The position numbers and the translations under genes were made by a program. DNA of 64,000 nucleotides from NCBI RefSeq assembly GCF_019048865.1, contig NZ_CP077604.1, forward strand, positions 4,712,001 to 4,776,000. Direction: 5' to 3'. The notes under the pieces were generated by a model. It saw only the letters and a program-made list of their open reading frames with translations. It was not told where the DNA came from and did no database searches. This DNA is from Aquihabitans sp. G128. GTDB lineage: Bacteria > Actinomycetota > Acidimicrobiia > Acidimicrobiales > Iamiaceae. Within the stretch, counting starts at the first letter, position 1; the number at the start of each line of letters is the position of its first letter. Shown piece by piece: positions 1 through 64,000 of this stretch.

Positions 1-774
1 CACCAGCACCTCGCCGTCGCGGAGGCCGCGCCAGTGCCAGCGCTGCCCGGCCACGGTGCCGGCGTGCAGCGTGGTGCCGAACACATCGTGGTCCTCGACG
101 GCGTCCACCAGCTCCACGTCGGTGGTGATCTCGTCGAGCTCGGCGCCGAGAGCGGTCGCCACCAGCGCCACCACCTCCTGGAAGATGCCGCTGTTGAAGC
201 GGAGGAACTCGCTGGCCTCCTCGGTCACCTCGGCGGCGGGCTGCCCGAAGCGCATGTTGTCGAACGTGATGTGCGTGCTCTCGTAGAAGGACCAGTCGGC
301 CCGCTCCTGGAGCACCACCCGGTCGACCCGTCGGCTCATCGACGAGAGGGCGAGGGGCAGGACGCCGCTCAGGACGCCCGGGTTGAGCCCGGTGCCGTGG
401 ATGGAGGTGCCGCCCTCCCGGCAGGCGGCTTCTAGGCGCTCGCGGTCCGCGGCCGGCAACGACGCCGGGTGGAAGAGGAAGGCGGTGGTGACCACGTTGG
501 CGCCGGAGGCGAGGATGCGGCAGACGACGTCGAGCGATGCGATCCGCGGTGCGTAGACGACGCAGTCGGCGCCCAGGGCGAGCAGTGCGTCGACGTCCTG
601 GGTGGCGGCCACGCCGAGCGGCTCGATGCCGGCGATCTCGCCGAGGTCGCAGCCGTCCTTGGCGTCGGACGACACCCAACCGCCCACCAGCTCGAGGTCG
701 TCACGGAGCGCGAGGGCGCGGATCGCCTCCACCCCCTGGTTGCCCGTGGCCCACTGGATGACCCGAAGCGCCAT
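1..774 (-). CDS. DapB-like NAD(P)H-dependent oxidoreductase (partial)
   Basis: Reading leftwards from an ATG at 774 the frame stays open for 258 codons to the window edge, so the C-terminus lies outside. The N-terminus (VIQWATGNQGVEA, residues 4-16) is a Rossmann strand and glycine loop, followed by acidic strand ends typical of NAD(P)H binding; GTGLNPGV near residue 130 is a second conserved glycine loop. This arrangement is that of proteins with a dihydrodipicolinate-reductase N-terminal fold related to 2,4-diaminopentanoate dehydrogenase. In actinobacteria such proteins often sit in catabolic clusters, but the substrate cannot be told from sequence. It is divergent from the surface-protein gene at 1050 across about 275 bases. 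Family assignment fairly sure, reaction unknown. Confidence 0.8.
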   Translation of the reverse strand, partial: MALRVIQWATGNQGVEAIRALALRDDLELVGGWVSSDAKDGCDLGEIAGIEPLGVAATQDVDALLALGADCVVYAPRIASLDVVCRILASGANVVTTAFLFHPASLPAADRERLEAACREGGTSIHGTGLNPGVLSGVLPLALSSMSRRVDRVVLQERADWSFYESTHITFDNMRFGQPAAEVTEEASEFLRFNSGIFQEVVALVATALGAELDEITTDVELVDAVEDHDVFGTTLHAGTVAGQRWHWRGLRDGEVLV

Positions 775-922
775 GTCCCGACCTCCCTCTCGACGTCGGC
801 GGCACCCTAGGTCGCTCGTATCCGGCGGGGCCGTGACCTGGGCCGGAAGGGCCTCGACGGCCGCAGGGGCGGTCGGTGGTCCGGCGGACGGACACTGCTT
901 CATCGGCACAAGTCGCCGGAAC

Positions 923-951
923 TTGAACACTAGAAAAAGATTGCCAGTAAT
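923..951 (+). promoter_or_regulatory. Possible promoter of the DUF3494 gene
   Basis: This is the only clearly AT-richer block for several kilobases. TTGAAC (923-928) and AGTAAT (946-951) are separated by 17 bases, like a weak SigA-type -35/-10 pair. Inverted arms TTGCCAG (941-947) and CTGGCAA (973-979) overlap the -10, so a regulator or an RNA stem could act here. Position rather than strong match supports the call. Confidence 0.3.
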
Positions 952-1016
952 CAGATTCGGAGGTAGGTTTCGCTGGCAAGCAAACGACTGAGCGTGACTG
1001 CCGCCCACCCCGGGCT

Positions 1017-1044
1017 CGGCGCCTTCCGTCATGAAGGAACGCCG
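1017..1044 (+). promoter_or_regulatory. Hairpin enclosing the Shine-Dalgarno sequence of the DUF3494 gene
   Basis: CGGCGCCTTC (1017-1026) can pair with GAAGG (1033-1037) and CGCCG (1040-1044), leaving a six-base loop and a two-base AA bulge. The ribosome-binding sequence GAAGGA (1033-1038) lies in the stem, 11 bases before the ATG at 1050, so the fold would hide it. Whether translation is controlled this way is inference. Confidence 0.45.
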
Positions 1045-1049
1045 AAGCC

Positions 1050-2489
1050 ATGGACACCCGTCCCCGCACCCAACCCGTCCGCTCCGCCCGCCGACCGGCG
1101 GCCGTCGCTGTCGTGCTCGCCATCGCCCTGGCCGCGACGCTCGCCCTGCCCGGCCGGGCCGAGGCCGCCCAGGCCCCCGTCGGGCTCGGCGGTGCGACCA
1201 CGTTCGCCGTGCTCGGCGCCTCCACGGTCACCAACGCCGGCGCCACCACCATCGTCGGCGACGTCGGGCTCAGCCCCGGCAGCTCCGTCACCGGCTTCGA
1301 GTCGGCCACGGTCACCGACGGCAGCACCCACATCTCCGACGGCTCGGCCAACCAGGCCCAGGCCGACGCCGGCACCGCCTACGACGACGCCGCCGCCCGC
1401 TTGCCCCGCACGGCGGTCACCGCCGACATCGGCGGCCAGACCCTGGTGCCAGGCGTCTACGGCACCGACAGCTCCCTCGGGCTCACCGGCACGGTCACGC
1501 TCGACGCCAAGGGCGACCCCGGAGCGGTCTTCGTCTTCCAGGTGGGCAGCACGCTCATCACCGAGCCCAGCAGCCGGGTGGAGCTGATCAACGGCGCCAA
1601 CCCCTGCAACGTGGTCTGGCAGGTCGCCAAGTCGGCCACGCTGGCCAACGGCTCCACCTTCATGGGCACGATCCTCGCCCTCGCCTCCATCTCCGCCGAC
1701 ACCGGTGCCACCGTCGAGGGCCGCCTCATCGCCCGCACCGGAGCGGTCACCCTGAAGGCCAACACGATCACCGTGCCCGACTGCGCCGTGGTGGTGCCGA
1801 CGCCGACGACCACATCGACCACCCTGGCGCCGACGACGGCGGCGCCCACCACCGTCGCCCCCACCACCACCGAGGTGGTGCCGACGCCCACCACGACCGG
1901 CCCGGTGGAGACCACGCTCCCAGAGGCGACCACGACCACCACCGAGGTCGTCGTGACCCCCACCACCGAGGTCCCGACGCCCACGACCGAGGCGCCGCCC
2001 ACGACCGAGGCTCCTCCGACCACCGAGGCTCCTCCGACCACCGAGGCCCCGACGCCCACCACCGCTCCGCCGGTGACGCAGCTCCCGCCCACCACCGAGG
2101 CGCCGCCCACCACCGAGGCGCCCACCCTGCCCACCACCCCCGAGACGCTGCCCGAGACGTCGGTGCCCGCCACCGTGCCCCAGGCCGCCGCCACCACCAC
2201 CACGCAGGTGCCGCCGGGCCCGCCCACCACCCAGGGGCGCTTCATCCTCCCCCCCTCGGCCCTGCCCAGCACCACCACCACGGTGCCGATCTCGGTCGAG
2301 GCCACCACGACGGTCCCGGCCCAGACCACCGCCCAGGTGCCGGGCACCCCGACGACGACCACCACGAGCCTCGCCCGCACCGGATCCGACGTCGGCCGCC
2401 AGGTCCTCGCCGGTCTGCTGAGCGTGCTGCTCGGTGGCGCCCTCCTGCTGGCGGCCCGTCGTCGCCGGATGGCCCCGTACGAGGGCTGA
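1050..2489 (+). CDS. Cell-wall-anchored DUF3494 (ice-binding-like) surface protein
   Basis: 479 residues. A signal peptide of about 40 residues ends near AEAA. Residues about 45-245 are a DUF3494 domain, the beta-solenoid fold of bacterial ice-binding proteins (start LGGATTFAVLGASTVTN; later GTVTLDAKGDPGAVFVFQ). Residues 250-430 are a Thr/Pro/Glu-rich stalk with TTEAPP repeats coded by near-identical 18-base units around 1980-2060. The C-terminus has LARTG (about 441-445), a hydrophobic helix and a basic tail RRRR, which is a sorting signal of the LAxTG kind used by class E sortases. The protein should be displayed on the cell wall. DUF3494 proteins bind ice in some organisms but many act as adhesins or are uncharacterised, so ice binding is not proven. 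SD GAAGGA at 1033. Confidence 0.88.
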   Translation: MDTRPRTQPVRSARRPAAVAVVLAIALAATLALPGRAEAAQAPVGLGGATTFAVLGASTVTNAGATTIVGDVGLSPGSSVTGFESATVTDGSTHISDGSANQAQADAGTAYDDAAARLPRTAVTADIGGQTLVPGVYGTDSSLGLTGTVTLDAKGDPGAVFVFQVGSTLITEPSSRVELINGANPCNVVWQVAKSATLANGSTFMGTILALASISADTGATVEGRLIARTGAVTLKANTITVPDCAVVVPTPTTTSTTLAPTTAAPTTVAPTTTEVVPTPTTTGPVETTLPEATTTTTEVVVTPTTEVPTPTTEAPPTTEAPPTTEAPPTTEAPTPTTAPPVTQLPPTTEAPPTTEAPTLPTTPETLPETSVPATVPQAAATTTTQVPPGPPTTQGRFILPPSALPSTTTTVPISVEATTTVPAQTTAQVPGTPTTTTTSLARTGSDVGRQVLAGLLSVLLGGALLLAARRRRMAPYEG

Positions 2490-2735
2490 TGCCCCGGGCC
2501 TCGTGCGCCCGCTGCACCTGATCCACCACCGCCTCGGGCACCTCGGTGCTCGGGGCGGTGGCGCGCCTGGGCCCCGGTGGTGCGTGGCGCCCGCGCCGTG
2601 CCGGGGGCCGGCCGGGAGGCGCCTCCGTGACCGGCGACGGCGTGGACGACGCCTCGGCCCTCGGCGGTGGCGGCCCGGTTCCCGGGCCGGCGAGCGAGCT
2701 CGACCGGCGGCGGCCGCTGGGGGCCGCGCGCTGCC

Positions 2736-3059
2736 TCAGCTGGCGAGGGGGCGGTCGCCCTTGCGGCGGTCGTGGCGGTGGTCGCGGGTGTCGGTGAGCA
2801 GCTCCAGCAGCTGGCCGACCGTGCGCTCGGGGACGAGCGGGTCGTTGAGCGGCAGGTGGTCCTGGAGGTGGTACCGGTTGCGACGGCCGTCGCGCTCCTT
2901 CACCACGTAGCCGGCCTCGGTGAGGTCGGCGACGATCCCGAACGCCGTGCGCTCGGTCACCTCGAGCGCCGCGCCGAGGTCGCGCAGGCGGGCATCGGGG
3001 TTCTCTTGGATGAAGAGGATCGCCCGCCCGTGGTTGGTGAGGAAGCTCCAGGAGGACAT
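2736..3059 (-). CDS. Small winged-helix (MarR-like) transcriptional regulator
   Basis: 107 residues from the ATG at 3059, where the conserved part begins (MSSWSFLTNHGRAILFI). Residues about 8-70 form a winged helix: helix-turn-helix RDLGAALEVTERTAFGIVADL followed by the wing GYVVKERDGRRNRYHL. The remainder is a short helix probably used for dimerisation. No ligand domain is present. No strong Shine-Dalgarno is visible before the start, so a leaderless message is possible. It stands alone between the surface-protein gene and the P450 operon, both on other transcripts; targets unknown. The 246 bases before its end (2490-2735) and 267 bases after its start hold nothing I recognise. Confidence 0.75.
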   Translation of the reverse strand: MSSWSFLTNHGRAILFIQENPDARLRDLGAALEVTERTAFGIVADLTEAGYVVKERDGRRNRYHLQDHLPLNDPLVPERTVGQLLELLTDTRDHRHDRRKGDRPLAS

Positions 3060-3326
3060 GCGTCCAACGTAGCTCGATTCCAGAACCGATTTGCGAGAAT
3101 CTTCGGATGGGGGCCTGACCAGGGCCGGGCCTGCGACCCGCCCCACGTGGCCGGGCGCGAGTCGGCGACGAATCGACGTCGAATCGCCGCGAGGTCCTCC
3201 CGTGCGCCGGTGGCCACGCTGACCTGGCGGTCTGCCCAGCGTCGGCGCATGCCTCGACGGTCCTCGGACCCGCCGGGCACGCCTCGCCCGGCCCAGCGAA
3301 CGCCTGCTGGCCGGTCGTCGGCCCGC

Positions 3327-4547
3327 TCAGGAGCCGAGGCGGACCGGAAGGCGCTTGAAGCTGTTGTTGAGGTTGGAGCGCAGCCGCACCGGCTCACCGG
3401 CCAGCTCGATCGTGGGGAACGCCGCGAGCAGCTCCTGGAGGAACACCCGGCCCTCCAAGCGGGCGAGGTGCACGCCCAAGCAGAAGTGCTCGGCGATGCC
3501 GAAGGACAGGTGCGGGTTGTGGGTCCGGTGGACGTCGAAGCGCTGCGGGTCGTCGAACACGGCCTCGTCCCGGTTGGCCGACGTGTAGTACATCGCCACC
3601 TTGTCGCCCGCCGCGATGGCCTGGCCGCCCAGCTCGGTGTCGACCGTGGCGGTGCGGCGGAAGTAGTGCAGCGGGTTGGCCCACCGCAGGATCTCCTCGA
3701 CCGCGCCCGGGATGAGCGCCGGGTCGGCGCGCAGCTCGGCGAGCTGGTCGGGGTGCTGCAGCAGGGCGAGCAGTCCGCTGGAGAGCATGGTCTTGGTGGT
3801 GTCGTTGCCCGCGGTCACGAGCTGCACGAAGAAGCTGCCGAAGTCGATGTCGCCCATGGGCTGGCCGCCGAAGTCCCCGTCGAGGATCAACGTGGTGAGG
3901 TCCTCGCGAGGCTCCTCGAGGCGGCGCTTGCCCGCGAACTCGATGGCGTACATCGCCATGTCGATGGAGGCGGAGAAGTCGGCCTCGCCCTCGGGGTTCA
4001 CGTCGGGATCCTGGCCGGCGGTCTGGCGCTCGGCCAGGGTGTGCAGCAGGTCCCAGTCGGCCTCCGGCAGACCCATCAGCCGACCCATCACCCGGGTGGG
4101 CAGCCCGGCGGTGACCTGGTGGACGAACTCCACCTCGGGCCCGGCGGCGGCCGCCTCGGCCATGAGGTCCCGGCAGATCTCGCGGATCTGGTCCTCCATG
4201 CCGGCGATGACCTTGGCCTTGAACGTGTCGGCCAGCGGCTTGCGGTAGGCCACGTGCCGCGGCGGGTCCATGGCCAGCAACATCCCGCGCATCATCTCGA
4301 GGCTCTCCTGGGGGAGGTCCTCGATCACCACGCCGCCCTGCTCGGCGGAGAAGCGCTCGGGGTCCCGGGCCACGGTGACGACGTCGGCGTGGCGCAGCAC
4401 CGCCCAGAACCCGGGCTGGCCGTCCATCTCCTGCCAGGCCACCGGCGTGGTGCGGCGCAGCTCGGCCAGCGCCTCGTGCGGGACGCCGTCGGCGAAGGTG
4501 TTGGGGTCGCCGAGCAGCGGCGCCGGGGCGGCCTGCAGGTCGGTCAC
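3327..4547 (-). CDS. Cytochrome P450
   Basis: 406 residues. The GTG start at 4547 overlaps the cupin stop as GTGA, so the two genes are translationally coupled. P450 landmarks are complete: I-helix oxygen-activation motif AGNDTT near residue 250, K-helix ExxR in EEILRW, and the heme loop FGIAEHFCLG with the thiolate cysteine near residue 350. The second glycine of FGxGxHxCxG is alanine here, a tolerated change. It should hydroxylate a hydrophobic substrate with electrons from ferredoxin/ferredoxin reductase not found nearby. The context (CoA ligase, SCP-x thiolase, DUF35 protein, KstR-like operator) suggests a sterol or other polycyclic side chain, as for CYP125/CYP142 relatives; that is inference. 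Confidence 0.9.
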   Translation of the reverse strand: MTDLQAAPAPLLGDPNTFADGVPHEALAELRRTTPVAWQEMDGQPGFWAVLRHADVVTVARDPERFSAEQGGVVIEDLPQESLEMMRGMLLAMDPPRHVAYRKPLADTFKAKVIAGMEDQIREICRDLMAEAAAAGPEVEFVHQVTAGLPTRVMGRLMGLPEADWDLLHTLAERQTAGQDPDVNPEGEADFSASIDMAMYAIEFAGKRRLEEPREDLTTLILDGDFGGQPMGDIDFGSFFVQLVTAGNDTTKTMLSSGLLALLQHPDQLAELRADPALIPGAVEEILRWANPLHYFRRTATVDTELGGQAIAAGDKVAMYYTSANRDEAVFDDPQRFDVHRTHNPHLSFGIAEHFCLGVHLARLEGRVFLQELLAAFPTIELAGEPVRLRSNLNNSFKRLPVRLGS

Positions 4548-5017
4548 GACACGAGCACGTTCGGGCGGGGGAGCCCCTCGGCCTCGGCCAGGAGGTAGTA
4601 GCCCTCCAACGTGCCGGGGCCGTCGAAGATGCTCTCGACGTTGCCCTCGGCGTCGAGGTTCAGGTTCTGGCCGTACATCTGGAACCACACGTGGGTGTCG
4701 TCCTCGATGCACTCGAGCGTGTGCGTGGACCCGGTGGGCTCGAACAGGAACGACCCCGCCCGGTTCACGTAGTCGTACTCCTGGTACTTCCACGCCCCGG
4801 ACGTGGTGTAGGCGTACACCGGCCCGGTGTGGCGGTGGGTCTGCACCACGTAGCCCGCCTGGAAGACGTTCTCCACGATCCAGAGCTCCTGGGCGGCGTC
4901 CACCTGGATCACCTTGAGCTTCGAGCCGTCGCCGATGTCGACGAACGGGAGGTCTTCGGCCCCGAAGTGGATCGCCGAAGGGACGGCGCCGGCAGCCGGC
5001 GTGTCGGTGGTGGTCAT
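4544..5017 (-). CDS. Cupin, 2,4'-dihydroxyacetophenone dioxygenase-like
   Basis: 157 residues from ATG 5017, with SD AGGGGAA eight bases upstream. A single cupin barrel: motif 1 HRHTGPVYAYTTSGAW around residue 62 and motif 2 (EPTGSTHTLE) around residue 95, both supplying histidines for a metal. This spacing resembles cupins of the 2,4'-dihydroxyacetophenone dioxygenase group (non-heme iron C-C cleavage) and ChrR-type cupins. First gene of a two-gene operon with the P450 (4-base overlap). Its promoter region holds a KstR-like palindrome. Function as a dioxygenase is a family inference; a sensing or isomerase role is possible. Confidence 0.8.
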   Translation of the reverse strand: MTTTDTPAAGAVPSAIHFGAEDLPFVDIGDGSKLKVIQVDAAQELWIVENVFQAGYVVQTHRHTGPVYAYTTSGAWKYQEYDYVNRAGSFLFEPTGSTHTLECIEDDTHVWFQMYGQNLNLDAEGNVESIFDGPGTLEGYYLLAEAEGLPRPNVLVS

Positions 5018-5072
5018 GCGGTTCCCCTGTGGTGCGACGGTGCGGTCAGCGTCGCGAGGTATAGCACCGAAC

Positions 5073-5086
5073 GAGAACGCGTTCTA
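5073..5086. promoter_or_regulatory. KstR-like operator in the divergent promoter region
   Basis: AGAACGCGTTCT (5074-5085) is a perfect 12-base palindrome, and with flanks it fits TnnAACnnGTTnnA, the KstR motif of mycobacteria and rhodococci, at every fixed position except the first (G for T). It lies between the cupin/P450 operon (leftward) and the CoA ligase (rightward). On the leftward strand it sits where a -35 would fall relative to TATACC (reverse complement of 5057-5062), suiting repression. KstR is the TetR-type cholesterol repressor that responds to CoA-thioester intermediates. Confidence 0.65.
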
Positions 5087-5200
5087 CTGTGGCCCCCTCC
5101 ACCCCCGAGCCCGTCGCCGTCGCCCGCCCCACCGGTCGACGACGGCAGCGAGCTCGACCGGGGCACGGGATGGATCGGACACTCACAGGGGATGCGCGAC

Positions 5201-6760
5201 ATGGACCGCTCGGCGATCGAACAGCTGCAGATGCACGGCCAGGACATCGGCCAGCTGCTGGCCCATTGGGCCGAGCAGAAGCCGGAGCACGGCGCGCTGG
5301 TGTGGGAGCCCTTCGAGGGCGACGGCCAGCGATGGACCTACGCCGAGCTGCTGGCCGAGGTGCACGGCCTGGCGGCCGGCCTGCGCGACCGCGGCATCGG
5401 CCTCGACGACAAGGTCCTCATCCACGCCGAGAACTGCCCCGAGATGCTGCTGGCCTGGCTGGCCGTCGCCGTGGTCGGCGGCGTGGCCGTGACCACCAAC
5501 ACCAAGTCGGCCCCGGCCGAGGTCGGGTGGTTCATCGACAAGGCCCAGTGCGTGGCCGCCATCACCCAGCCCGAGTTCACCGACCACGTGGCCACCGCCG
5601 AGCGCGACCTGCGCTGGGTGGCGGTCATGGGCGGCACCCCGGGTGAGGGCCACCTCTCCTTCGACGACCTGCGCGGCGACGCCGCCTCCTGGACCGGCCG
5701 GGAGATCGAGCCGCTCCGGCCGTTCGGGATCATGTTCACCTCGGGCACCACCAACAAGCCCAAGGCCGTGGTCCACACCCACGCCAACGCCGTGTGGGCC
5801 AGCCGGGTGGGCCCCCGCAACATCGACCTGCGCACCGACGACCGCTACCTGATCTACCTGCCGCTGTTCCACGTCAACGCGCAGAGCTGGTCGATGTTCT
5901 CGATCCTCGGCGTCGGCGCCACCGCGGTGCTCATGCCCAAGTGGTCCTCCAGCCGCTTCTGGGACGTGGTGGCCCGCAACGAGATAACCCACATCTCGCT
6001 GATGCCGTTCGTGATCCCGACGCTGATGGAGGCCGAGAAGCCCGACAACGTGCTGCGCATCGGCGTGTTCGGCCTCATCCTCAAGATGCTCGACGACCTG
6101 TGCGGCATCGACGTCTACGCCGCCTACGGCATGACCGAGACGGTCATCCACGCCACCAACGGCCGCCCCGCCGACCTGCTGCCCGAGAAGTCCATGGGTC
6201 ACATCACGCCGGGCTACGAGTGGGCCGTGGTCGACAAGGACACCGGCGAGCTCTGCCCGGAGGGCGTCACCGGCGAGCTCTGGCTCAAGGGCACCCGGGG
6301 CATCCAGCTGTTCCTGGAGTACTTCGACAACCCCGAGGCCAACGAGAAGGCCTTCGAGGGCGACTGGTTCAAGACCGGCGACATGGTGCAGCTCGGCGCC
6401 GGCGGCAACCTCTTCTACAAGGAGCGCGACAAGGACCTGCTCAAGGTCGGCGGCGAGAACGTCTCGGCCCGCGAGGTCGAGGACGTCATCGGCACCGTCC
6501 CGGGCATCACGTCGTCCGCGGTGGTCGGCAAGCACCACGAGTTCCTGGACGAGGTGGTGGTGGCCTTCGTCATCACCAACCCCATGGCACCCGACGACGA
6601 GACGCTCGAGAAGCAGATCATCGAGACCTGCCGAGAGCAGCTCGCCGCCTTCAAGGTCCCGCGCGCCGTCTACGTGGTGCCCGAGTTCCCCACCGGCACC
6701 CTCGACAAGATCCTCAAGAACAAGCTCCGCGAGATGGCCGACGCCCGCCCCGAGGTCTGA
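5201..6760 (+). CDS. AMP-forming acyl-CoA synthetase (FadD-like)
   Basis: 519 residues. ATG 5201 is chosen because AGGGG (5187-5191) is nine bases upstream; ATG 5192 touches that SD directly. The adenylating core is complete: phosphate loop TSGTTNKPK near residue 180, A5 region YGMTETV, A7/A8 WFKTGDMVQ and KERDKDLLKVGGENVS, and the C-terminal catalytic lysine in TGTLDKILKNKLRE. It activates a carboxylic acid to acyl-AMP and then the CoA thioester in the cytoplasm. Opposite orientation to the cupin/P450 operon but sharing its KstR-like operator, and convergent with the thiolase. A role in activating a sterol side-chain or fatty acid is inferred from neighbours; substrate not readable. Confidence 0.9.
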   Translation: MDRSAIEQLQMHGQDIGQLLAHWAEQKPEHGALVWEPFEGDGQRWTYAELLAEVHGLAAGLRDRGIGLDDKVLIHAENCPEMLLAWLAVAVVGGVAVTTNTKSAPAEVGWFIDKAQCVAAITQPEFTDHVATAERDLRWVAVMGGTPGEGHLSFDDLRGDAASWTGREIEPLRPFGIMFTSGTTNKPKAVVHTHANAVWASRVGPRNIDLRTDDRYLIYLPLFHVNAQSWSMFSILGVGATAVLMPKWSSSRFWDVVARNEITHISLMPFVIPTLMEAEKPDNVLRIGVFGLILKMLDDLCGIDVYAAYGMTETVIHATNGRPADLLPEKSMGHITPGYEWAVVDKDTGELCPEGVTGELWLKGTRGIQLFLEYFDNPEANEKAFEGDWFKTGDMVQLGAGGNLFYKERDKDLLKVGGENVSAREVEDVIGTVPGITSSAVVGKHHEFLDEVVVAFVITNPMAPDDETLEKQIIETCREQLAAFKVPRAVYVVPEFPTGTLDKILKNKLREMADARPEV

Positions 6761-6786
6761 CCCGACCGCTGGACCAGCCCACCCCG

Positions 6787-6839
6787 CCGAACTTGTCGCA
6801 GTTGTCGACCGTGGCGTCGGCCAACTGCGACAAGTTCGG
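6787..6839. repeat. Type A intergenic palindrome (inverted copy)
   Basis: Perfect 18-base arms CCGAACTTGTCGCAGTTG (6787-6804) and CAACTGCGACAAGTTCGG (6822-6839) enclose a 17-base loop. Flanks are C-rich (CCCACCCCG) on the left and G-rich on the right. It lies between two convergent genes and may terminate both transcripts. Arms and loop match the copies at 38468 and 38541 with the loop reverse-complemented, so this copy is inverted. Confidence 0.85.
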
Positions 6840-6880
6840 AGGGGGGTGGGGGCGGCCGGGCTCGTGGGCGGGCGGGCCGG

Positions 6881-8083
6881 CTAGGCGGCGGACTTCTCGA
6901 GGATGTGGACGCCGCAGGCGGAGCCGAGGCCGATGACGTGGGCCAGGCCCACCTTGGCGCCTTCGATCTGGCGATCGCCGGCCTCGCCGCGGAGGTGGTG
7001 GCAGACCTCCCAGATGTTGGCGATGCCGGTGGCGGCGATGGGGTGGCCCTTGCTCTCGAGGCCGCCCGACACGTTCACCGGCATGGCGCCGTCGCGCCAG
7101 GTGGCGCCGGAGTTGAACAGGTCGACCGCGCCGCCGGGCTCGCAGAGGCCGAGGTTGTCGTAGTGGACGAGCTCGGCGGTGGCGAAGCAGTCGTGCAGCT
7201 CGACCAGGTCGAGGTCCTCGGGGCCGATGCCGGCCTGCTCGTAGGCGGTGGCCGCGGCGTTGCGGGTGAGGGTGTTGACGTCGGGCAGCACCTGGCAGCC
7301 CTCGGTGTAGGGGTCGGACGTCAGCACCGAGGCCGAGACCTTCACCGCCCGGCGCTGCTGCTCGAGCGACAGCGTCTTGAGCACGGCGTCGCTCACCACC
7401 ACCGCGGCGGCGGCGCCGTCGCAGTTGGCCGAGCACATGGGCCGGGTGTTCGGATAGGCGATCATCACGTCGCCCATGATCTGCTCGAGCGACATCTTCT
7501 TGGTGTAGGCCGCCAGCGGGTTGAGCACGGAGTGGGCGTGGTTCTTCTCGCTGATGCGGGCGAAGAGCTCGAAGCTGGTGCCGCCGTACTTGTGGCCGTA
7601 CTCCATGCCGATCTGGGCGAAGACGCCGGGCATGATCTCGGTGCCGATGCGCCCGTCGACCGGGGCGACCGAGCCGTAGCGGCCGCTGGGCTGCCAGGTG
7701 TCGCTGTCGGGGCGGCGGGCGCCGCCGCTGAGCAGGCCGGCGCCGGAGAGCTTCTCGACGCCGACGGCGAGGCCGTAGTCGGCCTCGCCGGCCTTGACCG
7801 CCATGATCGCGGTGCGCAGCGCAGTGGCCCCCGTGGCGCACGCGTTGGTGACGTTGTAGACGGGGATGCCCGTCTGGCCGATCTGCTTCTGGAGCTGCTG
7901 GCCGATGCCGGCCGCAGCGCCCATGAGGTTGCCGGCGGCCAGCACGCCCATCTGCGCCATGGTCACGCCCCCGTCGGCGAGGGCGCCGAGGGCGGCCTCC
8001 GCGGCCAGGTCGACGGTGTCGAGGTCCGGATGCTTGCCGAACTTGGTCATGTGGATCCCCAGGATCCAGACGGGATCGCTCAT
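6881..8083 (-). CDS. SCP-x type thiolase / lipid-transfer protein
   Basis: 400 residues; ATG 8083 overlaps the DUF35 stop as ATGA. Thiolase fold of the non-decarboxylating SCP-x/Ltp subgroup: nucleophile region NACATGA near residue 85, mid-protein LHDCFATAE, then NVSGGLESKGHP with the conserved GHP histidine, and C-terminal GLGSACGVHIL. Coupled to a DUF35 protein, the arrangement seen for actinobacterial steroid-degrading Ltp proteins, where the DUF35 partner is needed for thiolase or retro-aldolase chemistry. Together with the ligase and P450 it would shorten an acyl-CoA side chain. A classical acetyl-CoA acetyltransferase is less likely because of the DUF35 partner. Confidence 0.88.
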   Translation of the reverse strand: MSDPVWILGIHMTKFGKHPDLDTVDLAAEAALGALADGGVTMAQMGVLAAGNLMGAAAGIGQQLQKQIGQTGIPVYNVTNACATGATALRTAIMAVKAGEADYGLAVGVEKLSGAGLLSGGARRPDSDTWQPSGRYGSVAPVDGRIGTEIMPGVFAQIGMEYGHKYGGTSFELFARISEKNHAHSVLNPLAAYTKKMSLEQIMGDVMIAYPNTRPMCSANCDGAAAAVVVSDAVLKTLSLEQQRRAVKVSASVLTSDPYTEGCQVLPDVNTLTRNAAATAYEQAGIGPEDLDLVELHDCFATAELVHYDNLGLCEPGGAVDLFNSGATWRDGAMPVNVSGGLESKGHPIAATGIANIWEVCHHLRGEAGDRQIEGAKVGLAHVIGLGSACGVHILEKSAA

Positions 8084-8499
8084 GCTGCCGCTTCTCCTTC
8101 GGTGGGGTCGATCGGTTCGAAGCCGAAGGTCACGGCTTCGGTGCCGGCTTCGTCGGTGCCCATCACCGACGTGGTGAGGCGGACCGGCATGCCGAGGGTG
8201 ACGTGCTGGTCGTCGGGCTCGACGTTGACGATGTTGCCCCGCACGCTGGTGCCGCCGCAGTCGACGAAGCCGGCCACGAACGGCACGGGGACGCCGGGGG
8301 CGGCGAAGCTCACGATGGTGAACGCCTTCACCACGCCGGTGGTGTCGATGGCGGCCTTGGCGAACTCGGTGCCGCTGCAGCTGGCGCAGGCGTTGCGGCG
8401 GTCGAAGAACCGGGCCCCGCACGCGGTGCACTCGTTGGCGACCAGGTGCGGCTCGTCACCGAGCACCAGGTAGTCGACCAGGGGGATCTGGTTGGTCAC
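8080..8499 (-). CDS. DUF35 OB-fold protein with rubredoxin-like Zn ribbon
   Basis: 139 residues. GTG 8499 is chosen because GGAGGAA lies about seven bases upstream and family similarity begins at VTNQIPLVDYL. Residues about 25-45 hold the zinc ribbon CTACGARFF...CASCSG (two CxxC pairs); residues 55-125 form an OB fold (VVKAFTIVSF; RGNIVNVEP). DUF35 proteins bind CoA-thioester substrates or complete thiolase-like enzymes, as in the ChsH2 C-terminal domain with Ltp2. The 4-base overlap with the downstream thiolase supports a stable two-protein enzyme. Confidence 0.88.
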   Translation of the reverse strand: MTNQIPLVDYLVLGDEPHLVANECTACGARFFDRRNACASCSGTEFAKAAIDTTGVVKAFTIVSFAAPGVPVPFVAGFVDCGGTSVRGNIVNVEPDDQHVTLGMPVRLTTSVMGTDEAGTEAVTFGFEPIDPTEGEAAA

Positions 8500-8630
8500 G
8501 GGCGTTCCTCCGGCAGGGGTGGGGTGGTGCCGCCGGGCAGTCTGCACGGTCGGGCGCCGCCGTGCCGGGCCACCGCCCGGGTGCGCGAACCTGGCCCCGT
8601 GCCCCAACCCTTCGCCGCCCCGTCCCCCCG

Positions 8631-9561
8631 ATGAGCGCGCCCCGGTTCCGCCCTGACCTGCAGCTCGCCGACTGGGTGCTCGACCTCAGCCGGCCCGTGC
8701 TGATGGGCGTGGTCAACGCCAACCCGGACTCGTTCTCCGATCCCGGCCACCGACCGCTCGACGTCCAGCTCGACCAGGTGCGGGCCATGGTCGACGAGGG
8801 TGCCGGGGTGATCGACGTGGGCGGCCAGTCGGGCATCACCAACGTGGCCGAGGTCGACCCGAGCGAGGAGATCGACCGGGTGCTGCCGTTGGTCGAGGCC
8901 ATCGTCGCCGAGCTGCCCCAGGTGGTGATCTCGGTCGACACCTACAAGCCGCCGGTGATCGCTGCGGTGCTCGCCGCCGGCGCCCACATCGTCAACGACG
9001 TCAGCGGGCTCCGCTCCCCGGAGCTGGCCCCGCTGGTGGCCCGGCACCGCGCCGGGCTGGTGGTGATGCACACCGCGGCGCCGCCCAAGACCCGCCTGCA
9101 GTCGAGCGACCTGTACGGCGACGTGGTCGCCGACGTCACGGCGTTCCTGGCCGCCAAGGTGGCCGAGGCGGTGGCCGCTGGCGTCGACGAGCGGTCCATC
9201 CTCGTCGACCCGGGCCCCGACTTCACCAAGACCCCGGCCCAGACCGTCGAGGTGCTGCGGCACCTGGCCACGCTCAACCCCCAGGGGCTGCCGGCGCTGC
9301 TGGCCCTGAGCCGCAAGGACTTCATCGGGGCCCTCACCGGCACCCGCCCGAAGGAGCGGCTGGCCGGCACGCTCGCCGCCGTCGCCGCGGTGGGCAGCGG
9401 CTCCGGCGTGGTGCTGCGGGTGCACGACGTGGGCGAGGTGCGCCGCTTCCTCACCGTGCTCGAGGTGCTCGAGGGGGAGCGACCCGGTCGACCCGGAGCT
9501 GCGCCTCGCCGACGACCTGCGCTGGGCCGCCGGCCGCCCCGACGGCACGAAGGCGGTCTGA
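8631..9561 (+). CDS. folP: Dihydropteroate synthase homologue (apparent frameshift)
   Basis: A TIM-barrel pterin-binding enzyme: VNANPDSFSDPG near residue 25 matches the FolP signature, DVGGQSG is the second loop and LSRKDFIG the late pterin/phosphate motif. It would join p-aminobenzoate and hydroxymethyl-dihydropterin diphosphate in folate synthesis; no other folate genes are near. The frame leaves the expected path at a five-G run (9473-9477). With four Gs it reads EVLEGSDPVDPELRLADD and stops at 9561, four bases before the convergent neighbour; uncorrected, it would run about 90 bases into that gene. Corrected length 309 residues. A paralogue of unproven activity (FolP2-like) is possible. 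No clear SD before ATG 8631. Confidence 0.82.
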
Positions 9562-9565
9562 GCGC

Positions 9566-11623
9566 TCAGCGGGCCAGCGCGGTGCGGAGCTGGGCGGTCA
9601 GCCAGTGCTCCCAGAACCAGGTGGCCTGCACGTCTGTGAAGTGCATGCCGTCGTAGCGCAGAGCCGTGCCGTCGGCCCGGTCGATGGGCTTGCCGTCGGC
9701 GCACAGCACGGCGCCGGGGTCGATCAGGCGCACCCAGCCGCGGTTGCGGTCGGCCACCGCCCGGATCCGGGCGTTGACCCAGCGCACGCGGTCGGGGTCG
9801 TTGCGCTCGGTGCCGTAGGCCGTGCCGCTCTTGCCGTAGCAGGGCACGAGGGGGAGCACGGTGGCGGATCCGGCGAGGCGGTAGGAGTCGATGCGGTCCT
9901 GGAGCCGCGCCTCGACCTGGTCGGCGTAGGCCTTGCTGCCCACCTTCAGCAGGCGCCCGTCGAACCGATGGTCGTAGACCTCCCACGCGCCGGTGTAGAG
10001 CACCACCACCTCCGGCGAGCCGCTCAGGCCGATCTGCTCGGCCTGCCGCGCCTGCTGGCACGGGGCGCCGTAGCTGCGCACCTCGCCGGCCACGACGTAC
10101 TGGGCGTCGTTCGACATCAGGGAGCAGCCGAGCAGGGCGCGGTCGGAGATCGCGGCCACCTGGCCGACCTCGGGCGGCAGCTCCCAGCCCAGGCTCCAGC
10201 CCACGGAGTCGCCGGCGACCATCACCCGCAGCGGGGGCGTGCCCGGGGCGACGTCCTGGGGCAGCGTGCCGGGCGGGACGAGCAGCGGCAGCCGCTGGTC
10301 GAACGGGCCGTCACCGGGCCCAGGGTCGGAGGGGGCGAGGGGAGCGGTGGTGGTGGCGGGGTCGGCGGTGGTCGACGTCGTCGCCGAGGTCGGTGGCAGC
10401 GACCGCTCGGGCGCCAGGGCGGCGGCCGCCACCTGGTCGTCGGTGGCGCGCAGGTAGTTCGGCGGCTTGGGCGCGCCGGCGGTGGTGGCCACCACGATGG
10501 CCAGGACGAGGACCGCGACGGTCCCGGCCCGCCACGCCACGGTCCGGCCCGGCCAGTCGAGCGTGCGCAGCCGGGCGGGCTGCTCCACCAGCTCGTAGCT
10601 CACCGCGGCGAGGAGCACGGTGATGGCCACGATGGCGAGGTCGCTCCAGCCGCGGGAGAGGTGCACCACCTCGGGAAGGAACACCTGGACCGGCCACGAC
10701 CAGAGGTAGAGGCCGTAGGAGCGGCGGCCCACCCACGTGAGCGCCTCGTGGCCCAGCGCCCGGGCCACCAGGCCCTCGCCGCGGGCCAGCCCGGCCACGA
10801 CCACCACGGACAGGACGGCCAGGGCCTGGAACCCCCAGCGGTAGTACGAGACCTGCTGGTCGACCCCGAGCGCCAGCAGCGCCACCAGGCCGGCGCCCGC
10901 CACGAGGGTGGCGTGGCCCAGCAGCCGCGCCCGGCCTGGAGCGGCATCGAGGCCCGTCGTGATCCGCGGCCACGCGCAGGCGAGGACCGCGCCGGCCAGC
11001 AGGGCGAAGGCCCGGGTGTCGCTCCCGTAGTAGGCGCGGGCCAGGTCCGACGGGTCGGCCGCCGCCGCCAGCAGGGCGGCGGAGAGCACGGCGCCCACCG
11101 CGGCCACGAGGGCGAGCAGCCGGCGCCCGCCGGTCCGCACCACCACGGCCACCACCACCGGCCAGACGACGTAGAACTGCTCCTCGATCGACAGCGACCA
11201 GAGGTGCCGCAGCGGGCTGGGCGCAGCGTCGGCGAAGTACGACTGGCCGCTCGCCACGAACCGCCAGTTGGCCACGTAGGCCACCGCGGCCAGCGCGCCG
11301 GACCGCAGCCCGGCCAGGCGGTAGGCCGGGAGCCACACCTTGGTGGCCACCACGGCGGCGGGCACCACCAGCAGGGCCGCGGGCAGGAGGCGGCGCACCC
11401 GGCGGATCCAGAACGCGCCCAGGGCGATGCGGCCGGTGCGGTCGTGCTCCTGCAGCAGCAAGCGCGTGATCAGGAAGCCGCTCACCACGAAGAACACGTC
11501 GACGCCGCCGAAGCCGCCCCGGAGGCGGTCGAGGTGGTACGCCACCACGGCGGCCACCGCCACGCCCCGCAACCCGTCGAGCGCCGGGAGGTACCCGCGC
11601 CCCCCGGTAGACCTTCTGGGCAC
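9566..11623 (-). CDS. OafA/YrhL-type membrane acyltransferase with SGNH domain
   Basis: 685 residues. Residues 1-370 are an acyltransferase-3 membrane domain of about ten helices, with DGLRGVAVAAVVAYH (catalytic histidine), FFVVSGFLIT, a basic RRLLPA loop and HLWSLSIEEQFY. After a Thr/Ser/Pro-rich linker (about 405-440), residues 455-680 form an SGNH domain: nucleophile block AGDSVGWS, and DGMHFTD with the Asp-His pair. These proteins move acetyl or other acyl groups across the membrane and place them on polysaccharide, peptidoglycan or glycolipid outside the cell. Monocistronic and convergent with folP. Target polymer unknown. Confidence 0.92.
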   Translation of the reverse strand: MPRRSTGGRGYLPALDGLRGVAVAAVVAYHLDRLRGGFGGVDVFFVVSGFLITRLLLQEHDRTGRIALGAFWIRRVRRLLPAALLVVPAAVVATKVWLPAYRLAGLRSGALAAVAYVANWRFVASGQSYFADAAPSPLRHLWSLSIEEQFYVVWPVVVAVVVRTGGRRLLALVAAVGAVLSAALLAAAADPSDLARAYYGSDTRAFALLAGAVLACAWPRITTGLDAAPGRARLLGHATLVAGAGLVALLALGVDQQVSYYRWGFQALAVLSVVVVAGLARGEGLVARALGHEALTWVGRRSYGLYLWSWPVQVFLPEVVHLSRGWSDLAIVAITVLLAAVSYELVEQPARLRTLDWPGRTVAWRAGTVAVLVLAIVVATTAGAPKPPNYLRATDDQVAAAALAPERSLPPTSATTSTTADPATTTAPLAPSDPGPGDGPFDQRLPLLVPPGTLPQDVAPGTPPLRVMVAGDSVGWSLGWELPPEVGQVAAISDRALLGCSLMSNDAQYVVAGEVRSYGAPCQQARQAEQIGLSGSPEVVVLYTGAWEVYDHRFDGRLLKVGSKAYADQVEARLQDRIDSYRLAGSATVLPLVPCYGKSGTAYGTERNDPDRVRWVNARIRAVADRNRGWVRLIDPGAVLCADGKPIDRADGTALRYDGMHFTDVQATWFWEHWLTAQLRTALAR

Positions 11624-11824
11624 CCACTCGTGGCGCGGGCCGGGCCACCGGGGTACCCGTCGGAGCGTCGACCACCGGCACGAGATGCGACATTACCGAC
11701 ACCGTCGACCTCGACACCGTTCGGCGTCACCCATCGACGGAGCCGGCCCGACCACCCGGGCGGCCGCTGCGGCGGCCGAACTGGCAGGATGCGGCTCTCG
11801 CAGCCCGAGCAGGAGGACGCGCCC

Positions 11825-13012
11825 ATGGCGACCGCAGCGATGACCGACGTGGCGATCGACGGACCGGCCGTCGACCTGGTGGGCGCGCTGGACCTGGAGG
11901 AGACGCCCGACGGGCTGGTGCCCCGGCGGCTGCCGGCGTGGACCCGCCCGCAGATCCCCGACCTGTTCATGGAGGCCATGGTCAAGATGCCCTCGGGCGT
12001 GCGGCTGCGGTTCGCCACCGACGCCACCGAGGTGGAGCTCGACGTCCACGTCACCCACATCCGGCCCCTGCCCCTGCCGCTGCGCCCGTCGGTGTTCGAC
12101 CTCCTGGTCGACGGCCGGCTGGCTGCCCAGGTGCCCACCACCGTCGGCACGGTCATCTCCATCGACGCCCTCGACCCCTCGGCCAGCATCACCTTCGACG
12201 AGGGCCCGGCCACCACCGTCCGCTTCGACGGCCTCGCCGCGGGCACCAAGGTGCTCGAGCTGTGGCTGCCGCAGGGCTCGTCGGTGGAGCTCCGGGGCCT
12301 GCGGGTCACCGCCGGGGCCACGGTCGACGCGGCACCGGAGGACGAGCGCCCCCGGTGGATCCACTACGGCAGCTCCATCAGCCACTGCATGGAGGCCGAC
12401 TCGCCGACCGGCACCTGGCCGGCCGTGGCGGCGGCGGCCGCCGGGCTCGACCTGCGCAGCGTGGCGTTCGCCGGCCAGTGCCAGCTCGACCAGTTCGTGG
12501 CCCGCACCATCCGGGACCTCCCGGCCGACGTCATCACCCTGAAGGTCGGCATCAACGTGGTCAACGGCAACACCCTGAACGAGCGGGCGTTCTCCCCGGC
12601 CGTCCACGGCTTCCTCGACACCGTGCGCGACGGCCACCCCGACACGCCGATCGTGGTGGTGTCGCCGATCTTCTGCCCGTCGGCCGAGGACCACCCCGGC
12701 CCCACCGTCCCGGATGCGGACCGCAAGTTCGTGACGGTCCCCGGCCTGGAGGACCTGCGCGCCACCAGCCTCACCCTGGTGCGACTGCGCCGGGCGCTGT
12801 CGGAGATCGTGGCCCTGCGGATCGGCCTCGGCGACGAGAACCTCCGCTACCTCGACGGGCTCGGGCTCTTCGGCCCCGACGACGCCGGCGACCTGCCCGA
12901 CGACCTGCACCCGAACGCCGCGGGCTACCGGCGCATGGGTGCCCGCTTCGCCGAACAGGTCTTCGCCGAGGGCGGGGTGCTCGGCCCGATCTCACGCTCG
13001 ACGGAGGCGTGA
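11825..13012 (+). CDS. SGNH/GDSL-family hydrolase
   Basis: 395 residues from ATG 11825 with SD AGGAGG at 11811-11816. No signal peptide. An N-terminal beta-rich domain (about 40-165) precedes an SGNH hydrolase domain (about 170-390). The serine block is WIHYGSSISHC, the glycine/asparagine blocks lie in VAFAGQCQLDQF and KVGINVVNGNT, and the C-terminal DLHPNAAGY gives the Asp-His pair. The two-domain layout resembles carbohydrate-esterase or lipase-like SGNH proteins. Substrate unknown; an ester of intracellular origin is likely. Followed after two bases by the DinB-like gene, so probably an operon. Confidence 0.85.
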   Translation: MATAAMTDVAIDGPAVDLVGALDLEETPDGLVPRRLPAWTRPQIPDLFMEAMVKMPSGVRLRFATDATEVELDVHVTHIRPLPLPLRPSVFDLLVDGRLAAQVPTTVGTVISIDALDPSASITFDEGPATTVRFDGLAAGTKVLELWLPQGSSVELRGLRVTAGATVDAAPEDERPRWIHYGSSISHCMEADSPTGTWPAVAAAAAGLDLRSVAFAGQCQLDQFVARTIRDLPADVITLKVGINVVNGNTLNERAFSPAVHGFLDTVRDGHPDTPIVVVSPIFCPSAEDHPGPTVPDADRKFVTVPGLEDLRATSLTLVRLRRALSEIVALRIGLGDENLRYLDGLGLFGPDDAGDLPDDLHPNAAGYRRMGARFAEQVFAEGGVLGPISRSTEA

Positions 13013-13014
13013 CG

Positions 13015-13671
13015 GTGGCGAGCCCCGACACCTTCGCCCTCATCGCCACCGAGCGCCGTCGCCTCTGCAACGAGCTCGACCAGCTCTCCGAGGCCGACTG
13101 GGCCGCCGCCTCCCTGTGCGAGGGGTGGACCGCCCACACGGTGGCCGCCCACCTGACGCTGTCGTGGGCGGGCAGCAAGCTGGGCCTGGTGGCCAACCTC
13201 GTGCGCGCTCGCGGCGACCTGGGCGCCACCATCGACCGGTCGTCGCGGCAGCTGGCCGAGCAGCGGACGCCGGCCGAGTGCGTCGCCGACCTGCGGGCCC
13301 ACGCCGAGGACCGCACCGTGCCCCCCACCATGCCGCCCGAGGCGCCGCTCACCGACGTGCTGGTGCACGGCGCCGACCTCCTGCGCCCCTTGGGCCGGTC
13401 GGTCGCCGTCGGCCCGGAGGCGCTCGCCACCGCGCTCGACTTCCTCGTCGGCCCGAAGGCGGCGCGCGGCTTCCGGTCGGCCTCGCTCGACGGCCTTCGC
13501 CTCCAGGCCACCGACGTGGCGTGGCGGTGGTCGGCGCCCGACGTCGGCGACGACGGCGGGGCCCTGGTGTCGGGCCCGGCGCTGGCCGTCGCCGGGCTGC
13601 TCGTGGGCCGGCGCGCCTACGTCCCGGACCTCACCGGTCCCGGCGTCGCGCTCCTGGTGGGCCGGCTCTAG
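13015..13671 (+). CDS. DinB-like, TIGR03083-type mycothiol-dependent family protein
   Basis: 218 residues. GTG 13015 is preferred because GGAGG (13003-13007) is seven bases upstream; GTG 13009 overlapping the previous stop is also possible but sits on the SD. The N-terminal half is the four-helix DinB/maleylpyruvate-isomerase-like domain (ELDQLSEADWAAASLCEGWTAHTVAAHL), with histidines at the places used for the divalent metal (AAHL; LVHGADLL). Such proteins are mycothiol-linked thiol transferases or unknowns in actinobacteria. Reaction unknown; probably cotranscribed with the SGNH hydrolase. Confidence 0.85.
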   Translation: MASPDTFALIATERRRLCNELDQLSEADWAAASLCEGWTAHTVAAHLTLSWAGSKLGLVANLVRARGDLGATIDRSSRQLAEQRTPAECVADLRAHAEDRTVPPTMPPEAPLTDVLVHGADLLRPLGRSVAVGPEALATALDFLVGPKAARGFRSASLDGLRLQATDVAWRWSAPDVGDDGGALVSGPALAVAGLLVGRRAYVPDLTGPGVALLVGRL

Positions 13672-13724
13672 CAGCGGCCGGGCCGTGGTGTCGGCGGGCT
13701 GCGTCGATCAGCGGGAGGCAGCGG

Positions 13725-14795
13725 TCAGCCCCGCGCGGCCAGGGCGGCGAGCACGGCGGGCTCCCACCCGGCCAGGCCGCTCAGGTCGACCCGATCGACC
13801 GAGGTGTCGTCCTCGGTGATGATCCGGTTGCGGCCCTCGGCCTTGGCCTCGTAGAGCAGGTGGTCGGCGGCACGGAGCACGTCCATCGGCTCCTCGTCGG
13901 GACCGAGTCGCACGACCCCGCCGGAGAACGTGAGGCCGTCGCCCATGGCGCCGGCCATGCGGTGGAGGATCGCGCACGCCTGGTCCAGGCTGGAGTCGGG
14001 GAACAGCACCACGAACTCCTCGCCGCCCCAGCGAGCGAGGGTGTCGGTGGCCCGGACCACGCCGCGCCACGCCTCGGCGGTGGCGGTGAGGACGTCGTCG
14101 CCGGCCAGGTGGCCGTGGACGTCGTTGAACTCCTTGAAGTGGTCGAGGTCGAGCATGGCCAGCACGCCCCCGGTGCCGCCGGCCACCTGATCGGCCAGCA
14201 CGCCCGACACGTGGCGGCGGTTGACGAGCCCCGTCAGCTCGTCGTGGCCGGCGAGGATCCGGGTGCGGGCCAGCAGCTCCTCCCGGGTGCGGTTCAGGTG
14301 CTCGACCGTGAAGCCGACGGTGGCGGCGGTCAGGGTCGAGACGATGGCGGCCCGCCACTGCCCGGGCGGGTACGGCTCGCCGCCGATGAACAGGATCGGC
14401 ACGGCGTAGGTGGTGGCCACCAGCGCGATGGTGGCCGTCAGCTCGAAGCGTCGCCCGTAGAGGGCCTGCCAGATCACCGGCAGCAGCAGCAGGCCGCCGT
14501 AGGCGCTCACGCCGCCGCCGGCGGCGTGGCGCAGGAGCCCGACACCTGCGCAGGCCAGGGCCACCGGCAGGAGGACCGAGCCGTCGGGGAGCCGCTCCCA
14601 CGGCACGAGGACCGTGAGGGTCCCGGCGGCCAGGAAGCAGGCCCCGCTGGCGGCCATGACCGCCACGGCGTGGGCGGTGTGGGGCGGGAAGATGGCGAGG
14701 CCGTAGGCCAGCACGACCAGGGCCGCGAACGGGGCGAGGTGCCCGCCGCGCTGCTGCCAGCTGGATCCCGTCGCCGCCTCCATGCTCCGCATCAT
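13725..14795 (-). CDS. Membrane diguanylate cyclase (GGDEF)
   Basis: 356 residues if ATG 14795 is used (ATG 14783 equally possible; no clear SD at either). Residues 15-175 hold five or six transmembrane segments, residues 190-350 a GGDEF domain. The active-site motif is GGEEF, so catalysis is expected, and RATD sits exactly five residues before it (RATD-TLARW-GGEEF), the inhibitory I-site for product feedback. It should make c-di-GMP at the membrane in response to an unknown signal. No EAL domain or c-di-GMP effector was recognised in the window. Confidence 0.92.
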   Translation of the reverse strand: MMRSMEAATGSSWQQRGGHLAPFAALVVLAYGLAIFPPHTAHAVAVMAASGACFLAAGTLTVLVPWERLPDGSVLLPVALACAGVGLLRHAAGGGVSAYGGLLLLPVIWQALYGRRFELTATIALVATTYAVPILFIGGEPYPPGQWRAAIVSTLTAATVGFTVEHLNRTREELLARTRILAGHDELTGLVNRRHVSGVLADQVAGGTGGVLAMLDLDHFKEFNDVHGHLAGDDVLTATAEAWRGVVRATDTLARWGGEEFVVLFPDSSLDQACAILHRMAGAMGDGLTFSGGVVRLGPDEEPMDVLRAADHLLYEAKAEGRNRIITEDDTSVDRVDLSGLAGWEPAVLAALAARG

Positions 14796-15010
14796 CGTCG
14801 CGTCGGCACGATCACCTGAGCAGCATTCGTCCTTGCGTCGACAAAATGGGTCGTTCGGCCTGTTCCACCGCTTCTCGGGTACCGCCGGTCTCCGAACGGG
14901 CGCAGCGGCGGCGGGAGCGGTCCGGGGTTCACCGGGAACTCCCGGTTGGCCTTGGGCGGCCTCGGAGGTTGGTCCGCTTGGGTGGGTGGGACCCAACCCA
15001 GGAGAACGAC

Positions 15011-15295
15011 ATGCAGTTCAAACCCCTCCAGCTGATCGCCGGCGCCGCCCTCGTCGGTGGCATGGCCTTCGGCGGCGCCGCCCTGGCCTCGGCCCAGGAC
15101 GGCGGCACCACCACGACGCCGTCGACCACCGAGGCGCCCGCCGCCGGCCACCAGGGCACCGCCCCGGCCGACGGCACCGGCAAGGCCGGCTGCGACCACG
15201 ACGGCCAGGGCCGCGGGCAGGCCCCTGGCGAGGGCACCGGCTCGAGCTCGAGCTCGTCCGGCGCCACCACCCAGGCGCCCGACGCCGAGCTCTGA
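15011..15295 (+). CDS. Small secreted Ser/Thr/Gly-rich protein
   Basis: 94 residues from ATG 15011 with GGAGA about seven bases upstream. A signal peptide ends at ALASA-QD near residue 28. The mature part is short, without predicted fold: TTTPSTTEAPA, a His/Asp/Gly-rich stretch (CDHDGQGRGQ) with a single cysteine, and a run of serines. No family recognised. It lies about 100 bases before the MoxR operon on the same strand but need not belong to it. Confidence 0.7.
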   Translation: MQFKPLQLIAGAALVGGMAFGGAALASAQDGGTTTTPSTTEAPAAGHQGTAPADGTGKAGCDHDGQGRGQAPGEGTGSSSSSSGATTQAPDAEL

Positions 15296-15393
15296 CCCAC
15301 CCGGCGACCGGCCCCCACCCACCCGGTGGGGGCCGCTCGCCCCATCCCGACCGCGCTGACCCCGCCAACCCTGCGAGATCCCTGGAGAGCCCT

Positions 15394-16449
15394 GTGACCA
15401 CCACCGACCCCGACCTCGATGCCGAGGCCACCCGCCGCCGCCCCTCGCCCGACGAGGTCCTCGAGATCGCCCTGTTCGAGGCCAAGCGCATCCTCGTGGG
15501 CCAGGACCACGTGATCGAGCGCCTGTTCGTCTGCGCCGTGGCCCGGGGCCACTGCCTGCTCGAAGGCGCGCCCGGCCTGGCCAAGACGCTCGCCGCCGAG
15601 ACCATGGCCAAGGTGCTCGACGGCAGCTTCAAGCGCATCCAGTTCACGCCCGACCTGATGCCCTCGGACCTGGTGGGGACCCGGGTGTACCGGCCCTCGC
15701 AGGAGGCGTTCGACGTCGAGCTGGGACCGGTCTTCGCCAACGTGGTGCTGGCCGACGAGGTCAACCGCGCTCCGGCCAAGGTCCAGTCGGCGCTGCTGGA
15801 GGTGATGGCCGAGGGCCACGTGTCCATCGGCGGCGTCACCCACGCCGTGCCCGACCCGTTCCTGGTGCTGGCCACCCAGAACCCCATCGAGAACGAGGGC
15901 GTGTACCCGCTGCCCGAGGCCCAGCGCGACCGCTTCCTCATGAAGGTCCTGGTCGACTACCCGAACGGTCGCGAAGAGGCGGAGATCGTGCGCCGGATGG
16001 CCAGCCACCGACCGGTGGCCCGGGCCGTGCTCGGCAACGGCCGGCTCGTCGCCCTCCAGCGGGCGGCCGACGACGTGTTCGTCCACGACGCCGTCCTCGA
16101 CTACGCCGTCCGCCTCGTGCTCGCCACCCGCCAGCCGGCGGAGCACGGCCTCGGGGACCTGGTGCCGGTCATCGCCCACGGCGTCAGCCCTCGCGGCACG
16201 CTCGGCCTCATCGCCGCCGGCCGGGCCCTCGCCCTCATCCGGGGCCGGTCCTACGCACTGCCCCAGGACGTGTTCGACGTGGCCCGCGACGTGCTGCGCC
16301 ACCGGCTGCTGCTGTCCTACGACGCCATCGCCGAAGGCGTGCTGGTGGAGGACGTGGTGGAGCGCCTGGTCTCCACCGTGGCGGCGCCCCGGGTCTCGCC
16401 CAGCCAGGACGGGCCCGTCGTCCACGACCGGGTGGTGGCGGCGGCGTGA
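15394..16449 (+). CDS. MoxR-family AAA+ ATPase
   Basis: 351 residues from GTG 15394; GGAGAG (15384-15389) is only four bases away. Walker A GAPGLAKT near residue 65, Walker B VVLADEVNRA, sensor 1 in LATQNPIE, and a C-terminal lid domain (about 225-330). MoxR ATPases act as chaperones that insert cofactors or assemble partner proteins carrying VWA domains. The stop overlaps the DUF58 start as GTGA; VWA genes follow, so this is the standard MoxR-DUF58-VWA operon. Confidence 0.93.
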   Translation: MTTTDPDLDAEATRRRPSPDEVLEIALFEAKRILVGQDHVIERLFVCAVARGHCLLEGAPGLAKTLAAETMAKVLDGSFKRIQFTPDLMPSDLVGTRVYRPSQEAFDVELGPVFANVVLADEVNRAPAKVQSALLEVMAEGHVSIGGVTHAVPDPFLVLATQNPIENEGVYPLPEAQRDRFLMKVLVDYPNGREEAEIVRRMASHRPVARAVLGNGRLVALQRAADDVFVHDAVLDYAVRLVLATRQPAEHGLGDLVPVIAHGVSPRGTLGLIAAGRALALIRGRSYALPQDVFDVARDVLRHRLLLSYDAIAEGVLVEDVVERLVSTVAAPRVSPSQDGPVVHDRVVAAA

Positions 16450-17357
16450 CCGGGATCGACGGAGCCGGCCTCGCCGCCGGGGAGCGCTCCTTGCGCGAGC
16501 TGGAGCTGGCCATCGGCCGCCAGCTCGACGGCCTGCTCCACGGCGACCACCAGGGCCTGCTGCCCGGGGCGGGCACCGAGGCGGGGGAGGGGCGCCGGTA
16601 CCAGCCGGGCGACGATGTGCGCCGGATCGACTGGAACCTCACCGCCCGCAGCGGTGACGTCCACGTCCGCGACACCATCGCCGAGCGCGAGCTCGAGACG
16701 TGGTTCGTGGTCGACGGCAGCGCCAGCCTCGACTACGGGACGGCTCGCCACGAGAAGCGCGACCTCGCGGTCGCGGTGGTGGCGGCCTTCGGCTTCCTCA
16801 CCGCTCGCCCCGGCAACCGCACCGGGGCCGTCCTCTTCGACGGCGCCGAGGTACGGGTCGTGCCGCCCCGCGCCGGGCGAGGCCCGGTGATCGACCTGCT
16901 CTCCCGCCTCCAGAAGCGGGCCCGGACCGCGGCGTCCTCCGAGGGGCCGGCGGTCACCCTGGCCGACGCGCTGCGCCGCACCCGCCTGCTCGCCCCGCGA
17001 GGCGGGCTGGTGGTCGTGGTGTCGGACCTGCTCGACCCGTCCGACTGGCCCCGTGAGGTCCGTGCCCTCGGCGTGCGCCACGACGTCGTGGTGGCGCACC
17101 TCACCGACCCCCGCGAGGACGACCTCCCGCCGGTCGGCATGTTGACCCTGGTCGACCCCGAGACCGGGCGCCGCCACGAGGTCCAGACCTCGTCGAAGCG
17201 CTTCCGCCAGCGCTACGCCGAGGCCGCGGCGAAGCGCCGCTCGGCCACCGCCGATCGCCTGGCGTCGTGCCGGGCCGGCCACCTCGAGGTCGCCACCGAC
17301 GGCGACTGGCTGCGCGACGTCGTCCGCTTCGTGACCGCCAGGAGGCGTCGCCGGTGA
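16446..17357 (+). CDS. DUF58 domain protein
   Basis: 303 residues; GTG 16446 overlaps the MoxR stop. The DUF58 signature GRRYQPGDDVRRIDWNLTARSG lies near residues 48-70, followed by a VWA-like half: VVDGSASLDYG keeps a DxSxS metal site (DGSAS) and VVVVSDLLD the second strand. Such proteins are the usual partners of MoxR ATPases. No membrane segment, so probably cytoplasmic or peripheral. Downstream gene starts by GTGA overlap. Confidence 0.9.
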   Translation: MTGIDGAGLAAGERSLRELELAIGRQLDGLLHGDHQGLLPGAGTEAGEGRRYQPGDDVRRIDWNLTARSGDVHVRDTIAERELETWFVVDGSASLDYGTARHEKRDLAVAVVAAFGFLTARPGNRTGAVLFDGAEVRVVPPRAGRGPVIDLLSRLQKRARTAASSEGPAVTLADALRRTRLLAPRGGLVVVVSDLLDPSDWPREVRALGVRHDVVVAHLTDPREDDLPPVGMLTLVDPETGRRHEVQTSSKRFRQRYAEAAAKRRSATADRLASCRAGHLEVATDGDWLRDVVRFVTARRRRR

Positions 17358-18316
17358 ACTTCCTCCACCCCCTTCGCCTGTTCCTGCTCCTCGGCGTCGG
17401 CGGCCTGGCCGTTGCCTACGTGGCCGTCCTCGTCCGACACCGCCGGGCGGCCGCCGCCTACGCCGACCCGGCCCGCCTCGCCGCCCTGTCGCCCGGCGTC
17501 GCTCGCAGTCGCCGCACCCGCCACCTCTCCCCGGTCCTCTGCCTCGCCGCGCTGGCGGCGCTGGTGGTGGCCATCGCCCAACCCACCCGCGCCGAGGCGG
17601 TGCCCCGCAACGAGGGCGTGGTGGTCCTCGCCATCGACGTGTCGGCCTCCATGCAGGCCACCGACATCAGCCCGTCGCGCCTCGACGCCGCCATCGCCGG
17701 TGCCACCGACTTCGTCGAGGGGCTGCCCTCGGGCCTGCACGTCGGCCTGGTGGCCTTCGACGCCGACGCCCGACTGCTGGTGGCGCCCACCACCGACCGG
17801 GCCACGGTGACCGCGGCCATCAGCGGGCTGACCGAAGGTGCGGGCACCGCTGCTGGTGAAGGCATCGCCACCTCGCTCACCGCCGTCGAGTCGGTGCTCT
17901 CGCCGGACCTGCTGGCGTCGGGCAAGGACCTGCCCGCCTCGATCGTGCTCCTCTCCGACGGGGCGACCACCGTGGGCCGCACCGCGCAGGAGGGGGCCGC
18001 CCTCGCCGCCGACGTCGGCGTCCCGGTCACCACCATCGCTTTCGGCACGGCTGACGGGACGGTGTCGCTCGACGGCGAGACCGTCCGGGTGCCCGCCGAC
18101 CCCGAGACCATGCAGGCCGTCGCCGGCGCCACCGGTGCCCGGTCGTTCCAGGCGTCCTCGGCGGGAGAGCTGGGCGACGTCTACGCCGACATCTCCATCG
18201 CCGTCGGCTCCACCACCGAGCAGCGCGAGGTGACCCGGGGCGTCCTCGGCGTGGCCATGGCTGGGGTGCTCGGCGCCGTCGTGCTCGCCGCCGTCCGAGG
18301 AGGCCGGGCGCTGTGA
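17354..18316 (+). CDS. VWA-domain membrane protein 1 (BatA-like)
   Basis: 320 residues; GTG 17354 overlaps the DUF58 stop as GTGA. Two N-terminal membrane segments (about 8-25 and 55-75), a von Willebrand factor A domain (about 88-285) with intact MIDAS (DVSAS; later TDR and SDGAT), and a C-terminal membrane helix. The layout is that of BatA/BatB proteins, which are held at the membrane and handled by MoxR ATPases. Paralogous to the next gene, showing local duplication. Confidence 0.9.
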   Translation: MNFLHPLRLFLLLGVGGLAVAYVAVLVRHRRAAAAYADPARLAALSPGVARSRRTRHLSPVLCLAALAALVVAIAQPTRAEAVPRNEGVVVLAIDVSASMQATDISPSRLDAAIAGATDFVEGLPSGLHVGLVAFDADARLLVAPTTDRATVTAAISGLTEGAGTAAGEGIATSLTAVESVLSPDLLASGKDLPASIVLLSDGATTVGRTAQEGAALAADVGVPVTTIAFGTADGTVSLDGETVRVPADPETMQAVAGATGARSFQASSAGELGDVYADISIAVGSTTEQREVTRGVLGVAMAGVLGAVVLAAVRGGRAL

Positions 18317-18401
18317 CCGTCCACGCCCGGGCTGGAGCAACGGTCCAACCCATGCCGCGATCGCTGCCGCGACCCGCACCCCGACCCGGAGGGACCCTCC
18401 C

Positions 18402-19358
18402 GTGACGTTGCTCTCCCCCAGCCGCCTGTGGCTCTTCGTCATCCTGGCCGCTCTGGCTGCCGCCTACGCGGTCCTGGCCCGGCGCAAGCGCCAACGGGCC
18501 GTCCGCCACCCCGACCTCGACCTGCTCGCCTCGGTCGCTCCCCGGGGTGGGGCCTGGCGCCGCCACCTCACCGCCGCCGCCCTGTTCCTCTCGGTCGCCG
18601 GCATGGTCCTGGGCCTGGCTCGCCCCGCTCATGCCGCCGAGGTCCCCCGGGACGACGCGGTGGTCGTGCTCGCCATCGACACCTCGGAGTCGATGGCGGC
18701 TACCGACGTGTCACCCAGCCGCATCGAGGTCGCCGTCGCCGCCGCCAAGGACTTCGTCGACCAGGCCCCGTCGGCCTATCGCATCGGCCTCGTGACCTTC
18801 GATGCCTCGGCCCAGGTGGCCGTGTCGCCCACCACCGACCACGCCGCGCTCACCTCGGCCCTCGATGCCATCGAGCTCCACCAGGGAACGGCGGCCGGCG
18901 ACGCCGTCACCGCCTCGCTCGACGCCATCGAGGCGTCGTCCTCGGACCAGGTGGTGCTGGCCGACGACCAGCCCTACCGGGCCATCGTGCTGCTCTCCGA
19001 CGGCGCCAGCACGAGCGGCGCGTCGATCGACGCCGCCGCCGCCAAGGCCGCCGACGCCGAGGTGCCGGTGTTCACGGTCGCCTACGGCACCGCCGACGGC
19101 GTGCTGCCCTTCCGCGGGACCGAGGTGCCGGTGCCGTCGGACCCGTCAGCCATGGCGGCCCTGGCCGACGCCACCGACGGCGAGACCTACACGGCCACCA
19201 GCGCCCGGGGCCTGGCCGACGTCTACGACCGGATCGGCACGCGGATCGGCACCGTCACCGAGCAGGTCGAGCTGACCGTGCCCCTCGCCGCCGGCGCCAC
19301 CGTGCTCCTGGCCGCGGCGTTCGTGATGTCGCTGGCCTGGGCGCCCCGCCTGGTCTGA
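18402..19358 (+). CDS. VWA-domain membrane protein 2 (BatA/B-like paralogue)
   Basis: 318 residues from GTG 18402, SD GGAGGG about eight bases upstream. Same architecture as the preceding gene: N-terminal membrane helices, VWA domain with MIDAS DTSES and SDGAST, C-terminal helix. Shared strings such as VVLAID, ATD.SPSR and AYGTADG/AFGTADG show tandem duplication. An 85-base gap separates them, unlike the overlaps upstream, so it may have its own translation signal in the same transcript. Likely partners in one complex with MoxR. Confidence 0.9.
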   Translation: MTLLSPSRLWLFVILAALAAAYAVLARRKRQRAVRHPDLDLLASVAPRGGAWRRHLTAAALFLSVAGMVLGLARPAHAAEVPRDDAVVVLAIDTSESMAATDVSPSRIEVAVAAAKDFVDQAPSAYRIGLVTFDASAQVAVSPTTDHAALTSALDAIELHQGTAAGDAVTASLDAIEASSSDQVVLADDQPYRAIVLLSDGASTSGASIDAAAAKAADAEVPVFTVAYGTADGVLPFRGTEVPVPSDPSAMAALADATDGETYTATSARGLADVYDRIGTRIGTVTEQVELTVPLAAGATVLLAAAFVMSLAWAPRLV

Positions 19359-19380
19359 CGGGACGCCCGCCCGTTCGGCG

Positions 19381-20688
19381 TCAGCCGGCGTAGGTGGGCC
19401 GACCCGGCACCGCGGTGGCCGGAGCGGGCGCAGCGGGCGCGGTGGCGGGCGTCGTCGGAGCCGGCACGACGGTGGTGGGCGTGGTGGCCTCCGCCGGTTC
19501 GATCGTGCCCTCGACCACGTCGTAGGAGAACCCGTCGCCGACGGGGTCACCGCAGGTGGCGTAGGCCAGGACGGCGCCTTCGTGGATGCCGGTGTCCCAG
19601 GAGGCGCTCCACGACCCGTCGGCGGCCGGCACCGCGGTGCCGGGGTGCTGGATGACCTGGGGCAGGTCGCCGACCGGCTCCGCAGCGCGGGTGGAACCGG
19701 ACCGGGCGGCGCGGGCGGCAGGCCCGGCGGCCAGTCCGTGCCGGGTGGTGTGGAGGATCCGGGCGTTCGCCCCGGACCCGGAGGCCAGCTCGTCGATGAT
19801 CGGGAAGTCGGGGAGCTCCGAGGTGTCGAGCGCCAGGATCACGTAGTCGACGGGCTGGTCGACGCAGCCGGCACCGCTGAGCGTCACGGTGCTGGAGCCC
19901 TTGGTGGTGGTCAGGGCGATCGAGTCGTAGGCGGTGGTGCCGTCGACCGTGACCAGCTGCGGCTCGTAGCCGAGCTGGCCATCGGCCTTCGTGCAACCGG
20001 GCACGAAGGTGTAGGTGCCCTGGGGGATCGGGGTGCCGTCGAAGCCCACAAGGAGGAGGTAGGCGTCGCCTGCGCCCTGCTCGTCGAACCCGGGCTCGGC
20101 GTAGCCGACCTGGCTGCCGAGGGTCCGGCCGCTGAGGTCGGAGCCGGCGTAGAGGATCCCGCTGGGGAAGGGGCTGTCCTCGTCGTCGAGGTCGACGGCG
20201 CAGTCGGTGACGTCCACGCGGATGGCCTGGCCGGCCTTCGCCGTCGTCCGGGACAGGGTGGCGGTCTGGGCCGGGCCGCCGCCGGGCAGCACGTCGAACG
20301 GCACGGGGTCGTAGGAGAAGAGCACGACGGGATCGTCGCTGTCGGAGTCGTAGTCGTAGGACACGCAGCGCGCCTCGATGACCGCCGGCTGGGCCGGGTC
20401 GATCCAGGTCGGCACGAGGAACGGGTACGTGTCGCCGTCGTAGGAGCCGGTCTGGCCGGCCAGGCGCTCGTTCGGAGCGGTGCCGCTGATGAAGCTGATC
20501 TCGATGGATCGGTCGGCGTCATCGGTGGAGGAGCAGCCGGTGCCGGTGACGGTCACGGCGGTGCCGGGCGCGCCGGCGGTGACCGACACCGTCAAGGCGG
20601 GCGGTGCCGCGTCGGCCGGCAGGGCGACGACGGCGATCGGCGCGAGGAGCCCCGCGGCGAGGAGGACGGAACGGACACGGTGGGACAT
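19381..20688 (-). CDS. Secreted protein of unknown function, Pro/Thr/Ala-rich tail
   Basis: 435 residues from ATG 20688. A signal peptide ends near ADAA (residue 28). The mature region begins with an Ig-like beta sandwich (LTVSVTAGAPGTAVTVTGTGC), and GSSTVTLSGAGC near residue 260 repeats the theme, suggesting two or three Ig-like modules, each with one or two cysteines likely in disulfides. The last 45 residues are a low-complexity TPTTVVPAPTTPAT tail; no sorting signal follows, so the protein is probably released or loosely wall-bound. No family name is supported. Convergent with the VWA operon. Confidence 0.8.
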   Translation of the reverse strand: MSHRVRSVLLAAGLLAPIAVVALPADAAPPALTVSVTAGAPGTAVTVTGTGCSSTDDADRSIEISFISGTAPNERLAGQTGSYDGDTYPFLVPTWIDPAQPAVIEARCVSYDYDSDSDDPVVLFSYDPVPFDVLPGGGPAQTATLSRTTAKAGQAIRVDVTDCAVDLDDEDSPFPSGILYAGSDLSGRTLGSQVGYAEPGFDEQGAGDAYLLLVGFDGTPIPQGTYTFVPGCTKADGQLGYEPQLVTVDGTTAYDSIALTTTKGSSTVTLSGAGCVDQPVDYVILALDTSELPDFPIIDELASGSGANARILHTTRHGLAAGPAARAARSGSTRAAEPVGDLPQVIQHPGTAVPAADGSWSASWDTGIHEGAVLAYATCGDPVGDGFSYDVVEGTIEPAEATTPTTVVPAPTTPATAPAAPAPATAVPGRPTYAG

Positions 20689-20948
20689 GGGAGCTGCTTC
20701 CGGTGCGGGACGGTGCCGGGGCCGCCGACGCCGCGGCTGCCCGCTGCTCGCTCCCCCGAGGGGGCCGAAGGTAGCTGACGGGACCTGCTCGCCCCGTCAC
20801 GCAGCGTGGTGCCCCGGTCGTCGATCACCCGAACGGGGCACTCAGGCCGAGGAGGCGAGGGTAGGCACCGAGGCATGCCTGCGCCCCGCCTCGCCCTGCG
20901 TGCCCGTCCTTCGGGCGCGCACCCCGCAGCCCCCACTGGGGATGCATC

Positions 20949-21197
20949 GTGATCGGCCTCGTGGTCGGGGTCGTCGTGGTCGCGCTGGTCGCCCTCGCGA
21001 TCTGGGCGGCCAAGCACACCAAGAACCCGGAGCAGACGGCGGGCCACGACGACGTGCCGACGGACACGCTCGACGACCGCTTCTACCGCACCGTCGAGCG
21101 CCCGGCCGGCCCGGACGCCGAGACGCCGGTCAGCCCGGCCGACCCGCGGTCGCCCGAGTCGGTCAACGAACCGCCCCCAGCGCCCCCGTCCGCCTGA
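20949..21197 (+). CDS. Small single-pass membrane protein
   Basis: 82 residues from GTG 20949. One hydrophobic helix (about residues 2-22, IGLVVGVVVVALVALAIW) and an acidic, proline-rich hydrophilic tail. No family recognised. It is 67 bases before the UspA gene on the same strand and may be cotranscribed with it. The 260 bases between it and the leftward secreted-protein gene hold no feature I can name beyond a likely divergent promoter. Confidence 0.65.
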   Translation: MIGLVVGVVVVALVALAIWAAKHTKNPEQTAGHDDVPTDTLDDRFYRTVERPAGPDAETPVSPADPRSPESVNEPPPAPPSA

Positions 21198-21264
21198 GGC
21201 GCGCCGCACCGCCGTTGCCTACCGTGGGCGACGACGATCGACACCCGCCACAGGAGCGCTCCCC

Positions 21265-21726
21265 ATGAAGGTCATGATCGCCACGGACGGGTCCGTCGCT
21301 GCGGTCGCCGCCGCCCGTCGGGCCGTCGCCCTGCTGCACCCCGATGCCCACGTCGCCCTGGTGACGGTGATCGAGGCGCGCCACGACGCCGATGAGGACG
21401 CTGGCGGCTTCGAGGGGCCGCTGCAGACCCAGGAAGAGGCCGACGAGGAGTGGAACGAGGCGTTGGCCGCCGGCCGGGCAGCCCTGGCGCGCACCGGCCA
21501 GGCCATCGGCGGCGCCGACGAGCAGCGCCTCGTCCCGTCGTCGGCCGGCACCGCTGACGCCCTGCTGGCGGTCATGGAGCAGGAGCAGCCCGACGTCGTG
21601 GTCCTCGGCTCCGAGCAGCCCGGCTGGTTCGACCGCTTGCTGCACGGATCGGTCGAGGACCGCCTGCTGCACCGTGCCCCGTGCCCGCTGCTGGTGGTCA
21701 ACCACCGCTCGGCGGGCTCGGCGTGA
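21265..21726 (+). CDS. Universal stress protein (UspA family)
   Basis: 153 residues, SD AGGAG eight bases before ATG 21265. UspA fold: first strand KVMIATDGS with the usual Asp, then long helices, and the C-terminal nucleotide loop region VVVLGSEQPGWFDRLLHGSVEDRLLHRAPCPLLVV, which keeps the G..GS pattern of ATP-binding members. Likely an ATP-dependent stress or dormancy factor in the cytoplasm. Its stop overlaps the next small gene. Confidence 0.9.
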   Translation: MKVMIATDGSVAAVAAARRAVALLHPDAHVALVTVIEARHDADEDAGGFEGPLQTQEEADEEWNEALAAGRAALARTGQAIGGADEQRLVPSSAGTADALLAVMEQEQPDVVVLGSEQPGWFDRLLHGSVEDRLLHRAPCPLLVVNHRSAGSA

Positions 21727-21896
21727 GCGACGCGCTGGGACATCGCTCGTCGGGCGCGGGCGACGGGCGCCGCAGCGGGTTCAGCGACGACGTGCGGGCT
21801 GCCGTCGCCGTGGTGGTCGCCGCGGTGATCGCCGTGGCCATCCGCGCGTCCCGGCGCGTCAGCCGCCGCAAGGCCACCGACGGGTCTCCGCCCTAG
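21723..21896 (+). CDS. Small basic membrane protein (putative)
   Basis: 57 residues from GTG 21723, which overlaps the UspA stop as GTGA, the coupling style used elsewhere in this window. One hydrophobic helix (AAVAVVVAAVIAVAI) followed by a basic tail RASRRVSRRK. No family. Supported mainly by overlap and the sensible membrane topology; could be spurious. Confidence 0.5.
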   Translation: MSDALGHRSSGAGDGRRSGFSDDVRAAVAVVVAAVIAVAIRASRRVSRRKATDGSPP

Positions 21897-21934
21897 CCGG
21901 CACGCTCACCGCCCCGACCCCTCGCCGACCGGGT

Positions 21935-22318
21935 TCAGGCGGGCTGGGTGGCGACGGTGAACCAGACGGTCTTGCCGTCGTCGGGGTGGCGCTCCACGCC
22001 CCACCGGCGTGACCAGGCCTCCACGATCCGCAGGCCGTTCCCGCCCACCCGATCGGGCTCGAGGTCGCGGACCTGCGGCAGGTCGGGCGAGTCGTCGCCC
22101 ACCTCTACCAGCACCTCGTCGTCGTCGCAGCTGACGGCGATCCTGGGGCGTGAGCGGGTGTGCGAGATGACGTTGGTGACCAGCTCGCTGGCCATGACCA
22201 GGAGGTCGGCCCGAGCCGGGCCCGAGATGACAGCGGGGTCGGACAGCGCGTCGGTGAGCCACGCGCGGGCGGTGGCGGCAGCCGCGGCATCCCGCTCCAG
22301 CTCCAGCGCTCGGCGCAT
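21935..22318 (-). CDS. RsbW-like anti-sigma ATP-binding protein
   Basis: 127 residues from ATG 22318 (longer start at 22372 possible). HATPase_c domain of the GHKL type: N box ELVTNVISHT, G1 region GDDSPDLP, G2 GGNGLRIVEAWSRRWG, and final strand KTVWFTV. Single-domain proteins of this type are serine kinases/anti-sigma factors of the RsbW/SpoIIAB group, common in actinobacteria. A second family member lies at 40865 and a PP2C phosphatase at 24293, which could form a partner-switching pathway. Confidence 0.87.
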   Translation of the reverse strand: MRRALELERDAAAAATARAWLTDALSDPAVISGPARADLLVMASELVTNVISHTRSRPRIAVSCDDDEVLVEVGDDSPDLPQVRDLEPDRVGGNGLRIVEAWSRRWGVERHPDDGKTVWFTVATQPA

Positions 22319-22403
22319 CACCGTCGTCCCCGCTCCATGGCGCGGAGGCCTACCCCTGCCCGACCACTCCATGCAAGGGGCAGCCAGGACCCCGAGCCGG
22401 CCT

Positions 22404-22628
22404 TCACACCACCCGTCGGAGGGTGCGCTCGGCGCTGGCAGGGGGTTGGAGGGCGGTGCCCACGGCGGTGAGGACCTCGGTGGCCAGCCGGCCCGGATCG
22501 GACCACGTCGTCAGGTCGCCGAGGCCCAGCACCGAGGCTTGCAGCGCAGCCCGCAGCCGCTCGGCGGGCACGTCTCCCGCCTTGAGCTGCTCCAGGATGT
22601 CGGTGGCGAGGTCGGTCGGGGTGGTCAT
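22404..22628 (-). CDS. Hypothetical 74-residue helical protein
   Basis: From ATG 22628 with SD GGAGGGA about seven bases upstream. Predicted all helical and mildly acidic: DLATDILEQLKAGDVPAERLRAAL, then DLTTWSDPGRLATEVLTAVG. No family recognised. Upstream on its strand GGGTAT (reverse complement of 22676-22681) resembles a SigB/SigF-type -10. Together with the anti-sigma kinase just downstream this suggests stress regulation, as inference only. Confidence 0.65.
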   Translation of the reverse strand: MTTPTDLATDILEQLKAGDVPAERLRAALQASVLGLGDLTTWSDPGRLATEVLTAVGTALQPPASAERTLRRVV

Positions 22629-22842
22629 CGGGTGCTCCCTCCGGGGGCCAGGCCGCGATCGGGCCTGTTGGTGCGATACCCGCGCCGACCGGGCGATATG
22701 TCCGATGTACCCCGGCTCGAGGCCGGCCCGCGCCCGCACATCGCCCCCTGCTGACCGCCCAGCCCACCCGGGTGGTCGCCCGGGCTCCTCGTGGCCGGCG
22801 GCGCCCGAGCACCACCGGGTCGGGCGCCGTAGCGTCGCCGCC

Positions 22843-24318
22843 GTGGCTGCCCCGTCGTTCCCCCGCCGACTCGCCGACCTCGCCGAGGCCGACCCCGACG
22901 CCCTGGCGATCACGTGCGCCGGCGCGTCGCTCACCCGGGGCGAGCTCGTCGCTGCCGCCAACCGGTTCGCCCGGGAGCTGGCCGACCTGGGCGTGGCCGA
23001 AGGCGACCTCGTGACCATCGCCCTGCCCAACTCGGTCGACTTCCTGGTGGCGGTCGTGGCGGCCTGGACGCTGGGGGCCACGCCCCAGCCCGTGTCGTCG
23101 CGCCTCCCCGAGCGCGAGCTGGCCGCCATCGTCGAGCTGGCGAACCCGCCGGTGATCGTCGGTGCGGAGCCGGGCGCCTTCCCGGGACGGGCCTGCCTGC
23201 CCGTGGGCCACCGGCCCGCTGCCGACCTGGACGACGGGCCGATGCCCGATCGCACGGCGCCCAGCTGGAAGGCCCCCACCTCGGGCGGCTCCACCGGGCG
23301 ACCCAAGCTGATCGTGGCCGGCGACCCGGCCACCTACGTCGAGGGCTTCGCCTCGTTCCTGGGCTTCACCGACGGCGGCGCCCTCGTGATGCCCGGGCCG
23401 ATGTACCACAACGGGCCGTTCATCTGGACCTGCCAGGCCCTGCTGCGGGGCAGCTCCGTCGCCCTGCTCGAGCGGTTCGACGCCGAGGCCACCCTCGCGG
23501 CGGTGGAGGCCCACCACGCCAACGTCGTGTACCTCGTGCCGACCATGATGAAGCGCATCTGGCGGCTCCCGGAGGACGTGCGCGACGGCTACGACCTGTC
23601 CTCGCTGGTCACCGTCTGGCACCTCGCGGAGCCCTGCCCCGACTGGTTGAAGCAGGTCTGGATCGACTGGCTCGGGCCGGAGCGGATCTTCGAGCTCTAC
23701 GCCGGCACCGAGGGCCAGACCTCGACGATCATCACCGGCACCGACTGGCTGGAGCACCGCGGTTCGGTGGGCCGGCCGGCGCCCGGGACGATGCAGATCA
23801 CCGACGCCGACGGCAACGAGCTCCCGGCCGGCGAGCACGGCGAGGTGTGGCTGCGCTCGGCCCGTGACACGCCGACGTACCGGTACGTCGGCGCCGAGGC
23901 GCGGACGCGCGAAGGCGGGTGGGAGTCCCTGGGTGACCGGGGCTGGCTCGACGAGGACGGCTACCTCCACCTGGGCGACCGCGCCGGCGACATGATCCTC
24001 ACGGGTGGCGCCAACGTCTACCCGGCCGAGGTCGAAGCGGCCATCGCCGAGCACCCGGCGGTGCGCTCCTGCGTGGTGTTCGGCCTGCCCGACGACGACA
24101 AGGGCAACGTGGTCCACGCCGTGGTGGAGGCCGACGAGGCGGAGCTCGACGTCGAGGAGCTGCTGGCCTTCTTGCGCGAGCGGCTGGTGGCCTACAAGCT
24201 GCCGCGGACCGTCGAGGTGGTCCACGAGGCGCTGCGCGACGACGCCGGCAAGGTCCGGCGGGGCGAGCTGCGGTCCGCCCGCATCGCCGCCCTCAGTGCC
24301 GCGTCGCCAGGCGCTTGA
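22843..24318 (+). CDS. AMP-binding acyl-CoA synthetase-like enzyme
   Basis: 491 residues from GTG 22843; no SD, so the start is uncertain. Adenylating motifs: phosphate loop APTSGGSTGRPK near residue 145, YAGTEGQ in place of YGxTE, A7 LGDRGWLDEDG, A8 RAGDMILTGGANVYPAEVE, and the C-terminal lysine region DDAGKVRRGEL. It activates an organic acid with ATP to the CoA thioester; relatives include bile acid-CoA ligase-like proteins. Convergent with the phosphatase gene, the two coding ends overlapping by 26 bases. Confidence 0.87.
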   Translation: MAAPSFPRRLADLAEADPDALAITCAGASLTRGELVAAANRFARELADLGVAEGDLVTIALPNSVDFLVAVVAAWTLGATPQPVSSRLPERELAAIVELANPPVIVGAEPGAFPGRACLPVGHRPAADLDDGPMPDRTAPSWKAPTSGGSTGRPKLIVAGDPATYVEGFASFLGFTDGGALVMPGPMYHNGPFIWTCQALLRGSSVALLERFDAEATLAAVEAHHANVVYLVPTMMKRIWRLPEDVRDGYDLSSLVTVWHLAEPCPDWLKQVWIDWLGPERIFELYAGTEGQTSTIITGTDWLEHRGSVGRPAPGTMQITDADGNELPAGEHGEVWLRSARDTPTYRYVGAEARTREGGWESLGDRGWLDEDGYLHLGDRAGDMILTGGANVYPAEVEAAIAEHPAVRSCVVFGLPDDDKGNVVHAVVEADEAELDVEELLAFLRERLVAYKLPRTVEVVHEALRDDAGKVRRGELRSARIAALSAASPGA

Positions 24319-25946
24319 CCACCAGGGCGACGTCGTCTCGGCCCTCGGGGTCGAGCAGGTCGTCGAGCAGGCCGTCGGCGAGCTGCTGCACCGACTGGTC
24401 CAGCCGAGCGGCGGCAGCGGCCCGCAGGCGCTCGAAGCCGATGTCGATGTCCTCGCCCCGCCGCTCGATCAACCCGTCGGAGTAGAGCACCAGCAGGTCG
24501 TCCGGGTCGAACGAGGTCACCGCCTGGCAGCGGCGCTGGCCGCCGACGACGGCGAGCGGCAGGCCGCTCCCCTCGGTGAGCCAGGTGGCGCCGCCCGGCC
24601 CCGCGAGGAGCGGAGCGGGGTGCCCGGCCAGGGCGTAGGTGATGGAGCGGGCCTCGAGGTCGACGACCGCGCACGCCATGGTGGCGCACGCAGCGCCGGT
24701 GACCGACGACGCGAAGCGGTCCATGGACTCGAGCACCTCGGCCGGGCCGCGGCCCTCGAGCAGCAGCGTGCGGCTGGCGGTGCGGAGCTGGCCCATGGCC
24801 GCCGCGGCCTCGAGCCCGTGGCCCACGCAGTCGCCCACCACCAGGGCCCGGCGGCCGTCGTCGAGGCCCAGCACGTCGTACCAGTCGCCGCCGACGGAGA
24901 GGTTGCCCGTGGCCGGCAGGTACCGGGCGGCCACCGTGGGGAGGTCGGACGCCGGTTGCAGCATGGCGCTCTGGAGGGCGTCGCTGATGCGGCGCTGCTC
25001 GCCCAGCTCGGCGGAGCGGGTGTGGGCGTGGTCGATGGCGGCGCCGATGGTGCGGGCGATCAGCTCCAGGTAGGTGCGGTAGCCGTCGTCGAAGGGTCGC
25101 TTGGGGCTGAGGTCGACCACGAGGACGCCCTGGGCCGACGTGGCGGCACCGATGGGGCTGGCCCACCGGTGACCCGGGCGACCCTCCTCCCAGGTCGGGT
25201 CGAGGAGGCGGGGCTCGCCGCCCACCATGCCGCGGAGGTCTTCCGGGGCGATCCCGTCGATCACGGCTCGCCGGCTGGTGGCCACCTGCACGATCTGGTC
25301 GCCGACCGCCAGGTGCACCTCGGCCGAGGCGATGTCGTCGACGCACGTCCGCAGCGAGGCCACGGCGCGGCGGCCGACCTCGGCGACGTCGTGGGCGGTG
25401 ACCAGCTCTGCCGCCAGGTCCGCCACGCACTCCAGCCGTCGGCGGTTGACCACCTGCTCGGTGGTCTCGGTGACCACGTCGAGCACGCCGCCGACGGTGC
25501 CGTCGTCATCCCGAACCGGGCTGTAGCAGAACGAGAAGTAGGACTCCTCGAGGTACCCGTTGCGGTCGAGCTCGAGGAGCTGGTGCTCGAAGGAGCTCGT
25601 GGCCCCGCCGAGGGAGGCCTCGAGGAGCGGGCCGATGATGTCCCACACCTCGGGCCAGATCTCCCGTGCCGGCGCGCCGAGGGCCTGCGGGTGCTTGTCG
25701 CCCAGCATCGGCCGGTAGCCGTCGTTGTAGATCTTGACCAGGTCCGGGCCCCAAGCGAGCAGCATGGGGAAGCGGGTGGTCAGCACGATCTGCGTCGCCA
25801 AGCGCAGGCCGGCGGGCCAGCCGTCGGGGTGCCCGAGGGGCGTGGCCGACCAGTCGTGGGCGGCGACGAGGGCGCCCATCTCCGAACCGTCGGCGAGCGC
25901 GGCCAGCCAGGTCTCCTCGATGTCTCCCCCCCGGAGCAGCGGTCAT
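24293..25946 (-). CDS. PAS-GAF-PP2C (SpoIIE-type) phosphatase (apparent frameshift)
   Basis: About 550 residues after correction. Order: PAS-like domain (about 20-150), GAF domain (about 165-310), SpoIIE/PP2C serine phosphatase (about 330-545), with GGDWYDVL, VVGDCVGHGLEAA and DDVALVV carrying the metal aspartates. The segment before MGALVAAHDW reads IEETWLAALADGSE in frame, and a start at ATG 25946 (MTAAPGG) joins it only if the seven-C run at 25926-25932 has six. Without correction the gene would begin at 25879 and lose the front of the PAS domain. Such phosphatases dephosphorylate anti-anti-sigma factors to free stress sigma factors; an RsbW-like kinase is 2 kb away. Confidence 0.87.
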
Positions 25947-26060
25947 CTCATCCTCGCTGGGCGCCACCCGAGCGCCTCGGCACGAGAGCGTAGATCGGAC
26001 GGTTCACCCGATCGCCAGCCGGGATGTCACCTGGACGGGTGCCGTCCACCCGCCGTTGCC

Positions 26061-26486
26061 TCAGGAGGCGGCGGCAAGCCGCTCGGCGGCAGCGGCGGCG
26101 ACCTTGGCCCGAGCCGACGGTGCGGCGTCGAGCAGGGACCGGAACTCCGCCGAGCTGCTCACCCACAGCGTGGTGGGGGTGAGGGTCGTGACGGTGGCGT
26201 TGGGCCGGGTGCTCCCGAGCAGCGAGAGCTCGCCGACGAAGTCGCCGGTGCCGAGCACGGCGATGGCCTCGTCGGCGTGGCTCACCGACACGGTGCCGTC
26301 GGCGACCACGAGGAACTGGCGGCGGGTGCCGCCCTCGGCGAGCAGCACGCGGCCGGCCTCCACCGAGACGGCCGTGGTGAGCGTCGACACGTGCTCGAGC
26401 TCGCGATCGGTGCAGTCGGCGAACAGCGGGACGGAGCGGAGGTCGTCGGCGACGGAGGAGGGGCGGGAGGGCTTCCAGAACGACAT
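26061..26486 (-). CDS. Stand-alone cyclic-nucleotide-binding domain protein
   Basis: 141 residues from ATG 26486. A single CRP-like beta barrel: LRSVPLFADCTDRELEHVS at the start and the phosphate-binding cassette GDFVGELSLLGSTRPNATVTT near residue 85, keeping Gly-Glu and the Arg. The C-terminal helix follows at once; there is no helix-turn-helix, so it is not a transcription factor by itself. It may regulate a partner protein by cAMP/cGMP binding; partner unknown. Lies 114 bases upstream of the phosphatase start on the same strand. Confidence 0.85.
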   Translation of the reverse strand: MSFWKPSRPSSVADDLRSVPLFADCTDRELEHVSTLTTAVSVEAGRVLLAEGGTRRQFLVVADGTVSVSHADEAIAVLGTGDFVGELSLLGSTRPNATVTTLTPTTLWVSSSAEFRSLLDAAPSARAKVAAAAAERLAAAS

Positions 26487-26627
26487 GGCGATCTCCGGGG
26501 GTCGTCGCAGCCGGCTCCCTGCCGGCGCTGCGTGCTTGCCCAGGCTACCGGTGATGCTTGCAACAGCAAGCGGTCGTGACGGTGTTCACGAGGGATGGCC
26601 GGTGGCGCCCGATCTAGGTTGCCGACC

Positions 26628-27441
26628 ATGACCGACGCCGAGCGCTACGCCGCCTTCGAGGACCTCACGTTCGACCGCCCGGCCCCCGGCGTGCTGCGGA
26701 TCACGATGGACGGGCCGGGCCTGAACGCCGTCAGCCACGCCGTGCACCGGCAGCTGGCCGACGTGTGGCTGGCCGTCGACCGGGACCCGGACACCAACGT
26801 CGCCCTGCTGCGCGGCGCCGGCAAGGCGTTCTCGGCCGGCGGGAGCTTCGAGCTGCTCGACGACCTCATGGAGGACTACGCGGTCCGCACCCGCATCCTG
26901 CGAGAGGCACGCGACCTGGTCTTCAACGTCATCAACTGCTCCAAGCCCATCGTCTCGGCGCTGCACGGGCCTGCGGTGGGCGCCGGCCTGTGCGCCGGCA
27001 TCCTGGCCGACGTCTCCGTCGCCGGCCGCAGCGCCCGCATCATCGACGGCCACACCCGGCTCGGGGTGGCGGCCGGCGACCACGCCGCCATCTGCTGGCC
27101 GCTCATGTGCGGCATGGCCAAGGCCAAGTACTACCTGCTCACCTGCGACACGCTCACCGGCGAGGAGGCCGAGCGCATCGGCCTCGTCTCGCTCTGCGTC
27201 GACGACGACGAGGTCCAGGACCGGGCCCTGGCCGTGGCCACCCACCTCGCCGACGGCGCCCAGCAGGCCATCCGCTGGACCAAGCAGACGCTGAACAACT
27301 GGTACCGCTCCCAGTCGGCCATCCTCGACGCGTCGCTGGCCTACGAGTTCATCGGCTTCGGCGGCCCCGACGCCCGCGAGGGCCTCACCTCCCACACCGA
27401 GAAGCGCGCCCCCCCACTTCACCGGCCCCACCGCCGACTGA
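26628..27441 (+). CDS. Enoyl-CoA hydratase/isomerase (apparent 3' frameshift)
   Basis: 270 residues after correction, ATG 26628. Crotonase fold: [17 protein letters not shown] gives the first oxyanion-hole backbone, [23 protein letters not shown] the second. The usual glutamate near ADVS is replaced, so hydratase activity is uncertain and isomerase or thioesterase chemistry is possible. Near the end a seven-C run (27409-27415) breaks the frame; with six Cs the protein ends ...[13 protein letters not shown] at 27441, whereas the uncorrected frame runs on through a palindromic repeat. Role in beta-oxidation of acyl-CoAs. Confidence 0.87.
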
Positions 27442-27458
27442 CGCCCGGCGACCGCGGA

Positions 27459-27502
27459 TTCCTGTCGATCGGGGGTCCTCTGCACCCCCCGATCGACAGG
27501 AA
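27459..27502. repeat. Intergenic palindrome between convergent genes
   Basis: Perfect 17-base arms TTCCTGTCGATCGGGGG (27459-27475) and CCCCCGATCGACAGGAA (27486-27502) with a ten-base loop. It lies between the enoyl-CoA hydratase and nuclease genes, which converge, so a bidirectional terminator is plausible although no T-run follows. Sequence differs from the GAACTT-bordered palindromes. Confidence 0.75.
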
Positions 27503-27600
27503 ATGCGACTGACCGCCCGCAGAAGCGGACCAACGCGACGAACCGCCCACCCCGCCCAGGCGCCGAGCCGGCGGCAGCAGGACCGGCAGGCCGGCCCGGG

Positions 27601-29637
27601 TCAGCGGAGGTGGGGGAGGGTGCGCATCCAGGTGCGGACGGCGGCGGTGGCGCGGACGTCGTCCTCGTTGTAGGCGAGGAGGCGCTGCTGGGCGGCGGCG
27701 CGGACGGCGGGGTCGGGGTCGGTGGTGGCCTCGGCGTGCCAGACCATGGAGAGGGCGCCGTCGGGGTCGGCGTCGCGCCACGAGAAGCCGGCCAGGCCGG
27801 CGACCACCTTGAGGCCGTGGCTGCCGCCGGTCACCAGCTGGGTGGTGAACACCTCCCAGAGGTCGACGAACTGGGGGCTGGCGAGGAAGTCGTCGACGGC
27901 GGCCGGGGCGTCGACCAGGCCGAGCTCGGCGGCGGCTGCGGCCGCCCCCTCCTTCAGGGCGCGGGACTCGGCGCCGCGGTACCAGCAGTAGGTGACGAGC
28001 GACCGGCCGGCGGCCGCGGCGGCGGTGCGCTGGGCCTCGAGCCAGGTCCAGAACTCCACGAACACCGCAGCCTGGACGGCCGGGCCGGGCGGGTCCCAGG
28101 ACGCTGCGGCGTGGTAGCGGCCGTCGACCCAGGCGCCCCACAGGTAGGCGGTGCCGTCGATGCCGTTCTCCATGTCGATGTCGATCTCGACGTCGGCCGA
28201 CGGCACCTCCAGCGCCCGCAGCCCGTGGCGGAGCAGCGGGCCGCCACCGAGGCCAACCGCCCGGGCGCCCTGGACGGCGTCGGCGAGGGACCGGATCGGC
28301 TGGCCGACGAGGGCGAGGGCGACCGGGTCGAGCGAGCCGAGGTCGCCGGTCCGCAGCACCCCGGCGCCGGCCAGGGTCGCAGCCTGCTGGTCGACCCGAG
28401 CCCGAGCGGCGGCCGCCCGGCGCTCGACCACCTCGGGGTCGACCTCGACCGCGACCTCGGTCCCGCTGTCGCCGACGTCGGCGGCGCCGTGGGCCGCGCC
28501 GTCGGCCGGGCCCGCGACCTCGGTCGGCCCGGCGGTCGCGGCCGGCGGCGCGAGCAGCTCGGCGACCGGCGTGTCGGCGGGCAGGGCGGCCGCCCGGTCG
28601 GCGAGCTCGGCCAGGTCGCCGAGGCGGGCGTAGGCGTCGCGGAGCTCCGCCGAGCGCAGGTCGAGCCGGGCCAGGTCCGCTCGCGTGGCCACGCCGGCGC
28701 GGCGCAGGGCGCGCCACTGCTCGTAGCCCAGGCCGGGGAGGAGGCTGACGCTGTCGGCCGCCTCGAGCTGGGGACGGCAGTGGGCCACCCAGGGACAGGT
28801 GGTGCACTCGCCGATCCACACCGGCTCCACGAGCGGCGTGCCCTCGGCGGCGGCGGCCAGCACGTCGAGGCGGAACGAGAACTCGAAGTCGTAGCGCTGC
28901 AGGGCGGTCTCGTCGGCGGCCCGGCGCTTGTCCCAGCGCTGGCGGATGCTGGGGACGTCGAGCCGGGCCCAGACCGCCACCTCCTCCTTGCCGACGACGG
29001 CGCCCACGGGCGTGGCGGCGTCGTGGCCGGCGGCCTCGAGCAGCCGGTGGTGGTGGGCGAGCAGCAGGAGGTGGGCACGGGCCAGGCGGGGGAGGTGCTC
29101 CGGGTCGGTGCGAGCATCGGCGTGGGCCGGCGAGGCGAGCGGAGCGACCACCGCCGCGGCGTCGGGCGTGGGCGGCTGCCCTGCGTCGAGCACCAGCCGG
29201 TGCCGGACCGCGAGCGGGTGGTAGGCCCAGCGGCCGTCGGGCCGGCGCTCGGCCCGGACGAGCACGTCGGGCCCGCCCCTTCGCCGTCCTACCTCGTCCA
29301 CCGGCAGCCGCCCGCCCAGGACCAGAGGTGCGCCCTGGGCCAGCGCCGCTGCGGTGGCCGCCTCCCGCTCGGCCGCCGTGCCGTCCGGCGGGACGCGCAC
29401 CGCGCCGGGGTGCGCGGCCAGGAGCTCGGCGAAGATCCGGTCGCCGAAGGTGACGCTGTCGTCGATGCGCAGGCGATCGACCGACGACGGCTCGGCCCGC
29501 GTGGTGTCGAACGGGGGGTGGACGTCGAACTGCACCCGCAACGGGCAGCGCTTGGCGACGTCGTCCCCCTGCGGCGGGACGGTGCTGACGTCGGACCGGG
29601 GCCGGTAGCGGTCGAGGGGTGCCGCCGGGTCGGTCAT
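27601..29637 (-). CDS. TM0106-type RecB-like nuclease
   Basis: 678 residues from ATG 29637. The N-terminal part (about 25-260) is a PD-(D/E)XK RecB-like nuclease: RCPLRVQFDVH at the start, RYDFEFSFRLDVL and the cysteine cluster CTTCPWVAHC, which with an earlier cysteine could bind an Fe-S cluster as in AddB/Cas4-like nucleases. The C-terminal part (about 480-678) is a predicted RNase H-like DEDD exonuclease domain, with acidic strand VEIDIDMEN and YNEDDVRAT near the end. Family members are thought to act on DNA or RNA in repair; biological role untested. Monocistronic. Confidence 0.82.
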   Translation of the reverse strand: MTDPAAPLDRYRPRSDVSTVPPQGDDVAKRCPLRVQFDVHPPFDTTRAEPSSVDRLRIDDSVTFGDRIFAELLAAHPGAVRVPPDGTAAEREAATAAALAQGAPLVLGGRLPVDEVGRRRGGPDVLVRAERRPDGRWAYHPLAVRHRLVLDAGQPPTPDAAAVVAPLASPAHADARTDPEHLPRLARAHLLLLAHHHRLLEAAGHDAATPVGAVVGKEEVAVWARLDVPSIRQRWDKRRAADETALQRYDFEFSFRLDVLAAAAEGTPLVEPVWIGECTTCPWVAHCRPQLEAADSVSLLPGLGYEQWRALRRAGVATRADLARLDLRSAELRDAYARLGDLAELADRAAALPADTPVAELLAPPAATAGPTEVAGPADGAAHGAADVGDSGTEVAVEVDPEVVERRAAAARARVDQQAATLAGAGVLRTGDLGSLDPVALALVGQPIRSLADAVQGARAVGLGGGPLLRHGLRALEVPSADVEIDIDMENGIDGTAYLWGAWVDGRYHAAASWDPPGPAVQAAVFVEFWTWLEAQRTAAAAAGRSLVTYCWYRGAESRALKEGAAAAAAELGLVDAPAAVDDFLASPQFVDLWEVFTTQLVTGGSHGLKVVAGLAGFSWRDADPDGALSMVWHAEATTDPDPAVRAAAQQRLLAYNEDDVRATAAVRTWMRTLPHLR

Positions 29638-29735
29638 CGGCCGCAGCGTACCCAGGCCCCCCGACAGCGGGAGGGTGAGCGGGGCCCCTGCGGGTAGGCG
29701 GTGGCCGACCGATCGAGACGACCACGAGAGCACCG

Positions 29736-29924
29736 ATGAGCGACGCGAGCGACCTGGACGACCTGGGTGAGCCCGACGAGGACCGGCTGGTGGAGACCGG
29801 CGAGCGGCTCGCCGCCGTGCCCGAGCCCGACGCCGAGCGCGCCGTCGAGGTGGCCGCGGAGCGCGGGGAGCCGGTCCCCGACGGTGAGCGGCTGGTGGAG
29901 CCGACCGACGACGCCGAGGGCTAG
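29736..29924 (+). CDS. Small acidic protein
   Basis: 62 residues, ATG 29736, very acidic (many DDLGEPDEDR and AERAVEVAAERGE type stretches), no hydrophobic segment, probably disordered or helical. GGGTAG about 40 bases upstream could be a stress-sigma -10. Its end overlaps the convergent phosphotransferase gene by four bases. No family. Confidence 0.55.
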   Translation: MSDASDLDDLGEPDEDRLVETGERLAAVPEPDAERAVEVAAERGEPVPDGERLVEPTDDAEG

Positions 29925-30976
29925 AGCAGGGCGAACGGGTCGAGGTCGCGGATGGCGGCGCAGGAGCGCTCGGCCATGGCCAGGAACATCCGGTCGCCCC
30001 GCTCCGAGGGCGTGCCGACCGCGCACCCGAGCACGATGATCAGCGGGGCCTGGAGCATGGCGTAGCGGTAGTCGTCCCGGCAGGCGTCGAGGTCGTAGCC
30101 CGTCACGCCGTGGCCCAGCAGGGCGCGGTGGTAGGCGGCCACCAGGTCGTCCTCGTGGGCACGGCGGTCCTCGATCGAGAGCCCGGTCGCGAGGAGGAAG
30201 GCGAGGTCCCGGGCCGGGAGCCCGAGGCTGACGGTCTGCCAGTCGAGCGCCGTCACCGGCCCGTGGTCCGGGGCGAACATGAGGTTGTCGAGCCGGTAGT
30301 CGCCGTGCACGGGGGCGAAGCGCTCACCGCGGCCCACCAGCCACGACCCGGCGACGGCCGGCACCCGCTCGAGCACCTCCTGGTCCTCGGCGCGGAGCCG
30401 GCCGGCGAAGCGGTCGGTGAAGACGCTGGTCATGGGCTCGAGCACTTCGGTGAGGACCGAGGCCTCGTCGGCGGTGACGATGGCCAGGGTGCCGTCGGCC
30501 AGCGTCGGGTCGCACCAGCGGGGGCCGTGCAGGCCGGCCAGGTTCACCGCGGCGGCCTCGGCGTCGACCACGTCGCACCCCGCCAGCTGGTCGCCCTGCT
30601 CTGCGGGCGCCAGGTCGTCGAGCAGCAGCAGGAAGTCGGTGGCGTCCTCCGACACCGAGGCGTGCCAGCACCGGGGGACCCGCACGGCGAGGGTGGGGGC
30701 GAGGTCGCGGTAGAAGTCGACCTCGGTGCGGTAGGCGCCGGCCACGCTGGTGCGCTTGTCCATGGGGCCGACGGCCAGCTTGGCCACGAGGGTGGGCGGC
30801 ACCTCGCCCGGGTCGCCGTCGAAATCGAGGGCGAGCCGGTAGCTGCCCGCCATCTGCCCCGTGCCGATGGCCGTGGCCTCGACGCCGGTGACGGTGACCG
30901 GGTGCCCTCCGGCCCGCAGGGCTTCGGTGATGACGGCGGGGGCGAGGTCGTCGACGGGCACGGCGAGGTCGGTCAT
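29921..30976 (-). CDS. Aminoglycoside phosphotransferase-like (APH/EcKinase) kinase
   Basis: 351 residues from ATG 30976. Protein-kinase-like fold: glycine-rich start region (IGTGQMAGSYRLAL), ATP lysine in VAKLAVG, catalytic loop HGDYRLDNLMF and metal motif ALDWQTVSLG. It resembles the phosphotransferase group found beside acyl-CoA dehydrogenases and ecdysteroid-kinase-like enzymes. It phosphorylates a small hydroxylated molecule; drug resistance should not be assumed. Single gene between small ORFs. Confidence 0.85.
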   Translation of the reverse strand: MTDLAVPVDDLAPAVITEALRAGGHPVTVTGVEATAIGTGQMAGSYRLALDFDGDPGEVPPTLVAKLAVGPMDKRTSVAGAYRTEVDFYRDLAPTLAVRVPRCWHASVSEDATDFLLLLDDLAPAEQGDQLAGCDVVDAEAAAVNLAGLHGPRWCDPTLADGTLAIVTADEASVLTEVLEPMTSVFTDRFAGRLRAEDQEVLERVPAVAGSWLVGRGERFAPVHGDYRLDNLMFAPDHGPVTALDWQTVSLGLPARDLAFLLATGLSIEDRRAHEDDLVAAYHRALLGHGVTGYDLDACRDDYRYAMLQAPLIIVLGCAVGTPSERGDRMFLAMAERSCAAIRDLDPFALL

Positions 30977-31049
30977 GGCGGCATCCTGCCCCACCCGCCG
31001 CCGGGGCGGCGGCCTGGGTAGCGGTCCTTCGATCGGGTAGCTGGGGACC

Positions 31050-31427
31050 ATGAGCCGCACCCAGACCCTTCAGGTCCCCCAGCACCTGGCCGGGACCGAC
31101 CTGCGCCCCGTGCTCACCCTCCTGCCGGTGGCCGCCACCTCGCCGCACGGCGGCGCCGAGGCGAAGGACGACGGTCCCGGCAAGGGCCCGTCCGTCGCCA
31201 GGGCTGCGGCGGTGGTGGCCGTCGGTGCGCACCTGGCCGGCGCCGGGCTCGCCCTCAAGGAGGCGCTGGGCTACAGCGACTTCGTGTGGGACACCGCCGG
31301 CATCGCCCGCACCCCGTGGCTGGCCCGCATCGCCCTCGTCCCGGTGGTCGGCGCCCGCCAGTTCAGCGCCGACGTCAAGCCCCGCCTCGAGCAGGCGTCG
31401 GCTGCCATCGAGCTCCAGGGCGGCTGA
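31050..31427 (+). CDS. Hypothetical protein
   Basis: 125 residues from ATG 31050, only about ten bases after a GGGTAG element, so possibly a leaderless stress-type promoter. The middle has a weakly hydrophobic helix (VARAAAVVAVGAHLAGAGLAL) and the end an amphipathic helix. No family recognised. Divergent from the phosphotransferase gene (74 bases between starts). Confidence 0.55.
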   Translation: MSRTQTLQVPQHLAGTDLRPVLTLLPVAATSPHGGAEAKDDGPGKGPSVARAAAVVAVGAHLAGAGLALKEALGYSDFVWDTAGIARTPWLARIALVPVVGARQFSADVKPRLEQASAAIELQGG

Positions 31428-31553
31428 TCCCCGCCGGCGAGTCGCTCCGGCGACGAGCGCCGACGTAGCAGCCAGGCGGACGGGTCCGACGCCGGCCGCT
31501 CGACCTCGTGAAGGCGAGCGACGGCGCCTTGCGGTGTGCCAGGGTCCCGGGCC

Positions 31554-32438
31554 ATGGAGATCGGCCTGGCCTTCCCGCAGATGACCGCGGGCTTCGACCG
31601 CGACGGCGTGCGGGCGTGGTGCCGTGCCGTCGACGAAGGGCCGTTCTCGTCGATCTCGGCGGGCGAGCGCATCACGTTCGACAACCTCGACGGCATGACC
31701 CTGTGCGCCTCGGCGGCGGCGCTCACCGAGCGGGTCCGGGTGCTGTTCAACGTGGCGGTGGCGCCCTGGCACCAGACCGCCCTGCTGGCCAAGCAGCTGG
31801 CGTCGATCGACGTGGTGTCGGGCGGACGCGTGGAGGTCGCCGTCGGCGTCGGCGGGCGCGAGCAGGACTACGCCGCCCTCGGCTCGCCGTTCGCCGGTCG
31901 GTTCGGTCGCCTCGACGACGCCGTCGCCGAGCTCCGCCGCCTCTGGGCGGGCGGCGACGCCGCCGGCGGCGGCCAGGTCGGTCCGACACCCCTGCGCCCG
32001 GGAGGGCCGCGCATCCTCTGCAGCGGCACCGGCCCGCGCTCGCTCGCCCGCGCCGCCCACTGGGCCGACGGCGTGAGCGGCTTCACCCTCCCCGGCGACG
32101 CCGCCGAGGCCGGCGCCAACTTCCGCCTGGCCGAGCGGGCCTGGCTCGATGCCGGCCGCACCGAACGCCCCCGCCTCGTCACCGGCGCCTTCGTCGCCCT
32201 CGGCCCCGATGCCGAAGCCACCCTCCAGGCCTTCGGCCGCCGCTACCTCGCGGTGTTCGGTGAGCGCCCGGCCCACGTCCTGGCCGGCCGCATGTCCCTG
32301 CACACCGAGCAGCGCCTGGCCGACTTCGCCACCGCCGTCGCCGCCGAAGGCGCCGACGAGCTGATCCTCGTCCCCGCCAGCAACGACCCCGCCCTCGTCG
32401 CCCGCCTCGCCACCGTGGTCGCCTCGCTCGCCACCTGA
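31554..32438 (+). CDS. LLM-class F420-dependent oxidoreductase
   Basis: 294 residues from ATG 31554. Luciferase-like TIM barrel: start MEIGLAFPQM, VLFNVAVAPWHQTALLAKQLASIDVVSGGRVEVAVGVGG covering the typical strand 4-5 region, and PRILCSGTGPRSLARAAHWADGV near residue 160. In actinobacteria this family mostly uses coenzyme F420 rather than FMN. Substrate unknown. A second LLM enzyme lies at 50455. The gene converges with the alpha/beta hydrolase gene. Confidence 0.85.
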   Translation: MEIGLAFPQMTAGFDRDGVRAWCRAVDEGPFSSISAGERITFDNLDGMTLCASAAALTERVRVLFNVAVAPWHQTALLAKQLASIDVVSGGRVEVAVGVGGREQDYAALGSPFAGRFGRLDDAVAELRRLWAGGDAAGGGQVGPTPLRPGGPRILCSGTGPRSLARAAHWADGVSGFTLPGDAAEAGANFRLAERAWLDAGRTERPRLVTGAFVALGPDAEATLQAFGRRYLAVFGERPAHVLAGRMSLHTEQRLADFATAVAAEGADELILVPASNDPALVARLATVVASLAT

Positions 32439-32561
32439 CCCCGGCCGGCCGCCGCCGCCCCGGCACCCCCCGCAGCCCGGCCGGCCCCCGCTACAAAGTT
32501 CGCTGGGGTGGGGTGGGTCGGCGGCGGGGGGGCGGTGCCGTCGCCCCGGGGCCGGCTCGGG

Positions 32562-33428
32562 CTAGTGGCGGGCGAGGAAGTCGAGGATGGCGCGGTTGAA
32601 GATCTCGTTGCGGTCGCCGGCGACCATGTGGCCGGCGCCGGCGACGTCGGCGAACTCGGCCTGGGGGACGATCGACAGGAACTCCTGGGCGCCCTCGGCG
32701 CTGAGCAGGTCGCTGGACCGGCCACGCACCAGGAGCGTGGGCACCTGCAGCGCTTCGGCGGCGGACCGGAGCCGGCCGGGCTCCACCATGGTGGTGCGGG
32801 TCTCGTCGGGGCTGCCGAAGGAGCCGCGGATGAAGGCCGGGTCCCAGTGCCAGACCCAGCGGCCGTCGTCGCGCTGGCGCAGGTTCTTCCGCAGCCCGGA
32901 CAGGTCGCGCGGCCGGGGCCGGGTGGGGTTGTAGGCGGCCACCACGTCGGCGGCGTCCTCGAGGCTGGCGAAGCCGTCGAGGTTGCCGGTCATGAAGGCG
33001 CCGATGCGGTCGCGGCCGCCCTCCTCCAGCCGGTGGGCCACGTCGACCAGGGTCAGGCTCGACGCCACTGCCGCCTGGTCGTCGCTCTCGGCGATGGCCA
33101 CCAGCGAGGCGAGGCCGCCGAGGGAGGCCCCGACGAGGGCCGGAGGGCGGTCGAAGCTGGCCGCCACGGCGGCGACGTCGGCGGCGAAGGCCTCGAGGGA
33201 GTAGTTGCCGTCGGGGGCCCACTGGCTGTCGCCGTGGCCCCGCAGGTCGAGGCTGATGGCGTGGCGCCCCTGGTTGGCCAGGGTGGTGAGGGTGCCGGAC
33301 CACGAGTGGCGGGTCTGGCCGCCGCCGTGGAGCAGCAGCACCGGCGGGCCGCCCTCGGGGCCCTCGGCGTCGCCCACCAGCGCCAGTCCGTCGGAGCCCT
33401 CGAAGTTCGATCCGCATCGGCCCAGCAT
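32562..33428 (-). CDS. Alpha/beta hydrolase
   Basis: 288 residues in one frame from ATG 33428. Oxyanion loop HGGGQTRHSW near residue 35, HGDSQW, nucleophile elbow GASLGG with Ser near residue 110, acid in VRGRSSDLLS, and catalytic His in GAGHMVAGD. The uncorrected N-terminus (MLGRCGSNFEGSDG) is odd for the family. If CTCGAAGTTC (33399-33408) is really CTCGAGTTC, a start at ATG 33417 gives MRIELEGSDGLAL, the usual beginning. Hydrolyses an ester or related bond; substrate unknown. AAAGTTCG with a G-rich flank near 32495, just past its 3' end, looks like half of a GAACTT palindrome. Confidence 0.88.
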   Translation of the reverse strand: MLGRCGSNFEGSDGLALVGDAEGPEGGPPVLLLHGGGQTRHSWSGTLTTLANQGRHAISLDLRGHGDSQWAPDGNYSLEAFAADVAAVAASFDRPPALVGASLGGLASLVAIAESDDQAAVASSLTLVDVAHRLEEGGRDRIGAFMTGNLDGFASLEDAADVVAAYNPTRPRPRDLSGLRKNLRQRDDGRWVWHWDPAFIRGSFGSPDETRTTMVEPGRLRSAAEALQVPTLLVRGRSSDLLSAEGAQEFLSIVPQAEFADVAGAGHMVAGDRNEIFNRAILDFLARH

Positions 33429-33490
33429 GGCCCGTGCCGCCGCGCCCGACACCGCCCGGCCGCCGGATCCCGGCCACCGCAGGCGTCGGC

Positions 33491-34246
33491 TCAGGTCAGG
33501 AGGAGGCGGAGGGCCACGCCGACGCCCAGGAGGACGACCAGGGTCCGGAGCACCGTGGCCGGGATGCGCCTCCCCACCTTCGCCCCGAGCCACGCACCGA
33601 CCACCGAGCCGACGGCGATCAGGGCCACCGCCTCCCACGCCACGTGGGCGAACAGGGTGAACAGGATCGCTGCCACGCCGTTGACCGTGCCGGCGAGGAC
33701 GTTCTTGAGGGCGTTGGACCGGCGCAGGTCGTCCGGGACGAACACCGCCAGCATGGCGAGCAGGATGATCCCCTGCGCGGCGCCGAAGTAGCCGCCGTAG
33801 ACCCCGGCGACGAAGGCGATGGCCATCGGGGCGGGGCCGACGTCGCGGGCGTCGTCCGGGCGGCGCTCGGCCACCCAGCGGGCCAGGCGGGGCTGGAGCG
33901 CCATGAGCACCACGGCGAGCAGCACCAGGACGGGGACGATGGCGTCGAAGACCTGGGAGGGCAGCGTGAGCAGGAGGATGCCGCCGCAGAGCCCGCCGGT
34001 CCCGGACGCCACCGCGAGCGTGCGGGCGCGGCGGCCCTGGCCCGCCAGCTCGCGGCGGTAGCCGTAGGCGCCGCTGATGGCGCCGGGCACCAGCCCGATG
34101 TTGTTCGAGACGTTGGCGGTGATGGGGGCGTAGCCCACCGCCAGGAGGGTCGGGAACGAGATCAGGCTGCCGGAGCCGATGACGGCGTTGATGCCGCCGG
34201 CGCCCATACCGGCCGCCATCACCGCCAGCGCCTCGAGCCCGTCCAC
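33491..34246 (-). CDS. TauE/SafE-type sulfite/anion exporter
   Basis: 251 residues from GTG 34246. Seven or eight membrane helices in two repeats, each opening with the family glycine motif: GMGAGGINAVIGSGSLISFPTLL at residues 14-36 and GVYGGYFGAAQGIILLAML near residue 140. TauE/SafE proteins export sulfite, sulfoacetate or related organic anions. Divergent from modA across about 150 bases; no sulfur-metabolism genes are adjacent, so the substrate is open. Confidence 0.9.
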   Translation of the reverse strand: MDGLEALAVMAAGMGAGGINAVIGSGSLISFPTLLAVGYAPITANVSNNIGLVPGAISGAYGYRRELAGQGRRARTLAVASGTGGLCGGILLLTLPSQVFDAIVPVLVLLAVVLMALQPRLARWVAERRPDDARDVGPAPMAIAFVAGVYGGYFGAAQGIILLAMLAVFVPDDLRRSNALKNVLAGTVNGVAAILFTLFAHVAWEAVALIAVGSVVGAWLGAKVGRRIPATVLRTLVVLLGVGVALRLLLT

Positions 34247-34320
34247 CTCGGCAGTCTGCTCGGCCGGGGGTGCGGCCCCGCTCCGGAGCCCTCGGACTGG
34301 TGAACCCAACCGAGGGTGTC

Positions 34321-34336
34321 CCTTGCGTGTGCAAGG
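34321..34336. promoter_or_regulatory. Palindrome upstream of modA
   Basis: CCTTGC (34321-34326) and GCAAGG (34331-34336) around GTGT, in the divergent region between the permease and modA genes, 58 bases before the modA start. It could be an operator or a leader stem; no molybdate regulator gene was seen in the window. Confidence 0.35.
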
Positions 34337-34393
34337 ATCGACGCCAAGTTGCCTGGCACCTGCGGTGTCAGAGTGTCCCTCAGGAGCTCCTCC

Positions 34394-35242
34394 ATGAACC
34401 GCCCCACCCGCCTCCTCCTGGCCGTGCTGGCCGCGCTGGCCCTGTTCGTGGCCGCGTGCGGCAGCGACAGCGACGGCGCCGCCAAGACCACCACCAAGGC
34501 GTCGTCGGGCCCCTCCACCACGGCCGACGACGGGCCCACCACCACGGCAGCTCCGGCCGACGACCTCTCCGGCGACATCACGGTGTCGGCCGCCGCCTCG
34601 CTCACCGGCGCCTTCACCGACATCGGCAAGTCGTTCGAGGAGGCCCACCCGGACACCAAGGTCACCTTCAACTTCGACTCGTCCGGCTCCCTGTCGGACG
34701 CCATCGTCGCCGGCGCCCCGGCCGACGTGTTCGCCTCGGCCGACGAGAAGAACATGGCGAAGCTCACCGACGCCGACCTCACCGACGGCGAGCCCACCAC
34801 CTTCGCCCGCAACCAGCTCGTGATCGTCACCAAGCCCGGAAACCCGAAGGGCATCAAGACCCTGGCCGACCTCGCCGACGTGGGCATCGTCTCGCTCTGC
34901 GCCACCGATGCCCCGTGCGGCACGTTCGCCGCCCAGATCCTCGGGGACGCCGGCGTCGACATCCCCAGCGATAACGTCACGCTCGGCCAGAACGTGAAGG
35001 CCACCCTGACCGCCGTGACCGAGGGAGACGCCGTGGCCGGCATCGTCTACGTCACCGACGGCCTCGCCGCCGGGGACCAGGTCGAGGTGGTCGACATCCC
35101 CGAGGCCCAGAACGCCATCGCGGTGTACCCGGCCGCGGCCCTCAAGGCGTCCGGCAACCAGGACGTGGCCGCGGCCTTCGTGGCCTTCGTGGCCGGCGAC
35201 GAAGGCCAGAAGGTGCTCGAGGAGGCCGGGTTCCTCCCGCCG
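34394..35242 (+). CDS. modA: Molybdate-binding lipoprotein ModA (stop codon missing)
   Basis: About 283 residues to the conserved end GFLPP. SD AGGAG seven bases before ATG 34394; lipobox FVAAC at residue 18-22, then a Thr-rich linker. Periplasmic-type binding fold: ITVSAAASLTGAFTDIGKSFE, FNFDSSGSL, PADVFASADEKNM and EGDAVAGIVYVTDG match ModA oxyanion-binding segments. It captures molybdate or tungstate for ModBC. After GFLPP the frame has no stop until 35566, inside modB; modB is read in the frame expected for the usual GTGA overlap, so the stop/start junction seems to be lost here (missing bases) rather than a real fusion. Confidence 0.88.
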
Positions 35243-35277
35243 ACCTGGCGCGGTCGCGGCGGCGGCCACCGGTCCTG

Positions 35278-36032
35278 GTGGTCGTCGTCGCCCTGGTCGC
35301 CGCCCTCTTCTTCGCGCTCCCGTTCGCCGGCCTGCTGCAACGGGCTGCGTGGTCGAAGCTCCTCACCGACCTCGGCACCGAGGAGTCGATCGAGGCGCTG
35401 GAGCTCTCGCTGGTGGCGTCGCTCTCGTCGACGGTCGTGGTGGTCCTGTTCGGCACGCCGCTGGCGTGGGTGCTGGCCCGGGTCGAGGTGCCGGGCCGGG
35501 CCATCGTGCGCGGCCTGGTGCTGCTGCCCATGGTCCTGCCCCCGGTGGTGGGCGGCGTGGCCCTGATCTCGGCGTTCAGCCTGCGCAGCCCCATCGGTGG
35601 CTGGCTGCACGACGTGTTCGGCCTGCAGCTCACCTTCTCGACCAAGGGGGTGGTGCTGGCCGAGGTGTTCGTGGCCATGCCCTTCTACGTGATCACCGTC
35701 GAGGCGGCGCTGCGCAACGTCGACCAGCGCTACGAGCAGGTGGCCGCATCGCTCGGCGCCTCGCGCTTCACGGTGTTCCGCCGGGTGACGCTGCCCATGG
35801 TGGCGCCGTCGGTGGGGGCCGGCGCCGTGCTGGCGTGGGCGCGGGCGCTCGGCGAGTTCGGGGCCACCATCACCTTCGCCGGCAACATCGTGGGCCGGAC
35901 CCAGACGCTGCCGCTGGCCGTGTACCTCAAGCTCGAGGGCGACGGCGAGGCCGCCATCGCCCTCAGCCTGGTGCTGCTGCTCGTCTCGTTCGTGGTGCTG
36001 GTCGGCCTGCGCGACAAGTGGCTGGTGCGGGC

Positions 36033-36036
<4 letters not shown>
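35278..36036 (+). CDS. modB: Molybdate ABC transporter permease ModB
   Basis: 252 residues from GTG 35278; upstream in-frame codons to about 35239 (ADLARSRRRPP) suggest the true start is earlier and obscured by the damaged modA junction. Five or six membrane helices; the permease EAA loop is EAALRNVDQRYEQVAASLGASRFTVFRRVTLPM, with the EAA...G contact site for ModC. The next gene starts by GTGA overlap. Forms the channel for molybdate import. Confidence 0.92.
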
Positions 36037-37088
<1,052 letters not shown>

Positions 37089-37089
37089 G

Positions 37090-37473
37090 CTACCGCCCGA
37101 CGGCGGGCACCAGCGCCTCGGCGTTGGCCACGGTCCACGCCACCAGCGGGAACAACAGCGCCACCAGCTCCTGGCCCACCGGGGTGAGCGAGTAGTCGAC
37201 CCGGGGCGGGATGCTCGGCTGCGCGTCGCGGTGCACCAGCCCATCGGCCTCCAGGGTGCGCAGCGTCTGGGCCAGCATCTTCTCGCTCACGCCCTGCACC
37301 GTGTCGCGCAGCTCGCTCCAGCGGAGGCTGCCGTCGGCCAGGCCCACCAGCACCAGCACGCCCCACTTGCTGGTGACGTGGCTCAGCAAGGTGCGCGACG
37401 GGCAGTCCTCCGGCAGCACGCCGTCGGCGAACAGCGAGTGCAACCGGTCGGGGGCAGGGGTGCGGGCGGCCAT
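37090..37473 (-). CDS. HxlR-family transcriptional regulator
   Basis: 127 residues from ATG 37473. Winged helix of the HxlR/YtfH type: CPSRTLLSHVTSKWGVLVLVGLADG keeps the N-terminal redox cysteine, followed by FSEL-like RWSELRDTVQGVSEKMLAQTLRTLEADGLVHRD. HxlR proteins with one N-terminal cysteine sense thiol oxidation or aldehydes/quinones. Divergent from a QorB-like quinone reductase, the classic YtfH-QorB pairing, so it probably represses that gene and itself. Confidence 0.9.
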   Translation of the reverse strand: MAARTPAPDRLHSLFADGVLPEDCPSRTLLSHVTSKWGVLVLVGLADGSLRWSELRDTVQGVSEKMLAQTLRTLEADGLVHRDAQPSIPPRVDYSLTPVGQELVALLFPLVAWTVANAEALVPAVGR

Positions 37474-37480
37474 GGCCCCC

Positions 37481-37500
37481 AACTTACCAAAAGGTGGGTA
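37481..37500. promoter_or_regulatory. Probable HxlR operator
   Basis: AACTTACC (37481-37488), AAAA, GGTGGGTA (37493-37500): an imperfect inverted repeat matching at five of eight arm positions, eight bases upstream of the HxlR start and 77 before qorB. It is the only AT-richer spot in the divergent region. Confidence 0.45.
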
Positions 37501-37576
37501 CCACCCAACGGGAAGAAACGGGAAATGCAAAGGGTTGGTCGGGGAGTCCTTCCCCGATTCCCGAAAGCAGCGATCC

Positions 37577-38442
37577 ATGTCCCTCGTCGTCACCGGCGCC
37601 ACCGGCCACCTCGGCCGGCTCACCGTCGAAGCCCTCCTCGCCCGGGGCGTCGACCCCGCCACCATCACCGCCACCGGTCGCAACCCCGAGAAGCTGGCCG
37701 AGCTCGGGGCCCTCGGCGTGAGCGCCGTCTCGCTGGACCTGGGCGACGCCGGCGCCGTGAAGGACGCCTTCGCCGGCGCCGACAAGGTCCTGCTGGTGTC
37801 CGGCAGCGAGCCCGGCGCCCGCCTCGACCAGCACCAGAACGCCATCGACGCCGCGGCAGCCGCGGGCGTGTCCCTGCTCGCCTACACCAGCGCCCCCTAC
37901 GCCGACACCACGGCCCTGCTGCTGGCGGCCGATCACCGGGCCACCGAGGCGGCCATCACCGCCTCGGGTGTGCCCCACGCCTTCCTCCGCAACAGCTGGT
38001 ACATCGAGAACTACACCGACCAGCTCGACGCCACCCTCGAGCACGGCGTCGTCCTGGGCTCCGCCGGCGACGGGCGGGTGAGCGGCGCCAGCGCGCCGAC
38101 TACGCCGAGGCCGCCGCCACCGTGCTCGCCACCGACGGCCACGAGGGCCAGGTCTACGAGCTGGGCGGCGACGAGGCCTTCACCCTGACCGAGCTGGCCG
38201 CCGCCATCAGCACCGCCACCGGGCAGGCCATCGGCTACCAGGATGTGCCGCCGGCTGCCTTCCTCGACGTGCTCACCGGCGCCGGCGTCCCCGGCCCCTT
38301 CGCCGAGATCCTCGTCGACGCCGACCGCGCCATCGCAGACGGTGAGCTCCGCACCGACAGCGGCGACCTCTCCCGCCTCATCGGCCGCCCCACGACCCCC
38401 CTCCAGGAGGCCGTCGCCGCCGCCGTCGCCGCCCGCGCCTGA
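37577..38442 (+). CDS. qorB: QorB-like NAD(P)H quinone oxidoreductase (apparent frameshift)
   Basis: 288 residues after correction, ATG 37577. NmrA/atypical SDR: VTGATGHLGRLTVEALLARG nucleotide loop at residues 4-23, ITATGRNPEKL, YTSAPYADTTALLLAADHRATE and FLRNSWYIENY are QorB landmarks. The first frame ends GRVSGAS; the continuation RADYAEAAATVLATDGHEGQVYELGGD lies one base off. One missing C near 38088-38095 (AGC CGC GCC expected) joins them. Reduces quinones with NAD(P)H in the cytoplasm; regulated by the adjacent HxlR protein by analogy with YtfH/QorB. Confidence 0.85.
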
Positions 38443-38467
38443 CCTCACCCGAACCCGCCCACCCCTG

Positions 38468-38520
38468 CCGAACTTGTCGCAGTTGGCCGACGCATCGGTC
38501 GACAACTGCGACGAGTTCCG
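38468..38520. repeat. Type A intergenic palindrome, copy 2
   Basis: Arms CCGAACTTGTCGCAGTTG (38468-38485) and CAACTGCGACGAGTTCCG (38503-38520), with loop GCCGACGCATCGGTCGA. Two arm mismatches. Start of a tandem pair with a 73-base period, between convergent qorB and GNAT genes. Confidence 0.85.
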
Positions 38521-38540
38521 GCCTCGGTCCGCCTACCCTG

Positions 38541-38592
38541 CCGAACTTGTCGCAGTTGGCCGACGCATCGGTCGACAACTGCGACGAGTTCG
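38541..38592. repeat. Type A intergenic palindrome, copy 3 (tandem)
   Basis: Left arm at 38541-38558 and loop identical to copy 2; right arm 38576-38592 ends GAGTTCG. Start-to-start distance to copy 2 is 73 bases, so the unit was duplicated with about 20 bases of flank. Confidence 0.85.
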
Positions 38593-38622
38593 AGTCTCGG
38601 GCCGCCCGCCCCCTCGGTGCGG

Positions 38623-39192
38623 TCAGGGGCGGGCGAGGTGGAACCAGCGGCTGGGGCCGGGGTACCAGCGGTCGGTGACGACGCCGCGGTCCTCCATGCC
38701 GAGGGCGAGGGCGACCTTGGCCGAGGCCTCGTTGTCGACGTACATGAGGGCGTGGACGGCGGGGACGCCCTGGGCGAAGGCCCGGGCCACCACCGCCGCT
38801 GCCGCCTCGCGAGCCAGGCCGCGGCCCCAGGCATCGGGGTGCAGGTGCCACCCGACCTCGAGCTCGGCGCCGGCCCACGCGGCGGGTGCCGGGCGCTCCT
38901 CGCCCGAGGTGGCGTCCTCCGGGTTGAGGTCGCAGAGCAGCACCGTGCCGCTGGCCAGGCCGGTGGCCCGCTCCTCGACGGCCCAGAAGCCTCGGGGCCC
39001 GTCCGGGTCGGTGCGGGCCCGGCAGCGCTCGACCTGGGCCACCGCCTGGGCGCGCTCGGTCATCACGACGGGGTCGTCGTCGAGCCAGCGGACGACCTCC
39101 CACCGGCTCTGGATGGCGAACATCCGGTCGACGTCACCCTCCTCGAGCGACCAGTCCCGGATGGTCAGGCGATCGGTGGCGAGCGGCTCCAT
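38623..39192 (-). CDS. GNAT-family N-acetyltransferase (RimJ/RimL-like)
   Basis: 189 residues; ATG 39192 is used because conserved sequence starts at MEPLATDRLTIRDWS. Acetyl-CoA-binding motif A is LEVGWHLHPDAWGRGLAREAAAAVV (Q/RxxGxG/A form RGLA) near residue 115, and MYVDNEASAKVALALGM is motif B. RimJ/RimL relatives acetylate protein N-termini or small amines. Substrate unknown. Convergent with qorB across the tandem palindromes, and divergent from the PPOX gene. Confidence 0.87.
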   Translation of the reverse strand: MEPLATDRLTIRDWSLEEGDVDRMFAIQSRWEVVRWLDDDPVVMTERAQAVAQVERCRARTDPDGPRGFWAVEERATGLASGTVLLCDLNPEDATSGEERPAPAAWAGAELEVGWHLHPDAWGRGLAREAAAAVVARAFAQGVPAVHALMYVDNEASAKVALALGMEDRGVVTDRWYPGPSRWFHLARP

Positions 39193-39230
39193 GGCCCGAG
39201 CGTGGCACGGGCGCACGGCCTCGCCGCAGT

Positions 39231-39263
39231 GGGTATGGTCCCGGGTCCTGACGGTACGTCAGG
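39231..39263. promoter_or_regulatory. Promoter and perfect operator palindrome of the PPOX gene
   Basis: CCTGACG-GTA-CGTCAGG (39247-39263) is a perfect 17-base palindrome of the size bound by TetR-family dimers. TATGGT (39234-39239), a good -10, lies eight bases upstream, so a bound repressor would block initiation. The gene start is at 39295. No TetR gene is adjacent; nearest is at 43052. Confidence 0.6.
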
Positions 39264-39294
39264 ACGTCGCAGCAGCCGTCGAGGGGACGAGGCC

Positions 39295-39810
39295 ATGGGC
39301 AGCAACCAGCGCAGCCAGATCGAGATGACCGACGACGAGATCGCCGGCTACATCGAGCGCAGCCGCACCGCCACGCTGGCCACCATCGGCCCGTCGGGCG
39401 TCCCCCACCTGGTGGCCATGTGGTACGCCGTGATCGACGGCCAGATCTGGGTGGAGACCAAGGGCCGCTCGCAGAAGGCCGTCAACCTCACGCGCGATCC
39501 CCGGGTCACGGTGATGATCGAGGACGGCTTCACCTACGACAAGCTGCGCGGCGTGTCGATCGAGGGCCAGGGCGTGATCGTCGAGGACCCCGACGAGCTG
39601 TGGAAGGTCGGCGTCAGCGTCTGGGAGCGGTACTCCGGCGAGTACACCGAGGAGGTCAAGCCGTTGGTGGAGTTCATGCTCCACAAGCGGGTGGCCGTGC
39701 GCATCGACGTCGACCGCATCCGCTCGTGGGACCACCGCAAGCTCGGCCTCGACCCGATCCCGCTCGACGGCAGCACCGCCCCCCACCTGGAGCGCCTCCC
39801 GCCGGTCTGA
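39295..39810 (+). CDS. PPOX-class (split-barrel) F420/FMN-dependent enzyme
   Basis: 171 residues, ATG 39295 with GAGGGG about 9-14 bases upstream. Split beta-barrel fold: TATLATIGPSGVPHLVAMWYAVIDGQIWVETKGRSQKAVNLTRDPRVTVMIEDG is the typical core, including the phosphate-binding K/R residues. In actinobacteria such proteins bind F420 (Rv1155-like) or FMN and reduce unsaturated bonds. Alone in its transcript, controlled by the palindrome just upstream. Substrate unknown. Confidence 0.86.
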   Translation: MGSNQRSQIEMTDDEIAGYIERSRTATLATIGPSGVPHLVAMWYAVIDGQIWVETKGRSQKAVNLTRDPRVTVMIEDGFTYDKLRGVSIEGQGVIVEDPDELWKVGVSVWERYSGEYTEEVKPLVEFMLHKRVAVRIDVDRIRSWDHRKLGLDPIPLDGSTAPHLERLPPV

Positions 39811-39937
39811 GCGCCGGCGCTGGCGCTGAGCGCCGGCGCCAGGCGCTGCGCCCGGCCCCGGCGGCCGCGCCCCCGTCGCGTGGGGTCGGCCACACTCGAT
39901 CTGAGGAGCCGAGGAGTCGGGCTCGACGGGGTCGGGA

Positions 39938-40301
39938 TCAGCGCACGCCGCGGTGGCGATCGAGGTCGCGCCGGTCTCGCTTGGTGGGGCGCCCGGTGCC
40001 GCGGTCGCGCGAACGTCGGGGCGGCGAGGTCGCGCTCGGGCGGCGGCGGGCTGTGGTCGACGACGCACTCGGCGGCCAGCGGTGCCCCCACCCGCTTGTC
40101 GATGACCCGCACCACCTCCAGCACGCGGTCGCGGTGGTCGAGGCGGGCCTGCACCCGGTCGCCCACCTGCACCTTGGTGGCGGGCTTGGCCGGCTTGTCG
40201 TTGACCCGGACGTGGCCCGCCTGGCACGCCGCGCTGGCTGCGGCCCGCGTCTTGTAGAGCCGCACGGCCCACACCCACTTGTCGACCCGCGTGGCCTCCA
40301 C
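39938..40301 (-). CDS. S4-domain RNA-binding protein, HslR-like (apparent frameshift)
   Basis: 121 residues after correction; GTG 40301. Residues 3-50 are an S4 domain (RVDKWVWAVRLYKTRAAASAACQAGHVRVNDKPAKP), as in Hsp15/HslR, which binds stalled 50S subunits carrying peptidyl-tRNA. The basic tail (DRGTGRPTKRDRRDLDRHRG) is reached only by restoring two bases in the GC run near 40004-40011 and then stops at 39938; the tail is typical of the family. Lies four bases after the reductase stop on the same strand, so likely one operon. Confidence 0.82.
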
Positions 40302-40305
40302 GGGC

Positions 40306-40776
40306 TCAGGCCCGGTCGACGACGACCACCGGGATCTCGCGGTCGGTCTTGGCCTGGTAGTCCTCGTAGCTCGGCCACAGCACGTTCATGAGCTCCCACA
40401 GGCGGGTGCGCTCGTCGCCGGTGGCGGTGCGGGCGACGCCGTCGTAGCGGTCGGCCAGGACCTGCACCTTCACGTGCGGCTCGGCCACCAGGTTGTCGTA
40501 CCACTGCGGGTGCTCGGGGGCGCCGCCCTTGGAGGCGACGAACACCACGGCGTCGCCGTCGAAGCCGAAGATCAGGGCGTGCTTGCGCTCCTTGCCGCTC
40601 GACTCGCCGGTGGTGGAGAGCACGGCGATCGGGGCGCCGTTCCAGATGTAGCCGACCTCGCCTCCGCTCTGCTCGTAGGCCTCGACGTGGGCGTCGCCGA
40701 ACAGCGAGTAGTCCCCCTCGCCGGCGCGGGCCCTCTCGGCCAGGACGGGGTCGGGCGTGCGATCGGGGGTGGACAT
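40306..40776 (-). CDS. Ddn-like F420-dependent nitroreductase-family protein
   Basis: 156 residues from ATG 40776. Split-barrel deazaflavin-dependent nitroreductase family: GKERKHALIFGFDGDAVVFVASKGG is followed by the family block HPQWYDNLVAEPHVKVQV near residue 90. Members such as Ddn of Mycobacterium reduce quinones and nitro compounds with F420H2 at the membrane. Physiological substrate unknown. First gene of a pair with the S4 protein. Confidence 0.9.
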   Translation of the reverse strand: MSTPDRTPDPVLAERARAGEGDYSLFGDAHVEAYEQSGGEVGYIWNGAPIAVLSTTGESSGKERKHALIFGFDGDAVVFVASKGGAPEHPQWYDNLVAEPHVKVQVLADRYDGVARTATGDERTRLWELMNVLWPSYEDYQAKTDREIPVVVVDRA

Positions 40777-40864
40777 CGGTGGGCTCCTCGAGGTGGGGGG
40801 GGCGACCGCCCGGCGGTGGGCGTGCCCGCCTGTCTACCGCCGCAGGGGACGCCCGCGCCGACGA

Positions 40865-41263
40865 TCAGGTGGGGGCGAGGGCCAGCTCGAACCAGACGAC
40901 CTTGCCGTCCTCGGCGATCTCGTCGACGCCCCAGTCCCGAGCCAGCTGCGCCACCAGCCACATGCCGAACCCGCCGGGCGACTCGGGATCGGGCTTGCGG
41001 ATGAGCGGCACGACGTCGCTGGTGTCGGTGACCTCCACGCGGACCCGGCCGTCGGTGCGCTGCACCCGGACCTGGACCCATCGGGACTCGGTGTGCACGA
41101 CGGCGTTCGTCACGACCTCGCTGGTGAGCAGGGGGAGGGCGTCCGGCGGCTCCAGGCCCCAGCGGCTGACGGCGGCGGCGACGAAGGCCCGGGCTTCGGC
41201 GGCGCTGGTGGCCTCGGCCGGCAGGTCGATGCGCACGTCCTCGGGATCCTCGGGTTGGCCCAT
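40865..41263 (-). CDS. RsbW-like anti-sigma ATP-binding protein 2
   Basis: 132 residues from ATG 41263. GHKL ATPase: N box TSEVVTNAVVHT, G1 VTDTSDVVP, G2 GGFGMWLVAQLARDWG, and the last strand KVVWFEL. Similar in size to the copy at 21935 but only moderately alike, so an older paralogue. Presumed serine kinase or anti-sigma factor. Divergent from the MFS exporter. Confidence 0.87.
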   Translation of the reverse strand: MGQPEDPEDVRIDLPAEATSAAEARAFVAAAVSRWGLEPPDALPLLTSEVVTNAVVHTESRWVQVRVQRTDGRVRVEVTDTSDVVPLIRKPDPESPGGFGMWLVAQLARDWGVDEIAEDGKVVWFELALAPT

Positions 41264-41311
41264 CGTCGGGGACTACCCGACCCCGCTCCCGCTCACCCGG
41301 CCGGAAGTGGG

Positions 41312-41339
41312 TTGCATCATGAGATGGACACGGTAGGGT
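41312..41339 (+). promoter_or_regulatory. SigA-type promoter of the MFS gene
   Basis: TTGCAT (41312-41317) and TAGGGT (41334-41339) with a 16-base spacer, ending 32 bases before the ATG at 41372. The region is AT-richer than its surroundings. Confidence 0.45.
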
Positions 41340-41371
41340 CCAGCCGTGCACCGCCACCCAGGAGCTCCCGC

Positions 41372-42826
41372 ATGACCGCCACCGTCCCCAGCCCGGCCGC
41401 CGCCCGGTCGACGGAGGAGGAGCGCCACGCCCGGCGCACCCTCGCCCTGTCCGGCCTGGCCGTGCTGGTCACCTTCCTCGACACCACCGTCTTGTTCGTC
41501 GCCTTCCCCGACATCTCCAAGACCTTCTCCTCGGCCGGGCCCGCCGAGCTGTCGTGGGTGCTGAACGCCTACACCATCGCCTTCGCCGCCCTGCTGGTGC
41601 CGGCGGGCAAGATCGCCGACCGGGTGGGCCACAAGCGGGTGTTCCTGGCCGGGTCGGCCCTGTTCACCCTGGCGTCGGCGGCGTGCGCGCTGGCGCCCAC
41701 CGTCGAGGTCCTGATCGGGTTCCGGGTGCTGCAGGCGTTCGGAGCCGCCGCCCTCATCCCGTCCTCGCTCGCCCTGGTGCTCCGGGCCTTCCCCGCCGAC
41801 CGGCTGCCGTTCGCCGTCGCGATCTGGGGCGCCATGGGCGCCGCGGCCGGCGCGGTGGGCCCGACGCTCGGCGCCAGCCTGGTGGAGGCGGCGAACTGGC
41901 GCTGGGTGTTCCTCATCAACGTCCCGGCCGGCCTGGTCACCGTGGGCTTCGGCCGGCGCTTCCTGCGGGAGTCGAGCGACCCGGAGACCCGCATCCCCGC
42001 CCTGGCGGGCATCGTGTCGATCGCCGGCGCGGCGTCGCTGGTGTCGCTGGCGGTGGTGAAGAGCGACGAGTGGGGCTGGGTCGACGGCCGGACCTTCGCG
42101 GCGTTCCTGCTGGGCGCCGCGCTGTTCGCCTTCTTCCTGGTGCACCAGCGGCGGACGGCAGCGCCGGCGCTCGACCTCTCCCTGTTCGGCATCCGGAACT
42201 ACGCCTGGGCCAACGCCGCCACGTTCGCCTTCGGCACCGCGTTCACGGCCATGTTCTTCGGCTCCTTCCTGATCCTCACCCAGGTCTGGGGCTACTCGGT
42301 GCTCCGCGCCGGGCTGGGCATCAGCCCGGGGCCGCTGGTGGTGGCCGTGCTGGCGCCCCGGTTCGGCAAGCTCGCCGGCCGCATCGGCCAGCGCCCCCTG
42401 CTCATCGCCGGCGGCCTGGCGTTCGCCGCCGGCGGGGTGTGGCGCATCGCGGCCATGGGCGCCCAGGCCCACTACGTGCAGGACTACCTGCCCGGCACCC
42501 TGCTCACCGGCCTCGGCGTGGCCCTGTGCCTCCCGCAGCTGGCGAGCGTCACCTCGCAGGCCCTGCCCGCCAACCGGCTGGGCGTCGGCGGCGCGGCCAA
42601 CCAGGCCATCCGCCAGTTCGGCGGCACGCTGGGCGTCGGGCTCACCATCGCCTTCATCTCCCAGCCCACCAGCGCGGCGCAGGCCCTCGACAACTTCGAC
42701 CGGGTGTGGCTCCTGCTGGTCCTGGGCGGCGTGGCCACCAGCCTGCTCAGCCTCCCGCTGGTGACCCGCCACGGCCCGGCGACGCTGCCCGCCGAGGACC
42801 TGGTGCTCGCCCCCGAGCTGCCCTGA
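41372..42826 (+). CDS. MFS drug exporter, DHA2 (14-helix) type
   Basis: 484 residues; SD AGGAG seven bases before ATG 41372. Fourteen predicted helices. Motif A DRVGHKRVF follows helix 2, helix 1 has the DHA2 motif LDTTVLFVAFPDI, and motif C-like glycines occur in WGAMGAAAGAVGPTLGASLVE in helix 5. It exports drugs or hydrophobic compounds by proton antiport. A TetR gene lies 226 bases downstream on the same strand, with a palindromic repeat between them; regulatory link uncertain. Confidence 0.9.
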   Translation: MTATVPSPAAARSTEEERHARRTLALSGLAVLVTFLDTTVLFVAFPDISKTFSSAGPAELSWVLNAYTIAFAALLVPAGKIADRVGHKRVFLAGSALFTLASAACALAPTVEVLIGFRVLQAFGAAALIPSSLALVLRAFPADRLPFAVAIWGAMGAAAGAVGPTLGASLVEAANWRWVFLINVPAGLVTVGFGRRFLRESSDPETRIPALAGIVSIAGAASLVSLAVVKSDEWGWVDGRTFAAFLLGAALFAFFLVHQRRTAAPALDLSLFGIRNYAWANAATFAFGTAFTAMFFGSFLILTQVWGYSVLRAGLGISPGPLVVAVLAPRFGKLAGRIGQRPLLIAGGLAFAAGGVWRIAAMGAQAHYVQDYLPGTLLTGLGVALCLPQLASVTSQALPANRLGVGGAANQAIRQFGGTLGVGLTIAFISQPTSAAQALDNFDRVWLLLVLGGVATSLLSLPLVTRHGPATLPAEDLVLAPELP

Positions 42827-42935
42827 CGGCCAGCTCCCACGACCAGCCCCCCCGACGACCGGCCCACGTCGAGCCGCCTGACGGCCGGCCCACGTCGAGC
42901 CCCCCCGACGACCGCCCACGGCCACGACCGGTCGA

Positions 42936-42983
42936 AACTTGTGGGCCCACACCGCCGTTTCCGGCGGTCTCGGCCCACAAGTT
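42936..42983. repeat. Type B intergenic palindrome, inverted copy
   Basis: Outer arms AACTTGTGGGCC (42936-42947) and GGCCCACAAGTT (42972-42983); inner arms ACCGCCG (42951-42957) and CGGCGGT (42962-42968) around TTTC. Its reverse complement aligns with the element at 45288 over the whole length. Located between the MFS and TetR genes. Confidence 0.82.
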
Positions 42984-43051
42984 GGGTCGGGGGACGGGGG
43001 GACGGGGGGTCGGGCCGTCAGGGACGGTCCCACGCCGTAGCCTCCCCGTCG

Positions 43052-43789
43052 ATGTCGGTCGGCGAGCCCCTCCTCCCCGCGCCCGTGCCGGGCAGCCCGC
43101 CGTGGTGGCTGGCGCTGCACGCCCGCCAGGCCCGCCGCAAGCCGCGGGCCGACGGGCTCACGATCGAGCGCATCGTGGCCGCCGCCCTCGCCGTCGTCGA
43201 CCACGAGGGGCTGGACGCCCTGACCGTGCGACGGCTGGCCGAGCACCTCGGCACCGGGAGCGCCTCGCTCTACCGCCACGTCGCCAGCCGGGACGAGCTG
43301 CTCGTCCTCCTGGTCGACCGGGTGCTGGGCGACGTGGTGCTCGCGCCCGTCGACGCCAGCGGCCGCGCCAAGGTCGAGTGGCTGTCCGGTGAGCTGCGCC
43401 GGGTGCTGATGGACCACCCCAACCTGGTGCCGGCCCTCTCGGCTGCGCCGCTGCTGGGACCGAACGCGCTGCGGGGCACCGACCACGCCATCGCCTACCT
43501 CCTCGAGGCGGGCTACGCCCCGGCCGTCGCGGTGCCCGCCTACCTCGCGCTCATCGACTACGTGCTCGGCACCGTCTTCTTCGACACCAGCAGCTCGGGT
43601 CGCGCCTCGGCCGAGGGATCCGCCGAGCGGTCTGCGGGGAGCGCGGCGCTCATCGGCGCCCTGCCCGAGGACGCGTACCCCACGCTGCGGGCCCACGAGC
43701 AGGAGCTGGTGGCGCCGTCGGTCACCGAGGTGTTCGCCTTCGGCCTGCGGACCTTCCTCGACGGCCTCGAGGCCCGCAACCGGCGTTGA
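43052..43789 (+). CDS. TetR/AcrR-family regulator
   Basis: 245 residues from ATG 43052, no strong SD. Residues about 30-75 hold the DNA-binding domain: LTIERIVAAALAVVDHEGLDALTVRRLAEHLGTGSASLYRHVASRDELL. The C-terminal ligand domain (80-235) is of the larger TetR_C type. A 29-base palindrome begins three bases after its stop and precedes the downstream P450 gene, so P450 control is likely; the MFS gene upstream could also be a target. Confidence 0.9.
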   Translation: MSVGEPLLPAPVPGSPPWWLALHARQARRKPRADGLTIERIVAAALAVVDHEGLDALTVRRLAEHLGTGSASLYRHVASRDELLVLLVDRVLGDVVLAPVDASGRAKVEWLSGELRRVLMDHPNLVPALSAAPLLGPNALRGTDHAIAYLLEAGYAPAVAVPAYLALIDYVLGTVFFDTSSSGRASAEGSAERSAGSAALIGALPEDAYPTLRAHEQELVAPSVTEVFAFGLRTFLDGLEARNRR

Positions 43790-43792
43790 TCC

Positions 43793-43821
43793 CACACATG
43801 CGATCGATGATCGCTAGTGTG
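43793..43821. promoter_or_regulatory. Operator palindrome upstream of the second P450
   Basis: CACAC-AT-GCGATC (43793-43805), GAT, GATCGC-TA-GTGTG (43809-43821): 11 of 13 arm positions pair. It lies between the TetR stop and the P450 start (43872) and is of the length bound by TetR dimers or pairs of dimers. Confidence 0.65.
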
Positions 43822-43871
43822 GCCGCCGACCGGCCCGCCCGGTCCGCCGCCACGCCTCAGGGGAGCCCACC

Positions 43872-45144
43872 ATGACGACCGACCGCCTCACCATCGGCGA
43901 CGCCGAGTTCTGGCGCCGCCCGCTGCAGGACCGCATGGACGACTTCGCCGAGCTGCGCGAGGTCGGCCCGTTCACCCGGGCCAAGGTGCCGAACCTGATG
44001 ACCGGCGAGGAGGACGACTTCCTCGCCGTCACCCGCTACGCCGAGCTGGTGGAGATCAGCCGCAAGCCGCTGGACTTCTGCTCCGGCCAGGGCTCCACCA
44101 ACATCTCCGACATGCCCGCCGAGGCGCTCGAAGTTCTTCGGCTCGTTCATCGCCATGGACGACCCGCGCCACGCCCGCCAGCGCGGCATCGTCGGCCGCT
44201 CGTTCACGCCGCGGCGCCTCCAGGGCGTGCTCGACTCGGTGGAGACCATCTGCTCCGAGGTCATCGACGGCATGTGCGAGCAGGGCGAGGTCGACCTGGT
44301 GGAGGCCATCTCGCAGCCGTTCCCGCTCCTGGTCATCTGCGACATGATGGGCATCCCCCGCAGCGAGTTCCAGACCGTGCTCGACGCCACCAACGTCATC
44401 CTCGGCGCCGGCGACCCCGACATGCTCGGCGGCGAGGAGGACATCGTCGCCGCCCTCTTCGGCGCCGGCATCGCCCTCACCGAGCTCATGAACGAGATCG
44501 CCGAGGACCGGCGGGTGAACCCGCAGGACGACCTCACGTCGGCCCTCGTGCACAACACGGTGGGCGACGAGATGCTCGCCCCCCACGAGATCGCCCCCTT
44601 CTTCATCCTCCTGGCCGTGGCCGGCAACGACACCACCCGCACCGCCACCAGCATCGGCATGCACCTCCTGGGCCAGAACCCCGACCAGCGCAAGATCTGG
44701 CAGGACGACCTGGAGGGCGTGACCCCCACCGCCGTCGACGAGATCGTGCGGGTGGCCTCGCCGGTCACCTTCATGCGCCGCACCGTCACCCGGGACCTCG
44801 AGCTGTCCGGCGAGCAGCTCTCCGAAGGCGACAAGATGATCCTCTTCTACGGCGCCGCCAACCGCGACCCCCGGGTGTTCGCGGACCCGGAGCGCTTCGA
44901 CGTGCGCCGCGACCCGAACCCCCACGTGGGCTTCGGCGGCCCCGGCCCCCACTTCTGCCTCGGCGCCCACCTGGCCCGCCGCGAGCTCAGCGTGATCTTC
45001 CGCCAGCTGCTCACCCGCCTCCCCGACATCGAGGTGGCCGGCGACCCCGTCCACCTCCAGGCCATCGGCGTCCCCCTCGTCGGCGGCGTCAAGCACCTCC
45101 CCGTCCGCTTCACCCCCACCAAGCCCCTCGCCGCCACCCGCTGA
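43872..45144 (+). CDS. Cytochrome P450 2 (apparent frameshift)
   Basis: 423 residues after correction, ATG 43872. The N-terminal 85 residues (IGDAEFWRRPLQDRMDDFAELREVGPF...NISDMPAEALE) run into an off-frame stretch at CTCGAAGTTC (44127-44136); with CTCGAGTTC the sequence continues EFFGSFIAMDDPRHARQRGIVG, the expected C-helix region. Then AGNDTTRTATS (I helix), EIVRVA (ExxR) and the heme loop FGGPGPHFCLG. Resembles sterol-type CYP125/142 enzymes in length and motifs; substrate by inference. Probably regulated by the TetR gene upstream. Confidence 0.88.
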
Positions 45145-45203
45145 CCCCCAGGCTCGCCCGCGCCAGATCCCGGTCGACCTCGCCGGGGCCGGCCGCTCCT
45201 CGC

Positions 45204-45255
45204 CGAACTTCGGGTCCACGGCCCGTGCGCGCAGGGGTGTGGGACCCAAAGTTCG
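45204..45255. repeat. Type C intergenic palindrome
   Basis: Arms CGAACTTCGGGTCC (45204-45217) and GGACCCAAAGTTCG (45242-45255), one mismatch, 24-base loop. Left flank CTCCTCGC, right flank AAGGGGCGGAGGGG. Shares the GAACTT border with types A and B. 32 bases from the type B copy. Confidence 0.8.
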
Positions 45256-45287
45256 AAGGGGCGGAGGGGGGGTGGGCGGTCCTCCAG

Positions 45288-45339
45288 CGAACTTGTGGGC
45301 GGAGAGCGCCGAAAACGGCGGTGTGGGCCCACAAGTTCG
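45288..45339. repeat. Type B intergenic palindrome, direct copy
   Basis: Arms CGAACTTGTGGGC (45288-45300) and GCCCACAAGTTCG (45327-45339), with an inner hairpin CGCCG-AAAA-CGGCG (45307-45320). Right flank is a long G-run. Matches the element at 42936 in reverse complement. Confidence 0.82.
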
Positions 45340-45439
45340 GAGGGGGGGGGTGGGCGGTCCGGGACGGGCGTGGACGACCGCGGGGCTGGGGAAGCGGGCG
45401 TTCGCGGGGTGTTCGCGGGGGGTCCGTACGGTCGGCGGC

Positions 45440-46257
45440 ATGACCACGGAGAGCCCGGCGCGCCCGTCCACGACCTCGGCTCGGCGGGTGCGGCGGCGTC
45501 GGGTCGCGGCCGCCGTCCTGGCGGTGGTGCTGGCCGGCGGGCTCGCCGCGTGCGGGGCGTCGGGCGGTGACGGGGCGGTGGGGAGCGGTGCCGGCAGCGG
45601 GGGCTCGGGCGCGAGCACGACCGCGCCGAAGGGCGATCGCACCGGGGCGGTGGGCGGCAAGGGCGACGACGGTGGGGGCAAGGCGAAGCCCGACGCCGAC
45701 ACCCGGGTGACCACCACGACCATCGATCCCCGTGAGGTCGACACCGAGGTCGGCGGCAAGGGCGACACCGACCTGCCCCCTGCCATCGACGACGACGGGA
45801 CCGTGGTCGACGGCGGTGGTGCGGGCGGAGGCGGAGCCGCGCCCGACGGGGGCGGCGGTGGGGCGGGCGGCGACACCGGCGGCGACGGGGGCACGGGCGG
45901 CGGGGGCACCGGGAGGTACCCGAGCAAGGTCATCAACGGCATCCCGCTCGACATGTCCCAACCGTTCGACGTGGGGCGCGAGTGGGCCGTCGCCGCCAAC
46001 TACGGCGACTTCGCCACCGTCGACGCGCTCTCGTGCGCCAACGACAAGCGTGCGGTCGAGCAGGGCCAGCAGCACCAGGCCTCGCTCGCTGCGCTGCGCC
46101 AGCTGGTGGCGGTCCGCTGGCGGGCCCGGGACGCCACGTCGGGGTGGCTCGAAAGTACAGCTACCAGCAGGTGCAGGCCCAGATCCGCACCACCATCGAG
46201 ACGCCGATGATCCTCGAGGACGACGGCTGGAAGGTGTGCGTGTACCCCCAGTACTGA
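45440..46257 (+). CDS. Lipoprotein with Gly-rich linker and NTF2-like domain (apparent frameshift)
   Basis: About 271 residues after correction, ATG 45440. A basic start and hydrophobic helix end in a lipobox (GGLAAC near residue 37). Residues 40-165 are a Gly/Asp/Thr-rich linker. The C-terminal domain (YPSKVINGIPLDMSQPFDVGREWAVAANYGD...) looks like the NTF2/SnoaL-type domains of actinobacterial surface proteins. The frame breaks at CTCGAAAGTAC (46148-46158); restored, it ends TPMILEDDGWKVCVYPQY at 46257. Function unknown, probably extracytoplasmic. Confidence 0.75.
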
Positions 46258-46268
46258 ACAATGGGCCG

Positions 46269-46487
46269 GTGCGCGACGAATCGATCCGGGACGAGAGCAT
46301 CCGGCTGGGGCAGTTCCTGAAGCTGGCCGGGCTCATCGAGGTCGGTGGCGACGCCAAGGCCGTCCTGGGCGACGAGCTGGTGCAGGTCAACGGCGAGGTC
46401 GAGGTCCGCCGGGGCCGCCAGCTGCGCCACGGCGACGTCGTGTCCCTGGCCGGCGACGACGTGCGCGTGGTGTCCGAAGCGGGCTGA
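46269..46487 (+). CDS. Small S4-domain RNA-binding protein (YaaA/YbcJ-like)
   Basis: 72 residues from GTG 46269, 11 bases after the preceding stop. The whole protein is one S4 domain: IRLGQFLKLAGLIEVGGDAKAVLGDELVQVNGEVEVRRGRQLRHGD. Such single-domain proteins bind structured RNA, probably rRNA. Position suggests transcription with neighbours, with no functional link visible. Confidence 0.85.
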   Translation: MRDESIRDESIRLGQFLKLAGLIEVGGDAKAVLGDELVQVNGEVEVRRGRQLRHGDVVSLAGDDVRVVSEAG

Positions 46488-46513
46488 CCGGCTCGTGGGT
46501 AGGTCGGTCGGCC

Positions 46514-46828
46514 ATGGCCATCGACCTCGCGATCTGCCGCAAGTGCAAGGGCGCCAAGGGCTTCGCCGCGGCGGTCGAGAAGCGCCTGGCCGACCAGGGC
46601 GCCCTGGGCGAGGTCGAGGTCGAGCTGGTCAAGTGCCAGGACATCTGCAAGGGCGCGGTGGCCGGCCTCGAGGTGGACGGCCAGCAGGTCTGGTTCCGCC
46701 GCCTGCGCGGCGCGAAGGACGCCAAGGCCCTGGCCAAGCTGGCGGACCGCGACGGCGCCGGACCGGTCCCGGAGCGCCTCGTCGAGCACCGGGCCGCTCG
46801 CCGCGACGGCCGGCGCGCCAAGCGCTGA
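46514..46828 (+). CDS. Thioredoxin-like [2Fe-2S] ferredoxin domain protein
   Basis: 104 residues from ATG 46514, 14 bases after a GGGTAG element that may be the -10 of a leaderless promoter. Cysteines at 8, 11, 41 and 45 (CRKC ... CQDIC) fit the CxxC-x29-CxxxC pattern of thioredoxin-like ferredoxins. C-terminal 40 residues are basic and charged. The last 200 bases are overlapped on the opposite strand by the open frame of the GST gene. Redox role unknown. Confidence 0.75.
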   Translation: MAIDLAICRKCKGAKGFAAAVEKRLADQGALGEVEVELVKCQDICKGAVAGLEVDGQQVWFRRLRGAKDAKALAKLADRDGAGPVPERLVEHRAARRDGRRAKR

Positions 46829-47888
46829 CGGCGCCGCCCAACGGGTTGTGCTCGACCGGCACCCGCTCCGCCTCGGGAGGCGGGCCGGGCGGGGTGCCGT
46901 CGCCGAAGGGCCGACCGCCCAGCGCCTCGCGGCCGTGCGGCTCGAGCCAGTTCGCCAGGTCCGGGCCCGCCGGCACCACCTGGGTGGGGTTCACCGAGGT
47001 GTGGACCACGTAGTAGTGCTCCTTGATCTGGGCGAAGTCCGTGGTGTCGCCGAAGCCGGGGGTCTGGAACAGGTCCCGGGCGTAGGCCCACAGCACGTCC
47101 ATCTCGCTGAGCTTGGAGCGGTTGCACTTGAAGTGCCCGTGGTAGACGGCGTCGAAGCGGGCGAGCGTGGTGAAGAGGCGGACGTCGGCCTCGGTGATGG
47201 TGTCGCCCACCAGGAACCGCCGGTCGGCGAGGCGGTCGGTGAGCCAGTCGAGGCGGTCGAAGAGGCGGTGGTACGCCTTCTCGTAGGCGGCCTGGGAGCT
47301 GGCGAAGCCGGCGGCGTAGACCCCGTTGTTCACGTCCCGGTAGACGAGCTCCATCACCTCGTCCATCTCGTCGCGGAGCGGCTCGGGGTAGAGGTCCGGC
47401 GCGCCCTCACGGTGGAAGGCCGTCCACTCGCTCGACAGGTCGAGGGTGATCTGCGGGTAGTCGTTGGTGACCACCTGGCCGCTGGGCACGTCGACGACGG
47501 CCGGCACGGTGATGCCCTTCGGGTAGCCGGGGAAGCGCGCCTCGAAGGCATCCTTCAGGCGGGGGATCTGCAGCACGGGGTCGACGTGTCCCGGGTCGAG
47601 GTCGAACTGCCAGCTGCGCTCGTCGTGGGTGGGCCCGGCGACGGCCATGCCGAGCACGTCCTCGAGGCCGAGCAGGCGGCGCACGATGATCGCCCGGTTG
47701 GCCCACGGGCAGGCCCGGGCCACCACCAGCCGGTAGCGCCCCGGCTCCACCGGCCAGCCGTCGCGCCCGTCCGCGGTGATGCGGTCCTCGATGTAGTCGG
47801 CGTCGCGGACGAACTCGCCGCTGTCGTCGGCCAGCCCGTGCTGCTCGGACCCGGCGGTGGTCGTGCTCTCGGTGTTCTCGGCGGTCAC
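46629..47888 (-). CDS. Glutathione S-transferase, xi-type (glutathionyl-hydroquinone reductase-like)
   Basis: Frame from GTG 47888 to 46629 (419 residues), but family similarity ends around GREALGGRPFGDGTPPGPPP near 46890, so the last 80 residues, antisense to the ferredoxin gene, may be unnatural. The thioredoxin domain carries ARACPWANRAIIVRRLLGL, the CPWA motif with the catalytic cysteine of xi GSTs, and the C-terminal helical domain has DRLADRRFLVGDTITEADVRLFTTLARFDAVY. Actinobacterial members use mycothiol or reduce quinones. Divergent from soxR. Confidence 0.87.
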   Translation of the reverse strand: MTAENTESTTTAGSEQHGLADDSGEFVRDADYIEDRITADGRDGWPVEPGRYRLVVARACPWANRAIIVRRLLGLEDVLGMAVAGPTHDERSWQFDLDPGHVDPVLQIPRLKDAFEARFPGYPKGITVPAVVDVPSGQVVTNDYPQITLDLSSEWTAFHREGAPDLYPEPLRDEMDEVMELVYRDVNNGVYAAGFASSQAAYEKAYHRLFDRLDWLTDRLADRRFLVGDTITEADVRLFTTLARFDAVYHGHFKCNRSKLSEMDVLWAYARDLFQTPGFGDTTDFAQIKEHYYVVHTSVNPTQVVPAGPDLANWLEPHGREALGGRPFGDGTPPGPPPEAERVPVEHNPLGGAVSAWRAGRRGERPGARRGAPGPVRRRRGPPAWPGPWRPSRRAGGGTRPAGRPPRGRPPRPCRCPGT

Positions 47889-47996
47889 CCGGGGGAACGT
47901 ACCCAACCCGCAGGGGAACCGGGTGGGGATCTGGGCGCTCCAACGCCGGGTTCCCCGCCCGGTTCGCCGGTGTGGGGGTGTCGGTAGCGTGGGCCG

Positions 47997-48437
47997 ATGG
48001 AGCACGACCTGACGATCGGGGCGCTCAGCGAGCGGTCGGGGATCGCCCACTCGGCGCTGCGCTACTACGAGGACGAGGGCCTGCTCCACGCCGAGCGCAC
48101 CGCCGGCGGCCAGCGTCGCTACCACCGGGATGCGCTGCGCCGGGTGGCCTTCATCCGCACCGCGCAGCAGGTGGGGCTGTCGCTGGAGGAGATCCGTGAG
48201 GCCATGGCCTCGCTGCCCGACAACCGCACGCCGAACCAGCACGACTGGGACGAGCTGGCCTCGTCGTGGCGACCCCGGCTCGACGCCCAGATCGCCCTCC
48301 TGGAGCGGTTGCGGGACCGGCTCACCAGCTGCATCGGCTGCGGCTGCCTGTCGATGCGGGCCTGCCGCCTCCTCAACCCCCATGACGAGGCGGCCGCCCA
48401 CGGCCCCGGCCCCCGCTGGATCATCGAGGACGCCTGA
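47997..48437 (+). CDS. soxR: Redox-sensitive MerR-family activator SoxR
   Basis: 146 residues from ATG 47997. MerR winged helix at the N-terminus (LTIGALSERSGIAHSALRYYEDEGLL), a dimerisation helix, and C-terminal CIGCGCLSMRAC: the CxxCxCxxxxxC signature that binds the [2Fe-2S] cluster of SoxR. Oxidation by redox-active compounds would turn it on. In actinobacteria SoxR controls quinone reductases, monooxygenases and exporters; the divergent GST (109 bases away) and the nearby DJ-1 protein are plausible targets. No SoxS. Confidence 0.93.
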   Translation: MEHDLTIGALSERSGIAHSALRYYEDEGLLHAERTAGGQRRYHRDALRRVAFIRTAQQVGLSLEEIREAMASLPDNRTPNQHDWDELASSWRPRLDAQIALLERLRDRLTSCIGCGCLSMRACRLLNPHDEAAAHGPGPRWIIEDA

Positions 48438-48503
48438 CCGTCGACCCCGGCCGGCCGGCCGGCAGGCACCGGCGAGCCGGGGCGGTGGGTGCGGCCGGCG
48501 CGC

Positions 48504-49247
48504 TCACGCCTCGCCGGCCACCTCGAGGAAGCGGCGGGTGAAGAGGTAGGCGTCGCCGGGCCAGCGGGCCGAGACGTAGCGCCCGTCGACCACCACGAAG
48601 GCCGGGTCGTCGTCGGTTGCGGTGCCCCGCCTGGAGCCCAGCGGACCGCGCTCGAACGTGCCCCCGGGACCGAGGGCGGCGCGCACCTCGGCCTCCACGT
48701 AGGCCGGGTACGTGCGGTAGTAGCGGCCCAGCTTCCAGGCGGTCAGGTAGTAGGCCAGGCGCTCCTGCCAGCTCGTGAGGCAGGTGGTGCGCCGTCCGGC
48801 CAGCACGCTGGCCCCGGTGGCCGGGTCGACGGCGCGGGCCAGCACCAGCACGCCGTGGCAGATGGCGCCCACCGGGCGGTCGAGCGCCCAGAACGCCGCC
48901 ACCTGGCGCTGGAGCACCTCGCTGCCCAGGTACTGGCGCATGCCGGGGGCGTGGCCGCCGGGGAGGATCAGCCCGTCGTAGGCGGCGACGTCGAGGTCGG
49001 CCCAGCGCTCGGGCGCGCCGAAGGCGGGGTCGTCGAGCAGGTCGGCGTAGAACGCCTTGGGCTCCGGGTCGGCGCCGAGCTGGCCGAACAGCACGCCGGC
49101 GAGCAGCTTCGGGTCGCCGGCAGGCTTCGCCCCGGACTCGGTGGCGAACGTGACCCGGTGGCCGGCATCGGTCAGCAGCCGCCAGGGCACCGCCACCTCG
49201 GTCACGTCGAAGTCGTGGTCGGGCAACGGAACGAGCACGTGCACCAC
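48504..49247 (-). CDS. DJ-1/PfpI-family (type 1 GATase-like) protein
   Basis: 247 residues from ATG 49247. DJ-1/PfpI fold: YDGLILPGGHAPGMRQYL and the nucleophile elbow AICHGVLVLARA with the reactive cysteine near residue 125; long C-terminal part including TSWQERLAYYLTAWKLG. Such proteins act as deglycases, chaperones or unknown hydrolases in oxidative or carbonyl stress, consistent with the neighbouring soxR and GST. Convergent with soxR. Confidence 0.87.
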   Translation of the reverse strand: MVHVLVPLPDHDFDVTEVAVPWRLLTDAGHRVTFATESGAKPAGDPKLLAGVLFGQLGADPEPKAFYADLLDDPAFGAPERWADLDVAAYDGLILPGGHAPGMRQYLGSEVLQRQVAAFWALDRPVGAICHGVLVLARAVDPATGASVLAGRRTTCLTSWQERLAYYLTAWKLGRYYRTYPAYVEAEVRAALGPGGTFERGPLGSRRGTATDDDPAFVVVDGRYVSARWPGDAYLFTRRFLEVAGEA

Positions 49248-49363
49248 GGCATCGTGTCACCCGAACGCGCCCTTGCCGCTCCTTCGCGGCACGGATCGGG
49301 TCAACTGGACGTTTGAGGACGTGGCGACGAGCACCGCAGCCCGTCGCCCGGAAGGAGCCCCCC

Positions 49364-50197
49364 ATGTCCATCCACCGCACCACCTCGGGCCTGCTGCTCG
49401 CCGCCGCGCTGAGCGCCGGACTGCTCGCCGGCTGCTCCAGCGACGGCAGCGACGCCTCGCCCTCCACGACCGCTGCGCCCACGACCACGGTGGCCTCCAC
49501 CACCTCGGCCCCGGGGAGCACCACCGCTCCCGCCACCACCGCGGCCGACCTCCCGGCCTCGACCACCGCCACCACCGCCGCCCCCCAGCAGGCGTGCACC
49601 TCGGGCGCTCCGGCCATCCCGTCGGGCGCCGTGCAGAAGCCGATCGTCGACGTCGACGGCGACGGCAAGGCCGACGTCGGCTTCATCCACGACGCCGGCG
49701 GCACGGTCACCGTCGGCATCGTCACCGCCGCAGGGGGCGGCGCCACCGCGGCGTTCGACTCGGCCAGCCCCGTGACCCGCACGATGCTGGTGGCCAACGC
49801 CGACGAGCGGGGCCCGGCGGAGATCTTCCTGGACGACGGCCGCCTCGTGCAGCTCGACGCCTTCGTCGGCTGCAAGATCGTCCCCGTCACCAACCCCCAG
49901 GGCCAGCCCTACGAGTTCGGCCTCGGCTTCACCGACGTCGGCACCGGCGTCGGCTGCATCGACACGCCCGGCGGCCGCCGCCTCGCCGGCCTGGACATCG
50001 ACCAGAAGACCAGCACCGACACGACCGTCCACTGGACCAGCACCGTCGTGGAGCTCGACGGCGCCAAGGCGAAGAACGGCAAGACCACCAAGGGCACCTA
50101 CGCCCGCCCCGCCGACGACGCCAAGGTCCAGCTCCTCAGCTCCGTCACCTGCGGCACCCTCACGGCTGCCACCGACGGCATCACCCTTGAAGGCTGA
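49364..50197 (+). CDS. Lipoprotein with FG-GAP/VCBS-like repeat segment
   Basis: 277 residues from ATG 49364, SD GAAGGAG seven bases upstream. Lipobox LLAGC at residues 20-24, then a 50-residue Thr/Ala/Pro linker. The mature domain begins IVDVDGDGKADVGFIHD, the calcium-binding DxDxDG pattern of FG-GAP/VCBS modules, and contains four cysteines. Function unknown; probably displayed on the outer face of the membrane. The 257 bases after it hold only a small TTCGCC-GTA-GGCGAA hairpin. Confidence 0.8.
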   Translation: MSIHRTTSGLLLAAALSAGLLAGCSSDGSDASPSTTAAPTTTVASTTSAPGSTTAPATTAADLPASTTATTAAPQQACTSGAPAIPSGAVQKPIVDVDGDGKADVGFIHDAGGTVTVGIVTAAGGGATAAFDSASPVTRTMLVANADERGPAEIFLDDGRLVQLDAFVGCKIVPVTNPQGQPYEFGLGFTDVGTGVGCIDTPGGRRLAGLDIDQKTSTDTTVHWTSTVVELDGAKAKNGKTTKGTYARPADDAKVQLLSSVTCGTLTAATDGITLEG

Positions 50198-50454
50198 GGT
50201 TGATCGACGCAGCCCGAGCCGCTCCTGCGCGGTTCGTTCGCAGGCGGACACGCCCGATCCGACCCCGCGCGTCAGCGCCGAGGGGCGCGGTTCGCCGTAG
50301 GCGAAACGGGGCCCGAGCGGCCCGTGCGATGCGAAGCGAGCACAGGAGCGGAAGGACGGATCCGGACGCCGGCCCCGCCTGGCGAGGAACGAGCCTCCTG
50401 GGCCGGCACCCCCCGAGCCGCCAGGCGAGGCTGCAGCGCCGACGAACGACCCGG

Positions 50455-51402
50455 TCAGGCGCCCGACAGGCGCGCCACGACCGGCGCAAAGGCGTCGAGC
50501 GCGTCCAGGCTGAGGCCGATGCTGCTGATGCCATACCGCTCGCGGCGGGCGAGGAGGTCGTCGACGATCTGGTCGACGGAGCCGACGAGGGCGTGCGGGG
50601 TCTCCAGCGACTCCGGCACGCTCATCCCGAAGCCGGCGGCGACGGCATCGGCCACCGCGGCGCGGTCCTCGGTGACCAGCGCGAGGTGGATGCGGGTGTG
50701 CAGCTCGATGGCGGCGAAGCGGTCGCCTGCTGCGGCGCGGATCCAGCCGATCTTGCGCTCCGTGGCCTCGGCGGTGGCGTCGGGCCCGGCCGAGGCGTCG
50801 ATCACGCCGTTCGGCAGCGCCGGGTTGAGCCCGACGATGTCGGCGTGGCGGCCGGCGAGCTCGAGCACCTTGCGGCCGCCGCCGCCGATGAGCAGCGGCA
50901 GCGGGCGCTGGACCGGCTTGGGCGAGCCGGTGAGCCCGTCGATCCGGTAGTGCTCACCCTCGAAGTGGCACGGCCCGGCCGAGAGCAGGCCCCGCACCAC
51001 CTGGACGGCCTCCTCGAGGCGGGCGATGCGCACGCCCGGGCGGTCCATCGGGATGCCCGCCCGCTCGTAGTCGGTGGTCATCCAGCCGGCGCCGAGGCCG
51101 AGCTCGAAGCGGCCCTCGCTCAGGATGTCGAGCGTGGCGGCCTCCTTGGCCAGCACGGCGGGGTGGCGGTAGTCGTTGCTGAGCACGAGCACGCCCACCC
51201 GGAGCGTGGTGGTGGCGTCGGCCGCCGCCATGAGCGCGGCGACGGGCGCCAGCTGGTCGTCGAGGTGGTCCGAGACGGTGAGGCGGTGGTAGCCGAGGTC
51301 CTCGACCTTCCGGGCCAGCTCCCGCCACGACCGGGCGGTCACCTCGGGCGGCGACGAGCACTGGACGCCGAAGCGGAAGGGCGGGAGGGCAGAGGGAGGC
51401 AT
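50455..51402 (-). CDS. LLM-class F420-dependent oxidoreductase 2 (TIGR03621-like)
   Basis: 315 residues from ATG 51402. Luciferase-like barrel: PFRFGVQCSSP, HLTVSDHLDDQLAP-type loop, VLVLSNDYRHPAVLAKEAATLDILSEGRFELGLGAGW and PLLIGGGGRKVLELAGRHADIVGLN, which is the phosphate-binding region for F420. Belongs to the actinobacterial F420-using LLM group. Substrate unknown. Only about 35% similar to the LLM protein at 31554 by eye, so not a recent duplicate. Confidence 0.87.
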   Translation of the reverse strand: MPPSALPPFRFGVQCSSPPEVTARSWRELARKVEDLGYHRLTVSDHLDDQLAPVAALMAAADATTTLRVGVLVLSNDYRHPAVLAKEAATLDILSEGRFELGLGAGWMTTDYERAGIPMDRPGVRIARLEEAVQVVRGLLSAGPCHFEGEHYRIDGLTGSPKPVQRPLPLLIGGGGRKVLELAGRHADIVGLNPALPNGVIDASAGPDATAEATERKIGWIRAAAGDRFAAIELHTRIHLALVTEDRAAVADAVAAGFGMSVPESLETPHALVGSVDQIVDDLLARRERYGISSIGLSLDALDAFAPVVARLSGA

Positions 51403-51463
51403 GGTCTCGCAGGCGGTGGCGGGGAAGGGGCCGTCATCGGACCCGTCCGGGGCCGCCAGCGTT

Positions 51464-51850
51464 TCACCCCGGCCGTCGCGCCCCGCCACGGGTTGCGCAG
51501 GCGACGCAGGTGCGCGTGCCGGGGACAGCCCGCAGCCGCTCGAGGCCGATGGCCCGACCGCAGACCTCGCAACGCCCGAAGCCGGGCCGGGCCGAGGCGG
51601 CGATGGCGAGGTCGAGGTCCACGAGCTGGCGGCGCGCCTCGCGGGCGAGGGAGCTGACCTGGGCCCGTTCGTAGGCCGTGGTGCCGTCGGGGTCGTGCTC
51701 GTCGTCGGGCGGCTCCAGGTCGGCCGCGTCCACGAGCTGCTGGAACGCCAGGTCGAGCGAGGCCAGCTGGTCGGCGACCCGGGTGCGGGCGTCGAGGAGC
51801 TCGGCGTGCAGGGCCGAGCGCTCGGCAGCGGTCAGGTCGTCGGGGGCCAC
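51464..51850 (-). CDS. TraR/DksA-family zinc-finger protein
   Basis: 128 residues from GTG 51850. N-terminal coiled-coil helices (TAAERSALHAELLDARTRVADQLASLDLAFQQL, then REARRQLVDLDLAIAA) and a C4 zinc finger CEVCGRAIGLERLRAVPGTRTCVAC. DksA-like proteins enter the secondary channel of RNA polymerase and shift promoter choice. The acidic coiled-coil tip of classical DksA is not evident, so the exact effect is uncertain. Divergent from the cobalamin riboswitch transcript. Confidence 0.88.
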   Translation of the reverse strand: MAPDDLTAAERSALHAELLDARTRVADQLASLDLAFQQLVDAADLEPPDDEHDPDGTTAYERAQVSSLAREARRQLVDLDLAIAASARPGFGRCEVCGRAIGLERLRAVPGTRTCVACATRGGARRPG

Positions 51851-51900
51851 GGGCCCGCCCTACCCCATCGGCGCCCGATCGGGAGGTCGGCTCCGGGCAG

Positions 51901-52072
51901 GTGGTAGGTTCCCGGGCGCAGTCAAGGGAAGCCGGTGTGAGTCCGGTGCGGTCCTCGCCACTGTGACCAGGGAGCGAAGCTGATCTCCACCACGGGAACT
52001 CCCGGGCTCCGGCCCGGCCGGGAAGGTGCAGCGGAGCGTCGATCTGGGAGCCAGGAGACCTGCTGCGCACGA
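51901..52072 (+). ncRNA. Cobalamin riboswitch
   Basis: Conserved blocks are present in order: GGGAAGCCGGTGTGAGTCCGG (51926-51946), GCCACTGTGACC (51957-51968), and the B12 box AGCCAGGAGACCTGC (52049-52063), with pairing stems between. It precedes cbtB (start 52101) and the cbtA operon, so cobalamin would turn down cobalt-uptake genes. Confidence 0.96.
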
Positions 52073-52100
52073 ACCACGAGTTGATGGAGAACCCTCCGAG

Positions 52101-52304
52101 ATGGCTGCGATCACCACCCCCACCAGCGAGACCACGGTCGGCGAGCACGTCAACGTGCCCACCTGGTCCCTCCTCCTGCTGGCGTTGGCCCTGTTCGGGT
52201 CCTACGTCATGCTCCAGGAGAACGGGCTCATCATGAGCAACTGGATGGCCGTGCACGAGTTCTTCCACGACGCTCGCCACGCCCTCGGCTTCCCCTGCCA
52301 CTGA
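52101..52304 (+). CDS. cbtB: Cobalt transporter subunit CbtB
   Basis: 67 residues from ATG 52101, GGAGAA about nine bases upstream. One membrane helix (WSLLLLALALFGSYVML) and the C-terminal histidine motif HEFFHDARHALGFPCH, typical of CbtB, which probably binds cobalt and feeds CbtA. Directly under the cobalamin riboswitch, with cbtA 20 bases downstream. Confidence 0.93.
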   Translation: MAAITTPTSETTVGEHVNVPTWSLLLLALALFGSYVMLQENGLIMSNWMAVHEFFHDARHALGFPCH

Positions 52305-52323
52305 TCGCATCGGGACCGACAAC

Positions 52324-53299
52324 ATGACCCTCACCATGAAGGGGTTCGTTCTGCGCGGGCTGGCTGCCGGTGCAGCTGGTGGCGCGGCCTGGGCCCTGTT
52401 CCTCCGCTTCGTCACCGAGACCCAGATCGGCTTCGCCCTCGAAGTTCGAGGACGCCACCGGCATCGGCGCCCCGCCCGGGGAGGCGGCGATGTACAGCCG
52501 CAGCACCCAGCACTGGGGCGGCATGGCCGGCGCCCTGCTCTACGGCATCGTCCTCGGCGTGGTCATCGCGGTGATCATCGCCGCCCTGCACCACCGCATC
52601 GCCTCGCGCAACGAGTTCGGCCGAGCGGCCCGCGTGTGCACGGCGGCCTTCGTGGCGCTCGTGGCCATCCCGATGGCGAAGTACCCGCCGAACCCGCCCA
52701 CCGTCGGCAACCCCGACACCGTGAACTCGCGCACGTCGGCCTTCCTGCTCCTGATGGGCGCGTCGATCGTGCTCGTGTTCGTGGCCTTCTTCGCCTGGCA
52801 GTGGTTCAGCGAGCGCGGCATCGACGGTGCCAAGCGCTTCGGCGCGGTGGGCGGCGGGCTCGCCGTGCTGGTGGCGGCGTTCTTCGCCATCTGGCCGCCG
52901 AACCCCGACGCCGTCAACCCGCCCGACAGCGACGCCGCCCCCGCCCTCGTGGTCGCCGACGGCGCGCCGAAGGCGGTGCTCGACCAGATGCTGGCCACGG
53001 CCCGCACGAACGACGACGGCTACCTCCGGGACCCCGGGTCGCCGGACGAGGCCCTCGACCTGAGCAAGATCCAGGACGGTTCGGCCCTCAAGGGCACGCC
53101 GGTGGCGGTCAGCACCTCGAAGCTGGTCGACCACGGCTACACCACCGCCGTGTGGCACTTCCGCATGCTGGCCATCGCCGGCTACGCGCTGATGTTCGCG
53201 GTGTTCGCCACCACGTTCGGCCTCCTGGCCGACCGCAAGGCGCCCGCCGAGGCCCGCGCCACCGTCGGCAACGGCGCCGCCGGCACCGCCGGCGCCTGA
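52324..53299 (+). CDS. cbtA: Cobalt transporter CbtA (apparent frameshift)
   Basis: 324 residues after correction, ATG 52324. CbtA-type membrane protein with six or so helices: GFVLRGLAAGAAGGAAWALF, then after the break EFEDATGIG, WGGMAGALLYGIVLGVV, and the conserved VAIPMAKYPPNPPTVGNPDTVNSRT loop. The frame changes at CTCGAAGTTC (52438-52447); CTCGAGTTC restores LEFEDATG. Believed to import cobalt with CbtB. Sits in the riboswitch operon. Confidence 0.9.
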
Positions 53300-53319
53300 G
53301 GTTCGGGGCCGAGGCCCGC

Positions 53320-54153
53320 ATGGATCGCGACGGAGGGGCCCGGGACGACGACCGTCCCGGGCCCCTCGCCGCGCTGGCCCACCCCGATGCCCGCCGGCGC
53401 TTCGTCGTCGCTCCCGCCACGGGATCGGCGCCGGAGGCCGACGGCTGGGTGCGCTACGACGACCTGGCGTCGGCCGCCGCCGTGCGGGTGCGGCGGCGGA
53501 CCGACCCGGTGGCGGGGCTCGGCATCGAGGAGCTCACCGCCGCCATGGCGTTCCACGCCGTGGCGGTGCCGGTGGTCGACCTGGCCGTGTCGCTGCTGGT
53601 GCTGGGCGGGCCGCAGGTCCGGCTGCGCGGTCGACGGCTCTGGGCCCGGTCCGAGGGCCACGCCGTGACCGAGGTGGCGGTCGACCCCGAGGCGTTCGGG
53701 CCCGCCGAGCCGGCGTCGGCCGATCCCGACGCAGCGGCCGCCGACCTCGTCGCCGTGCTCGGCGCGGCGGCGTCGCTGGACGAAGGCGACGTGGCGCTGC
53801 GGTGGGGTGCGGTGGCCGACCTCGTGGTGGTGCTGGCCCTGGTGGCGGCCCGCCGCCACGGTCGCGACCAGCAGGTCGTCCGAGCGCAGGCCGACGCGGT
53901 GGTGGCCGGGCTGCGGGCCCGGCGGCCCCACCCCGATCGCCCGCCGGGGGCGCTGGCGGTGCCCGGCCCCACGGGCGACGTGCTGGTGCTGGCCCACCGC
54001 TCGACGTGCTGCCAGTGGCACCGCGCGGCCCGGGCCCTCGACGCCGCGACCGTGGCCGAGGCCCGCTGCGCCGACTGCCCGTCGCTCGACGCCGCGACGT
54101 GCACCGCCCGCCTCGCCGCGCTGGCCGCCGACGGGGGCCTCGGCGAGCCCTGA
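53320..54153 (+). CDS. FhuF-like [2Fe-2S] protein
   Basis: 277 residues from ATG 53320, 21 bases after cbtA. The end carries STCCQWHRAARAL ... RCADCPSL, the CC-x(n)-CxxC arrangement of FhuF ferric-siderophore reductases, although the spacing between the pairs is longer than usual. The middle matches the ligand-fold part only weakly (VPVVDLAVSLLVLGG). Position in the cobalamin-riboswitch operon suggests a role in cobalt or corrin redox rather than iron, which is inference. Confidence 0.7.
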   Translation: MDRDGGARDDDRPGPLAALAHPDARRRFVVAPATGSAPEADGWVRYDDLASAAAVRVRRRTDPVAGLGIEELTAAMAFHAVAVPVVDLAVSLLVLGGPQVRLRGRRLWARSEGHAVTEVAVDPEAFGPAEPASADPDAAAADLVAVLGAAASLDEGDVALRWGAVADLVVVLALVAARRHGRDQQVVRAQADAVVAGLRARRPHPDRPPGALAVPGPTGDVLVLAHRSTCCQWHRAARALDAATVAEARCADCPSLDAATCTARLAALAADGGLGEP

Positions 54154-54254
54154 CGGGCTCCGGGCACTCAGCGCCGACCGGCCGGGTACTCATCGCCGGG
54201 GCCGGCCCAGCGGTGAGTGGTGCGCACGCGATCGGCTCGTGGTGGGGTCCGGGC

Positions 54255-54407
54255 ATGGGACTGGACGAGCTGCTGGCACGCGTCGCCGACGATGCGGCGT
54301 TTCGTCAGCTGGTGCGGACCGATCCGCGCCGGGCGCTGGCGGGCGAGCACCTCGACGCCGACGAGCTGCGGCGGCTCGACCGGGCGGTGCGCGCTACCGA
54401 GGCGTGA
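54255..54407 (+). CDS. 50-residue acidic helical peptide
   Basis: ATG 54255 (GTG 54212 in frame gives 14 more residues). Sequence LDELLARVADDAAFRQLVRTDP then RRALAGEHLDADELRRLDRAV has the pattern LLxxVxxDxxFRxxLxxDPxxAL seen in helical LigA-like domains and in leader parts of some RiPP precursors; no core peptide follows. Same strand as the riboswitch operon, about 100 bases after it. Last 14 bases overlap the LuxR gene end. Confidence 0.5.
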   Translation: MGLDELLARVADDAAFRQLVRTDPRRALAGEHLDADELRRLDRAVRATEA

Positions 54408-56985
54408 GCCGGTCCCCGAGCTCGTCCCGGCCGGAGATCCCCAGCTTGGTGAAGGCCCGGTAGAGGTGGTTCTCCACCGTGCGCTCGGACACGAAGAGGC
54501 GGTCGGCGATCGCCCGGTTGCTGAGCCCGTCGGCGGCGAGCCGGGCCACCTCGCCCTCGCGGGTGGAGAGCTCGGCCGAGGCCGTGCGGTCGCCGAGGAT
54601 CGGGGTGGCGGCGCCCGGGCAGCGGGCCGCCAGCTCGGCGCTGCGGGTGGCGCACCGCGAGGCGTCACGGGCGGCGCCTGCCGCGCGGTGGGCCCGGGAG
54701 GCGTGGGCGGCGGCCTCGGCGGCGTCGAGCAGCGCGCCCTGGGCCTCGAAGGCCGCGGCGAGCCGCTCGAGGGCGGGGGCGTCGGCCGCGACGACGGCCT
54801 CGGCCAGCTCGGCCCAGCGGCGGGCCAGCGAGCCGACGGGTTGGAGCCCGCCGAGCACCGCGGCGGCCTCGGCGGCGGCGCCCATGGCCAGCAGGTCGCG
54901 GCCCGCCTCGGCGGCGAACGTGGTGAGACCCGTCCCGGCGGCGCTCGCCGCCGCCTGCGCGGCCGCTCCCGGCCCGTCCTCGCCCGACAGGAAGGCCACC
55001 CAGGCCCGAGCGCGGGAGAGGCGAGCCTCCTGCATGGTGAACCCGCGACCGTCGCACGCCTCGGCCCGGGCGACCGCTCGGGCTGCGTCCTCGGTGCGGC
55101 CGGCCAGGGCGTGGGCGAGGGCGAGGGAGGCCGCCGCCCAGCGCGCCATGCCGCTCTGCCCGGCGTCCAGCCACGCCTGCTCGCCCTCCGCGTAGGCCCG
55201 GGTGGCCCCGTCGACGTCGCCCCGGCGCATGGCCACCTCGCCCACCGTCGTGGCCGCCCACGCCTGGGCCTGGACGCCGGGCTGGGCGGCGGCGCCGGCG
55301 TACACGAGCTCCGCGAGCTCGGTCGCCTCGGCCAGGTCGCCCTCGGCCGCCAGGCAGTAGGCCCGGGTGACCACGTGCACGCCGATGTCGCTGGCGTGGG
55401 TGGGCAGCCGGCCGGCGGTGGCCTCGACCACGCGGGCCGACACGTCGGCGCCCTCGGTCGGTCGGCCGGTGAGCAGGAGGCCCAGCGCGGCGGCGATGGC
55501 GGCGTGGCGGGCCACCATCGGGTCGGTGGCGTCGACGAGCGGCAGGGAGGCCTCGAGGGCGTCGAGGGCCCGGCCTTCGAGGGCTGCGAAGATGCCGGCC
55601 TGGGCGGCCAGCACGTCGTCCCACGGCGCCGGTAGGTCGGCGGCCGCGGCGCAGCGGTCGAGGGCGCCCTCGAGGTCGCGGAGCGCCCACCACTGCTCCT
55701 CGACCAGGCGCAGGGTCAGCGGCCCGACCTCGTCGGGGTCGGTGGCGGCGTCGACCATGCGCGACACGAGCGCGTAGGCCTCGGCCGACCGGCCGTGCTC
55801 GGCCATGGACGACGCGGCCAGCGTGACCGCCTGCATCGGCGCCCCGGCGTCGTGGGCGGCGAGGGCCAGCTCGGCGGCCAGGCGGGTGTCGCCCGCCTCG
55901 GCCGCGGTCTGGGCGGCCGCCAGCAGGCGCTCGGCCGGGGTGTCGAGGCCCCCGTCGCGCCGCCACAGCACCACGCGCAGCTCGCCGCCCGCCGCTTCGG
56001 GGCCCACGGCGTCGGCCACCTCGGCGAGCAACCGCGAGAGGCGCAGCCGGGTGAGCGCCGGCAGCTGGTCCAGCAACGCCTCGGCGTAGAGCGGGTGCGC
56101 CAGCTCCACGGCGGCGCGACCCGAGACCGGCTGCAGCAGCCCCGCCCGCTCGAGCCGCTCGGCCGCGGCGAGGTCGGTGATGCGGCCGAGGAGGTCGAGC
56201 GAGACCGGGCCGGACAGGGCGAGCAGCTCGGCGACCTCGCGCTCGTCGGCGTCGAGCGGCCCGAGGCGGGCGCCGATGAGGTCCTCGACGAGCGGGGTGC
56301 GAGCCGGTCGTCCCCGCAGCACCCAGATCCCGCCTCGCTCCTGGAGGGCGCCGTCGGCCAGCGAGCCCTCGACCAGCTCGCGGAGGAACAGGACGTTCCC
56401 CTTGCTGGTGGTGACCAGGCGATGGGCCGTGCGGCCCTCGACCGGGCCCCGCAGGGCGGCCGCCACCAGGGCCGTCGCCTCGGCGGGGCCCAGCGGCTCG
56501 ATGGCCACCACGGTGAGGCCGCCGTCGGCCCAGAGCGATCGGATCGGTCCGGCGACGGGCTCCCCGGTGCGGACGGTCAGCACCACGCGGGCCCGGCCGC
56601 TGGCCACCAGCTGCTGGACGGCGGTGGCCGAGGCGTCGTCGAGCAGGTGGGCGTCGTCGACGTGCAGGACGGGGACCGCCCCGCCTGTCGCTCGGCCCCG
56701 GAGGGCGTCGGCGACGGCCTCGACCGCCCGGTGCGGCGGGGCCGAGCCCACCAGGGCGCTGAGGGCGGCGAACGGCACGGCGGTGGCGGTGGGGCTGGCG
56801 GCCACCCGGTGGGTGGGCACGTCACGCCGGGCGAGGGTGGCTCGGGCCTCGGCGGCCAGCCGGGACTTGCCGACCCCGGCGGGGCCGACCAGCACCACGC
56901 CTGGTGCCTGGTCGAGCGCGCCCAGCACCAGCTGCAGCTCGGCCTCGCGCCCGGTCAGGGGCCAGTCGGTCGGGGGGAGCGCCAC
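54394..56985 (-). CDS. LAL-type LuxR-family regulator (MalT-like)
   Basis: 863 residues if GTG 56985 is the start; the longer frame to 57108 would cross the divergent start at 57095, so 56985 is preferred. N-terminal AAA/STAND ATPase: Walker A GPAGVGKS near residue 37 and VLHVDDAHLLDD Walker B. A long Ala-rich TPR-like helical region spans 330-780. C-terminal LuxR helix-turn-helix: LSTREGEVARLAADGLSNRAIADRLFVSERTVENHLYRAF. Activators of this LAL class are common in actinobacteria; inducer and targets unknown. Confidence 0.92.
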   Translation of the reverse strand: MALPPTDWPLTGREAELQLVLGALDQAPGVVLVGPAGVGKSRLAAEARATLARRDVPTHRVAASPTATAVPFAALSALVGSAPPHRAVEAVADALRGRATGGAVPVLHVDDAHLLDDASATAVQQLVASGRARVVLTVRTGEPVAGPIRSLWADGGLTVVAIEPLGPAEATALVAAALRGPVEGRTAHRLVTTSKGNVLFLRELVEGSLADGALQERGGIWVLRGRPARTPLVEDLIGARLGPLDADEREVAELLALSGPVSLDLLGRITDLAAAERLERAGLLQPVSGRAAVELAHPLYAEALLDQLPALTRLRLSRLLAEVADAVGPEAAGGELRVVLWRRDGGLDTPAERLLAAAQTAAEAGDTRLAAELALAAHDAGAPMQAVTLAASSMAEHGRSAEAYALVSRMVDAATDPDEVGPLTLRLVEEQWWALRDLEGALDRCAAAADLPAPWDDVLAAQAGIFAALEGRALDALEASLPLVDATDPMVARHAAIAAALGLLLTGRPTEGADVSARVVEATAGRLPTHASDIGVHVVTRAYCLAAEGDLAEATELAELVYAGAAAQPGVQAQAWAATTVGEVAMRRGDVDGATRAYAEGEQAWLDAGQSGMARWAAASLALAHALAGRTEDAARAVARAEACDGRGFTMQEARLSRARAWVAFLSGEDGPGAAAQAAASAAGTGLTTFAAEAGRDLLAMGAAAEAAAVLGGLQPVGSLARRWAELAEAVVAADAPALERLAAAFEAQGALLDAAEAAAHASRAHRAAGAARDASRCATRSAELAARCPGAATPILGDRTASAELSTREGEVARLAADGLSNRAIADRLFVSERTVENHLYRAFTKLGISGRDELGDRLTPR

Positions 56986-57094
56986 GTGGCTCGTCGCTTC
57001 TGGTCGTGCGTCCGGGCGGATCGGCCGCAGCTGCTCGGGAGCCGGGCCCGCGCACCCGGATCGGCAAGAGGCTAGGCGACCTACGGTGCGGGCC

Positions 57095-57859
57095 ATGGCG
57101 TCCCGCAACCTCTACCTGCACGAGCTCATCGACATCGTCGGGCAGGGCCAGTACGACTACATGGACCACTCCCGCAAGGAGCCCACCAACGTGATGCCCG
57201 ACATGCTCACGCTGCAGGGCACGTTCTTCGTGTGCGCGGTGGGCGGCGGGCGCTGGCCCCAGGTCGTGAACGTGTGGGACGTGGGCGCCGCCGGGTGGGA
57301 GGGGTGGGCGGCCAACGTCGACCGGCTCAACCTCAAGCGCCGCAACGCCTTCTACGGCGACTGGTGGGACGAGGCCTCGAAGTGGCGCACGGGCGGCTTC
57401 GACCGGCTCTGCGGCGGCGTGCCCGGCAGCCCCACCACGGCCGAGATCGCCGAGCGCGGCGTGACCGGCACCCTCTTCGTCCACCAGCTGCTGACGGTTC
57501 GCCCCGGGGCCCCGCTCGACTACCTGGCGGCGGTCGTGGAGCAGCAGGTGCCGGTGTGGCGAGACCACGGCCACGAGCCCACCGGGATCTACGAGGTGCT
57601 CGGGAACCAGCACGAGGTGGTGGTGGTGTGGGCCACCTCCATCGCCGCCCAGACGCGGCTGCGGGCCAGCCGCGACGCCGCCCGCGGCCTCAGCGACGAG
57701 GTGGAGGGCGACGACCGCCTCGTGGCCTGGGAGCGCGAGGCCGCCACCTACGTCACGGGGGGCGACACCCACCTCATGACCCCGCTGCCGGGCACCGTCT
57801 ACGGCCCTGAGTCCTGGGACGAGGCCACGCTGGAGCAGTGGTTGGGCCCGCCTGCTTGA
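57095..57859 (+). CDS. NIPSNAP/EthD-like dimeric alpha-beta barrel protein
   Basis: 254 residues from ATG 57095. Starts YLHELIDIVGQGQYDYMDHS; two ferredoxin-like halves are suggested by the repeats of TLQGTFFVCAVGGGRWPQVVNVWD and TLFVHQLLTVRPGA...YLAAVVEQQVPVWRDHG. Resembles NIPSNAP-type proteins; no catalytic residues are obvious. Divergent from the LuxR gene (about 110 bases between starts), so it may be a target. Ends seven bases before the palindrome at 57866. Confidence 0.65.
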   Translation: MASRNLYLHELIDIVGQGQYDYMDHSRKEPTNVMPDMLTLQGTFFVCAVGGGRWPQVVNVWDVGAAGWEGWAANVDRLNLKRRNAFYGDWWDEASKWRTGGFDRLCGGVPGSPTTAEIAERGVTGTLFVHQLLTVRPGAPLDYLAAVVEQQVPVWRDHGHEPTGIYEVLGNQHEVVVVWATSIAAQTRLRASRDAARGLSDEVEGDDRLVAWEREAATYVTGGDTHLMTPLPGTVYGPESWDEATLEQWLGPPA

Positions 57860-57865
57860 CGGCAG

Positions 57866-57898
57866 TTGTGTGACATGCGACTGTGCCGTGTCACACAA
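57866..57898. promoter_or_regulatory. 33-base operator palindrome upstream of the S15 peptidase operon
   Basis: TTGTGTGACA (57866-57875) and TGTCACACAA (57889-57898) are perfect 10-base inverted arms around 13 bases. It lies 27 bases before the lipoprotein start at 57925, and the gene after that lipoprotein encodes a TetR regulator. The spacing suits a TetR-type dimer and autoregulation; alternatively a terminator stem for the preceding gene, but arms are AT-rich and conserved at both ends. Confidence 0.7.
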
Positions 57899-57924
57899 GT
57901 GGGGGTGGCACGAAGGGGATGCAC

Positions 57925-60345
57925 ATGGGCAAGCAACGGGCTCGGATCGTCGCGGTGGTGCTCGCCGCCGGCCTGTTGGCGGGAGGCTGCACCAGTTCCG
58001 ACCCCTCGGGCTCCGACGGTGCCGCCAAGCCGACCGCCACCACCGGCCCCGGCAGCGGCGCCAAGGCGACCGGGCGGTTCGCCACCGACCTCGACGTCGA
58101 CGTCGACGCCGACACCAAGACGGCGAAGGCGACCTTCGAGGTCGATCCCGGGACCGAGGAGGTCACCGTCACCGGCCTCGAGCCCAAGGCCCGAGCCTCC
58201 CTGGTGAAGGACGGCAAGCGCCTCGTGGTGCTCAAGGCCGACACGTACGGCCAGGCCCACTTCGCCTACCTGCCGGCCAAGCTGGCCGAGTTCCAGACCG
58301 GCGCCGGGGGCAAGCTCCCCTTCGCCGAGGGCTACCTCGTGGAGGCGGGCAAGGGCTACACCGTGCGGGCCGAGGACACCGACCCCGTGCAGGTCTCGAA
58401 GCCGTTCACCGTGCTCGGCCGCGACGACCACCCCGACGGGGCGTTCTTCGACGAGCAGGCCGGCAAGCTGGTGCCGAAGGGCGACGAGACCGACCTCTTC
58501 GGCTACGTCACCATGCGCGACGGCGTGGAGCTGAGCGTCAACGTGCGCCTGCCCGGCCCTGCCAGCAAGGGCCCGTACCCCACGGTGGTCGAGTACTCCG
58601 GCTACGGACCGGCCAACCCGGACGCCACCGAGCCCGGCTCGATGATCGCCGGCCTCCTCGGCTACGCCACCATCGGCGTCAACATGCGCGGCACCGGCTG
58701 CTCGGGCGGGGCGTTCGACGTGTTCAACACCGCCCAGCAGGTCGACGGCTACGACGTCATCGAGGCCATCGCCCGCCAGCCGTGGGTCAAGGGCCACAAG
58801 GTCGGCATGGTCGGCCTCTCCTACTCCGGCATCACCCAGCTCTACGTCGCCGCCACCCGGCCGCCGAGCCTGGCCGCCGTCACCGCCCTGTCGGTCATCA
58901 AGGACCCGTGGCTGCAGCAGTGGCCCGGCGGGGTCTACAACGGGGGCTTCACCAAGTCCTGGCTCGACGAGCGGGACAAGGAGTCCTCGGCCACCGGCAC
59001 CTCCTGGGTGGCCAAGCGGATCGAGGGCGGCGACGCCACGTGCAAGGCGCACCAGCGCCTGCGCGAGCAGAACATCGACTTCCAGGCGTTCGGCGAGTCG
59101 CTCGTCCACCGGCCGGCGCTCACCGACGGGCGCGACCTGTCGAAGCTGGTGTCGAAGATCGACGTGCCGGTGTACCTGACCGGTGCGTGGCAGGACGAGC
59201 AGACCGGCCCGCAGTTCGCCGACATGCTCGGGAACTTCACCCACGCGCCCGTCAAGCGGTTCACGATGTTCAACGGCCGCCACCCCGACGGCTACACGCC
59301 GCTGGTGCTCACCCGCTGGTACGAGTTCCTCGAGCTCTTCGTCGACCAGGAGGTGCCGCGCATCGCCCCGGGCCTGCGCGCCGCCGCACCCTCGGTGTTC
59401 GAGGACGAGTTCGGCGTCGCCGGGCTGAACTTCGAGCCCGACCGCTTCACGAAGTTCGCCGACGACCAGTACGACGAGGCGCTGCAGGCCTACGAGGCCG
59501 AGCCGGACGTGCGGGTGCTCTTCGAGAGCGGCGCCGGCGGCAAGGTCCCCGGGTCGCCGCAGGCCACGTTCGAGACCACCTACGCCTCCTGGCCCCCCAA
59601 GGGGACCGAGGCCCGGTCCTTCTACCTCGGCGACGACGGCGCCCTCGGTGCGAAGGCGCCGGCCGACGAGGCCGCCGACACCTTCGCCAACGATCCGGCC
59701 TCGGCATCGAAGACGTTCTTCGGCAAGAGCGGGTACTCGCTGCTCGACCCCACCTGGGACTTCGACTGGACCCGGTTCGGCACGGGCAAGGCGCTCTCCT
59801 ACGTCACGAAGCCGTTCACGGACGACACCGTCCTGGGCGGTCCCGGCTACGCCGAGCTCTACGCCAGGGTGCCCGACGGCGACGCCGACGTGCAGGTCTC
59901 GATCAACGTGATCCGCCCGGACGACACCGAGTGGCACGTCACCACCGGCCTGCTGCGCCTGAGCGACCGGAAGACCGACAGCCGGTCGAAGGGCCTCTAC
60001 GTCGACCGCACCTACAGCGAGGCCGACAGCCGCAAGATGCCGGCCGGGGAGTTCGTGCCCGTGAAGGTGGCGTTCCCGTCGTTCGCCCAGGCCTTCCGCA
60101 AGGGCGACCGCCTGCGGGTGGTCATCTCGAGCCCGGGCCGGGACTTCGGGGCGTGGAGCTTCGCCGACATCGGCGACCCCGGCACGGCACGAGACATCGG
60201 GCGCGGCGGTGGCCAGGCCTCCCGCCTGGTGCTCGGCGTCCTGCCGGGCATCGACGAGGTCCCGCCGCTCGACGCGCCGTGCCCCTCGCTGCGGGGCCAG
60301 GCCTGCCGCCCGTACCAGCCGAGCACGAACGAGCCGGCCGGGTGA
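57925..60345 (+). CDS. CocE/NonD-type S15 peptidase lipoprotein
   Basis: 806 residues. ATG 57925 is chosen because GAAGGGG (57912-57918) is six bases upstream; ATG 57919 touches it. A signal peptide ends in LLAGGC (lipobox-like). The alpha/beta hydrolase domain (about 190-500) has catalytic elbow GLSYSG, acid in LTGAWQDEQ and histidine in FNGRHPDGY; the C-terminal jelly roll (about 560-790) is standard for X-Pro dipeptidyl-peptidase/CocE enzymes. Probably an exported peptidase or esterase acting outside the membrane. A TetR gene overlaps its stop. Confidence 0.92.
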   Translation: MGKQRARIVAVVLAAGLLAGGCTSSDPSGSDGAAKPTATTGPGSGAKATGRFATDLDVDVDADTKTAKATFEVDPGTEEVTVTGLEPKARASLVKDGKRLVVLKADTYGQAHFAYLPAKLAEFQTGAGGKLPFAEGYLVEAGKGYTVRAEDTDPVQVSKPFTVLGRDDHPDGAFFDEQAGKLVPKGDETDLFGYVTMRDGVELSVNVRLPGPASKGPYPTVVEYSGYGPANPDATEPGSMIAGLLGYATIGVNMRGTGCSGGAFDVFNTAQQVDGYDVIEAIARQPWVKGHKVGMVGLSYSGITQLYVAATRPPSLAAVTALSVIKDPWLQQWPGGVYNGGFTKSWLDERDKESSATGTSWVAKRIEGGDATCKAHQRLREQNIDFQAFGESLVHRPALTDGRDLSKLVSKIDVPVYLTGAWQDEQTGPQFADMLGNFTHAPVKRFTMFNGRHPDGYTPLVLTRWYEFLELFVDQEVPRIAPGLRAAAPSVFEDEFGVAGLNFEPDRFTKFADDQYDEALQAYEAEPDVRVLFESGAGGKVPGSPQATFETTYASWPPKGTEARSFYLGDDGALGAKAPADEAADTFANDPASASKTFFGKSGYSLLDPTWDFDWTRFGTGKALSYVTKPFTDDTVLGGPGYAELYARVPDGDADVQVSINVIRPDDTEWHVTTGLLRLSDRKTDSRSKGLYVDRTYSEADSRKMPAGEFVPVKVAFPSFAQAFRKGDRLRVVISSPGRDFGAWSFADIGDPGTARDIGRGGGQASRLVLGVLPGIDEVPPLDAPCPSLRGQACRPYQPSTNEPAG

Positions 60346-60929
60346 CCGATCCGGCGGGGAACCGGCGGGGGCGGGAGACCCGCCGCCGGATCCTGGCCGT
60401 CGCCGAGGAGCGCTTCGCCGAGCGGGGGATCGAGCTCACGCTCGACGAGGTCGCGCGGGCGGCGGCCACCACCCGCATGACCGTCCACCGCCACACCGGC
60501 GGGCGCGAGGCCCTCGTCACCCACCTGGTGCTGCGGGCCACGGGCCGGCTGGCCGAGTCGCTGCGGGCCGTGCTCGACGCCGATGCGCCCTTCGGCGACC
60601 GGCTCGTCGGCGCCCTCTTGATGACCGTGTCGGAGATCCGCAGCGCCCCGCACCTGACCGGCCTCTTCACCGCAGGGGACCCCACCGGTGCGTGGCCGGT
60701 GCTCGATCCCGACGACCGGGTGCTGGCCGCCATCCACGCCTTCTTCGAGCCCTACCTGGCGGCGGCAGCCGCCGACGGCCTGCTGCGCCACGCCCCCGAG
60801 CCGACCCTCGACTGGTTGCTGCGCCAGGTGCTGGTGTTCGTGCTGGTGCCGGTGGCGGCGCCCACCGACGCCGACGTGCGCGAGCAGCTCGAGGCGTTCG
60901 TCCTCCCGGCGGTGCTGCGCGCCGCCTGA
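60342..60929 (+). CDS. TetR-family regulator of the S15 operon
   Basis: 195 residues; GTG 60342 overlaps the peptidase stop as GTGA. DNA-binding domain at residues about 10-58: TRRRILAVAEERFAERGIELTLDEVARAAATTRMTVHRHTGGREAL. The C-terminal ligand domain includes PVLDPDDRVLAAIHAFFEPYL. Cotranscription with the peptidase and the 33-base palindrome before the operon suggest it represses its own operon; the ligand may be a product of the peptidase or an acyl compound. Confidence 0.9.
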   Translation: MTDPAGNRRGRETRRRILAVAEERFAERGIELTLDEVARAAATTRMTVHRHTGGREALVTHLVLRATGRLAESLRAVLDADAPFGDRLVGALLMTVSEIRSAPHLTGLFTAGDPTGAWPVLDPDDRVLAAIHAFFEPYLAAAAADGLLRHAPEPTLDWLLRQVLVFVLVPVAAPTDADVREQLEAFVLPAVLRAA

Positions 60930-60955
60930 GCCGGCCTCGTCCGGCGGTCGGTGCG

Positions 60956-63279
60956 TCAGCGCAGCGAGGAGGCCACGCGCAGGGCCTCGGCCACCGTGAG
61001 GTCGCCGGCGACGGTGAAGACCACGCCGTCGGCCACGCCCCAGAGGCGGGCCCGGCCCCGCGGATCGGCGCTGACCTGCACCCGGGCCTGGTTGAACCGG
61101 CCGTCGCCCAGGGTGCGGGTGGTGGTGCCCGGGCTGGTGGCACCGGCGGCGGCGAACGGGTCCTGCCAGGCCTTCGGGTCGTCGCCGGCCTCCCGGGTGG
61201 TGACCGTGATGCGCTCCGGGCCGCGCTGGTAGGCGATCGACTGCACCGCCCGGTCGGGCGGGTTGGCACCACCGCCGGTGGACCGGGCCCCGGCCGCCGG
61301 CTCGCCTCGGACGAAGACCGACGAGAGCTCGAAGCCCTCGGGCAGGGCGGCGGGCGTGACGGCCTGGCCCCGGCCCAGCACGACGACGGCCGGCAGGTCG
61401 GTGGCCAGGAACCCGAACCGCTCGACCTGGGCGCCGGCGGGCAGCGCCGGGACGAAGGTGTCGTCGGGCAGGTCCGAGGCGGGTGTCCAGCCGCTGAAGC
61501 GGATGCGGCGGACCAGGGCACCGCCCCGATGGCGTTCGATGCGCACGGGCAGGCCGTCGGACCGTCGGACCTCGATCTCCCACGCCTCGGTGGCCCCGTC
61601 GGGGCCGGTGCCGAGCGAGCGGCGGGCGGTCCAGGTGCGCATGGCGCCCCGTCGGGTGGCGCCGGCCCGGGCCGAGGCCCGGCTGCGCAGGATCGTGCCC
61701 GCCGACTGGAGGTCGGCGAGGAACCCGGGCGCGTCGGCGGACGGATCGGGCCCGCCGGCCGACAGGCCCTCCTGGCCCGAGCCCAGGACCGTGGCGGGCG
61801 CGCCGTCGCGGCCGGCGAGGGCCGCGACGTGGCGGGACAGGCCGAAGCCGGCTGCGTAGCTGGCCTGCTCGATGGCGTCGGTGCGGCCCGTCGACCAGGA
61901 GCCGTCGTCGGCGATGGTGAGCCGGTTCTCGGTGCGGGACCGGGAGCCGTCGGTGCCGACCTCGTCGACGCGGACGTCGACCCGGAGGAACCGCGAGGCG
62001 CTCAGCGCCGTCGCCATGGTGTCGGCCAGCTCGGCGTCGCTCACCGAACCGTCGGGGGTGCGCCCGCTGAGGCCGATGGTGACCGCGGCCGCCACCAGCC
62101 CGAGCACCACCAGCACCGCGGCGGCGAGGGCCAGCGGCTTGCCCCAGCGACGGCGGGGCCGCTGCTGCTCGGCCCGATCGGCCAGCGTCTCCACGGGCGT
62201 GCTGGGCGGGCGGGTGGGGAGGCGGCCCTCGCTGGGGTGGACCCGGGCCAGGCGGGCCGCCGGGTCGATGGTGGGCGCCGCCGGCCGCTCGCGCTCGGCC
62301 AGCAGGCGGCGGCCCAGGTCCGGCCAGAACGCGTCCGATCGTGACGGGACGTCGACGGACGCCAGGATCCGCCGTCGACGGGCCTGGGCCTCGTCTCGCG
62401 CGCTGCTCGGCCTCCTCGACGGCACGACGAGCAGCCTGGCGCTCGGCGGCGAGCGCCAGGCCCTCGGCCTCCGCCACCCGGCGGGCGGCCTCGGCCGCGG
62501 CGCGGGCACGGGTGGGCTCGGCGTGCTCGGCCCAGTCGGGCACGGCGAACGGGTCGGCCGGGGCCGTGTCGACGGACGGCCCGCCGGTGGCCGGTGCCAC
62601 CTGGGGGGCCGCAGGGTCGGCTCCCGGTTCGGCGCCCGCCCGCGCCGCCGGGCTCCGGCGCCTCACCGGTCCCCGGCGCCTCATCCGGCTCCGGCCCCGG
62701 GTCGGGCAGCAGGTCGAGCGCCCGGCGCGCCGCAGCGAGGCGCTCGGTGGCCCTCGCCAGCGGGGTGTCGAACGCGTCGGCCACGGCCTCGGGCAGGAAG
62801 CCCTCGAGGTCGACCATCACCGCCAGGGCTCGCTGGTCGGGGGACAGCCGCCGCAGGGCGGCCACCACGTCGTCGGGCGGCGGCGGATCGGCGGCGACGG
62901 GCCGGGTCGGTTCCGGGCCGGTGCGGGGCTGGCGGCGCCGGGGGTCCCGGCCGAGGCGACGCAGCTCGTCCGGCGCGGCGAGGAACGCCAACCGGTGCAG
63001 CCACAGGCCGGGCGTGCGATCGGCCTGGTAGCGGGGGAGGGCCCGATAGGCGCTGAGGTAGGCCGTGGCGAGCACGCGGTCGGTGGAGCCGGTGGCCCCG
63101 AGCACCTGGTGCACGAACGGGCGCAGGTGGCCGTCCCAGTGCTCGATCACGCGGGCGAACGCCGCGGGATCGCCGCGGCGCGCCGCGACCAGCAGGCCGA
63201 CCGGGACGTCGGCCGGACCCGACCTCGGCCGCGAGGCCCCAGGGATGTCGGGCGAGGGGGGAGCGCTTCGGGCGGGCAC
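60956..63279 (-). CDS. ECF-type sigma factor fused to a membrane anti-sigma-like part (two apparent frameshifts)
   Basis: 775 residues after two corrections, GTG 63279. Residues 25-190 resemble an ECF sigma factor: region 2 DPAAFARVIEHWDGHLRPFVHQVLG, then region 4 DDVVAALRRLSPDQRALAVMVDLEGF. A Pro/Glu/Ala linker and coiled coil (RVAEAEGLALAAERQAARRAVEEAEQRAR) lead to FWPDLGRRLL, a single membrane helix (LALAAAVLVVLGLVAAAVTI) and a 330-residue outer domain. The frames join if two bases are restored near 62396-62402 and again near 62632-62650, both CG runs. No start codon lies between the second break and FWPDLG, which favours one protein. If the breaks are real, a sigma gene and a dead anti-sigma gene remain. 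Confidence 0.65.
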
Positions 63280-63487
63280 CGGGCGACCACCGTACCGGCC
63301 CCGCCGCCGGACATCGGGGGCACCACGGCCGGCGCCGGCGCCCGTGACCGGAGGTCGCCGCACCCGGTGCGCGAGACTGCTGCACCCCTCTTCGAGCGGG
63401 ATCGAAGCGGGCAGCGAGAACGGAGCGGTCGTGGAACCGAGCAGAACTGGACATCGATCGGGAACGCGCGGGCGCCTTCGGGCGTCG

Positions 63488-64000
63488 ATGCCACCTGTGA
63501 CCCCCTCTTCCCTTCGCCGCCTCGCCGCCCCCGTCCTGCTCGCCTCGGTCCTGCTGGTCGCGTGCGGCGGCGGCTCGTCCGACGATGCCGCCCCGAGCAC
63601 CACGGCGCCCTCGGGCATCGACGCCGGCAGCTCCACCACCGCCGCGGCCGGGTCGAGCACCACCACCGAGGCGCCCACCACCAGCACCACGGTCGCCCCC
63701 ACCACCACGACGACCACCGCGCCGCCCGACCCCACGCTCGCCACCGAGCCCGCCGGGCCCATCCAGTCCGGCTCCAAGGGCGTGCGCACCCGGGCCCTCC
63801 AGCAGGCGCTGAAGGACCAGCACTACGACCCGGGCGAGGTCGACGGCGCCTTCGGCGGCAAGGTCACCATGGCCGTCTGGGCCTTCCAGGCGCTCCACGG
63901 GCTGCCCCGTGACGGGATCGTGACCCCCGAGCTGGAGGCCCAGATCCTGGCCAAACCGGCCCAGTCGATGCTGCGCCCCAACCTCGGCCCCACCCACACC
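63488..64000 (+). CDS. Peptidoglycan-binding lipoprotein (partial)
   Basis: 171 codons from ATG 63488 (GTG 63497 also possible) to the window edge; no stop. Lipobox LLVAC near residues 22-26, Thr-rich linker (TTTEAPTTSTTVAPTTTTTT), then a peptidoglycan-binding domain: SKGVRTRALQQALKDQHYDPGEVDGAFGGKVTMAVWAFQALHGLPRDGIVTPE. In similar actinobacterial proteins an L,D-transpeptidase or amidase domain follows; that part lies outside the window. Confidence 0.82.
   Translation, partial: MPPVTPSSLRRLAAPVLLASVLLVACGGGSSDDAAPSTTAPSGIDAGSSTTAAAGSSTTTEAPTTSTTVAPTTTTTTAPPDPTLATEPAGPIQSGSKGVRTRALQQALKDQHYDPGEVDGAFGGKVTMAVWAFQALHGLPRDGIVTPELEAQILAKPAQSMLRPNLGPTHT

Follow-up and report, generated by a model that had tools for sequence, protein, structure and literature searches.

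A small palindrome in the genome of Aquihabitans sp. G128 (Acidimicrobiia, Iamiaceae; GTDB genus of Aquihabitans MAG JANXNS01) is one of many dispersed copies of a repeat, here called type A, that also flanks on both sides a gene for a DNA-mismatch-repair-like (Vsr-like) nuclease. Equally, other palindrome families in related bacteria flank relatives of that gene, which suggests a kind of repeat-spreading system that our searches of the open-access literature, judged largely by titles and starts of abstracts, did not find described. The association between palindromes and genes is shown, while cleavage, copying and dependence on the nuclease are inferred.

Dispersed palindrome families of about 50 nt

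The window, the 64,000-nt stretch at positions 4712001-4776000 of the single 4,938,963-bp contig, has been reported in an earlier note to hold three copies of a palindrome with shared arms and a conserved, directional loop, and this observation holds. The sequence at 6787-6839 has two perfect 18-nt arms round a 17-nt loop, while the copies at 38468 and 38541 share the 18-nt left arm, have right arms with one or two mismatches and carry a 17-nt loop that equals the reverse complement of the 6787 loop at 15 of 17 positions. Within the window, the 16-nt arm (<=3 mismatches) occurs 9 times against 0.71 expected from 100 shuffles, of which the largest count was 3. The palindromes of the window are:

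6789..6837 (-), type A, 49-nt core with arms 6789-6804 and 6822-6837 and loop 6805-6821, the loop reading in the consensus direction on the - strand
38470..38518 (+), type A, copy 1 of a tandem pair with a period of 73 nt
38543..38591 (+), type A, copy 2 of the tandem pair, separated by a 24-nt spacer from copy 1 and identical to it at 49 of 49 positions
42935..42984 (+), type B, 50 nt, of the family flanking DUF559 gene 2 at about 2.169 Mb of the contig
45289..45338 (-), type B, 50 nt
45205..45254 (no strand assigned), type C, 50 nt, with the same GAACTT/AAGTTC ends, no cognate gene found
27459..27502 (no strand assigned), type D, 17-nt perfect arms and a 10-nt loop, with further D-like hairpins elsewhere in the genome sample, no cognate gene found

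Genome-wide, a script and an independent pattern search (49 matches on each strand, 0 control matches) both gave 49 copies of type A, all with a 17-nt loop although 9-29 nt was allowed, with the loop consensus GCCGACGCCACGGTCGA or its complement and a few diverged loops. The two ends of the contig (regions 20000-35000 and 4909500-4920500) repeat each other over 11,004 nt at 99.9% identity inside the regions compared, and the contig is therefore probably an untrimmed circular chromosome in which features near the ends are counted twice. Accordingly, 47 copies are distinct, comprising 41 distinct sequences. Identical 49-nt copies lie at 3029824/3084294/3533797, at 763940/4665112 (the latter beside DUF559 gene 1) and at 2937906/3533881, with flanks no more alike than background; the dispersed unit is therefore the palindrome itself. 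All but a handful of the arm matches are paired, which speaks against lone half-sites as in DNA uptake sequences.

The statement of the note that all copies lie between convergent genes holds for the window only. Of 33 sites genome-wide, 13 are convergent, 17 lie between co-directional genes, 2 are divergent and 1 lies in a called gene, against 55 convergent, 236 co-directional and 113 divergent among 404 intergenic gaps in the sample, as judged with a crude gene caller of our own. The interpretation of the note as a whole is partly supported: a duplicated, directional and dispersed element rather than an ordinary terminator is confirmed, whereas the search for a RAYT/IS200-type transposase, which the note had set as a check, found none in this genome (PF01797, 0 matches, while 5 of 14 control genomes gave a match).

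The same genome holds type B (GAACTTGTGGGC...GCCCACAAGTTC, 50 nt in 32 of 32 copies found in the regions analysed), type C (48 or 50 nt, 6 copies), type F (52 nt) and D- and E-like hairpins. A loose pattern with AACTT/AAGTT ends gave 119 forward matches here with 0 controls, and other species of the genus show their own versions of similar length. Tandem copies are spaced 23 nt most often, with 5 of 16 type A spacers being exactly 23 nt (9 of 16 within 23-25), 10 of 13 of type B, 2 of 3 of type C and 14 of 21 further B/C spacers. Spacers of 23 nt also appear beside cassettes of other species (loci L158, L190 and L198), and minor values near 34, 47 and 69 nt in different families and species hint at a possible helical-phase quantisation. 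The approximately 12 nt outside the palindrome are C-rich on the left and G-rich on the right, while convergent gaps without these motifs lack this skew (45 gaps, 0.03 and 0.06). Inner stem positions 14, 16 and 18 of type B often carry C.C or G.G mismatches, as if two half-arms were combined from different copies. A strand-specific RNA function was considered, as G.U versus A.C asymmetry in type B inner stems was suggestive (38 GT versus 12 AC), but C.C and G.G mismatches are as frequent (39 and 28) and type A shows no orientation preference relative to genes. Equally, the only Rfam match in the window is a cobalamin riboswitch (RF00174, 78 bits, 51902-52081), away from the palindromes, and no tRNA was found.

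Association with DUF559 genes

A cluster of type A copies at 4.665-4.670 Mb pointed to a gene with AbiEi_4, DUF559 and MTES_1575 domain matches. The genome has only three DUF559 matches, and each of the three genes is flanked on both sides by its own palindrome family. Gene 1 (4665345-4666268) lies between type A copies at 4665112 and 4665230 on one side and 4666317 on the other, gene 2 (match at 2169167-2169358) between type B copies at 2168088, 2168161 and 2168234 and at 2169468, and gene 3 (match at 348244-348435) between type F palindromes, which are also dispersed (3 in the 864-kb sample). In the following, G-numbers denote genomes of relatives and L-numbers single loci. The closest relative of gene 1 (68% identity) is found in G009, the nearest relative, beside a palindrome with the shared core GTCGCAGT, and 16 genome copies with that core were found by pattern. 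In L050, at about 560-615, a further degenerate palindrome (GAAGTGGTTGCAC...) occurs at the place where G009 carries a type A relative.

In 24 Iamiaceae genomes 60 DUF559 matches were listed, of which 53 were examined and 51 had sufficient flank. In 31 of these 51 loci the 5' and 3' flanks match each other better than the 99th percentile of mismatched pairs, and in 24 of the 31 the matched stretch holds a hairpin above all 30 shuffles. The seven failing the hairpin test are L162, L178, L179, L181, L190, L193 and L202, although L162 and L190 look palindromic by eye. While 20 of 51 loci did not pass the flank test, some at or below the threshold, such as L165 (gene 2 of this genome), L174, L191 and L204, still show related palindromes on both sides by eye. 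As controls, 2 of 274 ordinary genes of this genome passed, and random positions passed in 21, 20 and 50 of 500 (4-10%) in three genomes, where 16 of 20 DUF559 loci pass. Beyond the family, 47 of 119 Actinomycetota genomes have a DUF559 match; of 49 loci examined 45 were scorable, with 15 above their own 99th percentile (28), a lower threshold, and 9 above 34. The pattern is thus strong in Iamiaceae and patchy elsewhere.

To assess cognacy, the arms of 36 cassette families were searched in three genome samples (864 kb of this genome including the window, and 400 kb each of G020 and G014; the G020 sample is 8%). Families recur in the genome of their own cassette in 12 of 20 cells (3 of 3 here, 8 of 9 in G020, but only 1 of 8 in G014; 52 hits) and in another genome in 2 of 88 cells (7 hits), with 6 of these 7 hits belonging to a G003 family whose arm resembles a G020 family. 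By coordinates, none of the G020 or G014 stretches covers a listed DUF559 match. Protein and palindrome similarity correlate across 37 loci (Pearson 0.29, 0 of 5000 permutations), but the correlation is driven by close pairs and weak outside them (Spearman 0.11), and 16 of the 37 representatives were set by hand.

With respect to insertion history, the G005 cassette (palindrome, gene, palindrome, about 1.3 kb) lies in a convergent gap which here is about 50 nt and has no palindrome, and the G006 cassette appears likewise absent here. Other gaps hold different families in different species, with a G020 cassette against four type A copies here and G008 and G007 cassettes against two type B copies here, which also fits slow turnover or conversion at favoured places. 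Against recent hopping, the type A sites 4640671 and 3054358 have an orthologous palindrome in G009 with arms kept and loops diverged; copies can therefore be old and may be held by selection. A third orthologous gap holds unlike palindromes, and a fourth G009 site has none here but a different neighbour. We read this as slow turnover plus conservation or homogenisation of arms. A synteny comparison for empty sites with part of the window as query gave patchy synteny, and at 6787 the downstream neighbour differs in G007, G008 and G009, precluding a clean comparison there. The whole element is the palindrome, and no target-site duplication or junction, as would mark a MITE of a DDE element, could be resolved because the junctions are too diverged.

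The predicted protein of about 310 aa combines an N-terminal AbiEi-like winged helix with a C-terminal Vsr-like (DUF559/MTES_1575) nuclease. By profile comparison, the C-terminal half matches PDB 3hrl (5e-9) and 3r3p, 'mobile intron protein' (7.5e-4), whereas Vsr itself (1cw0) is matched only at E 0.1; the N-terminal half matches, weakly, abortive-infection (AbiGI-type) proteins. The 3r3p protein is a Vsr-like homing endonuclease. The 22 aligned proteins are 27-68% identical to gene 1, yet D237, E248, H255, D264 and G275 are invariant, the D/E/H/D residues being the putative catalytic set of an EDxHD-type nuclease. Many of the DUF559 proteins in L154-L205 end in Ala-Ala. The gene-1 protein has no match in the phage collection, and plasmid matches cover at most 60% of it, on the AbiEi side. 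In these plasmid records (H1-H20) the matches to the winged-helix part are annotated as type IV AbiEi antitoxins, and PADLOC calls the DUF559 fusions AbiEi.

A repeat-spreading model and its alternatives

With moderate confidence, we consider type A one of several families of about 48-52-nt non-autonomous palindromic repeats, each spread and maintained in trans by a cognate nuclease whose gene is flanked by the same palindromes. What the analysis shows is the dispersed family, the flanking of all three DUF559 genes of this genome by three different palindrome families (A, B and F), the same anatomy in most scorable relatives, the tie between dispersal of a family and presence of its cassette, a cassette absent at the orthologous gap and invariant putative catalytic residues. 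On the other hand, it is inferred from sequence alone that the winged helix recognises the palindrome, perhaps as an extruded hairpin because arms are kept and loops vary, that the nuclease cuts DNA at or about 11-12 nt outside the palindrome, as tandem copies are spaced 23 nt and C-rich/G-rich flanks reach about that far, and that repair or copying from another copy places the unit at new 3'-intergenic sites and homogenises old ones; any secondary role in ending or protecting transcripts is equally an inference. Against this scheme, no gene was found for types C and D.

Such a system would work like REP/RAYT, or like homing by gene conversion, but is not a member of REP/RAYT. REP/BIME/RAYT elements (REPtrons) share short palindromes in high copy, mostly downstream of genes and in arrays, a gene flanked by the repeats, and repeat-specific partner genes when several families coexist in one genome (Di Nocera et al., 2013, PMC3733652). 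Here, however, the partner is a Vsr-like nuclease with an AbiEi-like winged helix instead of a Y1 HUH transposase, the unit is 48-52 nt, direct arrays are spaced 23 nt, and the 49 copies, by eye, have GAAC../..GTTC ends without a GTAG/CGTC tag. PATEs of IS200/IS605 are likewise ends-only elements thought to be moved in trans (PMC7290912), but the PATE described there derives from IS200/605 ends with a Y1 TnpA, of which none was found here. Vsr-like homing or mobile-intron endonucleases are related by profile in the nuclease domain, while the gene described here lies in a palindrome-bounded intergenic cassette with an AbiEi-like domain, not in an intron. The AbiE type IV toxin-antitoxin shares the N-terminal domain, which matches AbiEi models, but here it is fused to a nuclease, and among gene 1 and the five proteins round it, including HlyD-like and LigB-like neighbours, no AbiEii nucleotidyltransferase was seen.

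Among the alternatives, the palindromes might be operators or chromosome-organising sites bound by the AbiEi-like winged helix and read genome-wide by the DUF559 protein, with the copies being regulatory or structural and not mobile. The AbiEi-like N-terminus, the palindromes on both sides of its own gene and the arms conserved at two orthologous sites while loops diverge fit this view, which we nevertheless consider unlikely, as copies lie mostly downstream of genes (30 of 33 sites follow at least one gene end, 2 are divergent), form tandem arrays and occur as exact copies at unrelated sites, a whole cassette is missing from an orthologous gap and the nuclease residues are invariant.

More doubtful are bidirectional transcription terminators or mRNA-end hairpins that share sequence by common descent or homogenisation, with an incidental link to DUF559. 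Although convergent gaps are enriched (13 of 33 sites versus 55 of 404 gaps), stems are strong and stem arms are kept in orthologue pairs, there is no T-run, the right flank being G-rich (45-78% G over 14 nt), 17 of 33 sites lie between co-directional genes with no orientation preference relative to the gene (++ 3/5, -- 5/3), the total length is fixed with a directional loop, and the cognate gene association is not explained. Improbable, too, are solo remnants of former DUF559 cassettes, left when recombination between the two flanking palindromes deletes the gene, without small-unit copying. The type A array of four copies and the type B pair do sit in gaps where other species hold a DUF559 cassette (L199; L156 and L164), but the palindromes in those shared gaps belong to different families, exact 49-nt copies have unrelated flanks, and 33 type A sites stand against one type A cassette. 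A REP-like element, as suggested by the note, moved by a RAYT/IS200-type Y1 transposase fits the high copy number and the intergenic, palindromic arrays but is very unlikely in the absence of a PF01797 match and of the GTAG/CGTC tag, and with 49-52 nt instead of 20-40.

Implications for palindromic repeats and defence annotation

A more far-reaching reading, held only tentatively at somewhat less than even chance, is a distinct class of prokaryotic mobile DNA comprising autonomous 'palindrome - AbiEi/Vsr-like nuclease - palindrome' cassettes plus swarms of about 50-nt solo palindromes copied by the cognate nuclease through hairpin recognition, flanking cuts and repair, common in Iamiaceae and present elsewhere in Actinomycetota, in which case many genes now labelled AbiEi antitoxin or DUF559 would be its enzymes. 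Within the literature searched as stated above, no paper linking DUF559/MTES_1575 or AbiEi genes to palindromic repeats was listed, and the 2013 paper that describes the MTES_1575 nuclease does not contain the word palindrome.

REP-like repeats are common bacterial repeats, and so far their dispersal has been tied to HUH transposases. A second, unrelated enzyme class with one palindrome family per gene would give a testable partner for orphan palindromes and a function for the DUF559/MTES_1575 nuclease fused to AbiEi, and equally a warning that defence annotation, such as the AbiEi calls of PADLOC, may be counting mobile-element genes.

Follow-up and report, generated by a model that had tools for sequence, protein, structure and literature searches.

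The envelope-stress switches RpoE-RseA-RseB of E. coli and AlgU-MucA-MucB of P. aeruginosa each consist of an ECF sigma factor, a membrane anti-sigma and RseB or MucB, three separate proteins of a Gram-negative cell. MucB is reported to sense lipid in its half barrel, the pocket of which has a loop as its lid, and AlgW is then allowed to cut MucA (PMC7400510). IutY of Pseudomonas putida (ECF243) acts in siderophore cell-surface signalling and has the anti-sigma domain known from such proteins; its sigma factor, one membrane helix and an outer domain form one polypeptide, and its release by Prc and RseP has been reported (PMC5411451). The actinobacterial groups ECF48, ECF52 and ECF53 also join a sigma factor to a membrane helix and an outer extension; they are described as having a zinc-finger anti-sigma, and ECF52 as having a proline-rich, carbohydrate-binding outer part. 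Members of the three groups are expected to be proteolytically released (PMC8999054), and strong, clear knockout effects are reported for SCO4117 of ECF52 (PMC5826349).

The protein family studied here resembles the RpoE and AlgU systems in having an ECF sigma part, a membrane anti-sigma part and an outer part that is predicted to contain both RseB/MucB domains, but it does so in one actinobacterial chain, with the RseB-like part across the membrane helix and without a separate anti-sigma. It has the same overall plan as IutY, with an RseB-like outer domain in place of the siderophore-signalling one; Pfam scans of the fused family gave no match to the outer anti-sigma domain of cell-surface signalling proteins, and among the neighbouring genes that were compared no TonB-type receptor was noticed. 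With ECF52 and ECF53 it shares the joining of a sigma part and a membrane helix in actinobacteria, and the glutamine of sigma region 2.2 has mostly been lost in those groups as well. A zinc-finger anti-sigma was ruled out for the fused family, since HxxxCxxC occurs in 0/16 proteins, which contain 0-2 cysteines each. Covalent sigma/anti-sigma fusions are already known from IutY and ECF48/52/53, so "uncommon design", the phrase of an original prediction made from the sequence, is a fair description of something that is not new as such; what is new is the RseB-type sensor without a zinc finger. Among the open-licence PMC papers listed, we found no description of a fused RseB-type sigma factor, of a DUF4367 anti-sigma or of work on Iamiaceae sigma factors.

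The gene lies near the end of the 64,000-nucleotide stretch of the Aquihabitans sp. G128 chromosome that was analysed as a whole, which we call the window. Its features, in window coordinates, are as follows.

60956..63279, minus strand: the whole fused gene, from the sigma-like domain and linker through the anti-sigma and membrane helices to the RseB-like outer domain; the window copy has two frame breaks
63289..63294, minus strand: TACGGT hexamer located 9 bases ahead of the GTG, a probable -10 element for leaderless transcription
63277..63279, minus strand: GTG start codon, from the sigma frame and the spacing in relatives
62938..63200, minus strand: ECF sigma region 2-like domain, from profile matches; region 2.2 reads STDRVLAT
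62690..62880, minus strand: ECF sigma region 4-like domain (Sigma70_r4_2, 17.4 bits, below cut-off)
62420..62690, minus strand: helical linker rich in A, E and R, assigned from its amino-acid composition to the third frame; not conserved in relatives
62288..62395, minus strand: short anti-sigma domain, a helix with FWxxLGRRLLAER that matches the N-terminus of the separate anti-sigmas
62069..62137, minus strand: one membrane helix, preceded by a positive-inside RPRRRW stretch, from the sequence and from helix 286-307 in the model of relative L020
60959..62059, minus strand: outer domain with a predicted RseB/MucB fold, a LolA-like half barrel plus a second domain (AlphaFold2, Foldseek, VIA-align)
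63488..64000, plus strand: divergent neighbour, start of a lipoprotein-like L,D-transpeptidase gene (PG_binding_1 and YkuD) that runs past the window and is frame-broken in the assembly

In the window copy, the sigma part is read from the GTG at 63279 with a GC3 of 0.94, and the C-terminal part, the last 1.4 kb, has a GC3 of 0.96 and ends at the stop at 60956-60958. Between these parts lie some 270 bases of linker, which were assigned to the third frame from their amino-acid composition, GC3 not settling the frame there, and the copy is thus read in three frames with two frame breaks. Separate sigma and anti-sigma genes with a true stop and start were ruled out for the window, because the sigma frame is open to 62044, about 350 bases into the C-terminal part, and is therefore still open where that part begins, and because the relatives run through without a stop. 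In a full-length profile search, 16 of 23 family relatives had the whole chain (model positions 1-3 to 661) in a single reading frame uninterrupted by stops; the copy in G016 is interrupted by the contig end, and the window copy aligns to the family profile as two separate segments (E 1.6e-138 and 1.1e-55). These intact one-frame relatives, the full-length homologues for which the original prediction had proposed a search, indicate that its two frame corrections were right and that the family product is a single polypeptide containing both sigma and membrane anti-sigma. Its statement that the anti-sigma part has no start of its own held in part: a stop between sigma and anti-sigma is found in 0/16 proteins, but a start-like codon lies in the linker of 13/16, preceded by a Shine-Dalgarno-like stretch in 5/16. 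Likewise, its "coiled coil" corresponds to a helical linker in the window copy, but in the relatives this linker varies from 10 to 130 residues. The RseB-like outer domain and the loss of the polymerase-binding motif described below had not been seen in that prediction. The GTG at 63279 is a probable leaderless start: by eye, 7/7 loci of two genera (g1 and g5) show a TAnnnT hexamer 8-9 bases upstream of the GTG, which fits a leaderless housekeeping transcript and the end coordinate.

The two frame breaks in the fused gene, together with one in the divergent L,D-transpeptidase gene, could mean that the window copy is a decaying pseudogene and that the protein is not made in Aquihabitans sp. G128. 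Six genus mates (G003, G005, G006, G007, G008 and G010) would agree with such decay, as they gave generic sigma matches only, two of the six being 96-98% complete. We consider this reading improbable. Codon use is intact on both sides of the linker, and 5 of 19 same-strand frame switches elsewhere in the window looked like breaks in a rough home-made HMM; the genome itself is a one-contig, 4.94-Mb assembly that is 92.4% complete, which fits indel errors of assembly. Since a third break lies in the adjoining gene and other break-like switches occur in the same window, assembly errors are the favoured explanation for the breaks. The rough codon HMM placed switches without a nearby stop at window positions 9480, 35270, 38094, 44132 and 52443, each a possible assembly indel.

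With the C-terminal 487 residues as query, 18 of 61 genomes matched (own genome included), all of them in the same family. NCBI assigns the genus Aquihabitans to Iamiaceae, which would also be the family name for the other genera that carry the gene. A C-terminal profile searched against 298 genomes of the order matched 14, 10 of them in the family; the four outside were a sigma/anti-sigma pair in G285, a broken copy in G284, a fragment in G154 and a weak match in G147. In G284 (L183), the outer domain directly adjoins sigma region 2 and there is a further frame break, which may be a deletion or a misassembly; L184 is a C-terminal fragment only, and the search gave nothing for L185. A scan of 397 genomes with the anti-sigma of the G285 pair (L182) added G080, G124, G151 and G220, giving separate overlapping sigma and anti-sigma genes in five genomes of the order, all outside the family.

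These five pairs (L182 and L207-L210) have the same domain order as the fused protein but in two genes. In all five, the anti-sigma gene starts before the sigma gene has ended, and the anti-sigma begins with the same FW/FY helix. Four of the pairs have an overlap of the ATGA or GTGA type, in which the start codon of the anti-sigma gene shares bases with the stop of the sigma gene; the overlap in G285 is eight bases. The G285 anti-sigma has the same outer domain (E 8.5e-71) and a related one is present in G220 (L210; E 3.6e-31), whereas the pairs of G124, G151 and G080 (L209, L207 and L208) have the helix in common and different outer parts. The sigmas of the pairs also differ from the fused ones in keeping the glutamine and the E/D of region 2.2. 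In a tree of 16 fused sigmas, 4 separate ones and 20 other ECFs, the fused sigmas form one side of a branch with support 97/96, the midpoint root serving for drawing only. The original prediction was to fall if relatives had separate genes with a stop and start between them; such genes were seen only in other families of the order, and therefore show the origin of the fusion and do not refute it. The separate overlapping genes are likely the ancestral state, and loss of the stop and start between them would be the simplest history, which also suggests the direction of the fusion event.

To place the outer domain, residues encoded at 60959-62059 of the window and those of six relatives were given to AlphaFold2, and the resulting model had a pLDDT of 78.8 and a pTM of 0.71. 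In a Foldseek search of the PDB with this model, RseB and MucB chains filled the first 13 places (E 2.7e-11 to 1.3e-8), and the matches below them were mostly LolA proteins. VIA-align gave Z 15.0 and an rmsd of 3.0 against a LolA-type protein over the first half of the outer domain, and Z 13.3 with 251 aligned residues and an rmsd of 8.1 against RseB (3m4w_D) over model residues 5-367, an rmsd that we read as both RseB domains being present in order with a different angle between them. The predicted fold thus has the RseB/MucB arrangement, a LolA-like half barrel and then a second domain. The outer-domain profile had no sequence match to RseB in PDB sequences, so the link to RseB comes from the predicted fold; matches of profile A6 to designed proteins and a polyketide synthase in the same sequences were taken as chance. 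Pfam DUF4367 scored above its cut-off solely in one gene (L008/L132; 22.4 versus 22.1 bits). A near-invariant GLxAGxPD adjoins and enters a low-confidence loop of the model (residues 99-109), and it is only a guess that this loop could be the counterpart of the MucB lid. RseB regulates as a separate protein that binds an anti-sigma; here the RseB-like part is fused behind the membrane helix, and in this family the predicted counterparts of RpoE, RseA and RseB are one chain.

The sigma part is recognizable by profile and divergent in detail. Single-protein Pfam matches to sigma regions were mostly near or below cut-off, and for region 2 of the window copy both Sigma70_r2 (16.5 bits) and the NCBIfam SigM-type models (E 6.6e-14) fell below it. 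The family profile, in contrast, matched the solved ECF sigmas, among them E. coli sigma-E (1or7) with E 1.1e-19, across regions 2 and 4. In a full-length model, which was weak (pTM 0.37), the sigma part matched SigW held by RsiW with a TMt of about 0.8. Few parts of the chain are as well conserved as region 2, which has a mean pairwise identity of 0.47 versus 0.29 for the RseB-N part; the sigma-like domain is therefore under constraint and does something.

What it has lost is the DxxDxxQE of region 2.2, which is described as a sigma contact with polymerase (PMC13147305); residues that touch the beta-prime coiled coil are reported to be conserved between sigma-A and ECF sigmas (PMC6411747). 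Among the 16 fused proteins counted (the window copy and 15 relatives, leaving out G017, whose locus L013 began inside the motif and has H at the glutamine position), the glutamine is absent in 16/16, the second D is acidic in three and position 8 in four, while position 3 is acidic (D or E) in every one. The same glutamine is kept in 20/20 other ECF sigmas from the same-family genomes, in 73/74 wider ECFs (the remaining one being a gap) and in 5/5 sigmas of the separate pairs. This loss also accompanies fusion elsewhere. In six other actinobacteria, the glutamine is present in 24/24 unfused sigmas and absent in 4/4 sigma/zinc-finger/membrane fusions, and among 30 ECF52-like loci, 26 were fused by a hydropathy rule and 23 of these lack it (counting L261, which is probably misaligned at the motif), three keep it, and one of the four unclear loci keeps it. 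ECF52 is largely one lineage, and the data therefore amount to two or a few independent losses of the glutamine, not 39. The Iamiaceae fusions have lost more of the motif than the glutamine. The genome of Aquihabitans sp. G128 also encodes an ECF52-like sigma/zinc-finger/membrane fusion (L244; G000:C1:3161200-3162066; a 1028-residue frame with DADDLVAE, without the glutamine) and a second, shorter or broken ECF52-like relative (L266; G000:C1:3636496-3637056). In some large actinobacterial ECF52-like fusions (L267-L270 and L272), the entire DxxDxxQE is gone (AAGMLTTA type), and these are possibly a separate family of degenerate sigmas. A report of this glutamine loss in ECF48/52/53 was not found among the open-licence PMC papers listed, but one may nonetheless exist.

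Since region 2.2 is eroded, the sigma-like domain may not work as a sigma factor. It could instead be a membrane-held mimic that serves protein contacts, for example with another anti-sigma or by weak polymerase binding in the manner of the PhyR sigma-like domain, timed by the RseB-like part. Besides the missing DxxDxxQE and the contrast with all three control sets, the region 2.4 N position speaks for a mimic, being lost in 16/16 fused proteins and kept in 15/20 same-family ECFs, although it varies among wider ECFs (N in 22/74); the region 4.2 helix also has a lower net charge, and L006 has a PhyR_sigma-like Pfam match below cut-off (E 4.3e-5). We nevertheless find this rather unlikely, because region 2 has mostly retained its W and RR, the acid at position 3 is retained throughout, and the ECF52-like fusions lack the glutamine too, one member of ECF52 being SCO4117: given its knockout phenotype, loss of the glutamine alone does not mean a dead sigma. 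Pfam scans covering 10 relatives as well as the pieces of the window copy showed no receiver domain of the kind expected in a PhyR-like mimic. A phosphorylation switch in region 2.2, acting instead of or besides proteolysis, would be modelled on ECF43 (EcfP, EcfK), whose sigmas are described as lacking the acidic DxxD residues, with a proposed gain of charge by phospho-Thr (PMC13147305). The window copy and its genus do have S/T in the motif (STDRVLAT, STDRALSA), but these residues are not maintained throughout the family (RADEIQRA, GAEDVLAE), where position 3 is always D or E, and no kinase was noticed among the conserved neighbours; such a switch seems very improbable.

The surroundings of the gene point to the cell envelope, given the L,D-transpeptidase and the HELTH neighbours. 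In 11/17 loci, own genome included, the fused gene adjoins a divergent gene for an L,D-transpeptidase that also has a peptidoglycan-binding domain (domains from Pfam of the L135 homologue). By eye, no ECF promoter common to the fused gene and this neighbour was seen, the visible hexamer being housekeeping-like. A HELTH metallopeptidase-like gene is near the fused gene in 9/17 loci; in L130-L137 and L139 it is a divergent membrane protein upstream (weak DUF6782), a possible partner protease, and that it might be the site-1 protease is a guess. M50 site-2 protease genes are present in 23/24 family genomes and in 14/14 control genomes, and this near-universal presence therefore says little. Elsewhere in the window, at 51902-52081 on the plus strand, lies a Cobalamin riboswitch (RF00174, 78.1 bits), its sole Rfam match.

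We propose, with a probability of about one half, that the protein is a membrane-anchored ECF sigma/anti-sigma fusion, derived from an overlapping gene pair by loss of the stop and start, in which the RseB-like sensor gates proteolytic release of a sigma domain with weakened polymerase binding. The fusion, its conservation in the family, the separate pairs elsewhere and the motif loss are observed, and the RseB fold is predicted; the ligand or signal, the proteases, the cutting and release, and the regulon or output are drawn from the analogous systems. In the resting cell, the short FW anti-sigma helix would hold the sigma-like domain at the cytoplasmic face, and the outer domain, on the same membrane stalk, would shield the stalk from the first (site-1) protease. 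The outer domain may open in response to a lipid or cell-wall damage signal, so that the stalk is cut, after which a site-2 protease would cut the membrane helix and free the sigma domain. The eroded motif could give a low leak at the price of weak binding, or be compensated by another step.

The most interesting part is the correlation of fusion with loss of the polymerase-binding glutamine. Tentatively, and at odds we put somewhat below even, sigma/anti-sigma fusion may repeatedly be accompanied by erosion of region 2.2, at least twice (the Iamiaceae RseB-type and the ECF52-like fusions), such that a tethered sigma would come under a different rule, binding polymerase only when freed in bulk or acting as a polymerase-independent mimic; in this family, the whole RpoE-RseA-RseB pathway would be found in one chain, in a bacterium that is not expected to have LPS. 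The difference at DxxDxxQE between fused and separate-pair sigmas is a natural experiment, and it makes testable the general question of what a sigma factor that is joined to its own inhibitor requires in order to bind polymerase. With one protein, sensing, anchoring and inhibition in an envelope-stress switch can also be studied jointly with its output, while the two-gene form persists in sister families. For this environmental actinobacterium and its family, the gene shows how switches can arise by the fusing of adjacent genes.
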